A stretch of 64,000 bases of DNA from positions 87,175 to 151,174 of the forward strand of contig JAKQUO010000019.1 in assembly GCA_029569255.1 (NCBI GenBank), read 5' to 3'. Source of the stretch: Acidobacteriota bacterium (lineage in GTDB: Bacteria; Acidobacteriota; Aminicenantia; Aminicenantales; Saccharicenantaceae). Every line of letters starts with the position of its first letter. Position 1 is the stretch's first letter. This document shows, piece after piece, positions 1-64,000 of this stretch. Position numbers and translations under genes: made by a program. The notes under the pieces were generated by a model. The model saw only the letters and a list, made by a program, of their open reading frames with translations, did no database searches and was not told where the DNA came from.

Positions 1-1317
1 GATCGCGCCGGCGAAGCGCCCGCCGACGAAGACGAGCCCGTAGTCGTGGAGGTCGGTCACGGTGAGCTTGCCGCCCCGGTGGCCGAGGAGCCTCGTCCGG
101 TAGAGGATGAACCCGTGGTTCTGGCCGTAGGACTCCATCGGCCCCGGCTGGGGGCTGCGGACGGCCGGAGGCAGGTTGTCGAAAAGCGAGGCGTTCGCGT
201 CGAACTCGACCGGCGGGAGGCCGATCGCGCGGACCGGCCGGGGCGGGTCCGGGAGCCGGCTCCCCGGCGGTTGATGGCGCGCGAGGAGCTCCCGGACGGC
301 CCAGTACTTGGGCGTGGGCCGGCCGGCCTCGTCGAGCGGCGCGTCGTAGTCGTAGCTCGTCACGTCGGGCTGGTAGCGGTCGCCGTGATTGGCCCCGGCC
401 GTGAAGCCGAAGTTCGTCCCGCCGTGGAACACGTAGAGGCTGAACGACTTGCCTTGGTCGAGGAGCCAGCGGAGGTCGGGCAGGAAGTCCTCCGTCCGGA
501 CCCGGGCCCAGCCCTCGCCCCAGTGGGTCAGCCAGCCGGGGTAGAGCTCGCTGCAGAAAACGGGGACGCCGCGCTCGAGGCGGGCCGCCTCGGCGAAATG
601 CCTCTCGTTCGTCCCCGGGTCGAGGCCGATGGCCGCGCCCGGGAGGGTCCCGGCCTCGAGCATGCGGGGCGTCGCGCCGTCGGCGGTGTAGAGGGGGACC
701 TCGATCCCGGCCTTGTCCCAGAAGCCCTTCAGGGCCAGCATATAGTCCCGGTCGTTTCCGTAGCTGCCGTACTCGTTCTCGACCTGGACCATGATGACGG
801 GGCCGCCCCGGTGGACCTGGAGGTCCCGGATGACCCCGGCGATCTTCAGGACGTAGGCCTCGCAGGCGGCGAGATAGCGCGGGTCGGAGCAGCGGACCTT
901 GATGTCGGGCGTCCGCAGGAGCCAGGCCGGCAGGCCGCCGAAGTCCCATTCGGCGCAGACGTAGGGGCCGGGCCGGACGATGACCCAGAGCCCGAGGCGC
1001 TGGGCCGTCCGGATGAAGGCGGCCAGGTCGTTGCCGCCGCCGAAGTCCCATTGCCCCGGCTCGGGCTCCAGGGCGTTCCAGAAGACGTAGGTCCCGACGG
1101 TGTTCAGGCCGGCGGCCCTGACCTTGGCCAGCCGGTCGGCCCAGTACTCCCGCGGGACGCGCTGGTAGTGGACCTCGCCGGCCATGATCCGGAAGGGGCG
1201 GCCGTCGAGAAGGAAGTCCCTCTCCCCCAGCCGGAAGTCGCGCCGCTGGCCTGGGAGCGCGGAGGCCAGCGCGGCCGCCGCCAGCAGGATGACGATCGCC
1301 CGCCCCGAGGGTTTCAC
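1..1317 (-). CDS. GH35 family beta-galactosidase, exported, 3' end outside window
   Basis: This glycoside hydrolase family 35 enzyme would remove terminal beta-galactosyl residues from oligo- or polysaccharides outside the cytoplasm. The 439 visible residues begin with a Sec signal peptide (about residues 1-24, hydrophobic stretch IVILLAAAALASA). The TIM-barrel core follows, with the family signature GGPVIMVQVENEYG; Glu180 is the expected acid/base. Glu257 in CSELYPGW is the expected nucleophile. The reading frame stays open to base 1, so the C-terminal beta domains lie outside the window. The start chosen is GTG at 1317 because it leads directly into the signal peptide; no ATG sits there. 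It is divergent from the porin-like gene at 1434. Family assignment is secure; the exact substrate is inference. Confidence 0.93.
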   Translation of the reverse strand, partial: MKPSGRAIVILLAAAALASALPGQRRDFRLGERDFLLDGRPFRIMAGEVHYQRVPREYWADRLAKVRAAGLNTVGTYVFWNALEPEPGQWDFGGGNDLAAFIRTAQRLGLWVIVRPGPYVCAEWDFGGLPAWLLRTPDIKVRCSDPRYLAACEAYVLKIAGVIRDLQVHRGGPVIMVQVENEYGSYGNDRDYMLALKGFWDKAGIEVPLYTADGATPRMLEAGTLPGAAIGLDPGTNERHFAEAARLERGVPVFCSELYPGWLTHWGEGWARVRTEDFLPDLRWLLDQGKSFSLYVFHGGTNFGFTAGANHGDRYQPDVTSYDYDAPLDEAGRPTPKYWAVRELLARHQPPGSRLPDPPRPVRAIGLPPVEFDANASLFDNLPPAVRSPQPGPMESYGQNHGFILYRTRLLGHRGGKLTVTDLHDYGLVFVGGRFAGAI

Positions 1318-1337
1318 GGACGGATTCTATCACACAA

Positions 1338-1365
1338 TTGACTTTCGCTACCCGGCCGCTATAAT
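1338..1365 (+). promoter_or_regulatory. Sigma70-type promoter for the porin-like gene
   Basis: TTGACT (1338-1343) and TATAAT (1360-1365) are separated by 16 bp, a near-consensus housekeeping promoter. Transcription would begin near 1372 and give a leader of about 60 nt before the ATG at 1434. It lies in the divergent gap with the GH35 gene. Confidence 0.7.
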
Positions 1366-1433
1366 CCCCTCCGGATTCGGGCCGGCCGCGCCCGGCCCGG
1401 GACCGCTCCGGCCGGCCCGCCAGGGAGAACGAG

Positions 1434-2702
1434 ATGACCAGACAGCGCCTCGGCCTCGCAGGCCTCGGACTCGCGCTCGCCGCCGCGGCCGCCGCGCCGC
1501 CCGCCGCGGCCCAACAGGAGGCGAAGCCTGCCGCCTTCGGCATCGCCTTGTCCGGCTTCGTCAAGACCGACATCTTCTACGACTCGCGCCAGACGACGAG
1601 CCTCCGCGAGGGCCACTTCCTCCTCTATCCCAAGGGCCCGCTCCCCGACCTCGATGGGCGCGACGTCAACGGCCGGCCGCAGTTCCACATCCTGTCCGTC
1701 CAGACCCGGATCGCCGGGAAGGTCACCGGGCCGGACGCCCTGGGCGCCAAGACCTCGGCCTACCTGGAGGCCGAGTTCTTCGGCACCTCCGACGCCGACC
1801 TCAACGGCTTCCGCCTCCGCCACGGCTATCTCAAGCTCGAGTGGCCCCGCACCGAGCTCATGATCGGCCAGTTCTGGCACCCGATGTTCGTCGCCGAGAG
1901 CTTCCCCGACGTCGTCTCGTTCAACACCGGCGCGCCGTTCCAGCCGTTCAACCGGAGCCCGCAGGTCCGCCTCACCCGAACCTTCGGGCGGATCGCCCTC
2001 GCGGCGACGGCCCTGGCCCAACGCGACTTCACGAGCACGGGACCCGACGGGGCGAGCTCCGCCTACCTCCGCAACGCGGCCCTGCCCGAGCTCAACCTCA
2101 AGCTCCAGTACGCCTCCGGGAACGGGGCCCGCGGGACCGAGACCGTGGCCGGCCTGGGCGGGGACCTGATGAAGATCGCCCCGCGGATCCAGACCGTCGC
2201 CGGCTTCAAGACGAACGAGTCCCTGACCGGACTCGCGGCCATGGCCTTCGTCCGGCAGCGCCGGCCGAAATGGACCTGGAAGGCCGAGGCGGTCTGGGGC
2301 CAGAACCTCCATCACCTGACCATGCTCGGCGGTTACGGCGTCAGCGGCGTCGCCGACCCTCTCCGCCTCGACTTGACCTACACGCCGATCGCGGCGCTTG
2401 CGGCCTGGACCGAGGTCATGACCAACGGCGCGCCCTGGCAGGCCGGCCTCTTCGCCGGATACTCCAGGAACCTGGGCGCCCCCGAGCGCATCCTGGGCCC
2501 GGCCTACGCCCGCGGCCCCGACATCGCCGCGCTCTACCGCGTCTCGCCCCGCCTCGTCTGCAACATCGGCAAGATGCGCTTCGCCGGAGAGGCCGAGCTG
2601 ACCGCGGCCTCCTACGGGACCCCGGACGCCTTCGGCAAGGTCCGGGAGGCCCGCTTCGTCCGCAACCTCCGCCTCCTCCTGGCGGCCTATTATTTTTTCT
2701 GA
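1434..2702 (+). CDS. Outer-membrane beta-barrel, porin-like protein
   Basis: A predicted 422-residue exported protein. Residues 1-25 form a signal peptide (TRQRLGLAGL then an alanine-rich core, cleaved near AAAQQ). The rest has alternating hydrophobic strands and ends in AAYYFF, the aromatic C-terminus recognised by the BAM machinery. The opening strand (SGFVKTDIFYDSRQ) and the stretch LMIGQFWHPMF resemble DcaP/OprP-type porins, so diffusion of solutes through the outer membrane is the likely role. It has its own strong promoter and is followed by two other barrel genes, which suggests a small cell-envelope locus. The class is well supported; the substrate cannot be read from the sequence. 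Confidence 0.75.
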   Translation: MTRQRLGLAGLGLALAAAAAAPPAAAQQEAKPAAFGIALSGFVKTDIFYDSRQTTSLREGHFLLYPKGPLPDLDGRDVNGRPQFHILSVQTRIAGKVTGPDALGAKTSAYLEAEFFGTSDADLNGFRLRHGYLKLEWPRTELMIGQFWHPMFVAESFPDVVSFNTGAPFQPFNRSPQVRLTRTFGRIALAATALAQRDFTSTGPDGASSAYLRNAALPELNLKLQYASGNGARGTETVAGLGGDLMKIAPRIQTVAGFKTNESLTGLAAMAFVRQRRPKWTWKAEAVWGQNLHHLTMLGGYGVSGVADPLRLDLTYTPIAALAAWTEVMTNGAPWQAGLFAGYSRNLGAPERILGPAYARGPDIAALYRVSPRLVCNIGKMRFAGEAELTAASYGTPDAFGKVREARFVRNLRLLLAAYYFF

Positions 2703-2860
2703 AGATGTAACGTTTGCAGACATTCGGGAGTATTAATCCGGAGGGCGGACTGCGGCCCTCCTCGAGACCGCGTGTTTTCCCCTTCCGGCACGCGGATCGC
2801 CGGGCAGAGGGGAGGAGATATTCATCTCGGGGGGCCAGGGGCCGCCGCGGAGGAGCGCAA

Positions 2861-4180
2861 ATGAAGAAGCCGTCCGGAGCCGCGCCAGTTCTCGCCGTCC
2901 TCTCCTTCCTCGGCCTGTTCCTCCCATCCCCCGCCCGTCCGCAAGACCGGCCCGACATCGACGAGCTGAAAAAGACCGCCCTCAAGGTCTTCCTCGACTG
3001 CGACTACTGCGATCTCGAGTACATCAAGACCGAGATCACGTTCGTCAACTACGTCCGGGACCGCTTGGAGGCCCAGGTCCACGTGCTCATCAGCACCCAG
3101 GCCACGGGCGGCGGCGGGACCGAATACACGCTGACCCTCATCGGCCAGAACGACTGCCGGGACATCCAGGACGTCCAGACCTACTACTCCGTCAAGACCG
3201 ACACCCGCGACGACGTCCGCCGCGGCCTGGTCAAGGCCCTCAAGCTGGGCCTGATGAGCTTCGTCGCCCGGACTCCCATCGCCTGCCGGATCGCCGTGGA
3301 CTACGCGCCGCCCGAGAGGCCCATCGAGGTCCGCGACCGCTGGCGGTCCTGGGTCTTCAGCCTCTCGGGCGACGGCTGGTTCTCGGGGGAGAAGAGCTAC
3401 TCGAGGCGCATGCTCAACGGCTCGTTCTCGGCCAACCGGGTCACGCCGGGCTCGAAGCTCCGGCTGGGACTGTTCGCCGATCGGAAAAAGGAGCGCTACG
3501 AGTTCGAGAACGGCGCGGGCGGCACGGACACGTTCACCGGCGTGTCGTCGAGCTGGGACGCCAGCGGCACGTGGGTCAAGAGCCTGGGCGATCACTGGTC
3601 GGCCGGCGTCTTCCTCGAGGCCGAGTCGTCCTTCTACCGGAATATCGACCTGTCCCTGAGGATCGCCCCGGCCGTCGAGTACGATTTCTTCCCCTACTCC
3701 CAGTCGACCCGGCGCCAGCTCCGGGCCCTGTACACCCTGTCGCTCAATCCGATCAGCTACCGAGAGGAGACGGCCTTCGGCAAGCTGCGGGAGACCCTGC
3801 TCAAGGAGGAGCTTTCGCTGACCCTCGAGCTGCGCGAGAAGTTCGGCACGATCAGCCTCAACGCCGAGGGCTCGAACTACCTCCACGACCTGGGCCGGTA
3901 CCGCATCGACACCTTCGGCAGCCTCAGCCTGCGCCTTTACAAGGGCCTCAGCGTCTCCTTCTTCGGCGGCTATACCTGGTACCACGACTCCCAGCTCTCT
4001 CTCCGCCTCCGGCAGCCGACCTACGAGGAGCTCCTCCTGCGCCTGGTCGAGCTGCCCATGAACAGCAACTACTTCGTCTCCGTCGGCTTCGAGTTCCAGT
4101 TCGGCTCCATCTTCACCAACGTCATCAACCCCCGCTTCGGCTCGCCCCGGCGCGGCGGCATGTCCTTCCGCTTCTTCTAG
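2861..4180 (+). CDS. Exported beta-barrel protein of unknown function, paralogue 1
   Basis: 439 residues with a signal peptide (MKKPSGAAPVLAVLSFLGLF, cleavage near RPQD). An N-terminal soluble domain of about 170 residues follows, with two cysteines in FLDCDYCDLEY and others at NDCRD and IACRI. A beta-strand-rich C-terminal half ends in MSFRFF, typical of outer-membrane barrels. The ATG at 2861 is preceded by GGAGGAG, which fits better than an upstream ATG at 2714. The downstream neighbour is a clear paralogue: both share [14 protein letters not shown] and YSxSTRRQLR motifs. I do not recognise a named family. An envelope protein with a periplasmic ligand-binding or scaffold domain is plausible, but the function is unknown. 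Confidence 0.8.
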   Translation: MKKPSGAAPVLAVLSFLGLFLPSPARPQDRPDIDELKKTALKVFLDCDYCDLEYIKTEITFVNYVRDRLEAQVHVLISTQATGGGGTEYTLTLIGQNDCRDIQDVQTYYSVKTDTRDDVRRGLVKALKLGLMSFVARTPIACRIAVDYAPPERPIEVRDRWRSWVFSLSGDGWFSGEKSYSRRMLNGSFSANRVTPGSKLRLGLFADRKKERYEFENGAGGTDTFTGVSSSWDASGTWVKSLGDHWSAGVFLEAESSFYRNIDLSLRIAPAVEYDFFPYSQSTRRQLRALYTLSLNPISYREETAFGKLRETLLKEELSLTLELREKFGTISLNAEGSNYLHDLGRYRIDTFGSLSLRLYKGLSVSFFGGYTWYHDSQLSLRLRQPTYEELLLRLVELPMNSNYFVSVGFEFQFGSIFTNVINPRFGSPRRGGMSFRFF

Positions 4181-4196
4181 GATGGGGGAGATCGCC

Positions 4197-5486
4197 ATGA
4201 GCACGCAACGCCGCCGCCCCGCCGCCCTTCTCCCGGTCGTTCTCCTCTTGGCCGCCGCCGCCGCGGCCCAGGCCCCGCCGCCCGGCCCGGCCGGGCCGCC
4301 GCCGCCCAAGCCCCGCGTCTTCGTCGATTGGCCGGGCGGCGACCTGGCCGCTCTGCAGGCGGAGGCCCCCTTCGTCGAGTTCGTGGCCGACCTCGCGTCC
4401 GCCAACGTCCTGCTCGCCGTCGCTCCCGCCGGGCCGGCCGCAAGCGGCGCGTTCACGCTCGCCTTCACCGGGAAGGGCCCCTTCCAGGGCGACGACAACG
4501 TCCTGCCCTTCGCGCCGGACCCGGGGGCGACGCCAGGGGAGGCGGCCCGGGGCCTGGCCGGGGCGGTCAAGCTCGGCCTTCTCCGCTACGCCGCCAAGAC
4601 CCCGGTCGCCGCCGACTTGGCCGTCACGTTCCTCGACCAGGCCAAGCCGACATCGGTCAACGACAAGTGGGATTTCTGGGTCTTCAGCCTGAGCGCCAAC
4701 ACCTTCCTCAACGGCGAGACCCAATACCGGAGCGGGTCCTACTACGCCTCGGTCTCGGCCGACCGCGTCACCCCCGCCCTCAAGATCCAGACCCGGGCCT
4801 ACGGCAACTGGAACGACAACTGGTTCGACCTCGGCGGCGGCGCCGTTTACGAGAGCGCGACCCACGGCTACGGGGGGTCGGCCCTGGTCGTCAAGAGCCT
4901 GAGCGATCACTGGTCGGCGGGCGGCTTCCTCGAGGCCGAGTCCTCGACCTTCTCCAACCTCCGGCTGTCCCTGACCGCCGCCCCGGCCCTCGAATACGAC
5001 CTCTTCCCCTACTCCGAATCGACCCGGCGCCAGCTCCGCCTCCTCTACCGGGTCGGCCTCACCCGGGCCCGCTACTACGAGGAGACGGTCTACCTCAGGA
5101 CCGCCCAGACCCTGCTCCAGGAGTCCCTGGACATCGCTTACAAGGTCGTCCGGCCCTGGGGCAAGGCCGAGGCCCGGGTCAAGGGCTCGCACTTCTTCCA
5201 CGACTTCTCCAAGAACCGGCTCGAGATCGAGGCCGACCTGGAGTTCCGGATCTGGCGCGGCCTGAGCTTCCAGATCGAAGGCGGCTACTCCCGGATCCGC
5301 GACCTGCTCTCCCTCTCGGCCGAGGGAGCCACGCTCGAGGAGATCCTCCTCCGCCAGAGGCAGCTGGCCACGGGCCACAGCTACTCGTTCTCGGTCGGCT
5401 TCAACTTCTCCTTCGGCTCGACCCGGAGCAACGTCGTCAATCCGCGCTTCGGCAACGGCGGCCGCTCGTTCCACATGGGCATGTAG
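4197..5486 (+). CDS. Exported beta-barrel protein of unknown function, paralogue 2
   Basis: 429 residues, 16 nt after its paralogue and certainly co-transcribed with it. It has a signal peptide (leucine/alanine core, cleavage near AAAQA) and a proline-rich linker. Its N-terminal domain has lost the cysteines of paralogue 1. The barrel half matches closely ([33 protein letters not shown]) and both proteins end near an NPRFG motif. The ATG at 4197 is preferred over 4182 because GGGGGAG lies 6 nt upstream of it. Loss of the cysteines suggests that the two proteins have diverged in the periplasmic domain while keeping the same barrel. Function unknown. Confidence 0.78.
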
Positions 5487-5593
5487 CGGCCGGGAACGCC
5501 GGGGGCCTTCCGCGGCGGCGAGGGCTTGTTTTACGCCTCCTTTCTCATTACCATAGGGGCTCGCGAAGCGAAAACGACAAGGAGGCCCGCCCC

Positions 5594-7483
5594 ATGTCCA
5601 TCAAGATCGTCAGGCCCGTCCCGTGCGACATCGACATCGCCCAGTCCGCCGAGCTCCTGCCGGCCGTCCAGGTGGCCGCCCAGCTCGGCCTCGAGGAGGA
5701 CGACCTCGACCTCTACGGCAAGCACAAGGCCAAGATCCACCTCGACGTCCTCGACCGGCTCAAGGACCGTCCCCAGGGCCATTACATCGACGTGACGGCC
5801 ATCACGCCGACCCCGCTCGGCGAGGGCAAGACGACCACGACCGCCGGCCTGAGCCAGGCCCTGGGGGCCCACCTCGGCCAGAAGGTCATGACCGTCGTCC
5901 GCCAGCCCAGCATGGGCCCGACCTTCGGGATCAAGGGCGGCGCGGCCGGCGGCGGCTATTCCCAGATCGTGCCCATGGAGGACTTCAACCTCCACCTGAC
6001 CGGCGACATCCACGCCATCACGGCCGCCCACAACCTCCTGGCCGCGGCCATCGACGTCCGCATGCTCCACGAGTCGGGCCAGGACGACGAGAAGCTCTTC
6101 AGCGCCTTCTGCCCGGCCAACAAGAAGGGCGAGCGCCGCTTCTCCCCGATCATGCTCCGGCGCCTCAAGAAGCTCGGCATCGCCAAGACGGACCCCGACG
6201 AGCTGACCCCCGAGGAGAAGCGGCGGATGTTCCGCCTCGACATCGACCCGGCCAGCATCACCTGGAACCGGGTCATGGACATCAGCGACCGCTTCCTGCG
6301 CGTCGTCAAGATCGGCCTGGGCCCCGAGGAGAAGGGCCGGGTCCGCGAGACCGGCTTCGACATCACCGTGGCCTCGGAGATCATGGCCATCCTGGCCCTG
6401 ACGACGGGCCTGGCGGACATGCGCGAGCGCCTCGGCCGCATCGTCATCGGCACGAACAAGGCCGGCGAGGCCGTCACGGCCGACGACCTCGGCGTCGCCG
6501 GCGCCCTGACCGTCCTGATGAAGGACGCCATCATGCCCAACCTCATGCAGACGGTCGAGAACACGCCGGCCATCGTCCACGCCGGCCCCTTCGCCAACAT
6601 CGCCCACGGCAACTCCTCGATCATCGCCGACCGGATCGCCCTCCGGCTCGTCGGCAAGGACGGCTACGTCGTCACCGAATCCGGCTTCGGGGCCGACTGC
6701 GGCATGGAGAAGTTCATGAACATCAAGTGCCGGGCCAGCGGCCTCGTCCCGAGCGCCGTCGTCATCGTGGCCACCATCCGGGCCCTGAAGATGCACGGCG
6801 GCGGCCCCAAGGTCGTGGCCGGCAAGCCCCTGGCGCCCGAGTACACGGACGAGAACATCGACCTCCTCGTCAAGGGCCTGCCCAACCTCGTCGCCCACAT
6901 CAAGAACGCCCGGCGCTTCGGCGTCCCCGCCGTCGTGGCCGTCAACCGCTTCTCGACCGACACCGACGCCGAGGTCGAGGCCGTCCGCAGGGCCGCCGTC
7001 GAGGCCGGGGCCGAGGACGCCGTCCCCTCGACGCACTGGGCCGACGGCGGGGCCGGGGCCGTGGCCCTGGCCAAGGCGGTCATGGCCGCGTGCCGGAAGC
7101 CGTCGGACTTCAAGTTCCTCTACCCCCTCGAGTGGGACATCAAGAGGAAGATCGAGACGATCGCGACCCAGATCTACGGCGCGGACGGCGTCGACTACAC
7201 GCCCGAAGCGGAGGCCAAGGTCGCGCTCTACACCCGGCTCGGGTTCGACAAGCTGCCCATCTGCATGGCCAAGACCCACCTCAGCCTGAGCCACGACCCG
7301 AACCTGAAGGGCGTGCCGCGCGGCTACCGGCTGCCCGTCCGCGACATCCGGGCCAGCGTGGGAGCGGGGTTCCTCTATCCCCTCTGCGGCGACATGCGGA
7401 CCATGCCCGGCCTGCCCACCCGGCCCGTCTATTACGACGTCGACCTCGACCTCGCGACGGGCAAGGTCAAGGGCCTGTTCTGA
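5594..7483 (+). CDS. fhs: Formate--tetrahydrofolate ligase
   Basis: Catalyses formate + ATP + THF to 10-formyl-THF, the entry step of the folate C1 pathway. In fermenters it can also run backwards to make ATP. The 629-residue protein carries the P-loop [11 protein letters not shown] near residue 75, the adjacent [20 protein letters not shown] region, and the conserved [14 protein letters not shown] and [14 protein letters not shown] blocks. Length is slightly above the usual 555-560 residues because of an insert near residues 165-215 ([14 protein letters not shown] and following). An AGGAGG-like site precedes the ATG. The stop codon overlaps the start of focA by one base, so formate activation and transport are translationally coupled. 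Confidence 0.97.
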
Positions 7484-8286
7484 TGGCCTGCAGGACCCCG
7501 GCCGAAGTGGTCGAGGCGATGGGGGGGGTCTGCGTCGTCAAGACGGGGCTCCCATGGCGGAAGCTCCTCGTCTCGGGCTTCCTGGCCGGGGCCTACATCG
7601 GCCTCGGCGGCCTGCTGGCGATCGTGATCGGCAGGGGCGTCGCGCCCACGCTCGTCGGCGACGTCCGCTTCAACGGCCTGGGCCGGTTCCTCTTCGCGGC
7701 CGTCTTCCCGGTCGGCCTGATGCTGGTCGTCGTCGCCGGGGCCGAGCTGTTCACCGGCAACACGGCCGTCGTCATGCCGGGGGTGCTGTCCGGGCGCGCC
7801 CCGGTCCGGGGCCTCCTCCGGAACTGGGGGCTGTCCTACCTCGGCAACTTCGCCGGGGCCCTCTTCGTCGCCTACGCCCTGTCCTACCTGACGGGCCTCT
7901 GCGCGGCCGAGCCGTACCTCGGCGCCGTCAGGGCCATGGCCGCGGAAAAGGCCGCCCTGTCCTTCGGGGCCGCGTTCTGGCGCGGCGTCGGCTGCAACTG
8001 GCTGGTCTGCCTGGCCGTCTGGATGGCGGCCGCGGCCGACGACGTCGCCGGGAAGCTCCTGGCCGTCTGGTTCCCGATCATGGCCTTCGTCGGCCTGGGC
8101 TTCGAGCACAGCGTGGCCAACATGTTCTTCATCCCGAACGGGATGCTCTACGGCGCGGGGGTGAGCGCCGGGCAGTTCCTCCTCCGGAACCTGCTGCCGG
8201 TCACCCTGGGCAACATCGTCGGCGGCGCCTTCTTCGTCGGCTTCATCCACTGGTGGCTGCACGGCCGCCCGTCCTCGAAGCCCTGA
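7483..8286 (+). CDS. Formate/nitrite transporter family channel (FocA/NirC type)
   Basis: A 267-residue inner-membrane protein with six hydrophobic segments. It shows FNT hallmarks: GAYIGLGG in the first helix, AELFTGNT in the second, FEHSVANMFFIPNG around the central His of the pore, and LGNIVGGAFFVG near the end. FNT proteins form pentamers that pass formate, nitrite or hydrosulfide. The overlap TGATG with fhs makes formate the obvious substrate here. Formate could be imported for assimilation, or exported after the reverse Fhs reaction; the sequence cannot tell which. It is convergent with the M14 gene downstream, with a palindromic element between them. Confidence 0.93.
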   Translation: MACRTPAEVVEAMGGVCVVKTGLPWRKLLVSGFLAGAYIGLGGLLAIVIGRGVAPTLVGDVRFNGLGRFLFAAVFPVGLMLVVVAGAELFTGNTAVVMPGVLSGRAPVRGLLRNWGLSYLGNFAGALFVAYALSYLTGLCAAEPYLGAVRAMAAEKAALSFGAAFWRGVGCNWLVCLAVWMAAAADDVAGKLLAVWFPIMAFVGLGFEHSVANMFFIPNGMLYGAGVSAGQFLLRNLLPVTLGNIVGGAFFVGFIHWWLHGRPSSKP

Positions 8287-8294
8287 GACGGGAC

Positions 8295-8323
8295 GGGGAC
8301 ACGTACCTTCGGAACATGTCCCC
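8295..8323. repeat. REP-like palindrome, short copy
   Basis: GGGGACACGTACC and GGAACATGTCCCC form arms of 13 nt (11 pair) around a 3-nt loop, placed between the convergent ends of focA and the M14 gene. The outer motif GGGGACA(C/T)G matches both ends of the larger element at 22405-22488. It may act as a bidirectional transcription stop or be a remnant of a REP family. Confidence 0.65.
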
Positions 8324-8329
8324 CATCGG

Positions 8330-10114
8330 CTATTTCAGGGCGACCGTCTTGCTGGCCCTTCCTCCCTTGACGCTGTCGTAGGTCACCTTGACCGAGCCCG
8401 ACCCCTTGACGATCAGGACGGCCGTCCGGGTGGCCTTGCCCGGCTGCCCGTTCCGGATGAGGATGCGCTTGAGGTCCTTCTGGTCGACGAGCGGGGTCAC
8501 CGAGGGGTTGATCTTGTGGACGGTCTTGCTGTCGACGAAGCTCGCGGCCAGGACCTCGACGTTCCGGCCCTCGGTCAGGAGCAGGTCGGGGCGGACGGTG
8601 CCGGTCTGGGCCGCCTTGGCCAGGACCGTCGGCACGACCTTGGGGTTGGTGATGTCGACGTAGACCCGGTAGACGTCGCCGCCGATCCGCTCGACCTCCG
8701 CGTCGTCCAGCCGGACGAGCGGCATTTCGTCGGCCTGGTAGAGGGAGAAGGCCATGTTCCGGTGGCAGAGCTCCTCGTTCATGAACCGGGGCGGGACCCG
8801 GCCCTGGTACTTTTTCCACACGCCGCCCATCTCGACCCGGCCGAACTGCGGGTGGTCGAAGGGCGTCCACTTGACGTACTCTTCGCCGAACTCGAGGTAC
8901 TTGTCGAAGAAGTACCGGGACTGGGCGGGGGCGATGGGGCTCGACGGGTCCTGCTGCTGCTCCTTGAGGGCCGGGCTGGTGAAGTATTGCTCGCCGTTCC
9001 AGAGCTCGTTCGAGAAGGAGACGATGCCCAGCCCGTCGTTGGTGTAGTCGATGAAGCCGCCGTGCACGGTGTAGAGGCCGCTCCAGATGACGATGTAGCG
9101 GTAGAAGGGCAGCATGCGCTCGCCGTTCTGGCCGAGCTCGTCGTAGGCCCTGGCGTCGGGCTGCGGGTACTCCCCGACCGCCTCGGCGCCCGGCCCGCGC
9201 AGGATCATGCCGCCGGTGTTGTGGTAGGACTGGACGCCGGCGATGTTGGGGTGGGCCTTGAGGAAATCGGCCACCGCCTTGGCCTCGGGCAGCTGGAACG
9301 GGTAGTCCATGGCCCCGCCCTGGACGTAGTTGGGCTGCCAGTCGCTGGGCCAGTTCCGGTTGGGGTCGTAGGAGCCCGGCCCGTCCTCGTTGACCAGCCC
9401 GTCGCCGTCGTTGTCGATGCCCTCCTGGCCGAGGAGGATGTAATCGCCCTTCTCGCCGAACGGCACGGGCTCGAGCAGGTCGGGGTTGTCCCGGCTGATG
9501 CGGTAGTTGCCCTGCCCGGGGACGTACTTGCGGATCATCTCGACGATGCCGTTGCCGTTGATGTCCTCGGGCGGGTCCTCGTCGAAGAGGCCGTCGTTGT
9601 CGTCGTCGACCGGGACGTGCCCGGACCGGGCGTTGCCGCCCGGCCCCTCCATGAAGTACTGGTGGCCGTCGGGGTTGACCGTCGGGATGATGTAGAAGAC
9701 GCGTTCGTCCACGAGCCGGGTGATGTCGGCGTTCCGGCCGTAGTTCTCCATGAGGTACCAGATGGTGTAGAGGCAGACCTCGCAGCCCTGGATCTCGTTG
9801 CCGTGGACGTTGGCCTCGATGTACATGCCCGCCTTGCCCGACTCCGGGCCGGTGGCGGGGTTGTTGATGGTCATGAGCCAGAGGTCGCGGCCGTTGTGGC
9901 TCTTGCCGATGGACTCGAGCTTGAGGAACTTGGGAAAGGCGGCCTGGAGCCGCCTCATGTCGGCCGCCAGCTCGTCGCAGTCGTGCCAGCGGTTGAAGTC
10001 GAGCTTGACCTTGAAGGCCGGGTCGGAGGCCTTCTGGGCCGGGGCGAAGGGGGTCAGGAGCAGCAGCCCGGCCGCCGCGGCCAGGGCCAGGACCGGTGTC
10101 TTTCGCGTTCTCAT
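8330..10114 (-). CDS. M14 family zinc carboxypeptidase, secreted
   Basis: 594 residues. Residues 1-27 form a signal peptide. The M14 zinc site is complete: His104 and Glu107 in EANVHGNEIQG, and His298 in QSYHNTGG. The substrate-carboxylate residues sit in DPNRNW (252-254) and the catalytic Glu is probably Glu370 in SFSNELW. Two acidic loops, VDDDNDGLFDED (169-180) and DNDGDGLVNED (234-244), look like calcium-binding DxDxDG repeats and are inserted in the peptidase domain. A beta-sandwich-like tail of about 130 residues follows. The role is probably extracellular peptide degradation. AAGGAGG precedes the ATG. It is co-transcribed behind an M14 paralogue whose active site is lost. Confidence 0.92.
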   Translation of the reverse strand: MRTRKTPVLALAAAAGLLLLTPFAPAQKASDPAFKVKLDFNRWHDCDELAADMRRLQAAFPKFLKLESIGKSHNGRDLWLMTINNPATGPESGKAGMYIEANVHGNEIQGCEVCLYTIWYLMENYGRNADITRLVDERVFYIIPTVNPDGHQYFMEGPGGNARSGHVPVDDDNDGLFDEDPPEDINGNGIVEMIRKYVPGQGNYRISRDNPDLLEPVPFGEKGDYILLGQEGIDNDGDGLVNEDGPGSYDPNRNWPSDWQPNYVQGGAMDYPFQLPEAKAVADFLKAHPNIAGVQSYHNTGGMILRGPGAEAVGEYPQPDARAYDELGQNGERMLPFYRYIVIWSGLYTVHGGFIDYTNDGLGIVSFSNELWNGEQYFTSPALKEQQQDPSSPIAPAQSRYFFDKYLEFGEEYVKWTPFDHPQFGRVEMGGVWKKYQGRVPPRFMNEELCHRNMAFSLYQADEMPLVRLDDAEVERIGGDVYRVYVDITNPKVVPTVLAKAAQTGTVRPDLLLTEGRNVEVLAASFVDSKTVHKINPSVTPLVDQKDLKRILIRNGQPGKATRTAVLIVKGSGSVKVTYDSVKGGRASKTVALK

Positions 10115-10125
10115 CGTCGCCTCCT

Positions 10126-12153
10126 TCACTTGAGGGTCACCCGGGCCGTCGCCGACCCGCCCTTCTCCGACCGCACCACGAGCTCCACGGCCTGGCCGGG
10201 CTTGCCCTTGACGAGCCATTCGAACTTGGCCCGGCCGCCGGAGCCGGGGAGCGTCTGAACGAACGAGGTCTTGGGGCTGCCGGAGACGACCGCGCCGGGG
10301 TCGACGCCGAGCTGGACCATGGTCGGCTTGACCGACCGGGCCGTCACGGCCTGGGCCAGCGCGGTCGGCCAGAAGCCGGTGTTCTCGACCTCGGCCCTGA
10401 GCCGGTAGAGGCCGCCACCGAGCCCTTCCGCCTCGAACGAGGCCGCCCGGACCCGCGGGAACAGCGAGATCAGATAGGCGGCGAACTCGGCGTGCGCCTG
10501 GCCGAGCCCGGCCAGCTTGTCCGCCGGCGGGTTGGCCGCCGCGTAAGGCTTGAATCCGCCGACCTCGACCTCCCCGAATTCGGGGTGCTTGACCTTGGTC
10601 CAGGGGACGAAGCCGTCGATCTTCTCGGCCTCCATCCACTTCAGGACCTGCCTGTCGATGCCGGGCGCCGCCGCCGCGGCGGCCGGCGCGGGACCGCCGC
10701 CCCCGGCCTGGCCGAAGCCGCCCACGCCGCCGCCTCCCGCGGCTCCCGTCTGCCGGGCCGGCGCCGCGCCGCGCCCGGCCTGGACCGGCGGGACCGCCGC
10801 CCCCGGGTCCGGAGGCGCGCCGCCCGCCGGCCGGCGCGCCGGGCCCGGCTCGGCCGTCGCCAGGCCGAAGCCCGGCGTCGAGAAGGAGGGCACGCCGAAC
10901 TGGTAGTACCCGTACTCGAAGAAGGCCCCCCGCGGCTCGCGCACGCAGAGCGGCTGGCGGATGCCGGTCGTCTCGACGTACTTGTCCGAGACGGCCTTGA
11001 AGAAGTCGTAATCGCCCGGCGCGACCGTCGTGGCCGGCTTGCGGTCGGGCATCATGAACCGGGAGAACTCCGAGCCGGCCGCGGCCTGGGCCGCGCGCGG
11101 GGCCTGGCGACCGCCGCCCCCGGGCATCTCGAACGGGAAGCCGCCCATCATCATCCGCCCGCCGCGCCCCATGGCGCCGCCGGTCTGGATGAAGCCGGCG
11201 GCCCGAGCCGCCGCTACGGCGGTGTCCGCGAACCGGACCAGGTCGAGCTCGCGGGCCGGGCCGAGCCGGCCGGCGCCCGTCGGCGGCACGATGAGGTTGT
11301 CGCTCCCGCCGAAGGTCAGGATGGCGGCGACGTTCCTGTGGGCGACGATCCAGGCCATCAGGGCCCTGGCCTCGGCCGCGCTGACCATGTGGGGCCCGGC
11401 GCCGGGCTGGCCGTAGGGATACTCGTGGGCGAAGTTGCGGTCGAGGTCGATGCCGCCCGGCGGGTCCTCGTTGATGAAGCCGTCGCCGTCGTTGTCGATC
11501 CCTTCGGTGTAGAGCCGGTAGCTCCCGGTCTCGCCCTTCTTCGGGTCGGCCCTCTTCATGAGCCGGGGGTCCTCGGGGTCGATCATGTACTCGCCGCCGG
11601 CGGCCTTGACCCGCATGACCGTGATCAGGCCGTCGCCGTTGAGGTCGTCGGGGCCGTCTTCGTCGACCCGGCCGTCGTTGTCGTCGTCGTAGGGTTCGCG
11701 GTTGGTCCTCGCGCCCGTCTTGAGCGGGGCGAAGAACCCTTCGGCGCCGTCGGGGTTGAGGCGCGGGAGGACGTAGACCGTGGCCTCCGAGGCCGGGGCC
11801 TTGGCCAGGATCCCGGCCACGGCCAGGGCGATCTCGGTGCCGGCGAGGCGGTCGCCGTCGAAGCCCGCGGCGACGAGCAGGGCCGGGCGCTGGGCCGGCG
11901 GGACGGGGCCGGGGCCGCCGATCTCGAGGGCCCAGATGTCCCGGCCGCCGGCCGATCTTCCGATGGACTCGAGCCTGACGACGGCCTTGTTCGCGTTCGC
12001 CAGGGCCTGGACGGCCTTGGTCAGCGCGGCGTGGTCTCGGTAGCCGGCCGGGCCCTGCGCGGCCGCGGGGCCCGACGCCAGCCCGAGGGCCAGGACGGCG
12101 AGGAGCGGCAGAAGGGCCGCCGGACGATGGAAACCGGTCAGAAAGCGACGCAC
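10126..12153 (-). CDS. M14 peptidase-like protein with degenerate active site
   Basis: 675 residues from a GTG start at 12153, chosen because AAGGAGG lies 5 nt upstream and the signal peptide (FHRPAALLPLLAVLALGLA) begins there. The protein aligns along its length with the downstream M14 enzyme, including the two acidic DDDNDG/DNDGDG loops and the DRNF motif. The zinc ligands are replaced: HxxE reads D99-G-D-R102, the third-ligand His is Gly in ILTFGGSDN, and the catalytic Glu position is Pro in SFSTPGF. A Gly/Ala/Pro-rich insert covers roughly residues 375-495. It is therefore probably a non-catalytic binding partner or pseudo-enzyme. The frame is intact, so it is not a pseudogene. Confidence 0.85.
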   Translation of the reverse strand: MRRFLTGFHRPAALLPLLAVLALGLASGPAAAQGPAGYRDHAALTKAVQALANANKAVVRLESIGRSAGGRDIWALEIGGPGPVPPAQRPALLVAAGFDGDRLAGTEIALAVAGILAKAPASEATVYVLPRLNPDGAEGFFAPLKTGARTNREPYDDDNDGRVDEDGPDDLNGDGLITVMRVKAAGGEYMIDPEDPRLMKRADPKKGETGSYRLYTEGIDNDGDGFINEDPPGGIDLDRNFAHEYPYGQPGAGPHMVSAAEARALMAWIVAHRNVAAILTFGGSDNLIVPPTGAGRLGPARELDLVRFADTAVAAARAAGFIQTGGAMGRGGRMMMGGFPFEMPGGGGRQAPRAAQAAAGSEFSRFMMPDRKPATTVAPGDYDFFKAVSDKYVETTGIRQPLCVREPRGAFFEYGYYQFGVPSFSTPGFGLATAEPGPARRPAGGAPPDPGAAVPPVQAGRGAAPARQTGAAGGGGVGGFGQAGGGGPAPAAAAAAPGIDRQVLKWMEAEKIDGFVPWTKVKHPEFGEVEVGGFKPYAAANPPADKLAGLGQAHAEFAAYLISLFPRVRAASFEAEGLGGGLYRLRAEVENTGFWPTALAQAVTARSVKPTMVQLGVDPGAVVSGSPKTSFVQTLPGSGGRAKFEWLVKGKPGQAVELVVRSEKGGSATARVTLK

Positions 12154-12253
12154 TCCGACCTCCTTGGGGGGATTTGCGCGGAACGGGCACAATGGCGAGG
12201 TGACATCCGTCCCTTTAGACGCCGCCCCCATCCCATTCTTCCGCGAAAAACCC

Positions 12254-12259
12254 TATAAT
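12254..12259 (+). promoter_or_regulatory. -10 box upstream of the Gfo/Idh gene
   Basis: TATAAT lies 8 nt before an in-frame ATG at 12268 and 32 nt before the preferred ATG at 12292, which has its own AGGAG site. No good -35 hexamer is visible. Confidence 0.5.
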
Positions 12260-12291
12260 GCTCGCGAATGACGTGGAGAGAGGAGCGCCGC

Positions 12292-13563
12292 ATGCCGAAA
12301 CCCCGCCCCTTGACCCGCCGCCGCTTCATCCGCGCCGGAGCGGCGGCCGCCGCGTCGCTGGCCGTCGTCCCCCGCCGCGTCCTCGGCGGCCAGGGCCATC
12401 TCGCCCCGAGCGACACCCTGACCAAGGCCGTCGTCGGCGTCGGCGGCATGGGCCGCGGCCACCTCGGCTACCCCGGCGCGGTCCTCCGGGCCGTCTGCGA
12501 CGTCGACCGCGGGCACCTGGCCGCGGCCCTGGAGATGGCCGGGCCCGGCGTCGCCGGCTACACGGACTTCCGCGAGGTCCTGGCCCGGCCCGACATCGAC
12601 GTCGTCCACGTCGCCACGCCGCCCCATTGGCACGCCCTGATCTCGATCGCCGCGGCCGAGGCCGGCAAGGACGTCTGGTGCGAGAAGCCCATGACCAGGA
12701 CCATCGCCGAGGGCCGGGCCGTCGTCGAGGCCGTCCGCCGCACCGGCCGCGTCTTCCGCGTCAACACCTGGTTCCGGTTCACGGACCGCTTCTACGGTTT
12801 CGGGACCGAGGTCCGGCCGATCAAGAAGGCCGTCGAGAACCGTCTCCTGGGCTGGCCGGTCAAGGCCGTCGTCAGCGCCGCGACGGGCTTCGACTGGAAG
12901 TTCTTCTGGAGCGGGCTGACGCACGCCCGGCCCGAGCCGGTTCCGCCCGAGCTCGACTACGATTTCTGGCTCGGCCCGGCGCCCTGGAAGCCCTACCATC
13001 CCCACCGCGTCCACGGCACCTTCCGGGGCTACTGGGACTACGACGGCGGCGGGCTCGGCGACATGGGCATGCACTACCTCGACCCGGTCCAGTACATCCT
13101 GGAGAAGGACGACACGAGCCCCGTCGAGGTCTTCGCCGACTGCCCCCAGCAGCACCCCGACGCCTGCGGCAGCTGGCGGCGGATCGAGCTGAGGTACGCC
13201 GACGGCTGCGCCATCGTCCTCGACGGCGAGAACCGCGACACGCGGGCGCCGTTCCTCGAGGGCCCCTTAGGCAAGCTCTACCGCGGCTTCGAGTCCGACA
13301 TCCCCGGCCTCCGGCAGAAGCTGGCCGGCCTGCCCGACCCCGCGCCCCAGCTCACCGACTTCGCCGAGGCCGTGAGGTCGAGGCGCCGCTTCGCCCTCAA
13401 CGAGGCCAACGGGCACCGCTCCTGCACACTGGTCAACCTGGCCAAGATCGCCGTCCAGCTCGGCCGCCCCCTGAGATACGATCCCGCGACCGGGACCTTC
13501 CCCGGCGACGAGGCGGCCGACAGGCTCGCGAACCAGCCCATGCGGGCCCCGTGGCGCCTTTGA
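12292..13563 (+). CDS. Gfo/Idh/MocA family oxidoreductase with Tat signal
   Basis: 423 residues. The N-terminus TRRRFIRAGAAAAASLAVV is a twin-arginine signal, so the enzyme should be exported folded with its NAD(P) cofactor bound. The Rossmann fold begins at VVGVGGMGRGH. The family motif EKP is present in WCEKPMTRT (about residue 130), and the C-terminal alpha/beta domain contains the GLGDMGMHYLD segment. The next gene carries a DUF1080 domain; enzymes of that family hydrolyse 3-keto-disaccharides made by Gfo/Idh dehydrogenases, so a sugar-oxidation role is likely. Start at 12292 rather than 12268 because of the AGGAG site at 12281-12285. Substrate is inference. Confidence 0.9.
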   Translation: MPKPRPLTRRRFIRAGAAAAASLAVVPRRVLGGQGHLAPSDTLTKAVVGVGGMGRGHLGYPGAVLRAVCDVDRGHLAAALEMAGPGVAGYTDFREVLARPDIDVVHVATPPHWHALISIAAAEAGKDVWCEKPMTRTIAEGRAVVEAVRRTGRVFRVNTWFRFTDRFYGFGTEVRPIKKAVENRLLGWPVKAVVSAATGFDWKFFWSGLTHARPEPVPPELDYDFWLGPAPWKPYHPHRVHGTFRGYWDYDGGGLGDMGMHYLDPVQYILEKDDTSPVEVFADCPQQHPDACGSWRRIELRYADGCAIVLDGENRDTRAPFLEGPLGKLYRGFESDIPGLRQKLAGLPDPAPQLTDFAEAVRSRRRFALNEANGHRSCTLVNLAKIAVQLGRPLRYDPATGTFPGDEAADRLANQPMRAPWRL

Positions 13564-13583
13564 AAGGCCGGGAGGAGACGCCC

Positions 13584-16481
13584 ATGGACAAGAAGCTCGC
13601 CGTCCTCGTCCTCGCGGCCCTGGCCGTCGGCCTCGCCGGTCCCGCCCTCGCCCAGGGCGGCTCCCCGGCCCCGCCCCCCGAACTCGCGGCCCGGGTCTCC
13701 TCGATCGTCGGCCGCTTCCCGGGCGGGACCGCGGCGGCCACGGCCGCGCTCGCCGCCGAGCTCGTCGCGCTCGGCCCGGCCGGCCTGGCCGGGACGCTGG
13801 CCCTGGTCGAGCCGCCGGGCGGGGCCGACGACGCCAAGGCCCGCTTCGCCGTGAACGGCCTCGCGGTCCACGTGACCCGCCCGGGCGCGGAACGCGAGCG
13901 CCTCCTTTTCGTCAAGGCCCTCCTCGCGGCGGCCGCCGCGAGCCCGGACAAGGACCGGGCCTCGTTCTTCATCTCGCAGGTCGAGCTGGCCGGGCGGGCG
14001 GAAGCCGTGAAGCCGCTGGCCCTCTTTCTCTCCGACGGGTCCCTCGCCGGCCCGGCCGCCCGGGCCCTCCAGGCGATCGGCGGTCCGGAAGCGGCCAGGG
14101 CCTTGCTCGCGGCCCTGTCCGCGAAGAAGGCCCCGGCCGGGGACGTCGCGGCCGTCGTCGAGGCCCTGGGCGCGCTGCGGAGCCGTGAGGCCGTCAAGAA
14201 GCTCATCCCGCTGGCCGCCTCGAACGACGAAGGCCTGCGCCGCGCCGCCCGCGCCGCCCTGGCCAACATCGGCGACCCGGCCGCGACGGGCGTCCTCTCC
14301 CGGGTCCTCGTCTCGTCATCGAGCGGGGAACGGGCCCGGGCGCCGCAAGACCTCCTGCTCTTCGCCCGCCGCCTCGTCGAATCCGGCCGGGCGGCCGAGG
14401 GGCTCGCCGCGGCCCGGGCGCTCCTCGCGTCGCACCGGGGGCCCGCGGAGAGCCAGGTCGCGGCCGGGGCCTTGTCCCTCCTCGCCTCGGCCATCGGCCC
14501 GGAGGCCCTCCCCGATCTCCTCCAGGCCGCCTGCGGTCCGGACGCTCGCCTCAGGGGCGCCGCGCTGGAGGCCGCGGCCGGCATCGCCTGGGACGGCGCC
14601 GCGCTGGGCCGCTGGATCGGCCGGGCCAAGGATTCGGGGCCCGAGACCCGGGCCGGGATAATCGACATGGTGGGCCGGAGCGGAGACCCGGCGGCCCTGG
14701 CCTTCATCCGCGAAAGCCTGGCCGACCCGGACAAGGTCGTCCGGCTGGCCGCCATCCGCTCGTCGCCGCCGGACGACGCCTCCCTTCTCCTCCGGCTCCT
14801 CGACACGGCCGACGACGAGGAGGCGGCGGCCCTGAGGGCGGGATTGCTCCGTTTCGAGGCCGGAGACGTCGTCCCCGCGGCCGCCCGCCGCATCGACACG
14901 ACCCCTCATCCGGGCAAGGCCGTCCTCATCGACGTCCTGGGCGAGAAAGGGGCCCGGGGAGAGATCGAGCGCGTCTTCAGGCTGGCCGCCGATCCCGAGC
15001 CTGCCACCCGGGCCGCGGCCCTCGGCGCCCTGGCCAAGCTGGCCGGCGAGTTCGAGCTGCCCAGCCTCGTCGCCATGCTGGAGAAGGCCGTGGACGCCGA
15101 AGACATCGTCCGGCTCCAGGACGCCGTGATCGCCGCCTCCCGCGGCGCCGACCCGGGCCGGAGAGGGACCGCGCTCGTCGGGCTGATGAAGGACGCCTCG
15201 CCGGCGCGCAAGGCCGCGGTCCTCCGCGTCCTGTCCCGGGTCGGTGGCGAACGGGCCCTTCGGGCCGTGGTCGAAGAGACGGCCGCGGCCGACCTCCAGG
15301 TCCAGGCGGCCGCGGTCTACGCCCTGTCCCAATGGCCGGACTTCGGCGCGGCCGAGGGCCTTCTCCGCGTCGCCGCGACGACCGCCAGCAGGCGCTATCG
15401 CCTCCTGGCCCTGGACGGCTACGTCCGGCTCGTCGGCCAGTCCGGCACCCCCGCCGCGGGCAAGCTCGCGCTCTATAAGGACCTCCTGGGCCAGGCGTTC
15501 GACGACGCCGACAAGAAGGCCGTCGTCCGCGGCCTCGGGGCCGTCCGCGACCCCGGTTCGCTCCGCCTCCTGGCCGGGCTGCTCGACAACCCGGCCCTCG
15601 GCGAGACGGCCGCGGCTGCCCTGCTGGATCTGGCCTCCGAACAGGCGCCGCACGAGCGCTGGCTCTCGGGACCCGAGGCCCATTCGGCCCTGCGCCGCGT
15701 CGAGGCGCTCCAGGCCGACCCGGCCGAAAAGGCCCGGGTCGCCGCTCTCGTCGCCGACCGCCTGCGGCAGGGAGGCTTCGTCCCGCTCTTCGACGGCCGG
15801 TCGCTCGCCGGATGGAAGGGGCTCGTCGCCGATCCCCCCGCCCGGGCCAGGATGGCGCCGGCCGAGCTGGCCGCGGCCCAGGCCGGGGCCGACGAGAGGA
15901 TGCGGGCCCACTGGCGGGTCGCCGACGGCGTCCTCGTCTTCGACGGCGAGGGTGACAGCCTCTGCACGGCCGCCGATTACGGCGACTTCGAGCTCCTCGT
16001 CGACTGGAAGATCGAAAAGGGCGGCGACAGCGGCCTCTACCTCCGCGGCTCGCCCCAGGTCCAGATCTGGGACGCCGAGGCCAACCCCGCCGGCTCCGGC
16101 GGGCTCTACAACAATCGGAAGGGCCCGAGCGCGCCGCTCGAGAAAGCCGACCGTCCCGTCGGCGAGTGGAATACGTTCCGCATCGTCATGATCGGCGAGC
16201 GGGTCACGGTCTTCCTCAACGACCGGCTCGTCGTCGACGACGTCGTCCTCGAGAACTACTGGGAGCGGGACAAGCCCATCTATCCTTCGGGCCCGATCGA
16301 GCTCCAGGCCCACGACAGCCCGCTCTATTTCCGGAACATCTTCATCCGCGAGATCCCGCGGGGAGAGGCCGCGCCCTCCGCGCGGACCGATCCGGCCCCG
16401 GCTGCTTCGTTCCCGGGGATCCGCACCGCCGAAGAGCACAGCCCCCCGGGCCTCGCATCCGAGGGCCGTCTCGATCCGTGA
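13584..16481 (+). CDS. HEAT-repeat protein with C-terminal DUF1080 (3-keto-disaccharide hydrolase-like) domain
   Basis: 965 residues with a signal peptide (KLAVLVLAALAVGLAGPALAQ). Residues of about 150-700 are an alanine- and leucine-rich run of alpha-helical HEAT-like repeats. From about 730 to 930 comes a DUF1080 concanavalin-like domain, opening with FDGRSLAGWKG and including GGDSGLYLRG and ELQAHDSPLYFRNI. The last 30 residues are low-complexity. DUF1080 proteins bind or hydrolyse glycans, and several characterised members act on 3-keto-glycosides. The Tat-exported Gfo/Idh enzyme 20 nt upstream would supply such oxidised sugars. The HEAT part is probably a protein-binding scaffold. The fusion is clear; the catalytic activity is inferred. 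Confidence 0.85.
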   Translation: MDKKLAVLVLAALAVGLAGPALAQGGSPAPPPELAARVSSIVGRFPGGTAAATAALAAELVALGPAGLAGTLALVEPPGGADDAKARFAVNGLAVHVTRPGAERERLLFVKALLAAAAASPDKDRASFFISQVELAGRAEAVKPLALFLSDGSLAGPAARALQAIGGPEAARALLAALSAKKAPAGDVAAVVEALGALRSREAVKKLIPLAASNDEGLRRAARAALANIGDPAATGVLSRVLVSSSSGERARAPQDLLLFARRLVESGRAAEGLAAARALLASHRGPAESQVAAGALSLLASAIGPEALPDLLQAACGPDARLRGAALEAAAGIAWDGAALGRWIGRAKDSGPETRAGIIDMVGRSGDPAALAFIRESLADPDKVVRLAAIRSSPPDDASLLLRLLDTADDEEAAALRAGLLRFEAGDVVPAAARRIDTTPHPGKAVLIDVLGEKGARGEIERVFRLAADPEPATRAAALGALAKLAGEFELPSLVAMLEKAVDAEDIVRLQDAVIAASRGADPGRRGTALVGLMKDASPARKAAVLRVLSRVGGERALRAVVEETAAADLQVQAAAVYALSQWPDFGAAEGLLRVAATTASRRYRLLALDGYVRLVGQSGTPAAGKLALYKDLLGQAFDDADKKAVVRGLGAVRDPGSLRLLAGLLDNPALGETAAAALLDLASEQAPHERWLSGPEAHSALRRVEALQADPAEKARVAALVADRLRQGGFVPLFDGRSLAGWKGLVADPPARARMAPAELAAAQAGADERMRAHWRVADGVLVFDGEGDSLCTAADYGDFELLVDWKIEKGGDSGLYLRGSPQVQIWDAEANPAGSGGLYNNRKGPSAPLEKADRPVGEWNTFRIVMIGERVTVFLNDRLVVDDVVLENYWERDKPIYPSGPIELQAHDSPLYFRNIFIREIPRGEAAPSARTDPAPAASFPGIRTAEEHSPPGLASEGRLDP

Positions 16482-16491
16482 ACGATTCGGG

Positions 16492-18063
16492 CTAGCGGCT
16501 CGGCAATCCGAGCGCCTTGCGCAGGGCGGCGTTGATCTGGGTGTTGTCGAGGATCAGGCCCGGGTACCAGGTCCCGCGGAAGGACAGGAAGGTCCGCGAC
16601 GCCGCGCCCTTGACGGCCAGATTGACCAGCTCGTTGGTGTGGCCGGCCGTCGCGTAGGACGCTTCGCCGCCGGGATAGACGAAGGGGGAAACGTATCCGG
16701 AGGGGGTGACGGCGGCGCCGTTCTCCGGGTCGGTCTCGGAGGCCGGCCCGGCCGGGGCCGCGTCCGCGCTCTTGACCCGGGCGATCTGGGCGGGCAGCTC
16801 GCCGGGGCCCAGGCGCTTTCCCGGATCGAGCAGGAGGCCGCCGGTCGCGTGGTCGGCCGTCACCAGGAGAACGGTGTTCGTCCAGTCGATCGCGTCGCCG
16901 GGCCTGTCGACGAAGGCCAGGGCGGCGCGGACCGCCCCGTCGAGGTCGGCGACGCCGCCGATCATGGCCCGGTAGTCGTTGTCGTGGTTGGACCAGTCGA
17001 TGTCGCCCTGCTCGACGACCAGGAAAAAGCCGTCGGGGTCCCGGGCGAGATAGCCGAGCGCCGCCTCGCAGGCCTCGGCCAGCGTGGGGTTCTCCCGGTC
17101 GCCGGGCCGGACCGCCGGGCGTCCCGGCGCGTCCTCCACCCGGGGGACCTCGAAACCGCCGCCCTTGCCGCCGAAGAGGCCGAAGAGCTTGCGCCCCCGG
17201 CGCGCCGCCTCGGCGGCGCCCTCGATGAGGGCCCGGCCGCCGTCCTGTCCGGGCCGGCGCTCGACCAGGAGATAGTCCTCCGAAGCCTGGAGCTCCCGAT
17301 AGAGCGCCTCCGAAATGAAGCCCTTCTTGGGATCGAAGCCGGGGTTGTCGAGAAGCGGCGAGCCGCCGCCGATGACGACCTCGGGCTTCGTCTCCCGGAC
17401 GATCTCGTCGGCCAGGCCCAGCCCCTTGTAGCCCTTGAGGCCCGTGTAATAGTGGCTCCGGCCGGTGTTGTGGCTGACGAACGCGGCCGGCGTGGCGTGA
17501 GCGAAGGGCACGGTCGTGACGACGCCGATCGAGGCCCCCGCGCGGGCCCGGTAATCCAGGGGCAAGGTCGCGATCTTTCCTCCGGGCGGGTCCCCGGGGA
17601 GCCAGGAGACGTTGCCCGAATCGGTCTTGAGCCCGGTGGCCAGCGCGGTCGCGGCCGAAGCCGAATCCGTGGCCGGGCCGGGCGGGAAGCGAAGGCCGGC
17701 GCCGGCGAACGGCCTGGGCCCGTCGGCGCGGACGTCGTAGCCGAGGGCCGGGCTGAAGGAGGCGGGGGAATAGAGAGGCCGTCCGGCCTGCCGGGCGCGG
17801 CTGTTGTAGACGTCGATGTTCCAGGTCGCGACATAGGCCCGGGCCGGCAGGCTGTGCCAGGCCAGGCCGTCGTCACGGCCGTAGAGATAGCGGCTGGCGG
17901 CCACTTCGGACTCGGCCGACATGCCGTCGCCGATGAAAAAGATGACGTTCCTGAGGGCCGGCTCGGGCCGTCCGCAGGCGGCGAACAGGGCGAGCGCGGC
18001 GGCCAGGGCGGCGGCCAGGAGCCGGGGCGCGCGCGGTGACGTTGAGCGTCCGTGACCAGTCAT
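16492..18063 (-). CDS. phoA: Alkaline phosphatase, exported
   Basis: 523 residues of the alkaline phosphatase superfamily, hydrolysing phosphomonoesters outside the inner membrane. Key motifs are NVIFFIGDGMS (first metal Asp), TDSASAATALATG with the serine nucleophile at Ser134, DIDWSNHDND, LLVTADHATGG and AGHTNE for the remaining zinc and magnesium ligands. The signal sequence ends in LFAACG (Cys30), so it may be a lipoprotein, although Phe at -3 is not ideal for a lipobox. TATAAT with an upstream TG lies only 8 nt before the ATG, which suggests a leaderless transcript. It is convergent with the DUF1080 gene, their ends 10 nt apart. No PHO-box-like repeat was recognised. Confidence 0.93.
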   Translation of the reverse strand: MTGHGRSTSPRAPRLLAAALAAALALFAACGRPEPALRNVIFFIGDGMSAESEVAASRYLYGRDDGLAWHSLPARAYVATWNIDVYNSRARQAGRPLYSPASFSPALGYDVRADGPRPFAGAGLRFPPGPATDSASAATALATGLKTDSGNVSWLPGDPPGGKIATLPLDYRARAGASIGVVTTVPFAHATPAAFVSHNTGRSHYYTGLKGYKGLGLADEIVRETKPEVVIGGGSPLLDNPGFDPKKGFISEALYRELQASEDYLLVERRPGQDGGRALIEGAAEAARRGRKLFGLFGGKGGGFEVPRVEDAPGRPAVRPGDRENPTLAEACEAALGYLARDPDGFFLVVEQGDIDWSNHDNDYRAMIGGVADLDGAVRAALAFVDRPGDAIDWTNTVLLVTADHATGGLLLDPGKRLGPGELPAQIARVKSADAAPAGPASETDPENGAAVTPSGYVSPFVYPGGEASYATAGHTNELVNLAVKGAASRTFLSFRGTWYPGLILDNTQINAALRKALGLPSR

Positions 18064-18071
18064 AGCCGTCG

Positions 18072-18080
18072 ATTATAGCA
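18072..18080 (-). promoter_or_regulatory. Extended -10 promoter of the alkaline phosphatase gene
   Basis: TGCTATAAT (read on the minus strand) is a perfect extended -10 element placed 8 nt before the ATG at 18063. With normal initiation spacing, transcription would begin at or within a base or two of the start codon. Confidence 0.6.
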
Positions 18081-18202
18081 CGGGAACGGGCCCGCCGCCA
18101 CCGCTCCCTTCCCGCCGTTGCGCGAGCCCAGGCGAGGGGCCTCCAGGCTGTCGGCGGCCGGCCTCACGGCCGGGGCGCCGCGGGAGGGGACCGAAGGGCC
18201 CG

Positions 18203-18784
18203 TCAGTCGATGATCCTCTTGGCCTCGCCGATCGGCAGGACCGTGCGCCCCCGGACCTCGTTCAGGACCTCGGCCATGGCCAGGTAGATCGCCGACGCGC
18301 CGCAGACGATCCCTTCGAAGCCGGCGATCCGGCCGATCAAGGCCGATCCGGTCCAGTCGCGGGCGGCCAGCAGGAAGAACAGGACCCAGAGCGAGAAGAA
18401 GACGAACTGGAGGGCCCGGTTCTTGCCGAACGTGCCGAACCACATGAGGAAGGTGAAAACGCCCCAGAGGAACAGGTACCAGGCCAGGTAGGGCAAGGGC
18501 GTGGCCCCGCCGTTGGGGGCCCCGGTCCCGGGGATGACCCAGAGCGCGACCAGGGTCAGCCAGAACAGGCCGTAGGAGGAGAAGGCGGTCGCGCCGAAGG
18601 TGTTGCCTTTCTTGAACTCCATGACGCCGGCGATGATCTGGGCCAGCCCGCCGTAGAAGATGCCCATGGCCAGGACCATGGCGCTGACCGGGAAGAACCC
18701 GGCGTTGTGGATGTTGAGGAGCACGGTGGTCATGCCGAAGCCCATCAGCCCGAGGGGCGCGGGATTGGCGAGCTTGTTCTCCAT
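18203..18784 (-). CDS. satP: GPR1/FUN34/YaaH (SatP) family acetate/succinate transporter
   Basis: 193 residues with six transmembrane segments. The family signature NPAPLGL occurs at residues 6-12. The conserved FYGGLAQIIAGVMEFKKGN loop between helices 2 and 3 and the FSSYGLFWL segment are also present. Members are hexameric acetate and succinate channels driven by the proton gradient. The ATG at 18784 has AAGGAG 7 nt upstream and is preferred over upstream starts. A good promoter precedes it. Acetate export or uptake fits a fermentative lifestyle together with the acetyl-CoA synthetase-like gene 4 kb away. Family call is firm; direction of transport is not. Confidence 0.93.
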   Translation of the reverse strand: MENKLANPAPLGLMGFGMTTVLLNIHNAGFFPVSAMVLAMGIFYGGLAQIIAGVMEFKKGNTFGATAFSSYGLFWLTLVALWVIPGTGAPNGGATPLPYLAWYLFLWGVFTFLMWFGTFGKNRALQFVFFSLWVLFFLLAARDWTGSALIGRIAGFEGIVCGASAIYLAMAEVLNEVRGRTVLPIGEAKRIID

Positions 18785-18823
18785 CACGACACTCCTTGCT
18801 TGGGATGAAAATCGAGGGACCAT

Positions 18824-18851
18824 CGTATAACTCGCCCTCAGCGGCTGTCAA
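18824..18851 (-). promoter_or_regulatory. Promoter of satP
   Basis: On the minus strand TTGACA (18846-18851) and TATACG (18824-18829) are 16 bp apart. The leader to the ATG at 18784 is about 35 nt. It is back-to-back with the promoter of the downstream plus-strand gene. Confidence 0.65.
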
Positions 18852-18905
18852 GGACGTTTCGGCCGCGCCCCCTCCCCCGGCGGCCGCCTGTCCGCCGGCG
18901 TGTCC

Positions 18906-18934
18906 TGGACTCCGTCCCCCCGTTCGGTTATAAT
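18906..18934 (+). promoter_or_regulatory. Promoter of the methyltransferase/MTHFR gene
   Basis: TGGACT (18906-18911), 17 bp, TATAAT (18929-18934). Transcription would start near 18941, leaving a leader of about 28 nt before ATG 18969. No SAM or cobalamin riboswitch fits in so short a leader. Confidence 0.6.
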
Positions 18935-18968
18935 CCCCGGAACATCCGCTGACGGAACGAAGGCCCCC

Positions 18969-20807
18969 ATGAAACGCCGTTTCCTCGAACTGCTCGGCGA
19001 GCGCGTGCTGTTGGGCGACGGCGGCATGGGCACGATGCTCTACGCCAAGGGCGTCTTTTTGAACGCCTGCTTCGACGAGCTCAATCTGACCAACCCGGCC
19101 CTGGTCAGGGAGGTCCACCGGGACTATGTCCGGAGCGGGGCCGATATCATCGAGACCAACACCTTCGGGGCCAACCGGAGGAAGCTGCTGCGGTTCGGGC
19201 TCGAAACCAAGGTCCGGGACATCCACCTCGCCGGCGCCGCCCTGGCCCGCGAAGAGGCGGGCCCGGAGGTCCTGGTGGCCGGCTCGATCGGCCCTCTCGG
19301 GGCGCAGGTCGCCCCCCTGGGGCCGCTGCCCGCGGCCGAAGCCGAGGCGATGTTCGCCGAACAGGCCTCCGCCTTGGCCGAGGGCGGGGTCGACCTGTTC
19401 ATCCTCGAGACCTTCCCGGACGTCCGGGAGATCGAGCTGGCCGTCAAGGCCGTCCGGGCCGCCGCCCCCGGCCTGCCGGTCATCGCCCAGATGACGATCG
19501 ACGAGAACGGCGACAGCCTGGGCGGGACGCCGGCCGAGATGTTCACGGCCAGGCTCGACGGCCTCGGGGCCGACGTCATCGGGATCAACTGCAGCGTCGG
19601 GCCGGCGCCCATGCTCCAATGCCTGGAGCGCATGGCCAAGACGACCGCGCGCCCCCTGTCGGTCATGCCGAACGCCGGCATGCCCCGCGAGGTCGGCGGC
19701 CGCCTCATCTACCTCAGCTCGCCCGATTACATGGCCGAGTACGCCAAGCGGTTCGTCCAAGGCGGCGCAAAGGTGGTCGGGGGCTGCTGCGGGACGACCC
19801 CCGCCCACATCAAGGCCATGCGCTTCGCCGTCAAGGCCCTCCAGCCGCCGCCGAGAAGCGCCGTCTCCGTCACGGGCCCCGCCGACGAGCCGCGCCTCCC
19901 CGCGGTCCCCGCCGGCGAGCGGTCCCGGCTGGGACGGAAGCTGGCCGCGGGCGAGTTCGTGCGGAGCGTCGAGATCGTCCCCCCCCGCGGGCACGACCCC
20001 GCCGCCGCCGTCGAGGCGGCCCGGGAGCTCGCCGGCCGCGGCGTCGACTGCGTCAATATCCCCGACGGCCCCCGGGCGAGCGCGCGGATGAGCCCCATGG
20101 CCCTGGCCACGATCCTGTCCGCCCGGGCGGGGATCGAGGTCATCCTCCATTACACCTGCCGCGACCGGAACCTCCTGGGGATGCAGTCCGACTTTCTCGG
20201 CCTCCAGGCCGCCGGGGTCCGGAACATGCTCATCGTCACCGGGGACCCCCCCAAACTCGGCGACTATCCGAGCGCCACGGCCGTCTACGACGTCGATTCG
20301 ATCGGCCTGACGGGCGTCGTCGCCGCCCTCAACAGGGGCCTCGACATCGGGGGGAAGGCCATGCGCCAGGGGACCTCCTTTCTCATCGGGGTGGGGGTCA
20401 ATCCGGGGGCGGCCAACCTCGCCTACGAGATCGGGCGCTTCCACCGGAAGATCGAGGCCGGGGCCGATTTCGCCATCACCCAACCGGTGTTCGACACGGA
20501 GGTGCTGGACGGGTTCCTGCGGAAGATCGGGCGCCCACCCGTGCCGGTCCTGATCGGGATCTGGCCCCTGTGGAGCCTGGCCAACGCCGAATTCATGAAC
20601 AACGAGGTCCCCGGGGCCTCGGTGCCGCCGCGGGTCATGGAGCGGATGCGCCGGGCCCAGGCGAGAAGCCCGGAGAGCGCCCGGGACGAGGGCGTGGCCA
20701 TCTCGAGGGAGGTCCTGCGGGCCTTCAAGGACAGGGTCCAGGGCGTCCAGGTCAGCCCGCCGCTGGGCAAGATCGGGCTCGCCCTGGACGTCCTCGACGG
20801 GCTCTGA
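18969..20807 (+). CDS. Bifunctional homocysteine S-methyltransferase / methylenetetrahydrofolate reductase
   Basis: 612 residues, the same architecture as Bacillus YitJ. Residues 1-290 form the homocysteine-binding barrel: LLGDGGMGTML at the start, the zinc ligand Cys in GINCSVGP, and the Cys pair in GGCCGTTPAHI. Residues 310-612 form the MTHFR barrel with VEIVPPRG, HYTCRDRN, TGDPPKLGDY and DFAITQPVFD. Together they would reduce methylene-THF and pass methyl groups to homocysteine to make methionine. With fhs nearby this supports an active folate C1 pathway. ATG 18969 fits the known N-terminus better than an in-frame start at 18900, which lies before the promoter. The dual role of YitJ-type proteins is established; the activity here is inferred. 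Confidence 0.9.
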   Translation: MKRRFLELLGERVLLGDGGMGTMLYAKGVFLNACFDELNLTNPALVREVHRDYVRSGADIIETNTFGANRRKLLRFGLETKVRDIHLAGAALAREEAGPEVLVAGSIGPLGAQVAPLGPLPAAEAEAMFAEQASALAEGGVDLFILETFPDVREIELAVKAVRAAAPGLPVIAQMTIDENGDSLGGTPAEMFTARLDGLGADVIGINCSVGPAPMLQCLERMAKTTARPLSVMPNAGMPREVGGRLIYLSSPDYMAEYAKRFVQGGAKVVGGCCGTTPAHIKAMRFAVKALQPPPRSAVSVTGPADEPRLPAVPAGERSRLGRKLAAGEFVRSVEIVPPRGHDPAAAVEAARELAGRGVDCVNIPDGPRASARMSPMALATILSARAGIEVILHYTCRDRNLLGMQSDFLGLQAAGVRNMLIVTGDPPKLGDYPSATAVYDVDSIGLTGVVAALNRGLDIGGKAMRQGTSFLIGVGVNPGAANLAYEIGRFHRKIEAGADFAITQPVFDTEVLDGFLRKIGRPPVPVLIGIWPLWSLANAEFMNNEVPGASVPPRVMERMRRAQARSPESARDEGVAISREVLRAFKDRVQGVQVSPPLGKIGLALDVLDGL

Positions 20808-20808
20808 G

Positions 20809-20840
20809 GGCGGGGCCCCCGGACCGGGGCCCGCCCCGGG
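20809..20840. terminator. GC-rich hairpin between convergent genes
   Basis: A strong imperfect inverted repeat built from GGGCGGGGCCCC and GGGGCCCGCCC lies between the ends of the MTHFR fusion gene and the Kbl-like gene. There is no T-tract, so it would have to work as a Rho-dependent or stalling hairpin if it is a terminator. Confidence 0.3.
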
Positions 20841-20866
20841 CCAAGCCGGGGGGCCGTCCCGCCGCC

Positions 20867-22114
20867 TCACATCCCGTACTTGGCGATGATCTCCTGCTTG
20901 GTCCTGCCCAGGATGTCGAACTTCTTCCCGACCTTGGTGAAGGCCTCGAGGGCCCGGTCGAGGTGGCGGGTCTCGTGGCCGGCCGAGATCTGGGTCCGGA
21001 TCCGGGCCTGTCCCTGGGGCACGACCGGGAAGAAGAAGCCGATGGCGTAGACGCCCTCGTCGTAGAGCGCCCGGGAGACATCCTGGGCCAGCTTGGCGTT
21101 GAAGAGCATGACCGGGACGATGGGCGTGTCCCCTTCCCTGAGGACGAAGCCGGCCTCGGTCAGGCCCTTGCGCCAGTAGGCCGCATTCTTCTCGAGCTTG
21201 TCCCGCCGCTCGGTCGACCGGGAGACGATGTCCATGACCTTGAGGACGCCCTCGACGACGACCGGGGCGATGGTGTTGGAGAAGAGGTACGGCCGGGCCC
21301 GCTGGCGGCACATCTCGACGAGCTCGCGGCGGCCGCTGACGCAGCCCCCGGAGGCCCCGCCGAGGGCCTTGCCGAAGGTCGTCGTGATGATGTCGATCTT
21401 CCCGACGACGCCGCACTTCTCGTGCGTGCCGCGGCCCGTCCGGCCGATGAAGCCGGTGGCGTGGGAGTCGTCGACGAGGACCATGGCGTCGTGCTTCTCG
21501 CAGATGCGGACCATCTCGTCGAGCTTGGCCGTGTCGCCGTCCATGGAGAAGACGCCGTCGGTGACGACGAGCTTGAGGCGCTTGTCGGCGTGGAGCTGGA
21601 GCTTCTCCTCGAGGTGGCCCATGTCGGAGTGCTTGATGGTGTCGTGCATGGCGCTGCAGAGGCGGATGCCGTCGACGAGCGAAGCGTGGACGAGGCGGTC
21701 GGAGACGATGACGTCGTCCTTGGTCAGGACGGCCTCGAAGACGCCGGCGTTGGCGTCCATGCAGGACGGGAAGAGGAGCGTGTCCTCGGTCCCCAGGAAC
21801 TCGGTCAGGCGCCGCTCGAGCTCGCGGTGGATGTCCTGGGTGCCGCAGATGAAGCGGACGGACGACATGCCGTAGCCGCGCGAGTCGAGGCCGTCGTGCG
21901 CCGCCTGGACGACCTCTGGGTGGCTCGACAGCCCGAGGTAGTTGTTGGCGCACATGTTGATGACCTTCTTGAGGGGGGAGCCGGCCGGGAACTCGACCTC
22001 GATGTCGGCCGCCTGGGGCGAGTGGATGAAGCGCTCCTGCTTGAACAGCCCGGCGTCCCGGATGGCCTTGAGCTGGGCCTGGTAGACGCCGCGGACCTTG
22101 TCGCTGTAAGCCAT
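20867..22114 (-). CDS. Alpha-oxoamine synthase, closest to 2-amino-3-ketobutyrate CoA ligase (Kbl)
   Basis: 415-residue PLP enzyme of fold type I. Motifs: CANNYLGLSSHPEV, SSVRFICGTQDIHRELE, the cofactor Asp/His in LVDDSHATGF, the PLP lysine in TTTFGKALGGASGG (about residue 260), and RPYLFSNTIAP. Across the whole length it reads like Kbl, which joins glycine and acetyl-CoA. Its position 9 nt behind a discrete acyl carrier protein, in an operon with a CoA ligase and holo-ACP synthase, is unlike kbl-tdh operons and recalls bacterial serine palmitoyltransferase clusters. No threonine dehydrogenase is in the window. Biochemically either glycine acetyltransfer or acyl-ACP condensation is possible. 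GGAG precedes the ATG. Confidence 0.88.
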   Translation of the reverse strand: MAYSDKVRGVYQAQLKAIRDAGLFKQERFIHSPQAADIEVEFPAGSPLKKVINMCANNYLGLSSHPEVVQAAHDGLDSRGYGMSSVRFICGTQDIHRELERRLTEFLGTEDTLLFPSCMDANAGVFEAVLTKDDVIVSDRLVHASLVDGIRLCSAMHDTIKHSDMGHLEEKLQLHADKRLKLVVTDGVFSMDGDTAKLDEMVRICEKHDAMVLVDDSHATGFIGRTGRGTHEKCGVVGKIDIITTTFGKALGGASGGCVSGRRELVEMCRQRARPYLFSNTIAPVVVEGVLKVMDIVSRSTERRDKLEKNAAYWRKGLTEAGFVLREGDTPIVPVMLFNAKLAQDVSRALYDEGVYAIGFFFPVVPQGQARIRTQISAGHETRHLDRALEAFTKVGKKFDILGRTKQEIIAKYGM

Positions 22115-22123
22115 GTGTTCTCC

Positions 22124-22378
22124 TTATTTCTTCGCGACGAAGCGCTCGACGAGCGAGACGATCTTGTTGACCGAGTCGAAGGCCTCGGGCGTGGCCTCGT
22201 CGTCCGGGATGGCGATCCGGTACCTGTTCTCGAGGAAGCGCTTGAGCGAGACCATCGAGAACGAGTCGACGATGCCGCCCGAGATGAGCGGCGTGTCGTA
22301 GGTCAGGGGCTCGCTGTCGTCTTCGAGGTACTCCTTGACGACGTAGTCGAGGACGATGTCCTTGAGCTCTTCGGCCAT
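22124..22378 (-). CDS. Stand-alone acyl carrier protein
   Basis: 84 residues, acidic, four-helix ACP fold. The phosphopantetheine site is Ser39 in GGIVDSFSMV, a variant of the usual DSL motif with Phe after the serine. It sits between a Kbl-like synthase downstream and a CoA-ligase gene upstream, with acpS further upstream, so a dedicated carrier for the synthase is likely rather than the housekeeping fatty-acid ACP, which normally lies in the fab cluster. GGAGG precedes the ATG. The family call is firm; the acyl group carried is unknown. Confidence 0.9.
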   Translation of the reverse strand: MAEELKDIVLDYVVKEYLEDDSEPLTYDTPLISGGIVDSFSMVSLKRFLENRYRIAIPDDEATPEAFDSVNKIVSLVERFVAKK

Positions 22379-22404
22379 CTGCGGCCTCCTTCTTTCTCGA
22401 ATTG

Positions 22405-22488
22405 GGGGACACGGACCGAATTCTGCTTGCGGGACATGTCCCGGAGGTGCGTGTCCCGGGTTCCTGGCAGAATTCGGTACATGTCCCC
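22405..22488. repeat. REP-like element with 22-nt inverted ends
   Basis: Left arm 22405-22426 and right arm 22467-22488 are inverted copies (20 of 22 pair; both contain ACCGAATTCTGC or its complement and end in GGGGACA). Inside is a perfect 12-bp palindrome GGGACATGTCCC at 22431-22442. It fills the gap between the CoA-ligase and ACP genes. The same ends occur at 8295-8323. No tyrosine-transposase gene of the REP-associated type is in the window. Confidence 0.75.
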
Positions 22489-22489
22489 G

Positions 22490-24193
<1,704 letters not shown>

Positions 24194-24201
24194 GGGCGAT
24201 C

Positions 24202-24600
24202 TCACTCCGCTCGTGGGGATGGGGCGCGCTTTTCCAGGACGACGACCGCCGAGGCGACGTCCTGGATATGGGTCAGCGAGACCTCCATGGCGCCGATGCC
24301 GTGGGCCTCGCAGAACTCCCTGACCTTGCCGTGGACGAAAAGCTCCGGCTTGCCCAGCCGGTTGTTGACGACCTCGATCTCGGAGAACTTGTGGCCGCCC
24401 GACCAGCCCGTGCCCATGGCCTTGAGGAAGGCCTCCTTGGCCGCGAACCGGGCGGCGAAGTGGAGGGCCGGCCGGTGCTTGGACTCGCAGTAGGCGATCT
24501 CGGCCGGGGTGAAGAGCTTGGTCTTGAGGCTCTTCGTGCGGACGAGCTTGTCCTCGACCCGCTGGACCTCGATGATGTCCGTGCCCGCCCCGAAAATCAA
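24202..24600 (-). CDS. acpS: Holo-[acyl-carrier-protein] synthase
   Basis: 132 residues. Transfers 4'-phosphopantetheine from CoA to the serine of ACP. The magnesium/CoA motifs GTDIIEV at the N-terminus and RFAAKEAFLKAMGTG (about residue 50) are intact, and the C-terminal VSLTHIQDVASAVVVLE strand is typical. The start is taken as TTG at 24600; no ATG or GTG precedes the conserved IFGAGTDI segment, and GGAGG lies somewhat far upstream (16 nt). First gene of an operon with the CoA ligase, ACP and Kbl-like synthase, so a local ACP is its natural substrate, although it may also serve the housekeeping ACP. Confidence 0.92.
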   Translation of the reverse strand: MIFGAGTDIIEVQRVEDKLVRTKSLKTKLFTPAEIAYCESKHRPALHFAARFAAKEAFLKAMGTGWSGGHKFSEIEVVNNRLGKPELFVHGKVREFCEAHGIGAMEVSLTHIQDVASAVVVLEKRAPSPRAE

Positions 24601-24631
24601 GGACTTGGACGCCTTTCCTCCAGGAAAATCC

Positions 24632-24648
24632 GGTCCGTAAAACGGACC
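24632..24648 (-). promoter_or_regulatory. Palindromic operator candidate over the acpS transcription start
   Basis: GGTCCG-TAAAA-CGGACC is a perfect 6-bp inverted repeat centred at 24640, starting 2 bp downstream of the -10 box and covering the expected transcription start. Such a position is typical of a repressor operator. The regulator is not in the window. Confidence 0.5.
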
Positions 24649-24650
24649 TT

Positions 24651-24678
24651 ATTATAGATGAGCCGGGCCAAATGTCAA
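24651..24678 (-). promoter_or_regulatory. Promoter of the acpS-ACP-Kbl operon
   Basis: TTGACA (24673-24678) and TATAAT (24651-24656) on the minus strand, 16 bp apart: both hexamers match consensus exactly. One of the strongest promoters in the window. Confidence 0.78.
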
Positions 24679-24746
24679 AGCGCGGCCTCCCGGAGGGCGG
24701 CGGCGGCGGGGCGGCCGCGGAGGCCCCGGGGCCGGCGGGGCCGCGG

Positions 24747-25988
24747 TCACTCGCCGGGCCGGGAGGGGCCTTTCGCCAGGCAGCCCAGCTGTTCGGCCAA
24801 GGCGTTGATGAACAGGCCGACATCGCTGACGACGCCGACCGCCTGGCTGGTCCCGCGGTCCGAGAGCTTGGTGACGACCGCGGGGTTGATGTCCACGCAG
24901 ACGGTCTTGATCCAGGACGGGATCATGTTGCCGGTGCCGATCGAATGGAGCATCGAGGACAGCATGAGGATCATCTCGGCGCCTTCGCAGATCTCGGCGT
25001 AACGGCGCTGCGCCTCGATCATGTCGGTCGCCGTCTCCGGCAGGGGGCCGTCGTCGCGGATGGACCCGGCCAGGCAGAAGGGGATCCCTTTCCTGACGAT
25101 CTCGTACATGATGCCCGTCGTCAGGTCGCCCGCCTCGACCGCCTGGCGGATGGAGCCGAAGCGGTTGACGCGGTTGATCGCCCGCATGTGGTTGCGGTGG
25201 CCCTCGCGCGTCGGCCGGCCCGAGTCCTTGTCGACGCCCAGCGAGGTGTTGAAGTAGGCGGTTTCGATGTCGTGCACGGCCAGCGCGTTGCCGGCCAGGA
25301 CCCCGTTGATGAAGCCGCCGCGGATGAGCCCGCTCAGGGCCGGGATGCCGCCGGTGTGGACGACGACCGGCCCGACCACGGCGACGATCTTCCCTTGGCG
25401 TCCGGTGATCCCCCGGATCTCCTCGGCCAGGTCGCGGACCAGCAGCTTGACGCTCCGTTCGGACGACACCGGGTTCTCCATGAAGCCGAAGCTGCTGCCC
25501 TGGCGGTCCAGCTCGGGCGGGAAGACGCGAACCGACTCCGAGCCGCAGAGCACGGGATCGGCCGGCTCGACCTCCCGGAGCTTCTTGCAGACGAGCCCGG
25601 ACGGGGCCTTGACGATGACGCCGTCCATCCGCTGACGGCCGACCGGGTGCCATCCCCCGCCGAAGAAGACCTCGGTGCGGTGATTGGTCGTCGAGTAGAA
25701 ATCGTCGGGGACGCAGGCCTTCTTCTCCGCCGGCTTGAAGACCGCTTCCGGGGCCGCCTTCCCGTAGCAGCCGAGCCGGACGAGCTTTTTCTCCAGGTCG
25801 GAGAGCCGCTCCTCTGTCGCCGCCATGACATCCAGCTCCAGCGACGACGGCAGCAGCTCGGTCTTCCCGACCTTGAGCTCGGCGATCTCGTAGTCGGCCC
25901 CCTCTTCGATGATCAGGTTGAGCAGCTTGGTCAGGATGCCGGAATCGATGAGATGGCCTTCGGCGGTGAAGCGTTTTCGGGCCTGCAT
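24747..25988 (-). CDS. TIGR00300 (LOR/SDH-domain) family protein, putative ornithine cyclodeaminase
   Basis: 413 residues. The sequence has the features of the TIGR00300 family: an N-terminal domain with EGHLIDSGILTKLLNLI, the central DFYSTTNHRTEVFFGG block, and a C-terminal Rossmann-like half with VVGPVVVHTGG, GGFINGVLAGNALAVHDIE and MLHSIGTGNMIPS. Related domains in AgrE/ArgZ-type and archaeal enzymes convert ornithine to proline with bound NAD. Carbamate kinase and OTC, encoded 28 kb away, would produce the ornithine. Start ATG 25988 has AGGAGG 5 nt upstream and lies about 55 nt after the predicted transcription start, which excludes an ATG at 26048. Family is well supported; activity is inferred. 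Confidence 0.82.
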   Translation of the reverse strand: MQARKRFTAEGHLIDSGILTKLLNLIIEEGADYEIAELKVGKTELLPSSLELDVMAATEERLSDLEKKLVRLGCYGKAAPEAVFKPAEKKACVPDDFYSTTNHRTEVFFGGGWHPVGRQRMDGVIVKAPSGLVCKKLREVEPADPVLCGSESVRVFPPELDRQGSSFGFMENPVSSERSVKLLVRDLAEEIRGITGRQGKIVAVVGPVVVHTGGIPALSGLIRGGFINGVLAGNALAVHDIETAYFNTSLGVDKDSGRPTREGHRNHMRAINRVNRFGSIRQAVEAGDLTTGIMYEIVRKGIPFCLAGSIRDDGPLPETATDMIEAQRRYAEICEGAEMILMLSSMLHSIGTGNMIPSWIKTVCVDINPAVVTKLSDRGTSQAVGVVSDVGLFINALAEQLGCLAKGPSRPGE

Positions 25989-26049
25989 GGCAACCTCCTG
26001 GGGATGCTTGGGGCGGGCGAAGTCCAGCGCCTTCTCGCCCCCCGTCATG

Positions 26050-26079
26050 ACTATATCCCATCGCCCAAGGCCGTGTCCA
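26050..26079 (-). promoter_or_regulatory. Promoter of the TIGR00300 gene
   Basis: TGGACA (26074-26079) and TATAGT (26050-26055) on the minus strand, 18 bp apart. Initiation near 26043 leaves a leader of about 55 nt. Confidence 0.6.
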
Positions 26080-26128
26080 GCCGTTCCGCCCCCCCCCGAC
26101 GCCCTCGGCGCCGGCCCTCGATGCCGGC

Positions 26129-26157
26129 TTGCCCGGGCGGACGAGGTCCACTATAAT
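26129..26157 (+). promoter_or_regulatory. Promoter of the SH3-barrel gene
   Basis: TTGCCC (26129-26134), 17 bp, TATAAT (26152-26157). The ATG at 26178 lies 20 nt beyond the -10 box, so the leader is only about 13 nt. Confidence 0.6.
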
Positions 26158-26177
26158 CGTCGCAGGGTGAACCCGGC

Positions 26178-27362
26178 ATGCGCACAAGAGCCCGTCTCGC
26201 CGCCTCTCTGATCCTCCTTCTCGGCGCGGCCCTGGCCGCCCCGGCCCAGGTCGCGCCGGCCCGGGCGGCGAAGATCAAGGTCACGGCCGAACAGGCCAAC
26301 CTCCGGGAGAAGCCGGACATCGGCAGCGGCATCGTCCAGCAGGTCCCCGAGGGGACCGTCCTCGAGGCCGACCGGAAAGAGGGCGAGTGGTTCTATGTCC
26401 GCTACACGCTCGAGGACGGCGGGGTCCTCGGCGGCTGGATCCACGAGAGCCTGGTCGAGGCCGTCGAGGAGGCCGCCGCGCCCGCCGCGACGAGGCCGGC
26501 CGTGAAGCCGGAGCAGCCGCCTGCCGCGCCGCGCGAGCGGCCCCCCCTGAAGCCGCGGCGGCCCCGGATCGGCCCGATCGAGCGGCCCGAGTTCCGGACG
26601 GGGAGTTTCCCGCTCGAGGCCGCGTTCTCCCTGGGGCTGGCCACCATGGCGCCGCGCGACCTCAACGACGGGGCCCGCGGCTTCGCCGGCGCCTTCGGGG
26701 CCGGGACCGGCGTTCCCGCGACGGCGGCGGCGGAGGCCCTCCGCGCCGGCCTCCTCGCCGGGGTCGAGCTCAACTACAGGTTCTCCCCGAAGCTGGCCGT
26801 CGGGCTGGCCGCGGACCATTTGAAGGGGGCGAACGCCTCCGTGGTCGAGTTCTCCGACGGCGCGACGGTCCGGACCCGGCCCGCCGCCCGGGCCGTGCCG
26901 GTCAAGGTCACCGCCAGGTATTCGCTGGGCCGCGGGGTCTATGTCCGCGGCGGCCTCGGCGCCTACGCCGTCAAGGCCTCCTATCTCTACCGCGTCGACC
27001 GGTCCGGAGCGTGGGAGCGGTGGCAAGGCGCGGCGACGGCGAGCGGGCTCGGCGGCGAGGCGGCGTTCGGCGGCGAGTGGGAGCCGGCCGCGAGGACCGC
27101 CGTGTTCATCGAGGCCGGCTTCCGCTACGCCCGCTTCACCAAGTTGACGGGCAAGGACGTCCACAGGTCCCCGTCCGGCGCGACCGGCACCGTCATCGGG
27201 ACCCTCACCCGTTGGAACGAGGAGGCCCCCGACGAGACGGCGTATCCGCGTCTTTTCGTCATGCCCGCGCTTCCGTCCGGGACGGGGATCAGCGGCGCCC
27301 GCGCGGCCGTCCTCGACCTGTCCGGCGGGACCGTCCGGGCCGGCGTCCGCTACCGGTTCTAG
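26178..27362 (+). CDS. Exported SH3-domain and beta-barrel protein
   Basis: 394 residues. A signal peptide (residues 1-30) is followed by a bacterial SH3 domain at about 32-92 (VTAEQANLREKPDIGSGIV, then WFYVRYTLEDGG and GWIHESLVE). A proline/alanine-rich linker follows (95-140), then a beta-rich domain of about 240 residues ending in AGVRYRF, an outer-membrane barrel terminus. SH3b domains often bind peptidoglycan, so the protein may tie the outer membrane to the wall. Its end overlaps the convergent gene by 4 nt. No named family recognised; class confident, role inferred. Confidence 0.8.
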   Translation: MRTRARLAASLILLLGAALAAPAQVAPARAAKIKVTAEQANLREKPDIGSGIVQQVPEGTVLEADRKEGEWFYVRYTLEDGGVLGGWIHESLVEAVEEAAAPAATRPAVKPEQPPAAPRERPPLKPRRPRIGPIERPEFRTGSFPLEAAFSLGLATMAPRDLNDGARGFAGAFGAGTGVPATAAAEALRAGLLAGVELNYRFSPKLAVGLAADHLKGANASVVEFSDGATVRTRPAARAVPVKVTARYSLGRGVYVRGGLGAYAVKASYLYRVDRSGAWERWQGAATASGLGGEAAFGGEWEPAARTAVFIEAGFRYARFTKLTGKDVHRSPSGATGTVIGTLTRWNEEAPDETAYPRLFVMPALPSGTGISGARAAVLDLSGGTVRAGVRYRF

Positions 27363-27796
27363 AGCCGCGGGACGCGGAGCGCCTTGTCCACGTAGTCCTC
27401 GGGCAGGCCGCACTCCCTGGCCCCGTCGAGGACGACTTTCTCGTAATCGGGGTGGGGCTGGCCGGCCGCCCGGCCGGTGCGGCCGTAGGTCATGACCCGG
27501 TCGGTCCGCCCGTCCCGGTCCCTGACCTCGACCTCCAGGCGCTCGTAGTGCCGGGGATAGCCTTCGAAGGCGTCCAGGGTCAGCCGGTCGCGCTCGGTGA
27601 TGTCGAAGACCGCCCCCCAGACCCTCTCCGTCTCGGATTTGACGATGTTGCCGACGGCGCCGTCCCAGGGGACCGAATAGCCGTCGTAGACGAACCGATA
27701 TCCTTCGAGACAGGCGACCTTGACGAACCGGCTGGCCGGGCACCAGCGCTTCATCTGGGCCTGGTTCAGGTTCGACGCGTAGGCGAAGTAGAGCAC
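27359..27796 (-). CDS. Gamma-glutamylcyclotransferase-like protein
   Basis: 145 residues of the GGCT/AIG2 fold. The substrate loop YFAYASNLN at residues 3-11 matches the YGSNL motif and the acid residue is Glu in LDAFEGYPRHYER. Enzymes of this fold cleave gamma-glutamyl amino acids to 5-oxoproline or act on other gamma-glutamyl amines. GTG start at 27796, with GAGGAGG 6 nt upstream. The gene stands alone, transcribed from its own promoter and overlapping the SH3-barrel gene by 4 nt at the 3' end. Fold is firm; exact substrate unknown. Confidence 0.88.
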   Translation of the reverse strand: MLYFAYASNLNQAQMKRWCPASRFVKVACLEGYRFVYDGYSVPWDGAVGNIVKSETERVWGAVFDITERDRLTLDAFEGYPRHYERLEVEVRDRDGRTDRVMTYGRTGRAAGQPHPDYEKVVLDGARECGLPEDYVDKALRVPRL

Positions 27797-27831
27797 GGCC
27801 GGCCTCCTCGAAGGGCTGGTCCTCGCCGGGG

Positions 27832-27861
27832 ATTATAAGCGCTTTCGGCGTCCCGGGGCAA
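27832..27861 (-). promoter_or_regulatory. Promoter of the gamma-glutamylcyclotransferase gene
   Basis: TTGCCC (27856-27861) and TATAAT (27832-27837) on the minus strand with 18 bp between them. Confidence 0.5.
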
Positions 27862-27881
27862 GCGCGGGCCCGTCCGCGCGC

Positions 27882-27910
27882 TTGACGGACGGGGCCGGGG
27901 CCGCTATGCT
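27882..27910 (+). promoter_or_regulatory. Promoter of the Trm112-like/purF unit
   Basis: TTGACG (27882-27887), 17 bp, TATGCT (27905-27910); GAGAGAGGAG follows as the ribosome site. The leader would be about 12 nt, too short for a purine riboswitch. Confidence 0.6.
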
Positions 27911-27927
27911 GAGAGAGGAGTCCGTCC

Positions 27928-28116
27928 ATGCCCATCAGTCCCGCCCTCCTGGCCATCCTGGCCTGCCCGGCGTGCAAGGGCGACATCAAGCTCACGGCCG
28001 ACGAGACGGGCCTGAAGTGCGTCGCCTGTCAGCGCGTCTACCCCGTCCGGGGCGACATCCCGGTCATGATCGTCGACGAGGCCGCCGTCGAGCCGGACCG
28101 GCCGGTCAAGCCCTGA
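27928..28116 (+). CDS. Trm112-like zinc-ribbon protein
   Basis: 62 residues with two CxxC knuckles, CPAC at 13-16 and CVAC at 31-34, and a typical YPVRGDIPVMI strand. Bacterial Trm112/YcaR proteins stabilise methyltransferases or act as small zinc proteins of unclear function. It ends 2 nt before purF and shares its promoter; the reason for pairing with a purine enzyme is not obvious. AGAGAGGAG precedes the ATG. Family firm, partner unknown. Confidence 0.88.
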   Translation: MPISPALLAILACPACKGDIKLTADETGLKCVACQRVYPVRGDIPVMIVDEAAVEPDRPVKP

Positions 28117-28118
28117 CC

Positions 28119-29588
28119 ATGTGCGGCGTCATCGGCGTCTGGGCCAACGGCCCGGTCATCCGCGACCTCTACCAGGGCCTTCTGGCCATGCAGCACCGGG
28201 GCCAGGACTCGGCCGGGGCCATCACCTTCGACGGCCGCTTCCACGCCAGGAAGGGCAACGGCCTCGTCCACGACATCTTCACCCCCGAGGCCGTCGCCCG
28301 CCTCACCGGCTCGATCGGCGTCGGCCACACCCGCTACCCGACGGTCGGCGGCGGCGGCGGCGAGGACGCCCAGCCCTTCCAGCTCAACTCGCCCTTCGGC
28401 ATCGCCATGGCCCACAACGGCAACGTGGCCAACTACCGCGAGCTCCGCGGCGAGCTCTACGACGTCCATCACCGGCTGCTCAACTCCGACTGCGACGTCG
28501 AGATCATCCTCAACCTCTTCGCCGAGTCCCTGGCCCGGGAGAGGACCCGAGACCTCGCGCCGGAGCACATCTTCCGGGCCGTCGAGGCGGTCATGGGGAA
28601 GGTCAAGGGCAGCTTCTCGGTCGTGGCCTACATCGCCGACCAGGGCCTGGCGGCCTTCCGCGACCCCTACGGCATCAAGCCGCTCGCCTTCGGCGTCCGC
28701 CGCGACGGCCTCCTCCCCTCCTACGCCTTCGCCTCGGAGTCGGTCAGCCTGAACATCATGAACTTCGGCGAGATCCGGGACGTCGAGGCCGGCGAGGCCG
28801 TCTTCATCGACAAGGGCCGGACGGTCCACCGCAAGCGGGTCCGCAAGGGCCGCCCGTCGCCCTGCCTCTTCGAATGGGTCTATTTCGCCCGCCCCGACAC
28901 GGTCATCGACAAGGTCAACGTTTACAAGTGCCGGGTCAACCTGGGCCGGTTCCTGGCCGCCGAGATCCGGCGCCGCAAGCTGGCCGTCGACGTCGTCGTC
29001 CCCGTGCCCGACTCGGCCCGCGACGCGGCCATCGAGATCGCCCGCCGGCTCGGCCTCAAGTACAGCGAGGCCCTGGTCAAGAACCGCTACATCGGCCGGA
29101 CCTTCATCATGCCGGCCGCCGGGAAGCGCCGCAGCTCGGTCCGCCAGAAGCTCAACCCCATCGCCTCGGAGATCAAGGGCAAGAAGGTCCTCCTCGTCGA
29201 CGACAGCATCGTCCGGGGCAACACCTCCAAGGCCATCATCGAGATGGTCCGCGAGGCCGGGGCCAGGAAGGTCTATTTCGCCTCGTACTCGCCGCCGCTC
29301 CGCCACCCCTGCGTCTACGGCATCGACATGCAGACCAAGACCGAGTTCGTGGCCCAGGACGCCGACGAGGCGGCCGTGGCCAGGAGGATCGGCGCCGACA
29401 AGGTCATCTACCAGACGCTCGCGGCCCTCGAGAAGGCCGCCCGGGCCGAGAACCCGAGGCTCGAGAGCTTCTGCGCCGCCTGCTTCGACGGCGTCTACCC
29501 TACGGGCGACATCACCCCGGACCTGCTCGAGGACATCGAGGCCGACCGCAAGCGCGACCGCGACGGCCAGCTCGAGCTCGACATCTGA
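28119..29588 (+). CDS. purF: Amidophosphoribosyltransferase
   Basis: First committed enzyme of purine synthesis: glutamine + PRPP to phosphoribosylamine. 489 residues. Translation starts at MCGVIG, so Cys2, the glutaminase nucleophile, is exposed without a propeptide. Glutaminase motifs are MQHRGQDSAG and MAHNGN. The PRPP loop is VLLVDDSIVRGNTSK. Four cysteines match the iron-sulfur ligands of Bacillus PurF: SPCLFEW, RHPCVYGID and the pair in SFCAACFDG, so this is the 4Fe-4S form. The rest of the pur pathway is not in the window. Confidence 0.97.
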   Translation: MCGVIGVWANGPVIRDLYQGLLAMQHRGQDSAGAITFDGRFHARKGNGLVHDIFTPEAVARLTGSIGVGHTRYPTVGGGGGEDAQPFQLNSPFGIAMAHNGNVANYRELRGELYDVHHRLLNSDCDVEIILNLFAESLARERTRDLAPEHIFRAVEAVMGKVKGSFSVVAYIADQGLAAFRDPYGIKPLAFGVRRDGLLPSYAFASESVSLNIMNFGEIRDVEAGEAVFIDKGRTVHRKRVRKGRPSPCLFEWVYFARPDTVIDKVNVYKCRVNLGRFLAAEIRRRKLAVDVVVPVPDSARDAAIEIARRLGLKYSEALVKNRYIGRTFIMPAAGKRRSSVRQKLNPIASEIKGKKVLLVDDSIVRGNTSKAIIEMVREAGARKVYFASYSPPLRHPCVYGIDMQTKTEFVAQDADEAAVARRIGADKVIYQTLAALEKAARAENPRLESFCAACFDGVYPTGDITPDLLEDIEADRKRDRDGQLELDI

Positions 29589-29600
29589 TCCGGCGGCCGG

Positions 29601-30596
29601 TCAGAGCGAGCGGGTCCGGACCTTGCGCCACCAGGCCTTGTTGGCCGCGTACCAGCGGACCGTCCGTTTCAGCCCCTCCGCGAACGGCACGGCCGGCTCC
29701 CAGCCCAGGGCCCGGACGAGGCTCCCGTCCATGGCGTAGCGGCGGTCGTGCCCCGGCCGGTCGGGGACGTACTGGATGAGCTCGCGCGGCGCCTCCATGG
29801 CGTCGAGGATGCGATGGGCCAGGTCGATATTGGTCATCTCGCAACCGCCGGCGACGTTGTAGACGGCGCCGGCCCGCCCGCGCAGGAGGGCCGCCTCGAC
29901 GGCCCGGCAGTGGTCCTCGACGTAGAGCCAGTCGCGGACGTTGAGGCCGTCGCCGAAGACGGGCAGGGTCTTGCCCTCGAGGGCGTTGGTCACGAAGAGG
30001 GGGATGAGCTTCTCCGGGAACTGGCAGGGGCCGTACGTGTTCGAGGGCCGGAGGACGATCGTCGGCAGGCCGTAGGTCACGTGGTAGGCCCGGGCCAGGT
30101 GGTCGCCGGCCGCCTTGGTCGCCGCGTAGGGCGAGGACGGCAGCAGGGGGTCCGTCTCCCGGGCCGCCCGGCCCGGGCGCGAGCCGTAGACCTCGTCGGT
30201 CGAGACGTGGACGAAGAACTCGATCCCCGGAAAGGCCCGCAGGGCGTCGAGGAGCGTGTAGGCGCCGTGGACGTTCGTCTGGACGAACTCGCCGGCGTCG
30301 TAGATCGACCGGTCGACGTGGGTCTCGGCGGCGAAATGGACGACGCCCTGGACGCGGGCGAAGAGGCCGCGGACCAAGGCCTTGTCCCGGATGTCGCCGA
30401 AGACGAACTCGTAGCGGGGGTCCTCGGCGACGTCGCGGAGGTTGTCGAGGTTGCCGGCGTAGGTCAGCTTGTCGAGGTTGACGACCCTGGCGTCCTTGTG
30501 GCGGCGGAGGGTCTCGCGGACGAAGTGGCTGCCGATGAAGCCGGCCCCGCCCGTGACCAGGACCGTCTTGCCCTCGAGGGTGCGTTCCGTGCTCAT
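29601..30596 (-). CDS. rmlB: dTDP-glucose 4,6-dehydratase
   Basis: 331 residues of the extended SDR family; makes dTDP-4-keto-6-deoxyglucose for deoxysugars such as rhamnose in surface polysaccharides. The NAD loop is TGGAGFIGSHF. The catalytic block is STDEVYG (Thr-Asp-Glu) with YAATK for the Tyr/Lys pair; RPSNTYGPCQFPEKLIPLF is the typical substrate loop of RmlB. It begins 16 nt after lptD on the same strand, consistent with a lipopolysaccharide export and assembly theme. GGGAG precedes the ATG. No rmlACD genes are nearby. Related epimerases share the fold, but the DEVYG and FPEKLIP features favour RmlB. Confidence 0.9.
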   Translation of the reverse strand: MSTERTLEGKTVLVTGGAGFIGSHFVRETLRRHKDARVVNLDKLTYAGNLDNLRDVAEDPRYEFVFGDIRDKALVRGLFARVQGVVHFAAETHVDRSIYDAGEFVQTNVHGAYTLLDALRAFPGIEFFVHVSTDEVYGSRPGRAARETDPLLPSSPYAATKAAGDHLARAYHVTYGLPTIVLRPSNTYGPCQFPEKLIPLFVTNALEGKTLPVFGDGLNVRDWLYVEDHCRAVEAALLRGRAGAVYNVAGGCEMTNIDLAHRILDAMEAPRELIQYVPDRPGHDRRYAMDGSLVRALGWEPAVPFAEGLKRTVRWYAANKAWWRKVRTRSL

Positions 30597-30612
30597 GGTC
30601 GCGCTCCCGTGC

Positions 30613-32829
30613 TCACGTTCCGAAGCCCTGCAGGAAGCCGAGCGTCCTGCCGATGGCCCCCAGGCCCAGGGAGAACCGGACCTGGACGTCCGGCCGCTCC
30701 CGGAAGTAGTAGGCCCGGACGTCGACGAGGAAGTCGAGGCACTGCCAATGACAGACGAGCTGGGCCCCGGTATAAAGGAGCTTCCGCTCCCGGATATTGT
30801 AGTCCGCTTCGGCCTGGAGGTCGACCCCGAGGGCCGGCAGCCTCAGCCCGGCCGAGGCCCCGACCTGGTCGCGGTTGTACAGGGCGATGAGGCCCGGATC
30901 GACCCCGGTGGCCCAGGAGTCGCGGCTGGAGAACCAGGACACGGTCAGGAAGTCGCCGTCGGCCCTGGCCCCGACCGTGGCGCCGAGCCGGAGGCTGGAG
31001 AGGCGGCGGTGATAGGGATTGTAGGCGGCCGCGGCGTCGAAGCTGAACTTGGCCTGGGGGTAGAAGCGGAGCGTCGCGGCGACCTCGGAGAACCGCGGCG
31101 GCCGGCCGTCGACGGAGAAGCGCGAGAGGGGGCCGTCCTCGGGCGAGAAGTAATAAGTCTGGCCCAGGCCGAGTGAGAAGACCTCGACGGTCCGGTCGCC
31201 GGTCTTGAACAGGAACCGGCCGGTGACGCCGTAGCCCATCTGGTGGTAGCGGAAGAAGCCGTAGTCGGTGACGATCCGGCCGGCCCGGCGGGTCGGGCTG
31301 TCGTAGGAGTAGTCGAGGTAGGGCTCGACGATGTTCTTGAGCCGGGCCCGGCCGTCCCGCCCGTAGAAGAGCCGGAAGAAGACCGGTCCGACGATCTCGA
31401 TCCCGGCCTTGACGTTCCCGGCGAAGAACGGGTCGTCGGCGACGGCCCCGCTCCCCGGCTCGAGGCTCTGGCCGTAGTAGGCCAGGTTGGCCGTGACCGA
31501 GGTCGTGGCCGTCAGCCAGGGGATCGAGGCGAAAGGCAGGCTCAGCGTCGGGCTGACGGCGAGCTTGGTCGAACGACGCTCGGTCCCGGCCTCGTAGGCC
31601 GACTTCCAGCCGTACTGGGTCCGGCTGAAGGACGAGGTCAGGGAGAAGTAGAGCGGGGCGAAGAGCCGGGTCTTGAAGACGTTGAAGGCGAGCTGCGGCA
31701 GGGCGGTCGAGACGTTGGCGTCGTCGACCTCGGAGAAATAGGTCTCGAAGCGCGAGACCCGGGCGCTGACGTTGAAGCGCCGCCACGACCGCGAGAGGTA
31801 GGCCTGGGAGGTCCGCGTGAAGGTGAGGGCCCGCTGGAAGCTGTCGTCGAACTCCCGGAGGAAGCCGTAGGAGGTCTGTTGGTCGACGGCGGCGACGAGG
31901 CTGAAGCCGAGGGGCAGGGCCTGGGTGTGGTTGATGCGGACGATCGAGGAGTTGCCGGGCCTGGCGCCCGAGGCGTCGCGCTTGAAGACGAAGTAGTAAA
32001 GGCTGAGGTCGCCCCTGGTGCCGCCGGGGAAGAGATACCGGTACTCGAGGCTGGCCCCGGCGCCGCGGGAAAGATAGAGGTCGACCCCGGCCGTGGCGTC
32101 CATGTTGGGGGCGATGGCCCAGTAGAAGCTCTGGGACAGCGACAGGCCCTTGGCCCCGCCGAAGCCGAGGCGGGGCATGAGGAAGCCCGTGGCCCTGTCC
32201 TTCAGGGGATAGCGGAGGTAGGGGACGTAGAGGACCGGGACGCTCTTGATCCGGAGGACGGCGTCCCGCAGCGTCATGTGGTCGTCCGTCTCGATCCGGC
32301 CCCTGGAGACGCCGAAGCTCCAGCGGGGGTTGGGCTGGGCGCAGGCCGTGATCCGGCCTTTCCTCAGCTCGTAGAGGTCGGCCCGCTTCCGCTCCAGCGA
32401 CTCGGCCTCGAAGAGAAGGAACGGCGGGATCAGGCCCGTGGCCTTCTCGACCGTGCCCCGGCCCGACTCGAGGTTGAAGCGGACGCGCTCGGCCCGGACG
32501 ACCTGGCCGGCCGACTGGGCGACGACGTTCCCTTCGGCCAGGACGTCCTTGGAGGAGAGGTCGTATTCGACGCGGTCGGCCAGAAGAAGGATGTCGCCGC
32601 AGCGGAGCTCGACGTCGCCGGCGGCGAAGACCCGGTCCTTGGCCCGCTCCCAGGCCCGGGCGGTGATCCGGACCTCGGACGAGGCGGCCGGACCGCCGGG
32701 CGGCGCCTGAGGAGCGGCCTGAGGCGGCGGGGCCGTCTGGGCGGAGAGCGCGGCAAGGAACGACAAGGCGGCCAGCGGGACGGCCGCGGTCAGCCGAGAG
32801 AGGGCCGGCCGGAACGGACGAAACTCCAT
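30613..32829 (-). CDS. lptD: LPS-assembly outer-membrane protein LptD
   Basis: 738 residues. Inserts lipopolysaccharide in the outer leaflet of the outer membrane. A signal peptide (TAAVPLAALSFLAALSAQ) leads to the OstA-type jelly-roll domain: repeats such as VFAAGDVELRCGDILLLADRVEYD and KDVLAEGNVVAQSAGQVV (residues about 60-130). The barrel follows, with the signature VPVLYVPYLRYPLKDRATGFLMP. Several cysteines are present (for example ITACAQPN, LVCHWQCLDF) but the classic E. coli pattern is not exact. Start ATG 32829 fits the signal peptide; it lies 7 nt from the -10 box. Proves an LPS-bearing diderm. Confidence 0.94.
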   Translation of the reverse strand: MEFRPFRPALSRLTAAVPLAALSFLAALSAQTAPPPQAAPQAPPGGPAASSEVRITARAWERAKDRVFAAGDVELRCGDILLLADRVEYDLSSKDVLAEGNVVAQSAGQVVRAERVRFNLESGRGTVEKATGLIPPFLLFEAESLERKRADLYELRKGRITACAQPNPRWSFGVSRGRIETDDHMTLRDAVLRIKSVPVLYVPYLRYPLKDRATGFLMPRLGFGGAKGLSLSQSFYWAIAPNMDATAGVDLYLSRGAGASLEYRYLFPGGTRGDLSLYYFVFKRDASGARPGNSSIVRINHTQALPLGFSLVAAVDQQTSYGFLREFDDSFQRALTFTRTSQAYLSRSWRRFNVSARVSRFETYFSEVDDANVSTALPQLAFNVFKTRLFAPLYFSLTSSFSRTQYGWKSAYEAGTERRSTKLAVSPTLSLPFASIPWLTATTSVTANLAYYGQSLEPGSGAVADDPFFAGNVKAGIEIVGPVFFRLFYGRDGRARLKNIVEPYLDYSYDSPTRRAGRIVTDYGFFRYHQMGYGVTGRFLFKTGDRTVEVFSLGLGQTYYFSPEDGPLSRFSVDGRPPRFSEVAATLRFYPQAKFSFDAAAAYNPYHRRLSSLRLGATVGARADGDFLTVSWFSSRDSWATGVDPGLIALYNRDQVGASAGLRLPALGVDLQAEADYNIRERKLLYTGAQLVCHWQCLDFLVDVRAYYFRERPDVQVRFSLGLGAIGRTLGFLQGFGT

Positions 32830-32836
32830 CCTCTGA

Positions 32837-32865
32837 TTCTTAGCACACCGTTCCGCCAGAAGCAA
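32837..32865 (-). promoter_or_regulatory. Promoter of lptD
   Basis: TTGCTT (32860-32865) and TAAGAA (32837-32842) on the minus strand with 17 bp between. Only 7 nt separate the -10 box from the ATG, so the mRNA would be leaderless. Confidence 0.45.
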
Positions 32866-32877
32866 ACGACGGGGCCT

Positions 32878-33114
32878 TCAGGACTCCGGCGGCCCGTCCT
32901 TCATCTGCTTCCGGAGGACCCGGAACAGGCTGAGGAGGCCCGAGGCGATGCCGAGGACGGTGAAAATGAGGAGGAGCCAGGGCGCCGTGTGGAGCTTCCT
33001 GTCGAGGAAGTAGCCGAAAAAGAGGCCGACGGCGATCGAGGATGGCAGGACCAGGGCGGTCGAACTCATCTCGGCCAGCCGGCGGAAGTCGGTCCAGCGC
33101 GGCCTGTCGCTCAT
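32878..33114 (-). CDS. AtpZ/AtpI family small membrane protein
   Basis: 78 residues with two transmembrane helices (ALVLPSSIAVGLFFGYFLD and LLLIFTVLGIASGLLSLF). The first helix with GYFLDRKL matches the AtpZ/AtpI (F0F1-ATPase gene 1) family, small proteins encoded beside atpB and linked with ring assembly or magnesium uptake. It overlaps the preceding gene by ATGA and is divergent from the atpI-like/atpB/atpE unit. Its own direction away from atpB is unusual. Family moderately sure. Confidence 0.75.
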   Translation of the reverse strand: MSDRPRWTDFRRLAEMSSTALVLPSSIAVGLFFGYFLDRKLHTAPWLLLIFTVLGIASGLLSLFRVLRKQMKDGPPES

Positions 33115-33464
33115 CGGGCAGACGGCCTCCCGTCGGACCGCCCCGCGTCGATCGGCCCGGGCCTCGAGGCCCAGGCCGCGCCCTCGTTGACCAGGGCGTT
33201 CCAGCCGAAGCCGAACCCGAAGGCCAGGCAGAAGAGCTTGAAGAAGGCCTCGAAGGCGTCGCTCTCGGGGACGGCCTCGAACTTGGGGAAGAGGACCAGC
33301 GCCAGGATGAGGCCGACGGCCGCCGAGGCCAGGGCCGAATGGAGGTAGCGGCGGTCGAAGCCGCGGACCCGGCCGGCCTGGACCTTGCGCAGCCAGGGCA
33401 GCGCCGTCCGGGCCAGGATGCCCAGGAGCAGGCCGAAGAAGGTGACCAGGAAACCCGTGGACAT
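33111..33464 (-). CDS. Small membrane protein of unknown function
   Basis: 117 residues. Hydrophobic segments at about 4-22, 45-60 and 76-92 suggest three membrane passes; the last 25 residues are polar. It overlaps the AtpZ-like gene by 4 nt, so the pair is co-translated, and it is divergent from the atpI-like gene with about 120 bp between. The company suggests a role in ATP-synthase assembly, but nothing in the sequence proves it. I do not recognise a family. Confidence 0.65.
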   Translation of the reverse strand: MSTGFLVTFFGLLLGILARTALPWLRKVQAGRVRGFDRRYLHSALASAAVGLILALVLFPKFEAVPESDAFEAFFKLFCLAFGFGFGWNALVNEGAAWASRPGPIDAGRSDGRPSAR

Positions 33465-33569
33465 GTGTCGTTCCTCCAGGGCCGGCGTCCGCCGCCGGCC
33501 CTATTATGCTACAAAATACGGAAACCGGGAATTTCGTTCGGCCCGGGGCCGCAAACGGCCCGAAAGTGA

Positions 33570-33575
33570 TATAAT
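33570..33575 (+). promoter_or_regulatory. -10 box of the atpI-like/atpB/atpE unit
   Basis: TATAAT preceded by TGA forms an extended -10 element (TGATATAAT). It is 9 nt from the ATG at 33585, again pointing to a leaderless or almost leaderless mRNA. Confidence 0.55.
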
Positions 33576-33584
33576 CGCCCCGGC

Positions 33585-33986
33585 ATGACGACCGAACGGA
33601 CCGGGCCTTCCGAGGAGCTCTTCCTCCGCCGCATCCCCCTCGAGATCGTGGGGCTCGCGGCCCTCCTGGCCGTCCCGGCGGCCCTGTTCATCGGCCCGCC
33701 GACCGGGCTCTTTTTCTTCGCCGGAGGGCTCTTCTCCGCCCTCGGCTTCCTCTGGCTCAAGCAGTCCCTGACCCGCCTGCTCTCGAAGGGCGTCCGGGGG
33801 GCCCGGCGCTCCGGCGTCCTCCTCTACGCCCTCCGGCTCGTGTTGATTTGCGCCGTCTTTTTCCTTATAATCCTCGTCTATCCGAAGAGGATCCTGGCCT
33901 TCGTCGCGGGCTTCTCCACGGTCGTCCCGGTCGCTTTGGCCGAGGCCGTCCGGGGTCTTCTTCAACTGAGAAAATGGAAGGCTTAG
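33585..33986 (+). CDS. AtpI-like membrane protein upstream of atpB
   Basis: 133 residues with four hydrophobic stretches: about 18-35, 37-55, 78-98 and 103-120. Position and topology match ATP synthase protein I (AtpI), a non-subunit assembly factor usually encoded just before atpB. It overlaps atpB by 13 nt. Sequence similarity to classic AtpI is not obvious by eye, so the call rests mainly on context and topology. Confidence 0.65.
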   Translation: MTTERTGPSEELFLRRIPLEIVGLAALLAVPAALFIGPPTGLFFFAGGLFSALGFLWLKQSLTRLLSKGVRGARRSGVLLYALRLVLICAVFFLIILVYPKRILAFVAGFSTVVPVALAEAVRGLLQLRKWKA

Positions 33987-34720
33987 AGCACAGCCTCTGG
34001 CTCGTCGAGGCCTTCAACCGCGTCTTCGGCCCCCCCGTCGCCGCCTTCCTCGGCCTCTTCGGGCTCGAGGTCGACCCCCTTCACGCCGTGCCCGACTACC
34101 TGGTCATGGTCCTCGTCGTGGCCGTCGCCGTCCCCGTCCTCCTGAGGCTCCTGGCCCGCCGGCCGGCCCTCGTCCCCGGCCGCCGCCAGACCGTCGCCGA
34201 GATGGTCGTCCAGGCCTTCGAGAGCGTCGTCGTCGACGCCGTCGGCCCGGAGGGGCGCAAGTACGTCCCGGTCATCGGCACGGTCGGGATCTTCATCTTC
34301 GCCTGCAACATGATCGGCCTCATCCCGGGCTTCATGTCGCCGACGAGCAAGCTCAACGTCACCCTCGGCTGCGCCCTGGTCGTCTTCCTCTATTACCACG
34401 CCCAGGGCGTCCGGAGCCAGGGGCTCAAGTACTTCAAGCACTTCGTCGGGGACATCCCGGCCCTGGCCCCGCTGATGCTGCCGATCGAGATCATCAGCCA
34501 CTTCTCCCGGCCGGTGTCCCTGTCGATGCGGCTCTTCTGCAACATCTTCGCCGAGGAGCTGCTCATCGTCATCATGGCCTCGATCATCCCCTTCCTGCTG
34601 CCCCTGCCGTTCATGGCCGTGGCCATCTTCACCTCGGTCATCCAGGCCTACGTCTTCGTCCTGCTGGCCTGCATCTACATCGCGGGCGCCGTCGCCCACC
34701 AGGAAGAGCACTCAACGTAA
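33974..34720 (+). CDS. atpB: ATP synthase F0 subunit a
   Basis: 248 residues. Provides the two half-channels of the F0 motor. Hydrophobic helices occur throughout; the essential arginine is in LSMRLFCNIFAEE (about residue 192) facing the c-ring. Other family marks are GLIPGFMSPTSKLNVTL and the final helix with AYVFVLLACIYIAGA. The start at 33974 gives the expected short N-terminus and overlaps the AtpI-like gene. Followed 12 nt later by atpE. The b, delta and F1 genes do not follow, so the ATP synthase genes of this genome are split. Confidence 0.95.
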   Translation: MEGLEHSLWLVEAFNRVFGPPVAAFLGLFGLEVDPLHAVPDYLVMVLVVAVAVPVLLRLLARRPALVPGRRQTVAEMVVQAFESVVVDAVGPEGRKYVPVIGTVGIFIFACNMIGLIPGFMSPTSKLNVTLGCALVVFLYYHAQGVRSQGLKYFKHFVGDIPALAPLMLPIEIISHFSRPVSLSMRLFCNIFAEELLIVIMASIIPFLLPLPFMAVAIFTSVIQAYVFVLLACIYIAGAVAHQEEHST

Positions 34721-34732
34721 AGGAGTTCAGCC

Positions 34733-35089
34733 ATGTCCAAGAGAACCAAGGTCCTGAGCCTGCTGGCCTGCACCGTCGTCCTCGCGGCATTGCCCGCTCT
34801 GGCCCAGGAAGCGGCTCCCGCGGGCGAGCTGGCCAAGCCCCGCGCCGACCTGTTCAAGCTGTCGCTCATCGTCGGCGGCGCCGTCATCACCCTGGCCGTC
34901 ATCGCCGGCGCCTTCTGCCAGTCGCGGGCCATCTGCTCCGCCTGCGAAGGCATCTCGCGCAACCCGGCCGGCGCCCCGGCCATCCGCGGCCTGCTCATCC
35001 TGGGCCTCGTCCTCATCGAGACCCTGGTCATCTACGCCCTGCTCATCACCATCATCATCCTGATGGTCCAGTGGGGGAAGTACGTCTGA
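34733..35089 (+). CDS. atpE: ATP synthase F0 subunit c with N-terminal signal-like extension
   Basis: 118 residues, longer than the usual 70-90. Residues 1-25 look like a cleavable signal peptide (VLSLLACTVVLAALPALAQE). The usual two-helix hairpin follows, with the polar loop SRNPAG at 75-80. The ion-binding Glu is Glu96 in LIETLVIY. Gln63 lies exactly 33 residues before it, as in Q32/E65 of the Ilyobacter sodium ring. The next residues are Thr97, Leu98 and Tyr101: Thr at the serine position would favour sodium, Leu at the following position is found in proton rings. Ion choice is therefore open. Strong AAAGGAG site before ATG. Confidence 0.93.
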   Translation: MSKRTKVLSLLACTVVLAALPALAQEAAPAGELAKPRADLFKLSLIVGGAVITLAVIAGAFCQSRAICSACEGISRNPAGAPAIRGLLILGLVLIETLVIYALLITIIILMVQWGKYV

Positions 35090-35126
35090 GGGCCGAGGGC
35101 CGAGGCCCCTCCGGACCCCCGAGCGG

Positions 35127-36020
35127 ATGATCCGTCCGACGCTTTCGCTCCTCGCCGCGTCCTTCAAGCGGTTCAACGGGGACAGGTGCTGGACCTCGGC
35201 CGTCGTCATCTCCTATTTCGCCCTGCTCTGCAGCGTCCCGCTCGTGGCCCTGTTCTTCGCCGCGGCGGCCCGCGTCCTCGGCGACACGGAAGTGGCCCTG
35301 CGGAGCCTCAACATCTTCACCGACGAGTTCTTCGCCCGGCTCGACCCGGGCTTCTTCAAGGGCCTGGGCGACCTCTCGGGGGCCGTGGGCCAGCTGGGCC
35401 TGTTCGGCGTCGTCGGCTCGCTCGTCTCGGCCAGCTTCCTCTTCTCGACCCTGATCGCGACCGTCAACCAGATCTTCCGGACGAAATACCACCGCTCCTT
35501 CGTCTACAACCGGCTGATCGAGTTCCTGATGATGGCCGTGGTCGGCGTCTTCATGGTCTTCTCGCTGGCCATGACCGCGGCCTGGACGGCCTTCGGCCGG
35601 ATGCTCGAGCGGAGCGAGCTCGTCCGGGCCACGATCAACCCCGAGGCCGTGGCGGTGGTCAACAATTTCCTGCTGGCCTACGTCATTCCCTACGCCCTGA
35701 CCTTCCTGATGTTCTTCATCCTCTATAAGTACATCCCGGAGGTCAAGGTCCACACCCGGGCCGGCCTCATCCCGGCGGCCGCGGCCGCCCTGCTCTTCGA
35801 GGTCTTCAAGCGGGCCTTCGCCTTCTACGTCTTCCATTTCTCCGCGGTCGGCGTCGTCTTGCAGAGGCTCATCAAGGGCACGCTGACCTCGATCCTCTTC
35901 TTCCTGCTCTGGATCACGACCTCGATGGTCATCATGCTCTGGGGGGCGGAGCTGGCCGCCGTGCTCAACGAGAAATACGCCGCGGCCTCGGGCAAACCGC
36001 CGGCGTCGAAACCGGCCTAG
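35127..36020 (+). CDS. YihY/BrkB (UPF0761) family membrane protein
   Basis: 297 residues with six transmembrane helices. The opening ISYFALLCSVPLVALFF and the later YKYIPEVKVHTRAGLIPAAAAALLFEVFK, followed by WITTSMVIMLWGAELAA, are typical of the YihY family, once called ribonuclease BN by mistake. Function is uncertain; a role as a transporter has been proposed. It starts 37 nt after atpE and may be read through from the atp promoter. Convergent with trxA. Family firm, function open. Confidence 0.88.
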   Translation: MIRPTLSLLAASFKRFNGDRCWTSAVVISYFALLCSVPLVALFFAAAARVLGDTEVALRSLNIFTDEFFARLDPGFFKGLGDLSGAVGQLGLFGVVGSLVSASFLFSTLIATVNQIFRTKYHRSFVYNRLIEFLMMAVVGVFMVFSLAMTAAWTAFGRMLERSELVRATINPEAVAVVNNFLLAYVIPYALTFLMFFILYKYIPEVKVHTRAGLIPAAAAALLFEVFKRAFAFYVFHFSAVGVVLQRLIKGTLTSILFFLLWITTSMVIMLWGAELAAVLNEKYAAASGKPPASKPA

Positions 36021-36030
36021 AAAGGGGGAG

Positions 36031-36064
36031 AGGGGCGGTATCGTGTCCCGGGAATTCCGCCCCT
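36031..36064. terminator. Inverted repeat between convergent genes
   Basis: AGGGGCGG (36031-36038) and CCGCCCCT (36057-36064) form a perfect 8-bp stem with an 18-nt loop holding GTGTCCCGGGAATT, a segment resembling the inside of the 22405-22488 element. It could stop transcription from both sides, though no T-tract follows. Confidence 0.45.
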
Positions 36065-36103
36065 GAACGAAGCAGATGGGGCTGGATCGGTTCGCCCGGA
36101 GGG

Positions 36104-36430
36104 TCAGATGTGCTTGGCCAGGAGGTCGTTGAACTTGGCCTTGGGCATGAAGCCGACGATCTTCTCCCGGACCTCGCCGCCCTTGTACAGGATCAGGGTC
36201 GGGATGGCCGTGATGCCGTAGGCCTGGGGCATCCGGGCGTTCTCGTCGACGTTCATCTTGACGACCTTGAGCTTGCCTTTGTGGGCCTCGGCGATCTCCT
36301 CGACGAGCGGGGCGATCATATGGCAGGGGCCGCACCAGGGGGCCCAGAAATCCACGAGAACGGGGAGGTCCGCCTTGAGGACCTCGGCGTCGAAATTCGC
36401 GTCGGTCCCGGTCAGGATCGCTTCGGACAT
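36104..36430 (-). CDS. trxA: Thioredoxin
   Basis: 108 residues. Cytoplasmic disulfide reductase with the active site WAPWCGPC (Cys pair near residues 31 and 34) and the cis-proline in ITAIPTLILYKGG. Length and motifs are canonical. ATG at 36430 has GGAG 6 nt upstream; an in-frame TTG at 36442 is less likely. It has a strong promoter of its own immediately upstream and lies at the downstream end of the long minus-strand housekeeping series, after nadK. Confidence 0.97.
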   Translation of the reverse strand: MSEAILTGTDANFDAEVLKADLPVLVDFWAPWCGPCHMIAPLVEEIAEAHKGKLKVVKMNVDENARMPQAYGITAIPTLILYKGGEVREKIVGFMPKAKFNDLLAKHI

Positions 36431-36469
36431 GTCATGCTCCAATTCCTAGCATTATTGTCGAGTTTCCTT

Positions 36470-36498
36470 ATGATAGCGCCTCGGCCGCGCCTTGTCAA
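36470..36498 (-). promoter_or_regulatory. Promoter of trxA
   Basis: TTGACA (36493-36498) and TATCAT (36470-36475) on the minus strand, 17 bp apart. The leader to ATG 36430 is about 33 nt. Confidence 0.75.
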
Positions 36499-36507
36499 TT
36501 CGCCGGG

Positions 36508-37356
36508 CTATCCGGCCCAGCCCAGCTTCTCCTTGACCAGGTCGTAGTAGCTGCGGCGGGGCGAGCCGATGAGACGGAGGTCGCGGGGCGCCCGGCGGAC
36601 CTCGACCGCGTCGCCCTGCTCGAAGACGCCGCCGCGCTGACCGTCCAGGGTCAGGCAGACCTCTTCCCCGCCGGTCAGGAGCCGGACCGTGACCACCGAC
36701 TCGGCCGGCACGGCCAGCGGCCGGAACGAGAGCGTGTGCGGGCAGATGGGCGTCAGGACGATGGCCGGGACCTGGGGATGGAGGATGGGGCCCCCGGCCG
36801 AGAGCGAGTAGGCCGTCGAGCCGGTCGGGGTCGAGACGATCAGCCCGTCGGCCTTGAGCCGGGCCGCGTCCCGGCCGTCGATCCCGATCTCGAGCTCGAT
36901 CATCCGGGCTTTGGCGCCCTTGGTGACGACGACGTCGTTCAGGCAGTACGAGACATCGCCCTTGGTCCGGGCCTCGAGCAGCCAGCGCGGGCTGACCAGG
37001 TCCGTGTCGCCGTCCAGGAACCGCTCGAGCGTCAGGGTCGCCTCCTTGACCGTGACCTCGGTCAGGAAGCCCAGCCGGCCCAGGTTGACGCCCATGACCG
37101 GGACGCCGGCCTCGGCGGCCAGGTGGGCGACGCTGAGGAGCGTCCCGTCGCCGCCCAGGACGACGACGAGGTCCGAGGCCGCCGGGATGGCCTCCCGAAC
37201 GAGTCCGTCGGGCCGCCCCAGCCTTCGGGCGGCGGCGTCCTCGAGGACGCAGGCGACGCCCCGCCCTTCGAGGCACTCGACGACGGTCTTCAGGATGCCT
37301 TCGACCGACGGGGCGTGGGGCTTGATGACGATGCCGGCCTTGCGCACATTAGTCAT
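36508..37356 (-). CDS. nadK: NAD kinase
   Basis: 282 residues. Phosphorylates NAD to NADP. The signature GGDGTLL is in VVVLGGDGTLLSVA (about residue 68). The substrate loop is SYCLNDVVVTKG, and the VSTPTGSTAYSLSAGGPI block is complete. Last gene of the long housekeeping operon, overlapping tlyA by 8 nt, so it depends on upstream translation. The pairing of tlyA with nadK is common in bacteria (often with recN next, which is not found here). Confidence 0.96.
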   Translation of the reverse strand: MTNVRKAGIVIKPHAPSVEGILKTVVECLEGRGVACVLEDAAARRLGRPDGLVREAIPAASDLVVVLGGDGTLLSVAHLAAEAGVPVMGVNLGRLGFLTEVTVKEATLTLERFLDGDTDLVSPRWLLEARTKGDVSYCLNDVVVTKGAKARMIELEIGIDGRDAARLKADGLIVSTPTGSTAYSLSAGGPILHPQVPAIVLTPICPHTLSFRPLAVPAESVVTVRLLTGGEEVCLTLDGQRGGVFEQGDAVEVRRAPRDLRLIGSPRRSYYDLVKEKLGWAG

Positions 37357-38131
37357 GGCTCGTCGCCTCCTTGATCCAGGCTCCGACGGGGCCCGCGTTG
37401 AGCTCCGGGCCGTCTTTGATCCACCGGACGAAGAACTCGACGTTCCCCTTCTGGCCGCGGGTCGAGCAGCGGATGAGCCCGGCCGGGCCGAAGCCGAGCT
37501 CGCGGGCCCCGGCCACGACCCGCGCCAGCACCGCGGCGCGGACGGCCGGGTCGCGGACGACGCCCTTCCTGCCGACTTCCCGGGGGCCGGCCTCGAACTG
37601 GGGCTTGACGAGCGAGACGAGCGTCCAGTCGCCGGGGACCCGCCGCAGGGCCGGAAGGACTTTGAGGACCGAGATGAACGAGACGTCCATGGTGACGATC
37701 CCGGGCGGCTCGGGGACGTCCTCGGGCGCGAGCTCGCGGGCGTTCTTTTCGATCCGGACCACCCGGGGGTCCCGGGCGAGCGTCCAGTCGAGCTGCCTCG
37801 TGTCGACGTCCACCGCGTAAACCATTGTCGCGCCGCGTTTCAGCAAGCAATCGACGAAGCCGCCCGTGGACGCCCCGATATCGAGGGCGACCAAACCCGC
37901 GACGTCCATCCCGAAGCGGTCCAGGGCCTCCTCGAGCTTGAGCCCGCCGCGGCCGACGAAGGGCAGGGGTTGGGCGATCTCGAGAGGGGCCTCCGTGTCG
38001 AGAAGCTCGCCGGGCTTGCGCACCGGGCGGCCCGCGCTGGTCACCGAACCGGCCATGATCAGGGCCTGGGCCTTTTCGCGGCTCGGCGCGAGGCCCCGCC
38101 CGGCCACGAGCCTATCCGCCCTGTCCTTCAT
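37349..38131 (-). CDS. tlyA: TlyA family rRNA 2'-O-methyltransferase / hemolysin-like protein
   Basis: 260 residues. An S4 RNA-binding domain occupies residues 1-60 (RADRLVAGRGLAPSREKAQALI). An FtsJ-like SAM methyltransferase domain follows, with ALDIGASTGGFVDCLL (SAM loop) and the later MDVSFISVLKVLPAL and SLVKPQFEAGP. TlyA of mycobacteria methylates 16S and 23S rRNA; the old name hemolysin is historical. Overlaps dxs by 20 nt and nadK by 8 nt, in the usual dxs-tlyA-nadK order. Confidence 0.93.
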   Translation of the reverse strand: MKDRADRLVAGRGLAPSREKAQALIMAGSVTSAGRPVRKPGELLDTEAPLEIAQPLPFVGRGGLKLEEALDRFGMDVAGLVALDIGASTGGFVDCLLKRGATMVYAVDVDTRQLDWTLARDPRVVRIEKNARELAPEDVPEPPGIVTMDVSFISVLKVLPALRRVPGDWTLVSLVKPQFEAGPREVGRKGVVRDPAVRAAVLARVVAGARELGFGPAGLIRCSTRGQKGNVEFFVRWIKDGPELNAGPVGAWIKEATSHD

Positions 38132-40013
38132 CGCCGCCGCCGAAGGGCGTCCCGCGGAACGCCTTGATCCGCCGGACGAGGCCGGGGACGTCGAGGCCGA
38201 GGGCCGCCCGGATCTCCTCGGCCTTGCCCAGGGCGTAGGGACCGACGGGGAGACCGAGCGACAGAAAACGGATGCCGAACCGGCCCTCGCGGTCGAGGAG
38301 CTCGCGCACGGCGCTCCCGGCCCCGCCCTCGACGACGCCCTCCTCGAGCGTCACCACGGTCCGCCCCGGCCCGGCGAACCGGAGGATCGCGTCGCGGTCG
38401 AGGGGCTTGACGAAGCGGGCGTTGACCACGGCGAACGAGAGGCCCTCCCGCGCCAGGGCCTCGGCCGTCTCGACGGCCGGACGGACCATGTGGCCGACGG
38501 CGAAGATGAGGTCCGTCCCCTCCCGGACGAGCTCGCTCCGCCCGAGCGGCAGGACCTCGAGCGGCGCGTCGAGAGGGACGCCCAGGCCCTTGGCCTTGGG
38601 GAACCGCACGGCCGCCGGCCGGCCGTAGGCCAGGGCCGACCAGAGCATGTGCCGGAGCTCGCCCTCGTCCTTGGGGGCCATGAGGACCATGTTCGGCATC
38701 GTCCGGAGGAAGGCGATGTCGTTGATCCCCTGGTGGGTCGGCCCGTCGTCGGGGACGATGCCGGCCCGGTCGAGGACGAAGACGACCGGCAGGCCCATCA
38801 GGCAGACGTCGTGGTAGACCTGGTCGTAGGCCCGCTGGAGGAAGGTCGAGTAGATGGCCACGACCGGCTTGAGCCCGGCGACGGCCAGTCCCGCCGCGAA
38901 GGTCACGGCGTGCTGCTCGGCGATGCCGACGTCGAAGAAGCGGTCGGGGAGCCTCTCGGAGAACTCCCTCAGGCCCGTGCCCTCGCCCATGGCCGCCGTG
39001 ACGGCCAGGACCTTCGGCTCGCGGCGGGCGATCTCGATCATGGCCTGTCCGAAGACGCTCGAGTACGACGGCCCCCAGTCCTTGCTGAGGGGCTCGCCGG
39101 TCGTGACCTGGAACGGCCCCGCGCCGTGGAACTTCTCCGGGCGGAGCCGGGCCGGCGGATAGCCCCGGCCCTTCTGGGTCACGCACTGGATGAGGACCGG
39201 CCCGTCGTGGGACTTGGCCGCCTCGAAGGCCTCGACGAGCGACTGGATGTTGTGGCCGTGGACCGGGCCGATGTAGCGGATGCCGAGCTCCTTGAAGACG
39301 AGCCCGGGGAAGAGCATTTTCTTGGCCAGCTCTTCCAGGGCCCGCCCGGCCTTGATCACCGCCCGGCCGAGCGGGACCCGCCGCAGGAACGACTTGGCCT
39401 GGTCCTTGATCTGGATGTACCGCTGGCCCGAGACGAGGTACGAGAAGTATTTCGACCAGGCCCCGACGTTGATGGAGATGGACATCTCGTTGAAGTTGAG
39501 GACGATGATCAGCCGCTCGCGTAGGTGGCCGATCTGATTGAGGGCCTCGAGGGCGACGCCGCCGGTCAGGCTGCCGTCGCCGACCACGGCCACGACGTGG
39601 TGGCCCTCCCCGGCCCTGTCCCGGGCCACGGCCAGGCCCAGCGCGGCCGACAGGGCCGTCGAGGCGTGGCCGGTGTTGAAGACGTCGTGCTCGCTCTCCT
39701 CGCGGCAGGGGAAGCCGAGGAGGCCGCCCCACCTGCGCAGGCCGGCGAAGCGGTCCCTGCGGCCGGTCAGGATCTTGTGGGTGTAGCACTGGTGCCCGAC
39801 GTCCCAGACGATCTTGTCCCGGGGCGAGTCGAAGGCCAGGTGCAGGGCCAGGGTCAGCTCGACCGCGCCCAGGTTCGAGGCCAGGTGCCCGCCGTTGCGG
39901 GCCACCGTCTCCAGGATGAGGGCCCGGACCTCCATGGCCAGCCGGGAGAGCTCGTCCGGCCTGAGCGTCCTGAGATCGGCGGGCTCCCGGACCGCGTCGA
40001 GGATCTTGGCCAT
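38112..40013 (-). CDS. dxs: 1-deoxy-D-xylulose-5-phosphate synthase
   Basis: 633 residues. Condenses pyruvate and glyceraldehyde 3-phosphate, the first step of the MEP isoprenoid pathway, using thiamine diphosphate. GDGSLTGG gives the ThDP/Mg motif and VGIAEQHAVTFAAGLA holds the catalytic Glu. DVGHQCYTHKILTGR and DRAGIVPDDGPTHQG are standard. In the block after the ThDP motif the sequence reads LNFNEMSIS instead of the usual LNDNEMSIS; the metal-binding Asn remains. GGGAG precedes the ATG. It is 14 nt downstream of xseB, the familiar xseA-xseB-dxs arrangement without ispA between. Confidence 0.96.
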   Translation of the reverse strand: MAKILDAVREPADLRTLRPDELSRLAMEVRALILETVARNGGHLASNLGAVELTLALHLAFDSPRDKIVWDVGHQCYTHKILTGRRDRFAGLRRWGGLLGFPCREESEHDVFNTGHASTALSAALGLAVARDRAGEGHHVVAVVGDGSLTGGVALEALNQIGHLRERLIIVLNFNEMSISINVGAWSKYFSYLVSGQRYIQIKDQAKSFLRRVPLGRAVIKAGRALEELAKKMLFPGLVFKELGIRYIGPVHGHNIQSLVEAFEAAKSHDGPVLIQCVTQKGRGYPPARLRPEKFHGAGPFQVTTGEPLSKDWGPSYSSVFGQAMIEIARREPKVLAVTAAMGEGTGLREFSERLPDRFFDVGIAEQHAVTFAAGLAVAGLKPVVAIYSTFLQRAYDQVYHDVCLMGLPVVFVLDRAGIVPDDGPTHQGINDIAFLRTMPNMVLMAPKDEGELRHMLWSALAYGRPAAVRFPKAKGLGVPLDAPLEVLPLGRSELVREGTDLIFAVGHMVRPAVETAEALAREGLSFAVVNARFVKPLDRDAILRFAGPGRTVVTLEEGVVEGGAGSAVRELLDREGRFGIRFLSLGLPVGPYALGKAEEIRAALGLDVPGLVRRIKAFRGTPFGGGDEGQGG

Positions 40014-40027
40014 GTCCGTCTCCCGGC

Positions 40028-40294
40028 TCAGGCGCCGCCGCCCTCGTCCTCCGTCCCGTCCCCGGCGGCCTCTTCGGCGTCGAAGTCCTCCGCCCGCAGG
40101 GCCCCTTTCTCGTCCTTGAGCAGGATCTCGACCTTGCGCTCGGCCTTGTCCAGCTCGGTCTTGAGGAACCGCGACAGCTTGACCCCCTTCTCGAACAGGG
40201 CCAGCGACTCGTTGAGCGAAAGGCCGCCTTTCTCGAGCTTGGCCACGATCTCCTCCAGGTCGGCCAGGGCCTTCTCGAAGGTCAGGTTGGTCAT
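40028..40294 (-). CDS. xseB: Exodeoxyribonuclease VII small subunit
   Basis: 88 residues. Small helical subunit that coats the XseA core of exonuclease VII. The motif FEKALADLEEIVAKLEKGGLSLNESLALFEKGVKL is diagnostic in pattern, followed by a charged acidic tail. The start ATG overlaps the xseA stop by 4 nt (ATGA) and AAGGAGG lies just ahead, so the two subunits are translationally coupled. Confidence 0.95.
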   Translation of the reverse strand: MTNLTFEKALADLEEIVAKLEKGGLSLNESLALFEKGVKLSRFLKTELDKAERKVEILLKDEKGALRAEDFDAEEAAGDGTEDEGGGA

Positions 40295-41631
40295 GGTCCC
40301 TCCTTGAGGAAGCGGGATGCGATGGGCTTCTTGCGGTCGACCGTCTCCACCCGGGCGCCGAACGCGCCCTTGAGAAAGGCCACCTCGACGGTCTCGCCCG
40401 GGGCGATGTCCTGGATCCGCGAGGCGGCGCGCAGGCCGCCCTCCTTCCAGACGACCGCGTAGCCTTTCTTGAGGGGCGCGAGGGGGCTCAGGGCGTCGAG
40501 GGCGGCGCCGAGCCGCTCCCAGGCCGCCCGCCCTTCCGCGACCGCGCGCCGGCCCGCGTTCTTGAGGCGCTCGGAGGCCAGCCTGGCCGCCCCGATGCGC
40601 TCGGCGATCCTCTGGCGCTCGGCCCGGACGACGTTCCGGCCGCGGGTCTCGAGCTCGTCGACGCGGCGCCCCAGGTTGGCCAGCCGGACCTGGAAGTTCT
40701 GGAAGATGCGGTTCCGGGCCAGGTCGTCCACGTCGGCGCGGCGGTCCCGGAGGCCGTAGCGGGCGAGCTCGGCGACGCGGCGCCTCAGCGCGTCGATCCT
40801 CTCGGCGAAGGCCGTTTCCGTCTCGATGACCATCTCGGCGGCCGCCGACGGGGTCGAGGCCCGGACGTCGGCGACGAAATCGGCGATGGTGAAGTCGACC
40901 TCGTGGCCGACGGCCGAGATGACCGGGACCTTCGAGCGGGCGATGGCCCGGGCCACCGGCTCCTCGTTGAAGGCCCAGAGGTCCTCGATCGAGCCGCCGC
41001 CGCGGCCGACGATGAGGACGTCGATCCCCGGCCGGGCGGCCAGCGCGTCGATGCCCTCGACGATCTCGGCCGCCGCGCCCTCGCCCTGGACGCGGGCCGG
41101 GTAGATGACGACGCGGAGCCTGGCGTAGCGGCGCTCGAGGACGCGCAGGATGTCGCGGAGGGCGGCCCCCGTCGGCGAGGTGACGACGCCGATCGTCCGC
41201 GGCCGGAGCGGGAGCTTCCTCTTGCGGGCCCCGTCGAACAGGCCCTCGGCCCGGAGCTTCTCCCGGAGCTGCTCGAAGCGGAGCTGGAGGGCGCCCTTGC
41301 CCTTGGGCTCGACGTGGTCGACGTAGAGCTGGTAGTCGCCGCGGGGCTCGTAGACGCTGACCTTGCCCCGGCAGACGACCTGGAGGCCGTCCTTGAGGTC
41401 GAAGGCCACCTTGCGGGCCGTCGACTGCCACATGACGGCCTTGATCACGGCCTTCTCGTCCTTGAGGCTGAAGAAGACGTGGCCGGAGGAGGCCCGCTTG
41501 AAGCCCGAGACTTCGCCCTCGACCCAGACCTGGGGCAGGGCCGCCTCGAGGGCCGTCTTGACGATCTCGGTGACCTCGGAGACCGTGTAGACCCGGCCCT
41601 TGACCGCCAACCGCTCAGTCTCCGTGTCCAT
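40291..41631 (-). CDS. xseA: Exodeoxyribonuclease VII large subunit
   Basis: 446 residues. Catalytic subunit of the single-strand-specific exonuclease VII. An N-terminal OB fold (TVSEVTEIVKTALE, WVEGEVSGFKRASSGHVFFSLKD) is followed by the nuclease domain with IGVVTSPTGAALRDIL and GRGGGSIEDLWAFNEE, plus VPVISAVGHEVDFTIADFVAD. A long helical region lies at 270-400. Start overlaps the ymdB end by 17 nt. Canonical length and motifs. Confidence 0.96.
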   Translation of the reverse strand: MDTETERLAVKGRVYTVSEVTEIVKTALEAALPQVWVEGEVSGFKRASSGHVFFSLKDEKAVIKAVMWQSTARKVAFDLKDGLQVVCRGKVSVYEPRGDYQLYVDHVEPKGKGALQLRFEQLREKLRAEGLFDGARKRKLPLRPRTIGVVTSPTGAALRDILRVLERRYARLRVVIYPARVQGEGAAAEIVEGIDALAARPGIDVLIVGRGGGSIEDLWAFNEEPVARAIARSKVPVISAVGHEVDFTIADFVADVRASTPSAAAEMVIETETAFAERIDALRRRVAELARYGLRDRRADVDDLARNRIFQNFQVRLANLGRRVDELETRGRNVVRAERQRIAERIGAARLASERLKNAGRRAVAEGRAAWERLGAALDALSPLAPLKKGYAVVWKEGGLRAASRIQDIAPGETVEVAFLKGAFGARVETVDRKKPIASRFLKEGP

Positions 41632-42418
41632 CCTCCGCCAGGACCTCCCGCGTGATCGACAGGGCCCGGCCCGTCCCGGGGTCGATCCGGATGAAGACGC
41701 CGGACAGGAACAGGCCGTCGCGGGAGGGCTCGAAGCGCTGCGGCCGCGAGGTCAGGAACCGCTGCAGGGCCGGCTCGCGCGCGATGCCGATGACGGCGTC
41801 GCGGCCGCCGGCCATGCCGGCGTCGGTGATGTAGGCCGTGCCCTTGGGCAGGACCCGCTCGTCCGCCGTCGGGACGTGGGTGTGCGTGCCGACGACGGCC
41901 GAGACCCGGCCGTCGAGGTGCCAGCCGAGGGCCTGCTTCTCCGAGGTCGCCTCGGCGTGGAAATCGACGACGATGACGGGCGTCTCCGCCCGCAGGGCGG
42001 CCACCTCCTCGTCGGCCCGCTTGAACGGGCAGTCGATGGGCTCCATGAACACCCGCCCCTGGAGGTTGAGCACGGCCGCCTTGACCCCGTCGGCCGTCCG
42101 GAAGACGTAGGAGGACCGGCCGGGATTGACGGCCGGGTAGTTGGCCGGCCGGAGCAGCCGGGGCTCCCGCTCGAGGTAGGCCAGGGCCTCCTTCTTGTCC
42201 CAGATGTGGTTGCCCGAGGTCAGGACGTCGACGTGCATGAACAGGTCCTTGCCGATCTCCTCGGTCATGCCGCTGCCGCCGGCCGCGTTCTCGCCGTTGG
42301 CGACGACGAGCGCCGGCCGGTATTTCTGGACCAGGGCGGGCAGGAATTTGTCCATGGCCCGCCGGCCCGGCCGGCCGACGATGTCGCCGAGGAAGAGGAC
42401 GCCGAGGTCAGCGGGCAT
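41615..42418 (-). CDS. ymdB: YmdB family metallophosphoesterase (TIGR00282)
   Basis: 267 residues. Di-metal phosphodiesterase; Bacillus YmdB hydrolyses 2',3'-cAMP and affects motility and biofilm decisions. Ligand motifs are [53 protein letters not shown] and [19 protein letters not shown]. It overlaps rny by 11 nt, and the rny-ymdB pairing is conserved in many bacteria. Length is typical. Physiological substrate here is inferred from the family. Confidence 0.94.
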
Positions 42419-43970
42419 ATTCGACCGCCCTCATCTCCCGGATGACCGTGACCTTGATCTGGCCCGGGTAATCGAGCTCGGCCTTGATCTTGGCCGCCGT
42501 CTCCTTGGCCAGGAGCGCGGCCCGGTCGTCGGAGACCTTCAGGGCCTCGACGATGATGCGGATCTCGCGGCCGGCCTGGAGGGCGAAGGCCTTGGAAACG
42601 CCCTCGAACGAGGCGGCGATCTCCTCGAGCTTCTCCAGCCGCTGGATGTAGGTCTCGAGGAGCTCCCGCCGGGCCCCGGGGCGGGCGGCCGAGAGGGTGT
42701 CGGCGGCCTGGACGAGCACAGCCTCGATCGACGGGAAGTCGATGTCGCGGTGGTGCGAGGCGATGGCCTGGCAGACCTTCTCCGACTCGCCGTACTTCTT
42801 GGCCAGCTCGACGCCGAGCTCGGTGTGCGTGCCCTCGGTGTCCTTGTCGACGGCCTTGCCGATGTCGTGGAGCAGGCCGGCCCGCAGGGCGACGTTGGTG
42901 TCGAGGCCGATCTCGCGGGCCATCATGGCCGCCAGCATGGCCACTTCCTTGGTGTGCTGGAGGACGTTCTGGCCGTAGCTCGTCCGGTACTTGAGCTTGC
43001 CCAGGAGCTTGATGAGCTCCGGGTGGATGTCGCGGACCTTGAGCTCCAGGACGGCCGACTCGCCCTCCTGCTTGATCCTCTGCTCGAGCTCGGCCTTGAC
43101 CGACTCGACGATGTCCTCGATGCGGGCCGGGTGGATGCGCCCGTCCGTGACGAGCTTCTGGATGGACAGCCGGGCCAGCTCGCGGCGGATGGGGTCGAAG
43201 CTCGACAGGATGACGGCCTCGGGCGTGTCGTCGACGATGATGTCGACGCCCGTGGCCATCTCCAGGGCCCGGATGTTGCGGCCCTCGCGGCCGATGATCC
43301 GGCCCTTCATGTCGTCCGACGGCAGGTCGACGACCGAGACCGTCGTCTCGACGACGTGCTCGGCGGCCGAGCGCTGGATGGCGTTGGAGACGATCTCGCG
43401 GGCCGAGGCGGCGGCCTTCTCCCGGGCCTCCTCCTCGATCCGCCGGACCGTGGCGATGGCCTCGAGCTTGGCCTCCTCCTCGATCCGCTTGATCAGCTGC
43501 GCCTTGGCCTCTTCCTGGGTCAGGCCCGAGATCCTTTCGAGCTCGGCCACGGCCTTGGCCGCGGCCTCGGCGACCTGGGCCTCCTTGGCCTCGATCTCCT
43601 TCTCCTTCTCGTTGAGCTTGCGCTCCTTCTGGGAGTAGTCCCGCTCCTTGCGCTCGATGGACTGGAAGCGGCGCTCCAGGTTCTCTTCCTTGCTGAGCAG
43701 CCGGCGCTCGGTCTCGTTGATCTTGCGCTGCTTCTCCCGGGTGTGGGCCTCGAACTCGTTCTGGCGGACCAGGTCCTTCTCGCGGGCCTCGATGGCGGCC
43801 TCGCGCTTGATCTTCTCCCCTTCCTCCCGGGCCCTGTCGAGGATCGCCCGGGCCTGGTCCTCGGCCTCGGCGGCCTTGCGGCCGACTTCCCGGCGCTTGA
43901 CGAGCAGAACGGCGACGGCCGCCGCCAGGACGACGGCGGCGGCGATCGCGGCGTAAGTGACCGCGTTCAT
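42408..43970 (-). CDS. rny: Ribonuclease Y
   Basis: 520 residues. Membrane-anchored endoribonuclease that starts mRNA decay. Order of parts: one N-terminal transmembrane helix (residues 4-24), a very charged coiled coil (30-190), a KH domain with [15 protein letters not shown] (about 225), and an HD domain with [11 protein letters not shown] and [11 protein letters not shown]. Length matches the family. The ribosome site GAGGAGG is buried in a perfect 8-bp hairpin just before the ATG, so translation may be controlled by RNA folding. It lies downstream of zapA, 120 nt away. Confidence 0.96.
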
Positions 43971-43978
43971 GGGATAAC

Positions 43979-44002
43979 CTCCTCATCTATGCGAATGAGG
44001 AG
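43979..44002 (-). promoter_or_regulatory. Hairpin sequestering the rny ribosome-binding site
   Basis: Read on the minus strand, CTCCTCAT and ATGAGGAG form a perfect 8-bp stem around an 8-nt loop. The second arm is the Shine-Dalgarno sequence itself, 7 nt before the ATG. Possible autoregulation by RNase Y cleavage or by temperature. Confidence 0.55.
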
Positions 44003-44090
44003 ACGCGGGAGGAAAGCGCGGAGGCGTCAGATGCCCGGGCGACGGCCCGGAACGGTCCGCCCGGCCGGGAAGCCGCGCGGGACCGGCCCG

Positions 44091-44420
44091 TCACGACGGG
44101 GATTCGTCGGCGTCCGAGAATGTATGGTCATCTGCGGCAACAGGGATCTCCAGGCTTTCGATCTCGGTCTCCATGTGGCCCAAGGCCTCGTTCAGCTGAT
44201 CCAGCTTCTTCTGGCTCAGGAAAAGCTCGTCCGCGATGTTCAAGGCCGCCAGGACGGCGATCTTGGTCGTGTCCGCGGACTTGGATTTCACGGCCACCTC
44301 GTGCATCTTCTGGTCAACGAGCGAGGTCAAGTGGCCTATATATTTCTCATCCTCCTCTCCTTTGACGCGGATCTTGTACCGCTGTCCGAAGATCTCGATC
44401 TCGAGGATCCGGTCGGTCAT
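44091..44420 (-). CDS. zapA: Cell-division protein ZapA
   Basis: 109 residues. Binds FtsZ and bundles its filaments at the division site. The N-terminal globular part has EIEIFGQRYKIRVKGEEDEKYI; the conserved TTKIAVLAALNIADELF helix leads into the C-terminal coiled coil. It overlaps the small coiled-coil gene upstream by 4 nt. The pheT-(zapB-like)-zapA-rny order is seen in several phyla. Confidence 0.92.
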   Translation of the reverse strand: MTDRILEIEIFGQRYKIRVKGEEDEKYIGHLTSLVDQKMHEVAVKSKSADTTKIAVLAALNIADELFLSQKKLDQLNEALGHMETEIESLEIPVAADDHTFSDADESPS

Positions 44421-44677
44421 AACCCCAGCTTGTCGATCTGGCCGATGATGGCCTCGATCTTGGCCTTGATCGCCTCGCGCTCGCCCTCGGCTCTCTTCAT
44501 CTCCTCGTCCAGGCGGGCGAGCTTGCGGGCGCTCTCCTCGATCTCCTTCTTCTCGGTCCGGGCCTCCTTGAGCTGCTGCCGCAGCTTCTCGTTCTCGGCC
44601 GTCAGCTTGTGGATGTGGTCGACGACCTGCCCGATCTTCCCTTCGAGTATTTTAATGCGCTCGAGTTCCGAAGTCAA
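44417..44677 (-). CDS. Small coiled-coil protein, ZapB-like
   Basis: 86 residues, almost entirely heptad-repeat coiled coil (ERIKILEGKIGQVVDHIHKL then many Glu/Lys/Arg/Leu). The size and its place directly before zapA suggest a ZapB-like partner in division. Translation begins at TTG 44677, overlapping the pheT stop (TTGA), with GGGAGGG 6 nt upstream; there is no ATG. Coiled-coil sequence carries little family information, so the name is contextual. Confidence 0.75.
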   Translation of the reverse strand: MTSELERIKILEGKIGQVVDHIHKLTAENEKLRQQLKEARTEKKEIEESARKLARLDEEMKRAEGEREAIKAKIEAIIGQIDKLGL

Positions 44678-46725
44678 TTTTTTCCCTCCCTCAGCCGGAT
44701 GTCCAGCGCCGACCGCAGCTGGCCGATGGCCTCCAGTTCGGCGCGGTCCACTTCCTCGGCCACGAGCGTCCGCTGCGGGTGCCGGTAGCGGAAGCGGACC
44801 GTCAGGCTGACCTTGTCCGCCGGGACCGGCGCCCCGGCGAAGCGGTCGCGGAGCTCGAAACCCTCGAGCAGGGGCTGGTTCGCCCGGGCCAGGACCCGGG
44901 CGACCTCGCCGTAGGGGACGTCCCGGTCGACCAGGAACGACAGGTCGCGGACGATCCCCGGGAACTTCGGCGCCGCCGCGACCTCGAACGGCCGCGGCTG
45001 CTTCCCGAAGAGCGCCTCGAGGTCGATGTCGGCGGCGTAGACCTCGCCGTCGACCGAGGCCCCCGCGGCGAACGAGGCCCGCAGCGCCCCCAGCCTCCCG
45101 ACCTCCTGGCCCTTGTAGAGGACCGCCAGGGCCCGGCCGGGCTCGAACGACGGGTGGTCCCGCGGCTCGAAGGCGAGCGGCTCGAAGCGCAGGGCCTCGG
45201 CCAGCGCCTCGACGGCGCCCTTGACGACGAAGACGTCCGTCTCCGCGGCCGGCTCGGCCCAGCTCCCTCCCGGGCGCAGGCCGGTCGAGAGGATCCCCAG
45301 GCGGAGCGTCTCGCTGTGCTTTTCGTCCGCCCAGCCGAAGACGTTCCCCAGCTCGAAGATGTGAACGCCCTCGATCCCGCGGTGGAGGTTCCAGGCCGCG
45401 TTCTCGAGGAGCCCGGGGAGCAGCGACGTGCGCATGATCGAGGCCCGCTGGGAGATGGGGTTCAGGATCTCGACGGGCGTCCGGCCTTCCCGGGCCGCCC
45501 GGTCCCGCTCGGGATCGGCGAAGCTCCAGTTGACGACCTCGTCGAGGCCCTGGCCGAGCAGGGCCCCGCGGAGCCGGGCGAGGCGCTCCCGCTTCCGGTT
45601 GACGTCGAGGTCGAACGAGCCGGCCGGGGTGAACTCGGCCGGGATGCGGTCGTAGCCGAAGAAGCGGGCCACCTCCTCGATGAGGTCCGCTTCCTGGTCG
45701 ACGTCCACGCGGAACGTCGGGACGGTGACGCGCCAGGCGTGCTTGGCCCCGGCCTCGACGGAGAAGCCGAGCCGGCCGAGCAGCTCGACGACGAAGCTCT
45801 CGGGGACCTCGACGCCCAGGAGCTCGGCGACGCGGCGCAGGCGGAGCCGGGCCGTCCGCGGCTTGGGCGGACGGGGGAAGCGGTCGATGAGGCCGCGGCT
45901 GGCCTGGCCGCCCATCCCGCAGAGGAGCGAGGCGGCCATCAGGGCGGCCCGGGGCGCGAAGCCGATGTCGGAGCCGCGCTCGAACCGGTAGGACGCGTCG
46001 GTCTGGAGGCCGAGCGCCTTGGCCGTCTTGCGGATGGAGGCCGGCGCGAAGGCGGCGCTCTCGATGAAGACGTCGCGGGTCGACGGGCCGATGCCCGAGG
46101 CCTGGCCGCCGATGACGCCGGCCAGCGCGACCGGCTTGGACTCGTCGGCGATGACCAGCATGTCGGGCTCGAGCGGGAGCGTCCGCCCTTCGAGGTCGAC
46201 GAGCGTCTCGCCCCGCTGGGCCTTGCGGACGACGATGCGGCCGCCGCCGATGCGGCCGAAGTCGAAGGTGTGGATGGGCTGGGCCGTGGCCAGGCAGACG
46301 TAGTTCGAGACGTCGACGATGTTGTTGATGGGCTTGAGGCCCACGGCCTCCAGGCGGCGCCGCATCCAGTCGGGCGAGGGGCCGATCCGGACGCCCCGGA
46401 CGACCAGGCCGCAGTACCGGGGGCAGAGGTCCTCGGCCGCGATCTGGACGTCGGCGATCTCGGCCGTGGCCTCGGGGCGCTCGACGAGCGGCCAGTCCTT
46501 CTCGAGGAGGGGCAGGCCGAGGGCGGCCCCGATCTCGCGGGCGACGCCGAGGTGGCCGAGCGTGTCCGGCCGGTTGGCGTAGGTCTCGAGGTCGAGGACG
46601 ACGTCGCCGTCGCGCTCCTCGACGGACTCGGGGACGAGACCGATCATGGTCAGCCGGTCGGCCAGCTCGGCCGGGCCGAGGCCGACGGCGACGTATTCGC
46701 GGAGCCAGTCCAGGCTGATCTTCAT
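44674..46725 (-). CDS. pheT: Phenylalanyl-tRNA synthetase beta subunit, short form
   Basis: 683 residues, about 110 shorter than the usual 790-800. The N-terminal B1 part is MKISLDWLREYV to MIGLVPESVEE, directly followed by ETYANRPDTLGHLGVAREIG. The EMAP-II-like tRNA-binding OB domain (B2), normally inserted at about residue 40, is missing. The B3/B4 domain (YCGLVVRGVRIGPSP onward), B5 and the C-terminal ferredoxin-like anticodon-binding domain (APKFPGIVRDLSFLVD) are present. Overlaps pheS by ATGA. Function as the structural subunit of PheRS is certain from context; the missing domain is not needed for catalysis in known enzymes. Confidence 0.94.
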   Translation of the reverse strand: MKISLDWLREYVAVGLGPAELADRLTMIGLVPESVEERDGDVVLDLETYANRPDTLGHLGVAREIGAALGLPLLEKDWPLVERPEATAEIADVQIAAEDLCPRYCGLVVRGVRIGPSPDWMRRRLEAVGLKPINNIVDVSNYVCLATAQPIHTFDFGRIGGGRIVVRKAQRGETLVDLEGRTLPLEPDMLVIADESKPVALAGVIGGQASGIGPSTRDVFIESAAFAPASIRKTAKALGLQTDASYRFERGSDIGFAPRAALMAASLLCGMGGQASRGLIDRFPRPPKPRTARLRLRRVAELLGVEVPESFVVELLGRLGFSVEAGAKHAWRVTVPTFRVDVDQEADLIEEVARFFGYDRIPAEFTPAGSFDLDVNRKRERLARLRGALLGQGLDEVVNWSFADPERDRAAREGRTPVEILNPISQRASIMRTSLLPGLLENAAWNLHRGIEGVHIFELGNVFGWADEKHSETLRLGILSTGLRPGGSWAEPAAETDVFVVKGAVEALAEALRFEPLAFEPRDHPSFEPGRALAVLYKGQEVGRLGALRASFAAGASVDGEVYAADIDLEALFGKQPRPFEVAAAPKFPGIVRDLSFLVDRDVPYGEVARVLARANQPLLEGFELRDRFAGAPVPADKVSLTVRFRYRHPQRTLVAEEVDRAELEAIGQLRSALDIRLREGKN

Positions 46726-47768
46726 TTCGCCCCGAATTGCCTGAGGAACCTCAGGTCGTTCTCGTAGAAATAGCGCATCTCGGGGATGCCCAAGGCCAGC
46801 ATGGCCGTCCGGTCGATGCCCAGCCCGAAGGCCCAGCCGGAGTATTTCTCCGGGTCGATGTTGACGTTCTTGAGGACCTGGGGGTGGACCATGCCCGAGC
46901 CCAGGATCTCCTTCCAGCCGGACCCGCCGCAGACGCGGCAGGCCGCGTCCCGTCCGCCGCAGACGATGCACTCGATGTCGACCTCGGCCGAGGGCTCGGT
47001 GAAGGGGAAGAAGCTCGGCCGGAAGCGGACCTTGAGCTTCTCGCCGAAGAGGGCCCGGATGAAGTATTCGAGCGTCCCCTTGAGGTGGGCGAAGGTGACG
47101 CCCTCGTCGACGACCAGCCCCTCGACCTGCATGAACATCGGCAGGTGGGTCGGGTCGGGCGTCTCGTGGCGGAAGACCCGGCCCGGACAGATGATCCGGA
47201 TGGGCGGCTTCGTCCGCTCCATGACCCGGACCTGGACGGGCGACGTGTGGGTCCGGAGCAGCAGGTCGCCCTCGATGAAGAGGGTGTCCCACTTGTCCCG
47301 GGCCGGATGGTGGGGCGGGAAGTTCAGGGCCTCGAAGTTGTAGTAGTCGGTCTCGATCTCGGGGCCTTCCTCGACGGTGAAGCCCATGCCTAGGAAGATC
47401 CGCTCGATCTCCTCCTCGAAGAGGGTCAGGGGGTGGGGCGTCCCGACGTAGCGCCGGCGGCCGGGCAGGGTCAGGTCCTCGCCGGCCGAGGCCGCGGCGG
47501 CGGCCGGACGGGCCGCCCCCAGCCGCCTCTCGACGGCCTCCAGCCCGGCGGACACGGCCTGCTTGAGCTCGTTGATCAGGCGGCCGGCCTCGCGCTTCTC
47601 CCCGGCCGGGACGGACTTCAGGTCCTCGAACAGAAGGGTCAGGTGGCCCTTCTTGCGGCCCAGGAAGGCCGTCCGGAGCTCCTCGAGCGCCTTGGCGTCA
47701 GCGGCCTTCCCGGCCGCCTCCTCGAAGGCCCTCCGGAGCCCCTCGATCCGGTCCGTGAGGCTGGGCAT
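46722..47768 (-). CDS. pheS: Phenylalanyl-tRNA synthetase alpha subunit
   Basis: 348 residues. Class II catalytic subunit. A coiled-coil N-terminus (1-85) is followed by GTPHPLTLFEEEIERIFLGMGF and motif 2, IRIICPGRVFRHETPDPTHLPMF. The phenylalanine-pocket region is EPSAEVDIECIVC and motif 3 is WAFGLGIDRTAMLALGIPEMR. The two CxxC pairs at IVCGGRDAACRVCGGSG look like a small zinc knuckle, a variation also present in other phyla. It precedes pheT with a 4-nt overlap and follows rplT by 9 nt. Confidence 0.96.
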   Translation of the reverse strand: MPSLTDRIEGLRRAFEEAAGKAADAKALEELRTAFLGRKKGHLTLLFEDLKSVPAGEKREAGRLINELKQAVSAGLEAVERRLGAARPAAAAASAGEDLTLPGRRRYVGTPHPLTLFEEEIERIFLGMGFTVEEGPEIETDYYNFEALNFPPHHPARDKWDTLFIEGDLLLRTHTSPVQVRVMERTKPPIRIICPGRVFRHETPDPTHLPMFMQVEGLVVDEGVTFAHLKGTLEYFIRALFGEKLKVRFRPSFFPFTEPSAEVDIECIVCGGRDAACRVCGGSGWKEILGSGMVHPQVLKNVNIDPEKYSGWAFGLGIDRTAMLALGIPEMRYFYENDLRFLRQFGAK

Positions 47769-47777
47769 GGGCAGGGG

Positions 47778-48134
47778 CTAGGCCGCCGGGGTTTCCGTCA
47801 TCCGGACCAGCTGGGCGAACGTCCCGGGGGCGTTGACGGCCAGGTCGGCCAGGACCTTGCGGTCGAGGGCGACGCCGCGGGCCTTGAGGCCGCGGATGAA
47901 CCGGCTGTAGCTCGTCCCGTTGGCCACGGCCGCGGCCTTGATGCGGACGATCCAGAGGCTGCGGAAATCGCGCTTCTTGTTCCGCCGGTCGCGGTAGGCG
48001 TAGAGGAGGGACTTCTCGACGGCCTCCTTGGCCGTCCGGTAGTTCCGGCTCTTGGCGCCGAAATAGCCCTTGGCCCGGCCGAGGACCTTCCTCCGCCGGT
48101 CGGTTCTCTTGGTGCTGCGTTTGACTCGGGGCAT
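47778..48134 (-). CDS. rplT: 50S ribosomal protein L20
   Basis: 118 residues. Binds 23S rRNA early in 50S assembly. The basic N-terminus [18 protein letters not shown] and the helical body with [16 protein letters not shown] are canonical. GAGGAG precedes the ATG. In other bacteria L20 represses its own operon by binding leader RNA; no such fold was identified here. Part of the infC-rpmI-rplT block. Confidence 0.97.
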
Positions 48135-48162
48135 GATCGTCTCCTCGGGGCGCCGGGCGCGC

Positions 48163-48363
48163 TCACATGTCGTAGGGGAGAAGCGTCTTGAGCGCTTTCC
48201 GGTCGGCCGGGCTGGCCTCGGCGGCCCGGCCCAGCTGGCGGACGCGCTTGGAGGACTTCTTGGTCAGGATGTGCTTCTTATTCGCCCGGGCGTGAAAGAC
48301 CTTTTTCTTGGCCGTGACCTTGAACCTCTTTTGCGCTCCCTTGTGGGTTTTTAGCTTTGGCAT
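48163..48363 (-). CDS. rpmI: 50S ribosomal protein L35
   Basis: 66 residues. Very basic protein with the usual opening [17 protein letters not shown] and [25 protein letters not shown] lies 5 nt before the ATG. The start lies inside the end of infC: the two frames overlap by 86 nt, an unusually long overlap for this conserved pair. Confidence 0.97.
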
Positions 48364-48919
48364 CTTTTCCTCCTGCTTTCGCGGGGACCAACAGCGCCGA
48401 CACGGCCCAATCCTGCTTCCGGGCCGAGCCGTCCTGCGTCGCCGAATCGCCGACGTCGGCCTTGACCCGGTCGAGGACCTGGTAGCCGAGCTCCGGCTTC
48501 TGCTTCTCGCGGCCGCGGAGCATCACGGTGATCTTGACCTTGTTGCCTTCCCCGAGGAAGCGCTTGACGTGCTTCATCTTGAAGTCGTAGTCGTGGATGC
48601 TGATCTTGGGCCGGAACTTGATCTCCTTGATCTGGATCTGCTTCTGGTGCTTCTTGGCCTCTTGGTTCTTCTTGTGCTGCTCGTACAGGAACTTGCCGTA
48701 GTCGGTGATCCTGCAGACCGGGGGGTCGGCCGTGGGCGCGATCTCGACCAGGTCCAGGCCCCGCTCCCGGGCGAGCATGACCGCCTGGCCCGTCGGCAGG
48801 ACGCCCAGGGCGGCCTTGTTCTCGTCGATGACCCGGACCTCGCGGGCCAGGATCATCTCGTTGGTCCGGTGGGGCTTGGCCTTGACGACCGCGGGATAGA
48901 AGCCGTGTCTCTTGATAAT
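48278..48919 (-). CDS. infC: Translation initiation factor IF-3, AUU start, extended C-terminus
   Basis: 213 residues. Prevents premature 50S joining and checks the initiator codon. No ATG, GTG or TTG is suitable: family alignment requires RTNEMILAREVRVIDE, so the protein must begin upstream of the Met at 48856. ATT at 48919 has AGGAGG 7 nt ahead, just after the thrS stop. AUU is the start codon that IF-3 uses for autoregulation in E. coli. Domains: IF3-N with DLVEIAPTADPPVCRITDYGKFLYE, linker QIQIKEIKFRPKIS, and IF3-C to LLVPAK. A 30-residue basic tail then overlaps rpmI. Confidence 0.92.
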   Translation of the reverse strand: MIKRHGFYPAVVKAKPHRTNEMILAREVRVIDENKAALGVLPTGQAVMLARERGLDLVEIAPTADPPVCRITDYGKFLYEQHKKNQEAKKHQKQIQIKEIKFRPKISIHDYDFKMKHVKRFLGEGNKVKITVMLRGREKQKPELGYQVLDRVKADVGDSATQDGSARKQDWAVSALLVPAKAGGKDAKAKNPQGSAKEVQGHGQEKGLSRPGE

Positions 48920-48932
48920 GGTCGGTCCTCCT

Positions 48933-50684
48933 CTAGAAATTCACGGTGAGGCTTTTATTCCGATCGAGCTCCCGGGCCCGCTCGATGAAACGATCGACGG
49001 CGACCTCGCCCTTGTCGCCCTGGCCGTGGACGCGGAGGGCGGCCGTGCCGCGCTCGACCTCCCGGTCGCCGACGACGAGGATGGCCGGCACTTTCTGCAG
49101 CTCGGCCTCGCGGACCTTCTTGCCGACCTTCTCCCGGCCGAGGTCGCTCGCGGCCCGCAGGCCGGCGGCCCGGAGCCTCTCCTCGAGGCCCCTGGCGTAG
49201 GGCTCGTGGCGCTCGGCGATGGGCAGGACGAGGACCTGGACGGGGGCCAGCCACAAGGGGAAGCTGCCGTTGTAGTGCTCGACGAGGACGCCGAAGAAGC
49301 GCTCGAGCGAGCCGAGCAGGGCCCGGTGGACCATGTAGGGCCGGTGCCCCTTGCCGTCCTCGCCGACGTAGGTCATGTCGAAGCGCTCCGACATGTTGAA
49401 GTCGAACTGGATGGTCGTGCACTGCCACAGCCGGCCGATGGCGTCCTTGATCTTGATGTCGATCTTGGGGCCGTAGAAGACGGCCTCGCCCTCCATCCTC
49501 TCGTAGGGGCAGCCGCGGGCCTCCAGGGCCTTGACCAGGGAGGCCTCGGCCTGGCACCAGCGCTCGTCCGCGCCGCAGTACTTGGCGGCGTTGGCGGGGT
49601 CGCGGACCGACAGCTGGATGACGTTGTCGGTGAAGCCGAAATCGGCCAGGATGGAGACCGAGAAGTCGAGGACGCGCAGGATCTCGCCGTCGATCTGGTC
49701 GGGGGTGCAGAAGATGTGGGCGTCGTCCTGGGTGAAGCCGCGGACCCGGAGCAGGCCGTGGAGCGTGCCGCTGCGCTCGTAGCGGTAGACGGTGCCGAGC
49801 TCGGCCCAGCGCAGGGGCAGGTCGCGGTAGGAGCGCATCCGCGACTTGTAGATCTCGATGTGGAACGGGCAGTTCATCGGCTTCAGGAAATACGGCTGCT
49901 CGTCGATGTCCATCGGCGAGTACATGCTGTCCTTGTAGAAGCCGAGGTGGCCCGAGGTCTCCCAGAGCGTGGACCGCCCGATGTGGGGGGTATAGAGGAT
50001 GTCGTAGCCGCCGGCCCAGTGGCGCTCCCGCCAGTGCTGCTCGATGACGGCCCGGACCCGGGCGCCTTTGGGGTGCCAGAGGATGAGCCCGCCGCCGAGC
50101 TCCTCGTTCGTGCTGAAGAGGTCCAGCTCGGCCCCGAGGCGGCGGTGGTCGCGCTTCTTGGCCTCCTCGAGCATGCGCAGGTGGTCCTCGAGCTCCTTGG
50201 CCGTGGCGAAGACGACGCCGTAGATCCGCTGCATCTGGGGCCCGCGCTCGTCCCCTTTCCAGTAGGCGCCGGAGACGGACAGGAGCTTGACGTGCTTGAG
50301 CAGGCCGGTCGAGGCGACGTGAGGCCCCAGGCAGAAGTCGGCGAAGGAGCCCTGGCGGTAGACGCTGACCTCGGCCTCGCCCTTCTCCCGGACGAGCTGG
50401 GCCTTGAGGGGCTGGCCGCTCTCCTCGAACATCCGAACGGCCTCGTCCTTGGGGAGGAGAAGCCGCTCGACCGGGAGGTTCTCCCGGGCGATCTCCTTCA
50501 TCCGGGCCTCGATCCCGGCCAGGTCCTCGGGGGTGAAGGGGGCGTCCCGGAGGAAGTCGTAGAAGAAGCCGTTCTCGACGGCCGGGCCGATGCCGGTCTT
50601 GGTCCCGGGGTAGAGATCGAGGACGGCGTGGGCCAGGAGATGGGCCCCGCTGTGCCTCAGGGTCTCGATCGGAATATCGCTCAT
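48933..50684 (-). CDS. thrS: Threonyl-tRNA synthetase without TGS domain
   Basis: 583 residues, about 60 shorter than E. coli ThrRS. The protein starts at the editing domain (HSGAHLLAHAV, with the HxxxH zinc-like site at residues 11 and 15) and therefore lacks the N-terminal TGS domain. The catalytic core is complete: LKPMNCPFHIEIYKS (zinc Cys), RWAELGTVYRYERSG (motif 2) and HRALLGSLERF (motif 3). The C-terminal anticodon domain PVQVLVLPIAERHEPYA is present. First gene of the thrS-infC-rpmI-rplT-pheST operon, behind tRNA-Val and a structured leader. A tRNA gene directly upstream leaves no room for a TGS domain. Confidence 0.95.
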   Translation of the reverse strand: MSDIPIETLRHSGAHLLAHAVLDLYPGTKTGIGPAVENGFFYDFLRDAPFTPEDLAGIEARMKEIARENLPVERLLLPKDEAVRMFEESGQPLKAQLVREKGEAEVSVYRQGSFADFCLGPHVASTGLLKHVKLLSVSGAYWKGDERGPQMQRIYGVVFATAKELEDHLRMLEEAKKRDHRRLGAELDLFSTNEELGGGLILWHPKGARVRAVIEQHWRERHWAGGYDILYTPHIGRSTLWETSGHLGFYKDSMYSPMDIDEQPYFLKPMNCPFHIEIYKSRMRSYRDLPLRWAELGTVYRYERSGTLHGLLRVRGFTQDDAHIFCTPDQIDGEILRVLDFSVSILADFGFTDNVIQLSVRDPANAAKYCGADERWCQAEASLVKALEARGCPYERMEGEAVFYGPKIDIKIKDAIGRLWQCTTIQFDFNMSERFDMTYVGEDGKGHRPYMVHRALLGSLERFFGVLVEHYNGSFPLWLAPVQVLVLPIAERHEPYARGLEERLRAAGLRAASDLGREKVGKKVREAELQKVPAILVVGDREVERGTAALRVHGQGDKGEVAVDRFIERARELDRNKSLTVNF

Positions 50685-50710
50685 CTCGGACGCTCGCTCA
50701 CTTTTTCAAT

Positions 50711-50749
50711 CGACACGCCGGGAGACTCGAGCCCGGCCGCTTTTTGTCG
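50711..50749 (-). promoter_or_regulatory. Structured leader between tRNA-Val and thrS
   Basis: Minus-strand RNA: CGACA pairs with TGTCG and, inside it, GCCGGG pairs with CCCGGC, giving a two-part hairpin with no U-tract after it. Read on the plus strand the same hairpin is followed by CGCTTTTT and would be an intrinsic terminator for antisense RNA. It may be a processing signal or a control element of thrS. Confidence 0.5.
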
Positions 50750-50750
50750 G

Positions 50751-50825
50751 TGGTAGGCGCGGAGGGAATTGAACCCACGGCCTCTTCCGTGTCAGGGAAG
50801 CGCTCTCCCACTGAGCTACGCGCCT
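50751..50825 (-). tRNA. tRNA-Val (anticodon GAC)
   Basis: 75 nt with all arms. The acceptor stem pairs AGGCGCG with CGCGCCT. The D arm is TAGCTCAGTGGGAGAGC. The anticodon stem CTTCC/GGAAG holds loop CTGACAC, giving anticodon GAC. The T arm holds GGTTCAATTCC. The 3' CCA is encoded (discriminator A then CCA). A promoter lies just upstream. Confidence 0.97.
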
Positions 50826-50850
50826 AAAATTCACTTTCTAAAGCCGTTAT

Positions 50851-50879
50851 ATCTTAAGCAAATCGTCCTCCCCTGTCAA
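50851..50879 (-). promoter_or_regulatory. Promoter of tRNA-Val (and probably the thrS operon)
   Basis: TTGACA (50874-50879) and TAAGAT (50851-50856) on the minus strand with 17 bp between. Transcription would start about 20 nt before the tRNA. No separate promoter is visible between the tRNA and thrS. Confidence 0.7.
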
Positions 50880-51094
50880 CACGCCGGCGGCCGGAAAATC
50901 GCGGCCCTTCCCCCGTTCCCGGGCCGCCCTCTCGAGGCGGCCCCCGGATGCGGGGCCCGGGGGGTGAAGCCGGGACCCTCGGCACCGCGCGCCCCGGGAG
51001 CGGCGCCGACGGGGCCGGAACGGTTCGCCCGGAGGGAAAAACGCGCCTCTGAAGAGAAGAAATGGGAGAAGAGCGAATCAGGCGCCGCTTGCGC

Positions 51095-51100
51095 TATAAT
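51095..51100 (+). promoter_or_regulatory. -10 box of the metallophosphoesterase gene
   Basis: TATAAT 10 nt before the ATG at 51111, with no clear -35 hexamer. The preceding 50826-51094 is non-coding and GC-rich, with nothing else recognised beyond the tRNA promoter. Confidence 0.5.
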
Positions 51101-51110
51101 GAGGGCGAGA

Positions 51111-51593
51111 ATGATCGGCATCCTGTCCGACAGCCACGACAACCTGGACCGCCTCCGGGCGGCCGTCCGCCTCTTCAACGACGCCGGCTGCGACCTCGTC
51201 GTCCACGCCGGGGACTTCGTCGCCCCCTTCGCCGCCGGGGAGCTCCGCAACCTCCGGGCCCCGGTCAAGGCCGTCTTCGGCAACTGCGACGGGGAGAGGG
51301 CCGGCCTGGCCAAGGCCCTGGCCGGCGCCGGGGAGATCGCCGCGGCCCCCCTGGGCTTCGAGCACGCCGGCCGCCTTTTCGGCCTCTGTCACCTGGACTC
51401 GGGCGTCGAGGGCCTTCTCGCCGCGAAGGCCGTCGACGTCGTCATCTTCGGCCACACCCACCGCCCCCTGGTCGAGCGGCGCGGCGGCGTCCTCCTTGTC
51501 AACCCCGGCGAGGCCGGGGGCTGGCTCACGGGAAAGAGCACGGCCGCCCTGCTCGATCCGGCCGCCCTCGAGGCCGAGATCGTCCCGCTGTAG
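51111..51593 (+). CDS. YfcE/MJ0936-type metallophosphoesterase
   Basis: 160 residues. Small calcineurin-like phosphodiesterase with the complete di-metal set: GILSDSHDN, VVHAGDFVAP, FGNCDGER, and IFGHTHRPLVE with NPGEAG close to the end. Members hydrolyse phosphodiesters in vitro; the natural substrate is unknown. The ATG at 51111 gives the standard start and lies 10 nt behind a TATAAT box; upstream in-frame codons would precede the promoter. Monocistronic by appearance. Confidence 0.92.
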   Translation: MIGILSDSHDNLDRLRAAVRLFNDAGCDLVVHAGDFVAPFAAGELRNLRAPVKAVFGNCDGERAGLAKALAGAGEIAAAPLGFEHAGRLFGLCHLDSGVEGLLAAKAVDVVIFGHTHRPLVERRGGVLLVNPGEAGGWLTGKSTAALLDPAALEAEIVPL

Positions 51594-51648
51594 GGCCGGG
51601 GAGGACGCCCCGCCGGCCGGCCTTCCTTACAGGTTCCTTGACGGGTTA

Positions 51649-51677
51649 TTGATTCAAGGCCTTTATTGGGCTATACT
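51649..51677 (+). promoter_or_regulatory. Promoter of the carbamate kinase/OTC cluster
   Basis: TTGATT (51649-51654), 17 bp, TATACT (51672-51677). It lies in an AT-richer patch and leaves a leader of about 70 nt before ATG 51754, in which no riboswitch was recognised. Confidence 0.6.
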
Positions 51678-51753
51678 TAACCTTCGTTTCCTGACAATTG
51701 AAGAGTCCGGAATTCATGGAGGGAGAAGTGTCATCACGAGAGGAGAGCGCGCG

Positions 51754-53058
51754 ATGAAGAAGGTCATCATCATGGGCGCCGCCGGGCGCGACTTCCATAA
51801 CTTCAACACCTGCTTCCGGGACAACCCGGACTACCGGGTGGTCGCCTTCACGGCGACCCAGATCCCCGACATCGAGGGCCGCAGGTACCCCGCGGCCCTG
51901 GCCGGAAAGCTCTACCCCCGGGGCATCCCGATCGAGGCCGAGTCCGAGCTCGACAGGCTCATCGCCGCCCACAAGGTCGACGACGTCCACCTGGCCTACA
52001 GCGACCTCTCCTACCAGTACGTCATGAGCAAGGCCGCCCAGGTCCAGGCGGCCGGGGCCAACTTCGTGCTCCTCGGGCCGGCCGCCACGATGATCAAGAG
52101 CCGCCGGCCCGTCGTCTCCGTCTGCGCCGTCCGGACCGGCAGCGGCAAGAGCCAGACCAGCCGCAGGGTGGCCGCGATCCTCAAGGAGAAGGGCCGCCGC
52201 GTCGCCGCCGTCCGCCACCCCATGCCTTACGGCGACCTGGTCAAGCAGAAGGTCCAGCGCTTCGCCACCTACGCCGACCTCGACAGGCACGAGTGCACGA
52301 TCGAGGAGCGCGAGGAGTACGAGCCCCACATCGACCGGGGCGTCATCGTCTACGCCGGCGTCGACTACGGCGCCATCCTCAAGCAGGCCGAGAAGGAGGC
52401 CGACGTCATCCTCTGGGACGGCGGCAACAACGACTTCCCCTTCTACCGGTCGGACCTCGAGATCGTCGTCGCCGACCCCCACCGGGCCGGCCACGAGCTC
52501 TCTTATTACCCCGGGGAGACCAATTTTCGCCGGGCCAAGGTCATCGTCATCAACAAGATGGACACGGCCGCGCCGGCCGGGATCGAGACCGTCCTGGCCT
52601 CGGCCAAGGCCGTCAACCCCAAGGCCGCGATCATCCGGGCCAACTCCCCGGCCATCGTCGAGGGCGGCGAGAGGATCCGCGGCAAGCGCGTCCTGGTCCT
52701 CGAGGACGGCCCGACCCTGACCCACGGCGGCATGAAGTACGGCGCCGGCATCGTCGCGGCCCGGAAGTACGGCGCGGCCGTCATCGTCGATCCCCGTCCC
52801 TTCGCCGTCGGCTCGATCAAGAAGACCTTCGAGAAGTACGGCCACCTCGACGACGTCCTGCCGGCCATGGGCTACGGCGAGAAGCAGACCCGCGAGCTGG
52901 CCAGGACGATCGAGGCCGTCGACTGCGACCTCGTCGTCAGCGCGACGCCGATCGACATCACCCGGGTCATCCGGGTCTCGAAGCCCATCCTCCGGGTCGG
53001 CTACGAGCTCGAGGAGATCGGCTCGCCCACGCTCGAGGACGTCCTGAAGAAGTTCTGA
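51754..53058 (+). CDS. Cyclic 2,3-diphosphoglycerate synthase-like P-loop protein
   Basis: 434 residues. Related to archaeal cyclic 2,3-diphosphoglycerate synthetase. An N-terminal Rossmann-like part (KKVIIMGAAGRDFHNFN) is followed by a P-loop NTPase domain with CAVRTGSGKSQTSRRVA (about residue 130) and later VIVINKMDTA, as in G3E-like GTPases. Archaeal enzymes make the thermolyte cDPG, but many mesophilic bacteria carry this protein next to carbamate kinase and OTC, as here, where its role is not established. AGAGGAG precedes the ATG. A 118-nt gap with a hairpin separates it from the kinase. Confidence 0.85.
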   Translation: MKKVIIMGAAGRDFHNFNTCFRDNPDYRVVAFTATQIPDIEGRRYPAALAGKLYPRGIPIEAESELDRLIAAHKVDDVHLAYSDLSYQYVMSKAAQVQAAGANFVLLGPAATMIKSRRPVVSVCAVRTGSGKSQTSRRVAAILKEKGRRVAAVRHPMPYGDLVKQKVQRFATYADLDRHECTIEEREEYEPHIDRGVIVYAGVDYGAILKQAEKEADVILWDGGNNDFPFYRSDLEIVVADPHRAGHELSYYPGETNFRRAKVIVINKMDTAAPAGIETVLASAKAVNPKAAIIRANSPAIVEGGERIRGKRVLVLEDGPTLTHGGMKYGAGIVAARKYGAAVIVDPRPFAVGSIKKTFEKYGHLDDVLPAMGYGEKQTRELARTIEAVDCDLVVSATPIDITRVIRVSKPILRVGYELEEIGSPTLEDVLKKF

Positions 53059-53071
53059 CCCGGACCATTCA

Positions 53072-53124
53072 TGAAAACGCAGCATTCCTCCATCAAACAA
53101 GAAACGCCAAGACCTGCGTTTTCA
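53072..53124. repeat. Inverted repeat between the cDPG-synthase-like gene and carbamate kinase
   Basis: TGAAAACGCAG (53072-53082) and CTGCGTTTTCA (53114-53124) are perfect 11-bp inverted arms around 31 nt. The segment is clearly AT-richer than its neighbours. It is followed by CCCTTCGGG. Could be a partial terminator or mRNA stabiliser that tunes the downstream genes, or a small mobile remnant. Confidence 0.6.
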
Positions 53125-53177
53125 CCCTTCGGGCAAGCCGGTCCGGGGCTTGTGAATAATCCAGGCCAGGGGGCCCG

Positions 53178-54131
53178 ATGAGGCCGAAGATCGCCGTGGT
53201 CGCCTTCGGCGGCAACGCCATGCTGCCCGATCGCCAAAGAGGCCTGCAGGCGGAGCAGGAGCGGAACGCCCGGAGGGCGGCCGGGCTCATGGTCCACATC
53301 GTCGAGAAGGGCTACGAGCTCATCATCGTCCACGGCAACGGCCCCCAGGTCGGGAACCTCCTCATCCAAATGGAGAAGGCCGCGGACAGGATCCCCCCCT
53401 TCACCCTCGACGTCTGCGGGGCCATGACCGAGGGCAGCATGGGCTACATGCTCGAGCGCGCCCTGGTCAACGAGCTGCGGCGGCGGTCCATCGGCAAGGA
53501 GGTCGCCTCGCTCGTCACCCAGGTCGTCGTCGACAAGGACGACCCGGCCTTCGGCAGTCCGGCCAAGCCGGTGGGCCCCTTCTATTCGAGGCCCCGCGCC
53601 CGCCGGCTGGCCCGGGAGAAGGGCTGGACGATGGTCGAGGACGCCGGCCGGGGCTTCCGCCGGGTCGTCCCCTCGCCCCAGCCCGTCGCCGTCGTCAACG
53701 GCGGCGTCGTCCGCGAGCTCGTCGAGGCCGGCCGGATCGTCGTCGTCGCGGGCGGCGGGGGCGTCCCCGTCGCCGTCAAGCCCAACGGCCTCCTCGAGGG
53801 CGTCGAGGCCGTCATCGACAAGGACTACGCCGCCAGCCTGCTGGCCCGCGAGGTCCGGGCCGAGCTGTTCGTCATCCTGACCGCCGTCGCGCGCGTCTAC
53901 ATCGACTTCGGCCGGCCCGGCCAGAGAGGGGCCCCGATCCTGACCGTGGACGAGGCCCGGGCCCTCCTGGCCGAGGGCCAGTTCCCGCCGGGGTCGATGG
54001 GGCCCAAGGTCCGGGCCGCCGTCGAGTACATCGAGGCCGGCGGCCGGGAGGTCCTCATCACCAAGGACAGCCGGCTCAAGGCCGCCCTGGCCAACCGTTC
54101 GGGGACGCGGATCGTCGCGTCCGCCGCGTAG
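53178..54131 (+). CDS. arcC: Carbamate kinase
   Basis: 317 residues. Makes ATP from carbamoyl phosphate and ADP, giving CO2 and ammonia. Motifs: VAFGGNAMLP at the start, IVHGNGPQVGNLL, RRVVPSPQPVAVV, VAGGGGVPV, VIDKDYAASLLA, and GSMGPKVRAAVEYIEAGG. Length is canonical for the amino-acid kinase fold. It is followed 11 nt later by ornithine carbamoyltransferase, so the pair can phosphorolyse citrulline to gain energy. No arginine deiminase gene is present in the window. Confidence 0.96.
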   Translation: MRPKIAVVAFGGNAMLPDRQRGLQAEQERNARRAAGLMVHIVEKGYELIIVHGNGPQVGNLLIQMEKAADRIPPFTLDVCGAMTEGSMGYMLERALVNELRRRSIGKEVASLVTQVVVDKDDPAFGSPAKPVGPFYSRPRARRLAREKGWTMVEDAGRGFRRVVPSPQPVAVVNGGVVRELVEAGRIVVVAGGGGVPVAVKPNGLLEGVEAVIDKDYAASLLAREVRAELFVILTAVARVYIDFGRPGQRGAPILTVDEARALLAEGQFPPGSMGPKVRAAVEYIEAGGREVLITKDSRLKAALANRSGTRIVASAA

Positions 54132-54142
54132 GAGGAACCGCG

Positions 54143-55075
54143 ATGCAGAAAGATTTCCTGTCCGTCCGCGACCTGAGCGTCTACGAGTTCGGCAAGATGC
54201 TCGACAAGGCCGCGGAGGTCAAGAAGCGCCCGGACAAGTTCCGCAAGGCCCTCAAGGGCAAGATCCTGGCCATGATCTTCCAGAAGCCGTCCCTGCGCAC
54301 GCGGATGACCTTCGAAGCCGGCATGCTCCGCCTCGGCGGCGAGGCCATCTACCTCGCCCCCGCGGACATCCAGATGGGCAGCCGCGAGGGGGCCGCCGAC
54401 ATCGGCAGGAACCTCGAGCGCTGGATCGACGGGATCATGATCCGGACCTTCGGCCACCGGATCGCCGTCGACCTGGCCGCCAACACCGGGGTCCCGGTCA
54501 TCAACGCCCTGACCGACCTGTCGCACCCCTGCCAGGCCATGGCCGACTTCCTGACCCTGCGGGAGCACAAGGGCGCCCTGTCGGCCCTCAAGCTGGCCTA
54601 CGTCGGCGACGGCAACAACGTCTGCCACAGCCTCATGCTGGCTGCGGCCCGCGGCGGGACGAAAATGGCCGTCGCCACCCCGCCCGGCTACGAGCCCAAC
54701 CCCGAGGTCGCCGCCTGGGCCCGCGAGGACGGCCGCGACACCGGTTTCGAGCTGGTCCTGACGAACTCGCCCGAGGAGGCCGTGAGCGGCGCCGACGCCG
54801 TCTACACCGACGTCTGGGCGTCCATGGGCCAGGAGGCGGAGAAGGAGGCCCGGGCCCTGGTCTTCGCCCCTTACCAGGTCAACGCCAAGCTCTTCGCCCG
54901 GGCCAAGAAGGACGCCCTGTTCATGCACTGCCTGCCGGCCCATCGCGGCGAGGAGGTCACGGCCGAGGTCATCGACTCGCCGAACTCGGTCGTCTACGAC
55001 GAAGCCGAGAACCGGCTCCACGCCCAGAACGCCATCCTGATCGCCCTCATGGGCCGGACGAACGTCCATGACTGA
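54143..55075 (+). CDS. Ornithine carbamoyltransferase
   Basis: 310 residues. Interconverts ornithine + carbamoyl phosphate and citrulline. The carbamoyl-phosphate loop is FQKPSLRTRMTFE (a Leu variant of STRTR). The motif HPCQAMADFLT and the ornithine-specific SMG loop DVWASMGQE are present, as is HCLPAHRGEEV, so it is OTC and not an aspartate or acetylornithine enzyme. Linked to carbamate kinase, a catabolic role (arcB-like) is likely, but an anabolic argF role is not excluded. GGAGG precedes the ATG. It overlaps the next gene by 8 nt. Confidence 0.94.
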   Translation: MQKDFLSVRDLSVYEFGKMLDKAAEVKKRPDKFRKALKGKILAMIFQKPSLRTRMTFEAGMLRLGGEAIYLAPADIQMGSREGAADIGRNLERWIDGIMIRTFGHRIAVDLAANTGVPVINALTDLSHPCQAMADFLTLREHKGALSALKLAYVGDGNNVCHSLMLAAARGGTKMAVATPPGYEPNPEVAAWAREDGRDTGFELVLTNSPEEAVSGADAVYTDVWASMGQEAEKEARALVFAPYQVNAKLFARAKKDALFMHCLPAHRGEEVTAEVIDSPNSVVYDEAENRLHAQNAILIALMGRTNVHD

Positions 55076-57239
55076 CGAAGCTCCCCTCCTGACCGACGTC
55101 TCCGACGGGGACCTGGCCTTCGTCGAGCGGGAGCTCGAGCGGACGCCGCACCCGCTCGCCGCCAGGGACCTGGCGGCGAAGCTGGCCTTCGAGAAGACGG
55201 CCGCGGAGCGGACCCAGGACGTCAAGAAGTACGACCCCGTCGCCCGCTACGAGGTCGGCGACCTCATCGAGAAGGAGTACAGCGAGCCCCTGACCGTCGG
55301 CAGCAAGGCCGTCGAGCACTTCGAGGGCCGGGTCATCCTCAAGGTCGTCGCCAAGACGTTCTCGCCGCAGTTCGGCTGCGAGATGCTCGAGGTCGACTAC
55401 CCCGGCGGCGGCGTCTTCCGGAAATACATCGACTACATGAAGAAGACGCGGACCCAGGTCCTGCTGCCCTCCGATTGCGAGGGCCGCGGCCAGGCCGCCG
55501 AGATCATGGCCAAGGGCGACGACCCCCGCCTGACCGAGCTGCCCATGACCGAGCGGGACCTCAAGGCCCTCGAGAAAAACCTCCGGGCCCGCTTGGCCAA
55601 GGACCCGAACGTCTTCGCCTGGAACGACCTCTGGCAGCTGGCCGCCAAGCGCGTCGAGATCCCGCCCGAGAAGGTCCAGGAGATCCAGGCCGACATCGCC
55701 GCGGCCGGCTGTTCGGCCTCGACCGAGGACCTCGTCCGCAAGGTCTTCGGCCTCGAGGCCTCCAACGACCTCTTCGACCTGACCGCCCTGAGCCTCAACA
55801 CCCTGCTGGAGAAGAAATACAAGCGGGAGTTCATCCTCGTCTCCGATGCCGGCTGGGGCCGCTGGCACCTCAGGCCGGTCCTCAACGCCATGCCGGACGG
55901 CCTGGCCCTGGCCGCCCCGGCGGCCGAGTTCCCCGAGATCGAGGCGGCCGAGAGGCCCGAGATGAGCATCGTCCAGGACTTCCCGATCAAGGTCTACCTG
56001 ACCTGGCGGGAGATCGTCTCCGGCGGGCTCAAGGTCCCCCGGAGCCTGGGCAAGTCCCTGGCCCGCGTCCGCGAGTACACGTTCACCGAGACGGACGAGA
56101 ACAAGGCCTACACGCTGTTCTATTTCCCCAACGAGAGCTACTTCCTGGGGCTCCAGGACTTCTACGCCCAGCACAACATCCCCCAGGGCGCCAGCCTGAC
56201 CCTCGAGCGGACCGGGCCGGCGAGCTTCAAGTTCTGGGTCAAGAAATCGAAGAAGAAGATGTCCGTCCTCCGGCTCGGCTACGACGCCGAGACCGACATG
56301 TTCACGGACCCCGGCGGCGAGGCCCACACCTACGCCGAGCCCAACAAGATCATCTACATCGAGCGCGACACGCTCCTCCGCCTCCTGTCGATGGCCGAGG
56401 CGCGCGAGGGCCTCGGCCTCAAGGACTTTCTCGTCCTCGTCTTCAAGGACCCGGCCCTGGCCACGTCGGCCCATGCCCTCCATTTCCTCCGGGCCTACCA
56501 TCTCGTCGATGTCGTCCGCCAGACGACCCAGGAAGACGTCGAGACCGTCCTCCTGAACTCGCCGGAGTTCACCAAGTCCGACAAGAAGAAGGGCGTGTTC
56601 TCGTACCGCGAGCCCTTCGTCCCCGAGGAGGAAGCCCCTCTCGAAGGCGAATATCCCGAGGGCTACGGGGAGGCCGCGCCCGAGGCTTACGCGCCCGAGG
56701 AGGCGGCCCTCGAGGCCGTCGCCGAGGACATCCTCCAGGCCGAGCCCGACACCGGGCTCGAGACCGTCCCCGAGGGACCGGCCGGGAGGGCCGCTCCCGC
56801 CGCGGCGCCCGCGGCAGGCGGGAGGAAAGAGAAGCCGTTCAAGCGCAGGCGGCCGAAGGCCGAGGGCGAGAAGGGCCCGCGTCCCAAGAAGAGCGAACGC
56901 CGGGTCATCGAGGAGAAGATCGTCGAGGCGGAATCGGAGCGCGACGCCCTGGCCGCGGTCAAGGAAAAAGAGGAAGAGGTCTTCGAGCAGCGGGTCCGGG
57001 AGCGGCGGGAGAAGAAGGACGAGGTCAAGCCGGCCGCGGCCAAGCCGAAGGAGCCCAAGTTCGGCCTCTTCGGCGACCTGCTCAAGACGGCCCTCAAGAA
57101 GATGCCCAAGGAGCACGAAAGCGGCGAAGCGCCCGAAGAGCCTCGGCCCGAGCCGGGGCCGGGGCCGGAAGCCGCGGAGCCGCGGCCCGGGGCGCCGCAG
57201 GCCGCCGAGCCGGGCAAGCCCGAAGGCGAGGCTGAGTAG
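55068..57239 (+). CDS. Large uncharacterised protein coupled to ornithine carbamoyltransferase
   Basis: 723 residues, no signal peptide or membrane segment, so probably cytoplasmic. Residues 1-80 look helical (RDLAAKLAFEKTAAERTQ). Residues 60-150 look beta-rich, with YEVGDLIEKEYSEPLTVGS and CEMLEVDYPGGGVFRKYIDYMKK. A second globular region lies at about 290-500 (TFTETDENKAYTLFYFPNESYFLGLQDFY, then LRLGYDAETDMF). From 530 on it is low-complexity: Glu/Ala/Pro-rich, then a basic stretch KPFKRRRPK, a charged coiled coil, and a Pro/Glu tail. I do not recognise a family. The 8-nt overlap shows translational coupling to OTC; a regulatory or nucleic-acid-binding role is only a guess. Confidence 0.75.
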   Translation: MTDEAPLLTDVSDGDLAFVERELERTPHPLAARDLAAKLAFEKTAAERTQDVKKYDPVARYEVGDLIEKEYSEPLTVGSKAVEHFEGRVILKVVAKTFSPQFGCEMLEVDYPGGGVFRKYIDYMKKTRTQVLLPSDCEGRGQAAEIMAKGDDPRLTELPMTERDLKALEKNLRARLAKDPNVFAWNDLWQLAAKRVEIPPEKVQEIQADIAAAGCSASTEDLVRKVFGLEASNDLFDLTALSLNTLLEKKYKREFILVSDAGWGRWHLRPVLNAMPDGLALAAPAAEFPEIEAAERPEMSIVQDFPIKVYLTWREIVSGGLKVPRSLGKSLARVREYTFTETDENKAYTLFYFPNESYFLGLQDFYAQHNIPQGASLTLERTGPASFKFWVKKSKKKMSVLRLGYDAETDMFTDPGGEAHTYAEPNKIIYIERDTLLRLLSMAEAREGLGLKDFLVLVFKDPALATSAHALHFLRAYHLVDVVRQTTQEDVETVLLNSPEFTKSDKKKGVFSYREPFVPEEEAPLEGEYPEGYGEAAPEAYAPEEAALEAVAEDILQAEPDTGLETVPEGPAGRAAPAAAPAAGGRKEKPFKRRRPKAEGEKGPRPKKSERRVIEEKIVEAESERDALAAVKEKEEEVFEQRVRERREKKDEVKPAAAKPKEPKFGLFGDLLKTALKKMPKEHESGEAPEEPRPEPGPGPEAAEPRPGAPQAAEPGKPEGEAE

Positions 57240-57399
57240 CGGCCTTCTCCCTTCTTCGCGGAAGCCGTCTTTCACGGCAGCCTGGGCCCGGCAGCCGCGG
57301 TCTCTCAGGGCTTGGCTCGGGCTGGCGCGCCTTCGATCCGATCCCTCTCTTTCTGCTGCGACTTGAAAACGTCTCGCCCGGCTGAACGGACGAGCCGGC

Positions 57400-58473
57400 C
57401 TAGAGGATGTCCCGGACCGAGCCCTTGCGGCGGGTCACGCCCATCGAGTCGAGCAGCTCCAGGAGCGGGATCGAGTACTTGCGCGACAGGCCGGTCAGGG
57501 CCTTGAACTCGGCCACCGTCAGTTCCTTCCTGCCCGAGGCGCGGAGCTTGCGGACGATCCCGTCGAGCCAGTCCCGGTGAATGATGAAGCCGTCGGGGCC
57601 TTCGACGATCTTCTTCCGCTCGGCCAGGACGGCCAGCAGCGTCTGGAGCTTCCCCGGGGCCAGCCCGAGCTCGGCCCGGATCTCATCCAGGGAGACCGCG
57701 CCGGGGTCGCCGCCGAGCACCCTCTTCTCGAGCGCGGCCAGGGTCTCTTCCTCCCCCGGCGCGAGCGGGATGTGGAAATCGGGCAGCCGGACGGACCCCC
57801 CGTCCTCGACGATCCGGCCCTCCTTGGCCAGGAGCCGCAGGGCCAGGACGAGGACGGCCCGGGGGGTGTCGAAACGCGCCTCCAGCTTCTCCCGGGGCGC
57901 CCCGCGCTGGTTCGAGTGAGTCTTGTGATAACGGGCGAGGAAGGCGACGATCCGGCCGCGAAGGAAGGCCAGCCCGTCCTCGGCGATCAGGCGCAGGGGG
58001 TCGAAGGAGAGGATGCGGACCCGCCCCTCGGTCTCGAGCGCCCGGGCCAGCTCCTCGACGCGCGACGCGGACAGGCGCGCGAACGAGGCCAGGCGCCCCC
58101 CCTGGAGGCCTTCGAGGCCGTCCGCTTCGGCCAAGGCCAGGACCATGTCCTTCTCGCCGAGGGCCAAGCGGGCCAGGAGGTCCTTGCGCCGCGCCCGCGA
58201 CAGCCCGTCCGGCGGGGGCGGGTCGGGGAACAGGCAGGCGCCGCGGGCGACGGTCGCTCCGGCCGCCCGGAGCTCGAACGGGTCGCTCCAGCGGACATCC
58301 AGGGCCGGCGAGATCTCGATCCGCGCGAACGGCCTGTCCCGCCGGCCGGCGAAGGCGTAGTCCGTCAGGCGCGCGGCGGCGCTCCCGCCGAGGAACACGG
58401 CCTCGGCCCGGAACTCCCGGACGCCGCGGGGGAACGGGCCGTCCAGCACGGCGTCGAACGCGGACACCTTCAC
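57400..58473 (-). CDS. SelB-like C-terminal winged-helix protein lacking the GTPase domain
   Basis: 357 residues. The C-terminal 250 residues match the winged-helix tail of selenocysteine elongation factor SelB: a helical region with SNQRGAPREKLEARFDT, then LDEIRAELGLAPGKLQTLLAVLAERKKIV, and the closing ELTVAEFKALTGLSRKYSIPLLELLDSMGVTRRKGS. In front is a short beta domain (VREFRAEAVFLGG) that may correspond to SelB domain III. The EF-Tu-like GTPase and domain II are absent, and there is no room for them: GTG 58473 overlaps the rnr stop. GAGGAGG precedes the start. It may bind RNA hairpins without delivering tRNA-Sec, or work with a separate GTPase. Confidence 0.8.
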   Translation of the reverse strand: MKVSAFDAVLDGPFPRGVREFRAEAVFLGGSAAARLTDYAFAGRRDRPFARIEISPALDVRWSDPFELRAAGATVARGACLFPDPPPPDGLSRARRKDLLARLALGEKDMVLALAEADGLEGLQGGRLASFARLSASRVEELARALETEGRVRILSFDPLRLIAEDGLAFLRGRIVAFLARYHKTHSNQRGAPREKLEARFDTPRAVLVLALRLLAKEGRIVEDGGSVRLPDFHIPLAPGEEETLAALEKRVLGGDPGAVSLDEIRAELGLAPGKLQTLLAVLAERKKIVEGPDGFIIHRDWLDGIVRKLRASGRKELTVAEFKALTGLSRKYSIPLLELLDSMGVTRRKGSVRDIL

Positions 58474-60368
58474 CGGCGGCCCTCCTCCGGGTCCGCGGCC
58501 GGCATGAAGGTCATGCGGCGCAGGGCCGGATCGCAGGCGACCAGGACGACGCGGACGGCGTCGCCCAGCTCGAACGTCCGGCGCTTCCGCTTCGGCCGGA
58601 GCCGGCGGGCGGCCGGCTTGGGCTCGTACTCCCCCCGCAGCGAGGGGAACGGCAGGAGCCCGGAGACGAAGTACTCGTCGATCTCGACGATGAGGCCGGC
58701 CTTGACCACGTCGACGACGATGCCGCCGAACTCCTCGCCCAGGCGGTCCTTGAGGAAGCGGAAGATCCGCCACTCGAGAAGGGACTGCTCGGCCTCGGCG
58801 GCGTTGCGCTCCCGCTCGGACGACCGGGCCGCGATCGCCTCGAGCGGCAGCCGTGTCGGGCCCTCGCGGGCCAGCAGGGCCTTGAGGAGGCGGTGGACGA
58901 CGAGGTCGGGGTAGCGGCGGATGGGCGACGTGAAATGCGTGTAATCCGTCTTGGCCAGGCCGTAATGGCCGACGTTCCTCGGCGAATAGACCGCGAGCTT
59001 CATCGCCCGCAGGACCTGGATGCCGACGAACTTCTCTCCCGGCAGGCCCTTGGCCTTCTCGAGGACGCGCTGGAGGTCGCGGGACTTCGTCTTGGACGGT
59101 TCCGGCAGGGTCAGCCCGAAATTCAGGATGAGGTCGCGGAGCTTCTCCAGGTCGGCGACGGCCGGGGCCGGGTGGACCCGGTATATCGACGGCGCCTTCT
59201 TCTCCGAAAAACGCTTGGCCACGGCGACGTTGGCCGCGACCATGAACTCCTCGATCAGCCGGTGGGCCTCGTTCCGCTCGCTCGCGGCGACGGCGAGAAG
59301 CCGGCCCCCCTCGTAGACGAGCTCGGGCTCGACGAGGTCGAAGTCGAGGCCGCCCTCGGCCAGGCGCCGCCGCCGCAGGGCCTCGGCCAGCTCCCGCATG
59401 GCCAGGAGGCCGGGGGCGACGTCGGCGAACCGGGCCGACTCGCCCGCGTCCCCTTCGAAGATCTTGAAGACCGAGGTGTAGGTCAGGCGGTGCGCCGTCC
59501 GGATGACCGAGGGCGTGAACTCGGACCCGCGGACCCGGCCGTCCTCGCCGACCTCCATCAGGACGGAGAACGCGAGCCGCGCGACCCGCGGCCGCAGGCT
59601 GCAGAGGCCGTTCGAGAGCCGCTCGGGGAGCATGGGCAGGGTCAGGTCCGGGAAATAGACGCTCGTGCCGCGCTCGAAGGCCTCGCGGTCGAGGGCGCTC
59701 CCCGGCGTCACGTAGTGGGAGACGTCGGCGATGTGGACCCCCAGGAGCCAGCCGCCGGCCGGGAGCCTCCGGACGCTGACGGCGTCGTCGAAGTCCTGGG
59801 CCTTCTCGCCGTCGATCGTCACGGCCGTCCAGCCGCGGAAGTCCCGCCGGCCTTCGAGCGCCGCCGCCGGGACGCCGTCGGGGAAGGCGGCGGCTTCCTC
59901 GAGGGCCTCGCCGGCGAAGGCGGTCCGGAGGCCGTAGCGGCGGACGACCACCTGGGAATCGACCCCCGGGTCCTCCGGCCGGCCGAGGACGCAGGTGACG
60001 GCGAGCGTCGTCCGGTCGACCTCGACGATCGCGCCCGGCCCGGGGCGGAGGCGGCCGCGGGACTTGAGCGGGAGATCGTCCTGGTCGGGCGAGTCGAAGG
60101 GCTGGAGGAAGGGCGCCCCGCCCCTCTCCTTGTAGACGCCCAGGATCGCGGTCCGGCCCTTGGCCAAGACGCGCTCGACGCGGCCTTCGGGCTTGCCGAA
60201 CTTGCCCCGCTCCTCGACCGAAACGACGACCTCGTCGCCGGGCATGGCGCCCCGGGCGAAGCGGGCCGGGATGAAGATGTCCTCGCCGCCCGCCGCCGGC
60301 GTCACGAAGCCGAAGCCCGGACGGGCGGTGACGAAGCGGCCGCGGACGTTCTTCGTGCTGCTGGCCAT
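58470..60368 (-). CDS. rnr: Ribonuclease R
   Basis: 632 residues. Processive 3'-5' exoribonuclease that degrades structured RNA. Cold-shock-type OB folds are at the N-terminus (GRFVTARPGFGFVTPAAGGEDIFIP). The RNB catalytic domain contains AVTIDGEKAQDFDDAVSV with the metal-binding Asp cluster and HIADVSHYV. The HFTSPIRRYPDLVVHRLL block and a C-terminal S1 domain (GGIVVDVVKAGLIVEID) complete it. Shorter than E. coli RNase R (813) because the N-terminal helix-turn-helix and basic tail are reduced. Overlaps the SelB-like gene by 4 nt. Confidence 0.95.
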   Translation of the reverse strand: MASSTKNVRGRFVTARPGFGFVTPAAGGEDIFIPARFARGAMPGDEVVVSVEERGKFGKPEGRVERVLAKGRTAILGVYKERGGAPFLQPFDSPDQDDLPLKSRGRLRPGPGAIVEVDRTTLAVTCVLGRPEDPGVDSQVVVRRYGLRTAFAGEALEEAAAFPDGVPAAALEGRRDFRGWTAVTIDGEKAQDFDDAVSVRRLPAGGWLLGVHIADVSHYVTPGSALDREAFERGTSVYFPDLTLPMLPERLSNGLCSLRPRVARLAFSVLMEVGEDGRVRGSEFTPSVIRTAHRLTYTSVFKIFEGDAGESARFADVAPGLLAMRELAEALRRRRLAEGGLDFDLVEPELVYEGGRLLAVAASERNEAHRLIEEFMVAANVAVAKRFSEKKAPSIYRVHPAPAVADLEKLRDLILNFGLTLPEPSKTKSRDLQRVLEKAKGLPGEKFVGIQVLRAMKLAVYSPRNVGHYGLAKTDYTHFTSPIRRYPDLVVHRLLKALLAREGPTRLPLEAIAARSSERERNAAEAEQSLLEWRIFRFLKDRLGEEFGGIVVDVVKAGLIVEIDEYFVSGLLPFPSLRGEYEPKPAARRLRPKRKRRTFELGDAVRVVLVACDPALRRMTFMPAADPEEGRR

Positions 60369-60375
60369 GGCGCGC

Positions 60376-60975
60376 TCAGTGATAGAAAAGAGAGACGTGG
60401 GGGACGCGGAGGGCGGCCCGGGCGGCCCGGACCGCCAGCCGGCGGCCGGCCGCGTCCTCGGCGGCCGCTCCCTCCGCGGCCGCGGCCCGGACCCAGAGCA
60501 GCTCCTCGATGTCTTCCTCGGTCCGCTCGAGGGCGGCCTCGTCGGGCCGGCCGGCTCCGAGGACGTCGAGCGCCCGCCGGAGCAGGACGGCGACCTCCGC
60601 GTCCTCCCCCGCCGGCCCCTCGAGGGCTTTCTCGATCTCCCGGCGGACCCGGGCGGCCTTGTCCGGCCGGCCCGCCGCCGCGGCCGGGCCCCGGCCGCCG
60701 GCGCCCCGGTCGCGGTGCTGGGCGAAGGCCTCGTCGACCTGCTTCTCGCAGCGCCCGAGGGGAACGCCCCGCGCCGACCGTCCCCGCGACCTCAGCCCGT
60801 CGAACGTCCGGCCGATGCCCTCGAGGACGACGCGGAGGGGGATCCGGCGGGCCTCCCACGAGGCGATCAGGGCCTGGTCCCGCGGCGAGAGGAGGAACGG
60901 GGCGCCCCGGCGCTCGAGGAAGGCCCGGGCGATGGCCTGGTAATAGCCCCTGCGGTCCTTGTCGTCTTCGGTCAT
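60376..60975 (-). CDS. Uncharacterised protein between coaX and rnr
   Basis: 199 residues, no signal or membrane segment. The N-terminal 75 residues look ordered and helical (RGYYQAIARAFLERRGAPFLLSP, then ALIASWEARRIPLRVVLEGIGRTFDGL). The middle is Arg/Gly/Ala-rich and poorly conserved-looking; the C-terminal part is helical again and ends in PHVSLFYH. It has normal codon use and spacing of 19 nt from coaX and 7 nt from rnr, so it is a real operon member. I do not recognise the family; the rnr and tRNA-related company hints at RNA metabolism but does not prove it. Confidence 0.7.
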   Translation of the reverse strand: MTEDDKDRRGYYQAIARAFLERRGAPFLLSPRDQALIASWEARRIPLRVVLEGIGRTFDGLRSRGRSARGVPLGRCEKQVDEAFAQHRDRGAGGRGPAAAAGRPDKAARVRREIEKALEGPAGEDAEVAVLLRRALDVLGAGRPDEAALERTEEDIEELLWVRAAAAEGAAAEDAAGRRLAVRAARAALRVPHVSLFYH

Positions 60976-60994
60976 GGTCGTCCGGCCCCGGCGC

Positions 60995-61771
60995 TCAGGC
61001 CGCGGCGTCGCGGTTTCTCTCGTGGATGATGCGGAGCCCCATGAGGACGAGGTCGGGCTCGAAGGCCTCGATCGCCGGCAGCTCGGCCGCGACCTGGCCG
61101 CCGAAGCCGCCCGTGGCCACGACGCGGGCCGTCCCGCCGAGCTCCCCGCGGATCTCGGCGATCGTGTTGGTGACGAGGCCGATGTAGCCGAAATAGAGCC
61201 CCGACTGCATGCTGGCCACGGTCGTCCGGCCGATGGCCCGCTTGGGCTTGCGGATCTCGACCCGGGGCAGGCGGGCCGTCTTGAGGGTCAGCGCCTCGGC
61301 GGCGATCCGGATGCCCGGGGCGATGGCCCCGCCGAGGTACTCCCCTTTGGCCGAGATCGCGTCGAAGGTCGTCGCCGTCCCGAAATCGACGACGATGGCC
61401 GGCCCGCCGTATGTCTCGAAGGCCGCGACCGCGGCCGCGATCCGGTCCGCCCCGACCTCGAAGGGGTTCTCGTAGAGGATGGGCATGCCCGTCCTGAGGC
61501 CGGGGCCGACGACGAGAGGGGCCCGGCCGAAAAAGCCCCGGCAGACCTCCTCGATGACCGGGGTCAGCGGCGGGACGACGCTGGAGACGATGGCCGCCGT
61601 GATCTCGGCCGGCTCGAGCCCGGCCACCCGCATGAGATCGAGGAACGTGACCCCGTATTCGTCGCCGGTCTTGTCGCTGTCGGTCCGGACCTTCCAGCTC
61701 CTGAGGAGCGACCGGCCGTCGAAGACGCCGACGGCGATGACCGTGTTGCCGACATCGAACGCCAAGAGCAT
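60995..61771 (-). CDS. coaX: Type III pantothenate kinase
   Basis: 258 residues. First step of coenzyme A synthesis, needing a monovalent cation and not feedback-inhibited. ASKHA-fold motifs: AFDVGNTVIAVGVFDG at the start, ENPFEVGADRIAAAVAA, VVDFGTATTFDAIS and GGAIAPGIRIAAEAL, ATGGFGGQVA near the end. Start ATG 61771 with GGGAGGG upstream is better than 61798. It follows birA by 23 nt; the birA-coaX pair is common in bacteria. CoA supply also feeds the acpS and AcsA-like enzymes at 22-24 kb. Confidence 0.96.
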   Translation of the reverse strand: MLLAFDVGNTVIAVGVFDGRSLLRSWKVRTDSDKTGDEYGVTFLDLMRVAGLEPAEITAAIVSSVVPPLTPVIEEVCRGFFGRAPLVVGPGLRTGMPILYENPFEVGADRIAAAVAAFETYGGPAIVVDFGTATTFDAISAKGEYLGGAIAPGIRIAAEALTLKTARLPRVEIRKPKRAIGRTTVASMQSGLYFGYIGLVTNTIAEIRGELGGTARVVATGGFGGQVAAELPAIEAFEPDLVLMGLRIIHERNRDAAA

Positions 61772-61794
61772 CGTTACCCTCCCTGACGGGGCCC

Positions 61795-62553
61795 TCACGC
61801 CCCTTCGAGGCCCAGGACCGCGTCGAGGACGGCCGGGCCCGCCGGGCCGCCCCGGTCGACGACCAGCCGGCCCTCGGGATCGAGGCCCCGGCAGACCGCC
61901 TCGAACGTCCCTCCGGCCGTGGTGACCCGCACGGCCCGGCCCGGCGGGAAGGCCAGGCGGGACTCGGCGGCCGCCACGACCCGCTCCTTTTCGCCCCGGG
62001 CGAGGGCATTATACCAACTGTCGAGGGCCCGACAAAGGCCGTCGAACAGGCCGTCGACGGTCGCCTCGACGGCCCCGGCCAGGCGGAGCGAGGTCGCGGC
62101 GCCGCGGATCCCGGCCGGGAAGTCCTCCGGACCGTGGCCGACGTTGAGGCCGATCCCGACGACGGCGAAGCCCCCTTCCGGCCCGGACGAGACCGCTTCG
62201 GACAGGATGCCGGCGAGCTTCCGGCCGCCGAGGACGAGATCGTTCGGCCACTTGAAGCGGGTCTCGATCCCGGCGCCGGCCAGGACGGCGTCGGCCGCCG
62301 CCAGCCCCGCGACCAGGGGCAGGAGGTGGGGCGAGGGGACGGGGCCGCCCCCGGGGCCGCGGACGACGAACGAGGCGTAGAGCCCCAGCCCGGCCGGCGA
62401 GTGCCAGGCCCGGCCCTTGGTGCCCCGGCCGCGCGTCTGCTCCCGGGCGACGACGGCGGCGCCGTGGGCCGCCCCGGCGAGGGCCAGGGCGCGGGCCGCG
62501 TCGTTGGTCGAACCGACGCTCGCCAGGCGATGGACGGGGGTTCCGAAGGGCAC
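61795..62553 (-). CDS. birA: Biotin--[acetyl-CoA-carboxylase] ligase, no DNA-binding domain
   Basis: 252 residues. Attaches biotin to carboxylase carrier protein. The biotinyl-AMP loop is TRGRGTKGRAWHSP; SVGSTNDAARAL at the N-terminus, FKWPNDLVLGGRKLAGIL and VVGIGLNVGH are standard. The protein begins directly at the catalytic domain, so it lacks the N-terminal winged helix of E. coli BirA and cannot act as the bio repressor. GTG start at 62553, 20 nt after the valS stop; the ribosome site is weak, consistent with coupling. Confidence 0.93.
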   Translation of the reverse strand: MPFGTPVHRLASVGSTNDAARALALAGAAHGAAVVAREQTRGRGTKGRAWHSPAGLGLYASFVVRGPGGGPVPSPHLLPLVAGLAAADAVLAGAGIETRFKWPNDLVLGGRKLAGILSEAVSSGPEGGFAVVGIGLNVGHGPEDFPAGIRGAATSLRLAGAVEATVDGLFDGLCRALDSWYNALARGEKERVVAAAESRLAFPPGRAVRVTTAGGTFEAVCRGLDPEGRLVVDRGGPAGPAVLDAVLGLEGA

Positions 62554-62573
62554 GGGTCTCTCGCCCCGGGGGC

Positions 62574-64000
62574 TCAGGCCGGGCCGGAGAGCTTGGCCAG
62601 GCTCTGGCCGAGCTTCTCCAGGCGGTGGCGGAGCTCCTCCAGCCGGGACCTGTTCTCGGCCACCACGGCCGCCGGGGCCCTGGCCGTGAAGTCGGCGTTC
62701 CCGAGCCTGCGCGCGATCCTCTCCGCCTCCGCCTCGGCCTTGGCCATCTCCTTCCCGATGCGCTCGCGCTCCTGTCCGGCGTCGACCGGCTTCTCGACGA
62801 CGAGCCCGAGCTCGAACGGGCCGGCCACGCCCTTGAGGACGCTCTCCCCTTCCGGGACGGCCGCGGCGAATCCGATCGTCTTCAGGCCGGCCAGGGCCTT
62901 GACGAGCTCCGCCTGGGCCTCGACGACGGCCGTCCGCCCGGTCGCGTCCGGGCCCCCGCCGGCCCGGCCCGCGACGACGACGAGCCCGATCCTCTCCCGG
63001 GGGGCGATCCGGTTCTCCGTGCGGACCCGCCGCGTCTCCTCGACCAGGCCCTGGACGAGGGCCATGTCGGCTTCGAGGGCCTCGTCCCGCCAGTCCGGCC
63101 GGGGCCCGGGGAACTCGGCCGCCGCGAGCGACCTGCCGGCGCCGGGGAGGTGGCTCCAGATCTCCTCGGTGATGAAGGGCATGAACGGGTGGAGGAGCCT
63201 GAGGATGCGGTCGAGGGCGTCGGCCAGGACGGCCTCGGTCGTGCGGTTGCCGGCCCGCAGGCCGACCTTGGCCGCCTCGACGTACCAGTCGCAGAACTCG
63301 TGCCAGACGAAATGGTAGAGGAGGTCGGCCGCCTCGTAGAACTTGTACTGCTCGAGGGCGGCCGTGAGCGCGTCCGTGACCGCCGCGAGACGGCTGCGGA
63401 TCCAGCGGTCGGCCAGAGTCAGCTCGCTCTCCCGGGCCTCGGCCCGGCCGTCCCCGAGGTTCATGAGCACGAAGCGCGAGGCGTTCCAGATCTTGTTGGC
63501 GAAGGCCCGGTAGCCGGCCATGCGCTCCTCGGACAGGGCCAGGTCCATGCCGGGCACGGCCAGCGCGGCCAGGGTGAAGCGCAGGGCGTCGGTGCCGTAT
63601 CTGTCGATCATCTCCAGCGGGTCGATGATGTTGCCCTCGGACTTGCTCATCTTGCGCCGCTTGAGGTCCCGGACGAGGCCGTTGATGAAGACCGTCCGGA
63701 ACGGGGCCTCCCCCCGGAACTTGAGCCCCATCATGATCATGCGGGCGACCCAGAAGAAGATGATGTCGAAGCCGGTGGACATCAGGTCGGTCGGGTAGAA
63801 GGCCCGGAGGTCCTCGGTCTCGTCGGGCCAGCCGAGCGTGCCGAACGGCCACAGGGCCGAGGAGAACCATGTGTCGAGGACGTCCTCGTCCTGGTCGACG
63901 GCCCCGCCGCAGGCGCCGCACTTGGCCGGCGCTTCCATGGCCACGATGACCTGGCCGCAGTCGCGGCAGTGCCAGGCCGGGATGCGGTGGCCCCACCAGA
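62574..64000 (-). CDS. valS: Valyl-tRNA synthetase, 5' part outside window
   Basis: The C-terminal 475 residues of a class I synthetase. WWGHRIPAWHC at the window edge and the DVLDTWFSSALWPFGTLGWP block identify ValRS. MSKSEGNIIDPLEMID is the KMSKS loop. A CxxC pair (CRDC and CGAC) forms the zinc knuckle. The anticodon-binding helical bundle (WNASRFVLMNL, FCDWYVEAAK) and the C-terminal coiled coil (GKEMAKAEAEAERIARRLGN) follow. The HIGH motif and editing domain lie beyond base 64000. First visible gene of the valS-birA-coaX-rnr operon. Confidence 0.96.
   Translation of the reverse strand, partial: WWGHRIPAWHCRDCGQVIVAMEAPAKCGACGGAVDQDEDVLDTWFSSALWPFGTLGWPDETEDLRAFYPTDLMSTGFDIIFFWVARMIMMGLKFRGEAPFRTVFINGLVRDLKRRKMSKSEGNIIDPLEMIDRYGTDALRFTLAALAVPGMDLALSEERMAGYRAFANKIWNASRFVLMNLGDGRAEARESELTLADRWIRSRLAAVTDALTAALEQYKFYEAADLLYHFVWHEFCDWYVEAAKVGLRAGNRTTEAVLADALDRILRLLHPFMPFITEEIWSHLPGAGRSLAAAEFPGPRPDWRDEALEADMALVQGLVEETRRVRTENRIAPRERIGLVVVAGRAGGGPDATGRTAVVEAQAELVKALAGLKTIGFAAAVPEGESVLKGVAGPFELGLVVEKPVDAGQERERIGKEMAKAEAEAERIARRLGNADFTARAPAAVVAENRSRLEELRHRLEKLGQSLAKLSGPA

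Follow-up and report, generated by a model that had tools for sequence, protein, structure and literature searches.

A catalytically dead M14 peptidase homologue conserved beside an intact paralogue in Acidobacteriota and other bacterial phyla

The window, a stretch of 64,000 nucleotides from a contig of an Acidobacteriota bacterium, carries two neighbouring genes for M14-family proteins, of which the upstream one encodes a pseudo-M14 protein and the downstream one an intact metallocarboxypeptidase (Table 1). The upstream reading frame extends to an ATG at 12231 (10126-12231, minus strand, 701 codons). Judging from the sequence, GTG 12153 is the likelier start because a perfect Shine-Dalgarno sequence (AAGGAGGT) lies just 5′ of it, which favours the gene bounds of the original prediction. 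The protein comprises a signal peptide, a dead M14 domain, Gly/Ala/Pro-rich inserts and a C-terminal beta-rich domain, and it matches Pfam Peptidase_M14 (PF00246) with an E-value of 1.9e-19 and 70.8 bits against a curated cut-off of 21.6; NCBIfam assigned no family to it. The intact gene begins 11 bp past the pseudo-M14 gene and has its own AGGAGG ahead of the start. Its product matches the same Pfam family with an E-value of 8.7e-44, holds all M14 catalytic residues (His69, Glu72, His196, Glu270, Asn144 and Arg145) and is 30% identical to the upstream paralogue over 375 aa (BLASTP, E 9e-43). No sigma-70-type promoter was found at the locus, and the terminator scan stayed at chance level.

Further along the window, a Gfo/Idh/MocA oxidoreductase gene (12268-13563) adjoins a gene at 13575-16160 for a HEAT-repeat protein with a C-terminal 3-keto-disaccharide hydrolase (DUF1080) domain. 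Tandem paralogues at 2714-4180 and 4182-5486, 38% identical, apparently exported and without a Pfam match, look like outer-membrane beta-barrel proteins. Among the related loci described below, no third gene accompanies the pair universally; the most frequent neighbour family is present in 17 of 67 loci. Within 3 kb of the pair, 17/67 loci encode a secreted repeat protein of ~1050 aa that we read as BNR/sortilin-like, on either side and on either strand (L074, L083, L095, L125, L139-L143 and others).

Table 1. Features of the M14 gene pair; positions refer to the window and residue numbers to the GTG start
Feature	Position	Strand	Basis or remark
Pseudo-M14 gene, 675 aa from GTG 12153	10126..12153	(-)	ORF list, Pfam, residue alignment, model
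Shine-Dalgarno AAGGAGGT ahead of GTG 12153	12158..12165	(-)	perfect match
Intact M14 metallocarboxypeptidase, 594 aa, signal peptide	8330..10114	(-)	second gene of the pair
Former HxxE zinc motif, now DGDR (D99-R102)	11848..11859	(-)	residue alignment
Third zinc ligand His196, now G282	11308..11310	(-)	residue alignment
Catalytic Glu270, now P427	10873..10875	(-)	residue alignment
M14 Asn144/Arg145 pair, now D238-R239 (Asn lost, Arg kept)	11437..11442	(-)	residue alignment
First acidic calcium-like loop DDDNDGRVDEDGPDDLNGDG	11629..11688	(-)	near-invariant among dead copies, also present in intact partner
Second acidic calcium-like loop EGIDNDGDGFINEDPPGG	11452..11505	(-)	kept

The residues of the pseudo-M14 protein were assigned by alignment to the intact paralogue, in which the reference residues are H104, E107, N252, R253, H298 and E370. 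In this alignment, the upstream protein of the window lacks the catalytic M14 set: D99 replaces His69, R102 replaces Glu72, His196 has become Gly and the general base Glu270 has become Pro, in agreement with what the original prediction had read at these sites. The two acidic loops, which that prediction had described as kept, are both retained and appear calcium-like by sequence. Its claim that a DRNF motif is preserved did not hold, in that most relatives carry NRNF and Asn144 has therefore also been lost in the window's copy. A model of the protein (AlphaFold2, 66 relatives) reached a pLDDT of 85.7 and a pTM of 0.85, with the low-confidence parts mainly in two Gly/Ala/Pro-rich inserts. Its closest structures were carboxypeptidase T and other M14 carboxypeptidases at Z ~29 (carboxypeptidase T: Z 29.1, rmsd 3.1, 278 aligned). 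The model and the Pfam match agree with the earlier expectation of a preserved fold, and the M14 alpha/beta architecture is predicted with high confidence to be kept. The predicted fold, the Pfam match and Arg145 are common to the pseudo-M14 protein and the active M14 carboxypeptidases of PF00246 (carboxypeptidase T, CPD domain II, CPM/CPN). Unlike these enzymes, it has none of the three zinc ligands and no general base, and it carries acidic calcium-like loops and low-complexity inserts, whereas its intact partner, like them, retains every catalytic residue.

Ten further M14 places were located in the window's genome, and motif reading shows HxxE in the stretch around each; among the M14 genes of this genome, HxxE has been lost in the upstream protein only. 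A related unpaired M14 family (L047:2515-4482; C25:203308 in the window's own genome; L178-L186) keeps HxxE and Glu and has Asp replacing the third-ligand His (QTMDTTVPM), a state found in the window's genome and in 7 of the 9 relatives where the motif was found.

In 60 related genomes, a search returned close orthologues of the pseudo-M14 protein at 54-80% identity, together with more distant pairs, and an active-like copy of ~600 aa came next wherever the contig continued. Moreover, a scan of GTDB representative genomes yielded 80 loci in Aminicenantes, other Acidobacteriota, Bacteroidota, Rhodothermota, Gemmatimonadota, KSB1, Calditrichota and one Opitutus bin, nearly all of them metagenome-assembled genomes, so that single taxon assignments are uncertain. 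Residues were scored in an alignment of 215 proteins with 114 upstream partners (from Aminicenantes, other Acidobacteriota, Bacteroidota, Gemmatimonadota, KSB1 and Calditrichota) and 100 scorable downstream copies, counts that include near-identical rows and fall to 101 and 89, respectively, once duplicates are removed. When the conservation of the ligand losses among relatives was checked, HxxE, His196 or Glu270 was kept in none of the 114 upstream copies, and a loss of HxxE specific to the window's genome is thereby ruled out. Position 196 was Gly or Ser in 111/114 of these copies, and position 270 was mostly Pro, Asp or Asn. His69, Glu72, Arg127, His196 and Glu270 were present in all 100 scorable downstream rows, as were Asn144 and Arg145; both of the latter have been lost in a distant upstream sub-clade.

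The pair is adjacent and its order unvarying in every locus where both genes are visible, and where an upstream copy has no full partner, it is located at or near the end of its contig. Candidate unpaired copies (L195-L199) were rejected, as the tree placed them in other M14 clades outside the paired ones; L200, for its part, is one of the downstream copies and sits where a contig ends. In a first tree, from which the four catalytic columns were excluded and in which the related unpaired, HxxE-keeping family was included, the upstream and the downstream proteins each formed a single fully supported group against that family, and a second tree with five more unpaired M14 relatives returned the same two groups with 100/100 support each. 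The Opitutus row sits within the Acidobacteriota clade in both trees, a placement that may reflect transfer or misbinning. Because each set forms a single sister-like clade, one duplication, one ancient loss of catalysis and pairwise inheritance would suffice as the simplest account. The branching orders of the two sets mirror one another, and over 60 loci the correlation between their distance matrices is r = 0.95, where 1000 permutations gave 0.24 at most. This correlation indicates co-inheritance, not contact, because common species history and physical linkage both feed into it.

The pseudo-M14 gene is under purifying selection and far from neutral, with a dN/dS of 0.07-0.34 in six close pairs, each time somewhat higher than that of the partner. 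In-frame TAG codons in the orthologues of two relatives (L036 in G012; L041/L068 in G005), which are sequencing errors or recent decay, would fit a decaying duplicate without function. We regard this reading as extremely improbable given the intact frame in most relatives, the dN/dS well below 1 and the ancient retention across phyla, and the pseudogene interpretation is refuted by dN/dS and conservation. Collectively, the clade-wide ligand loss, the invariant pairing, the mirror trees, the purifying selection and the confident M14 fold strongly support a pseudo-enzyme conserved beside an active paralogue; the coupling of active and inactive copies put forward in the original prediction is thus substantiated by adjacency, tree shape and selection, while the roles it suggested, binding of substrate or control of the partner, are conjectural.

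The dead site has a conserved signature of its own. Of 113 upstream copies, 106 have Glu or Asp at position 69 and 83 have His at position 72, the commonest state being a swapped ExxH in place of HxxE. The window's copy is an exception that has lost both His at 72, and hence ExxH, and Asn144; a relative 80% identical to it (L031) reads EGDH at the HxxE site, and DGDR in the window is a further change, in this lineage, on the usual ExxH state of the clade. Such swapped ligands could suggest that the upstream protein binds metal through ExxH and serves some other catalytic or metal-dependent function, which we consider quite improbable, since the third ligand is Gly or Ser and the general base Pro, Asp or Asn in nearly all copies, His at 72 is absent in 30/113 and the window has Asp-x-x-Arg. 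Conservation of the columns around the dead site slightly exceeds that of the remaining domain (mean entropy 1.49 versus 1.67), and type-II divergent columns comprise the acidic residue at 69, D/N-N-L just past 196 and a Tyr at the partner's Gly. Because the near-site columns are conserved, several of them differently from the active copies, the pocket looks maintained in a new form and not drifting. From the alignment, binding of a peptide carboxylate (the substrate C-terminus) in this pocket cannot be a universal role of the pseudo-M14 proteins, because the distant sub-clade has neither Asn144 nor Arg145.

The pseudo-M14 protein probably serves its live partner in a conserved, non-catalytic capacity. 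In the interpretation that we favour, to a degree somewhat better than even, the locus encodes a secreted M14 pair whose upstream member would be an obligate non-catalytic partner subunit. The two-gene unit would supply both secreted proteins, the downstream one as a complete metallocarboxypeptidase; in the upstream paralogue, zinc binding and catalysis would have disappeared in a single event that preceded the spread of the pair over several phyla. The product of this paralogue would associate with its active counterpart beyond the cytoplasm, in a physical complex that we infer, as we do the direction of regulation and the substrate, and would shape the substrate recognition, stability or activity of its partner. 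M14 enzymes are usually regarded as monomers, which counts against an obligate partner. The pair was also modelled as a computational fusion from the relative L086, in which both genes share a frame and the stop codon was read as Gly to join the chains; with 16 paired rows, unpaired rows being left out because single-domain rows misaligned to one half, AlphaFold2 gave a pTM of 0.48 and no reliable interface. We entertain only tentatively the proposition that the pair represents an undescribed, obligately heteromeric M14 peptidase class of several bacterial phyla, in which the dead site would have been rebuilt (ExxH, DNL) into a pocket for the chain end of the substrate or the partner.

Animal M14 pseudopeptidases bind other proteins in the extracellular matrix (PMC11266112), and a dead site with its own conserved chemistry would also suit an independent secreted protein that binds a peptide, polymer or surface, or acts as a scaffold for it, and that is expressed with the enzyme in a common pathway without binding the enzyme. 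This alternative seems unlikely to us, given that the upstream protein never occurs without the active partner in resolvable loci, which exceeds what a shared pathway alone demands. Very improbable, in our assessment, is an inhibitor or folding chaperone of the partner in place of a lasting subunit: the upstream protein is translated first, immediately ahead of the enzyme, and as a homologue could mimic the partner's self-contacts, but its sequence offered no feature pointing to inhibition, such as a peptide entering the active site.

No description of a bacterial M14 pseudo-enzyme was found in a search of open-access papers. CspA and CspC of C. difficile do not belong to the M14 family. As presented in PMC12880746, they are likewise bacterial pseudoproteases acting as protein partners; they serve in spore germination, and their heterodimer joins a pseudoprotease to a pseudoprotease, unlike the dead and live M14 pair. 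The M14 pseudopeptidases in the review PMC11266112 come from animals and yeast only. These vertebrate and yeast proteins (AEBP1/ACLP, CPXM1, CPXM2, CPD-III and Ecm14) are likewise secreted M14 folds with catalytic residues lost; unlike the pseudo-M14 protein, they usually keep His69 and several ligands, and none is described there as an operon neighbour of an active partner (PMC11266112). The role of an obligate partner subunit would have its analogy in the M16B peptidases, with an inactive alpha subunit acting on an active beta subunit. Two-gene alpha/beta operons have been described for prokaryotic M16B; in these, substrate binding and completion of the active centre fall to the inactive subunit (PMC11266112). 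Both M16B alpha/beta (MPP, prokaryotic operons) and the M14 pair consist of inactive and active paralogues, the inactive one without the zinc motif, and the adjacent, co-inherited genes of an M16B-like arrangement are found in the M14 pair; the fold and family of M16B are, however, unrelated to M14, and the heteromer is experimental there and proposed here.

Active/inactive paralogue pairs are already known for M16 and other protease families. The M14 pair is of this known kind, in a family and in phyla for which we found no description of one. In a family mostly treated as monomeric, a bacterial M14 pair kept in several phyla would introduce a heteromeric mode, and many natural pairs are available for testing the control of a live enzyme by a dead paralogue. 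Furthermore, the annotation "zinc carboxypeptidase" covers, in these phyla, many proteins incapable of peptidase activity.
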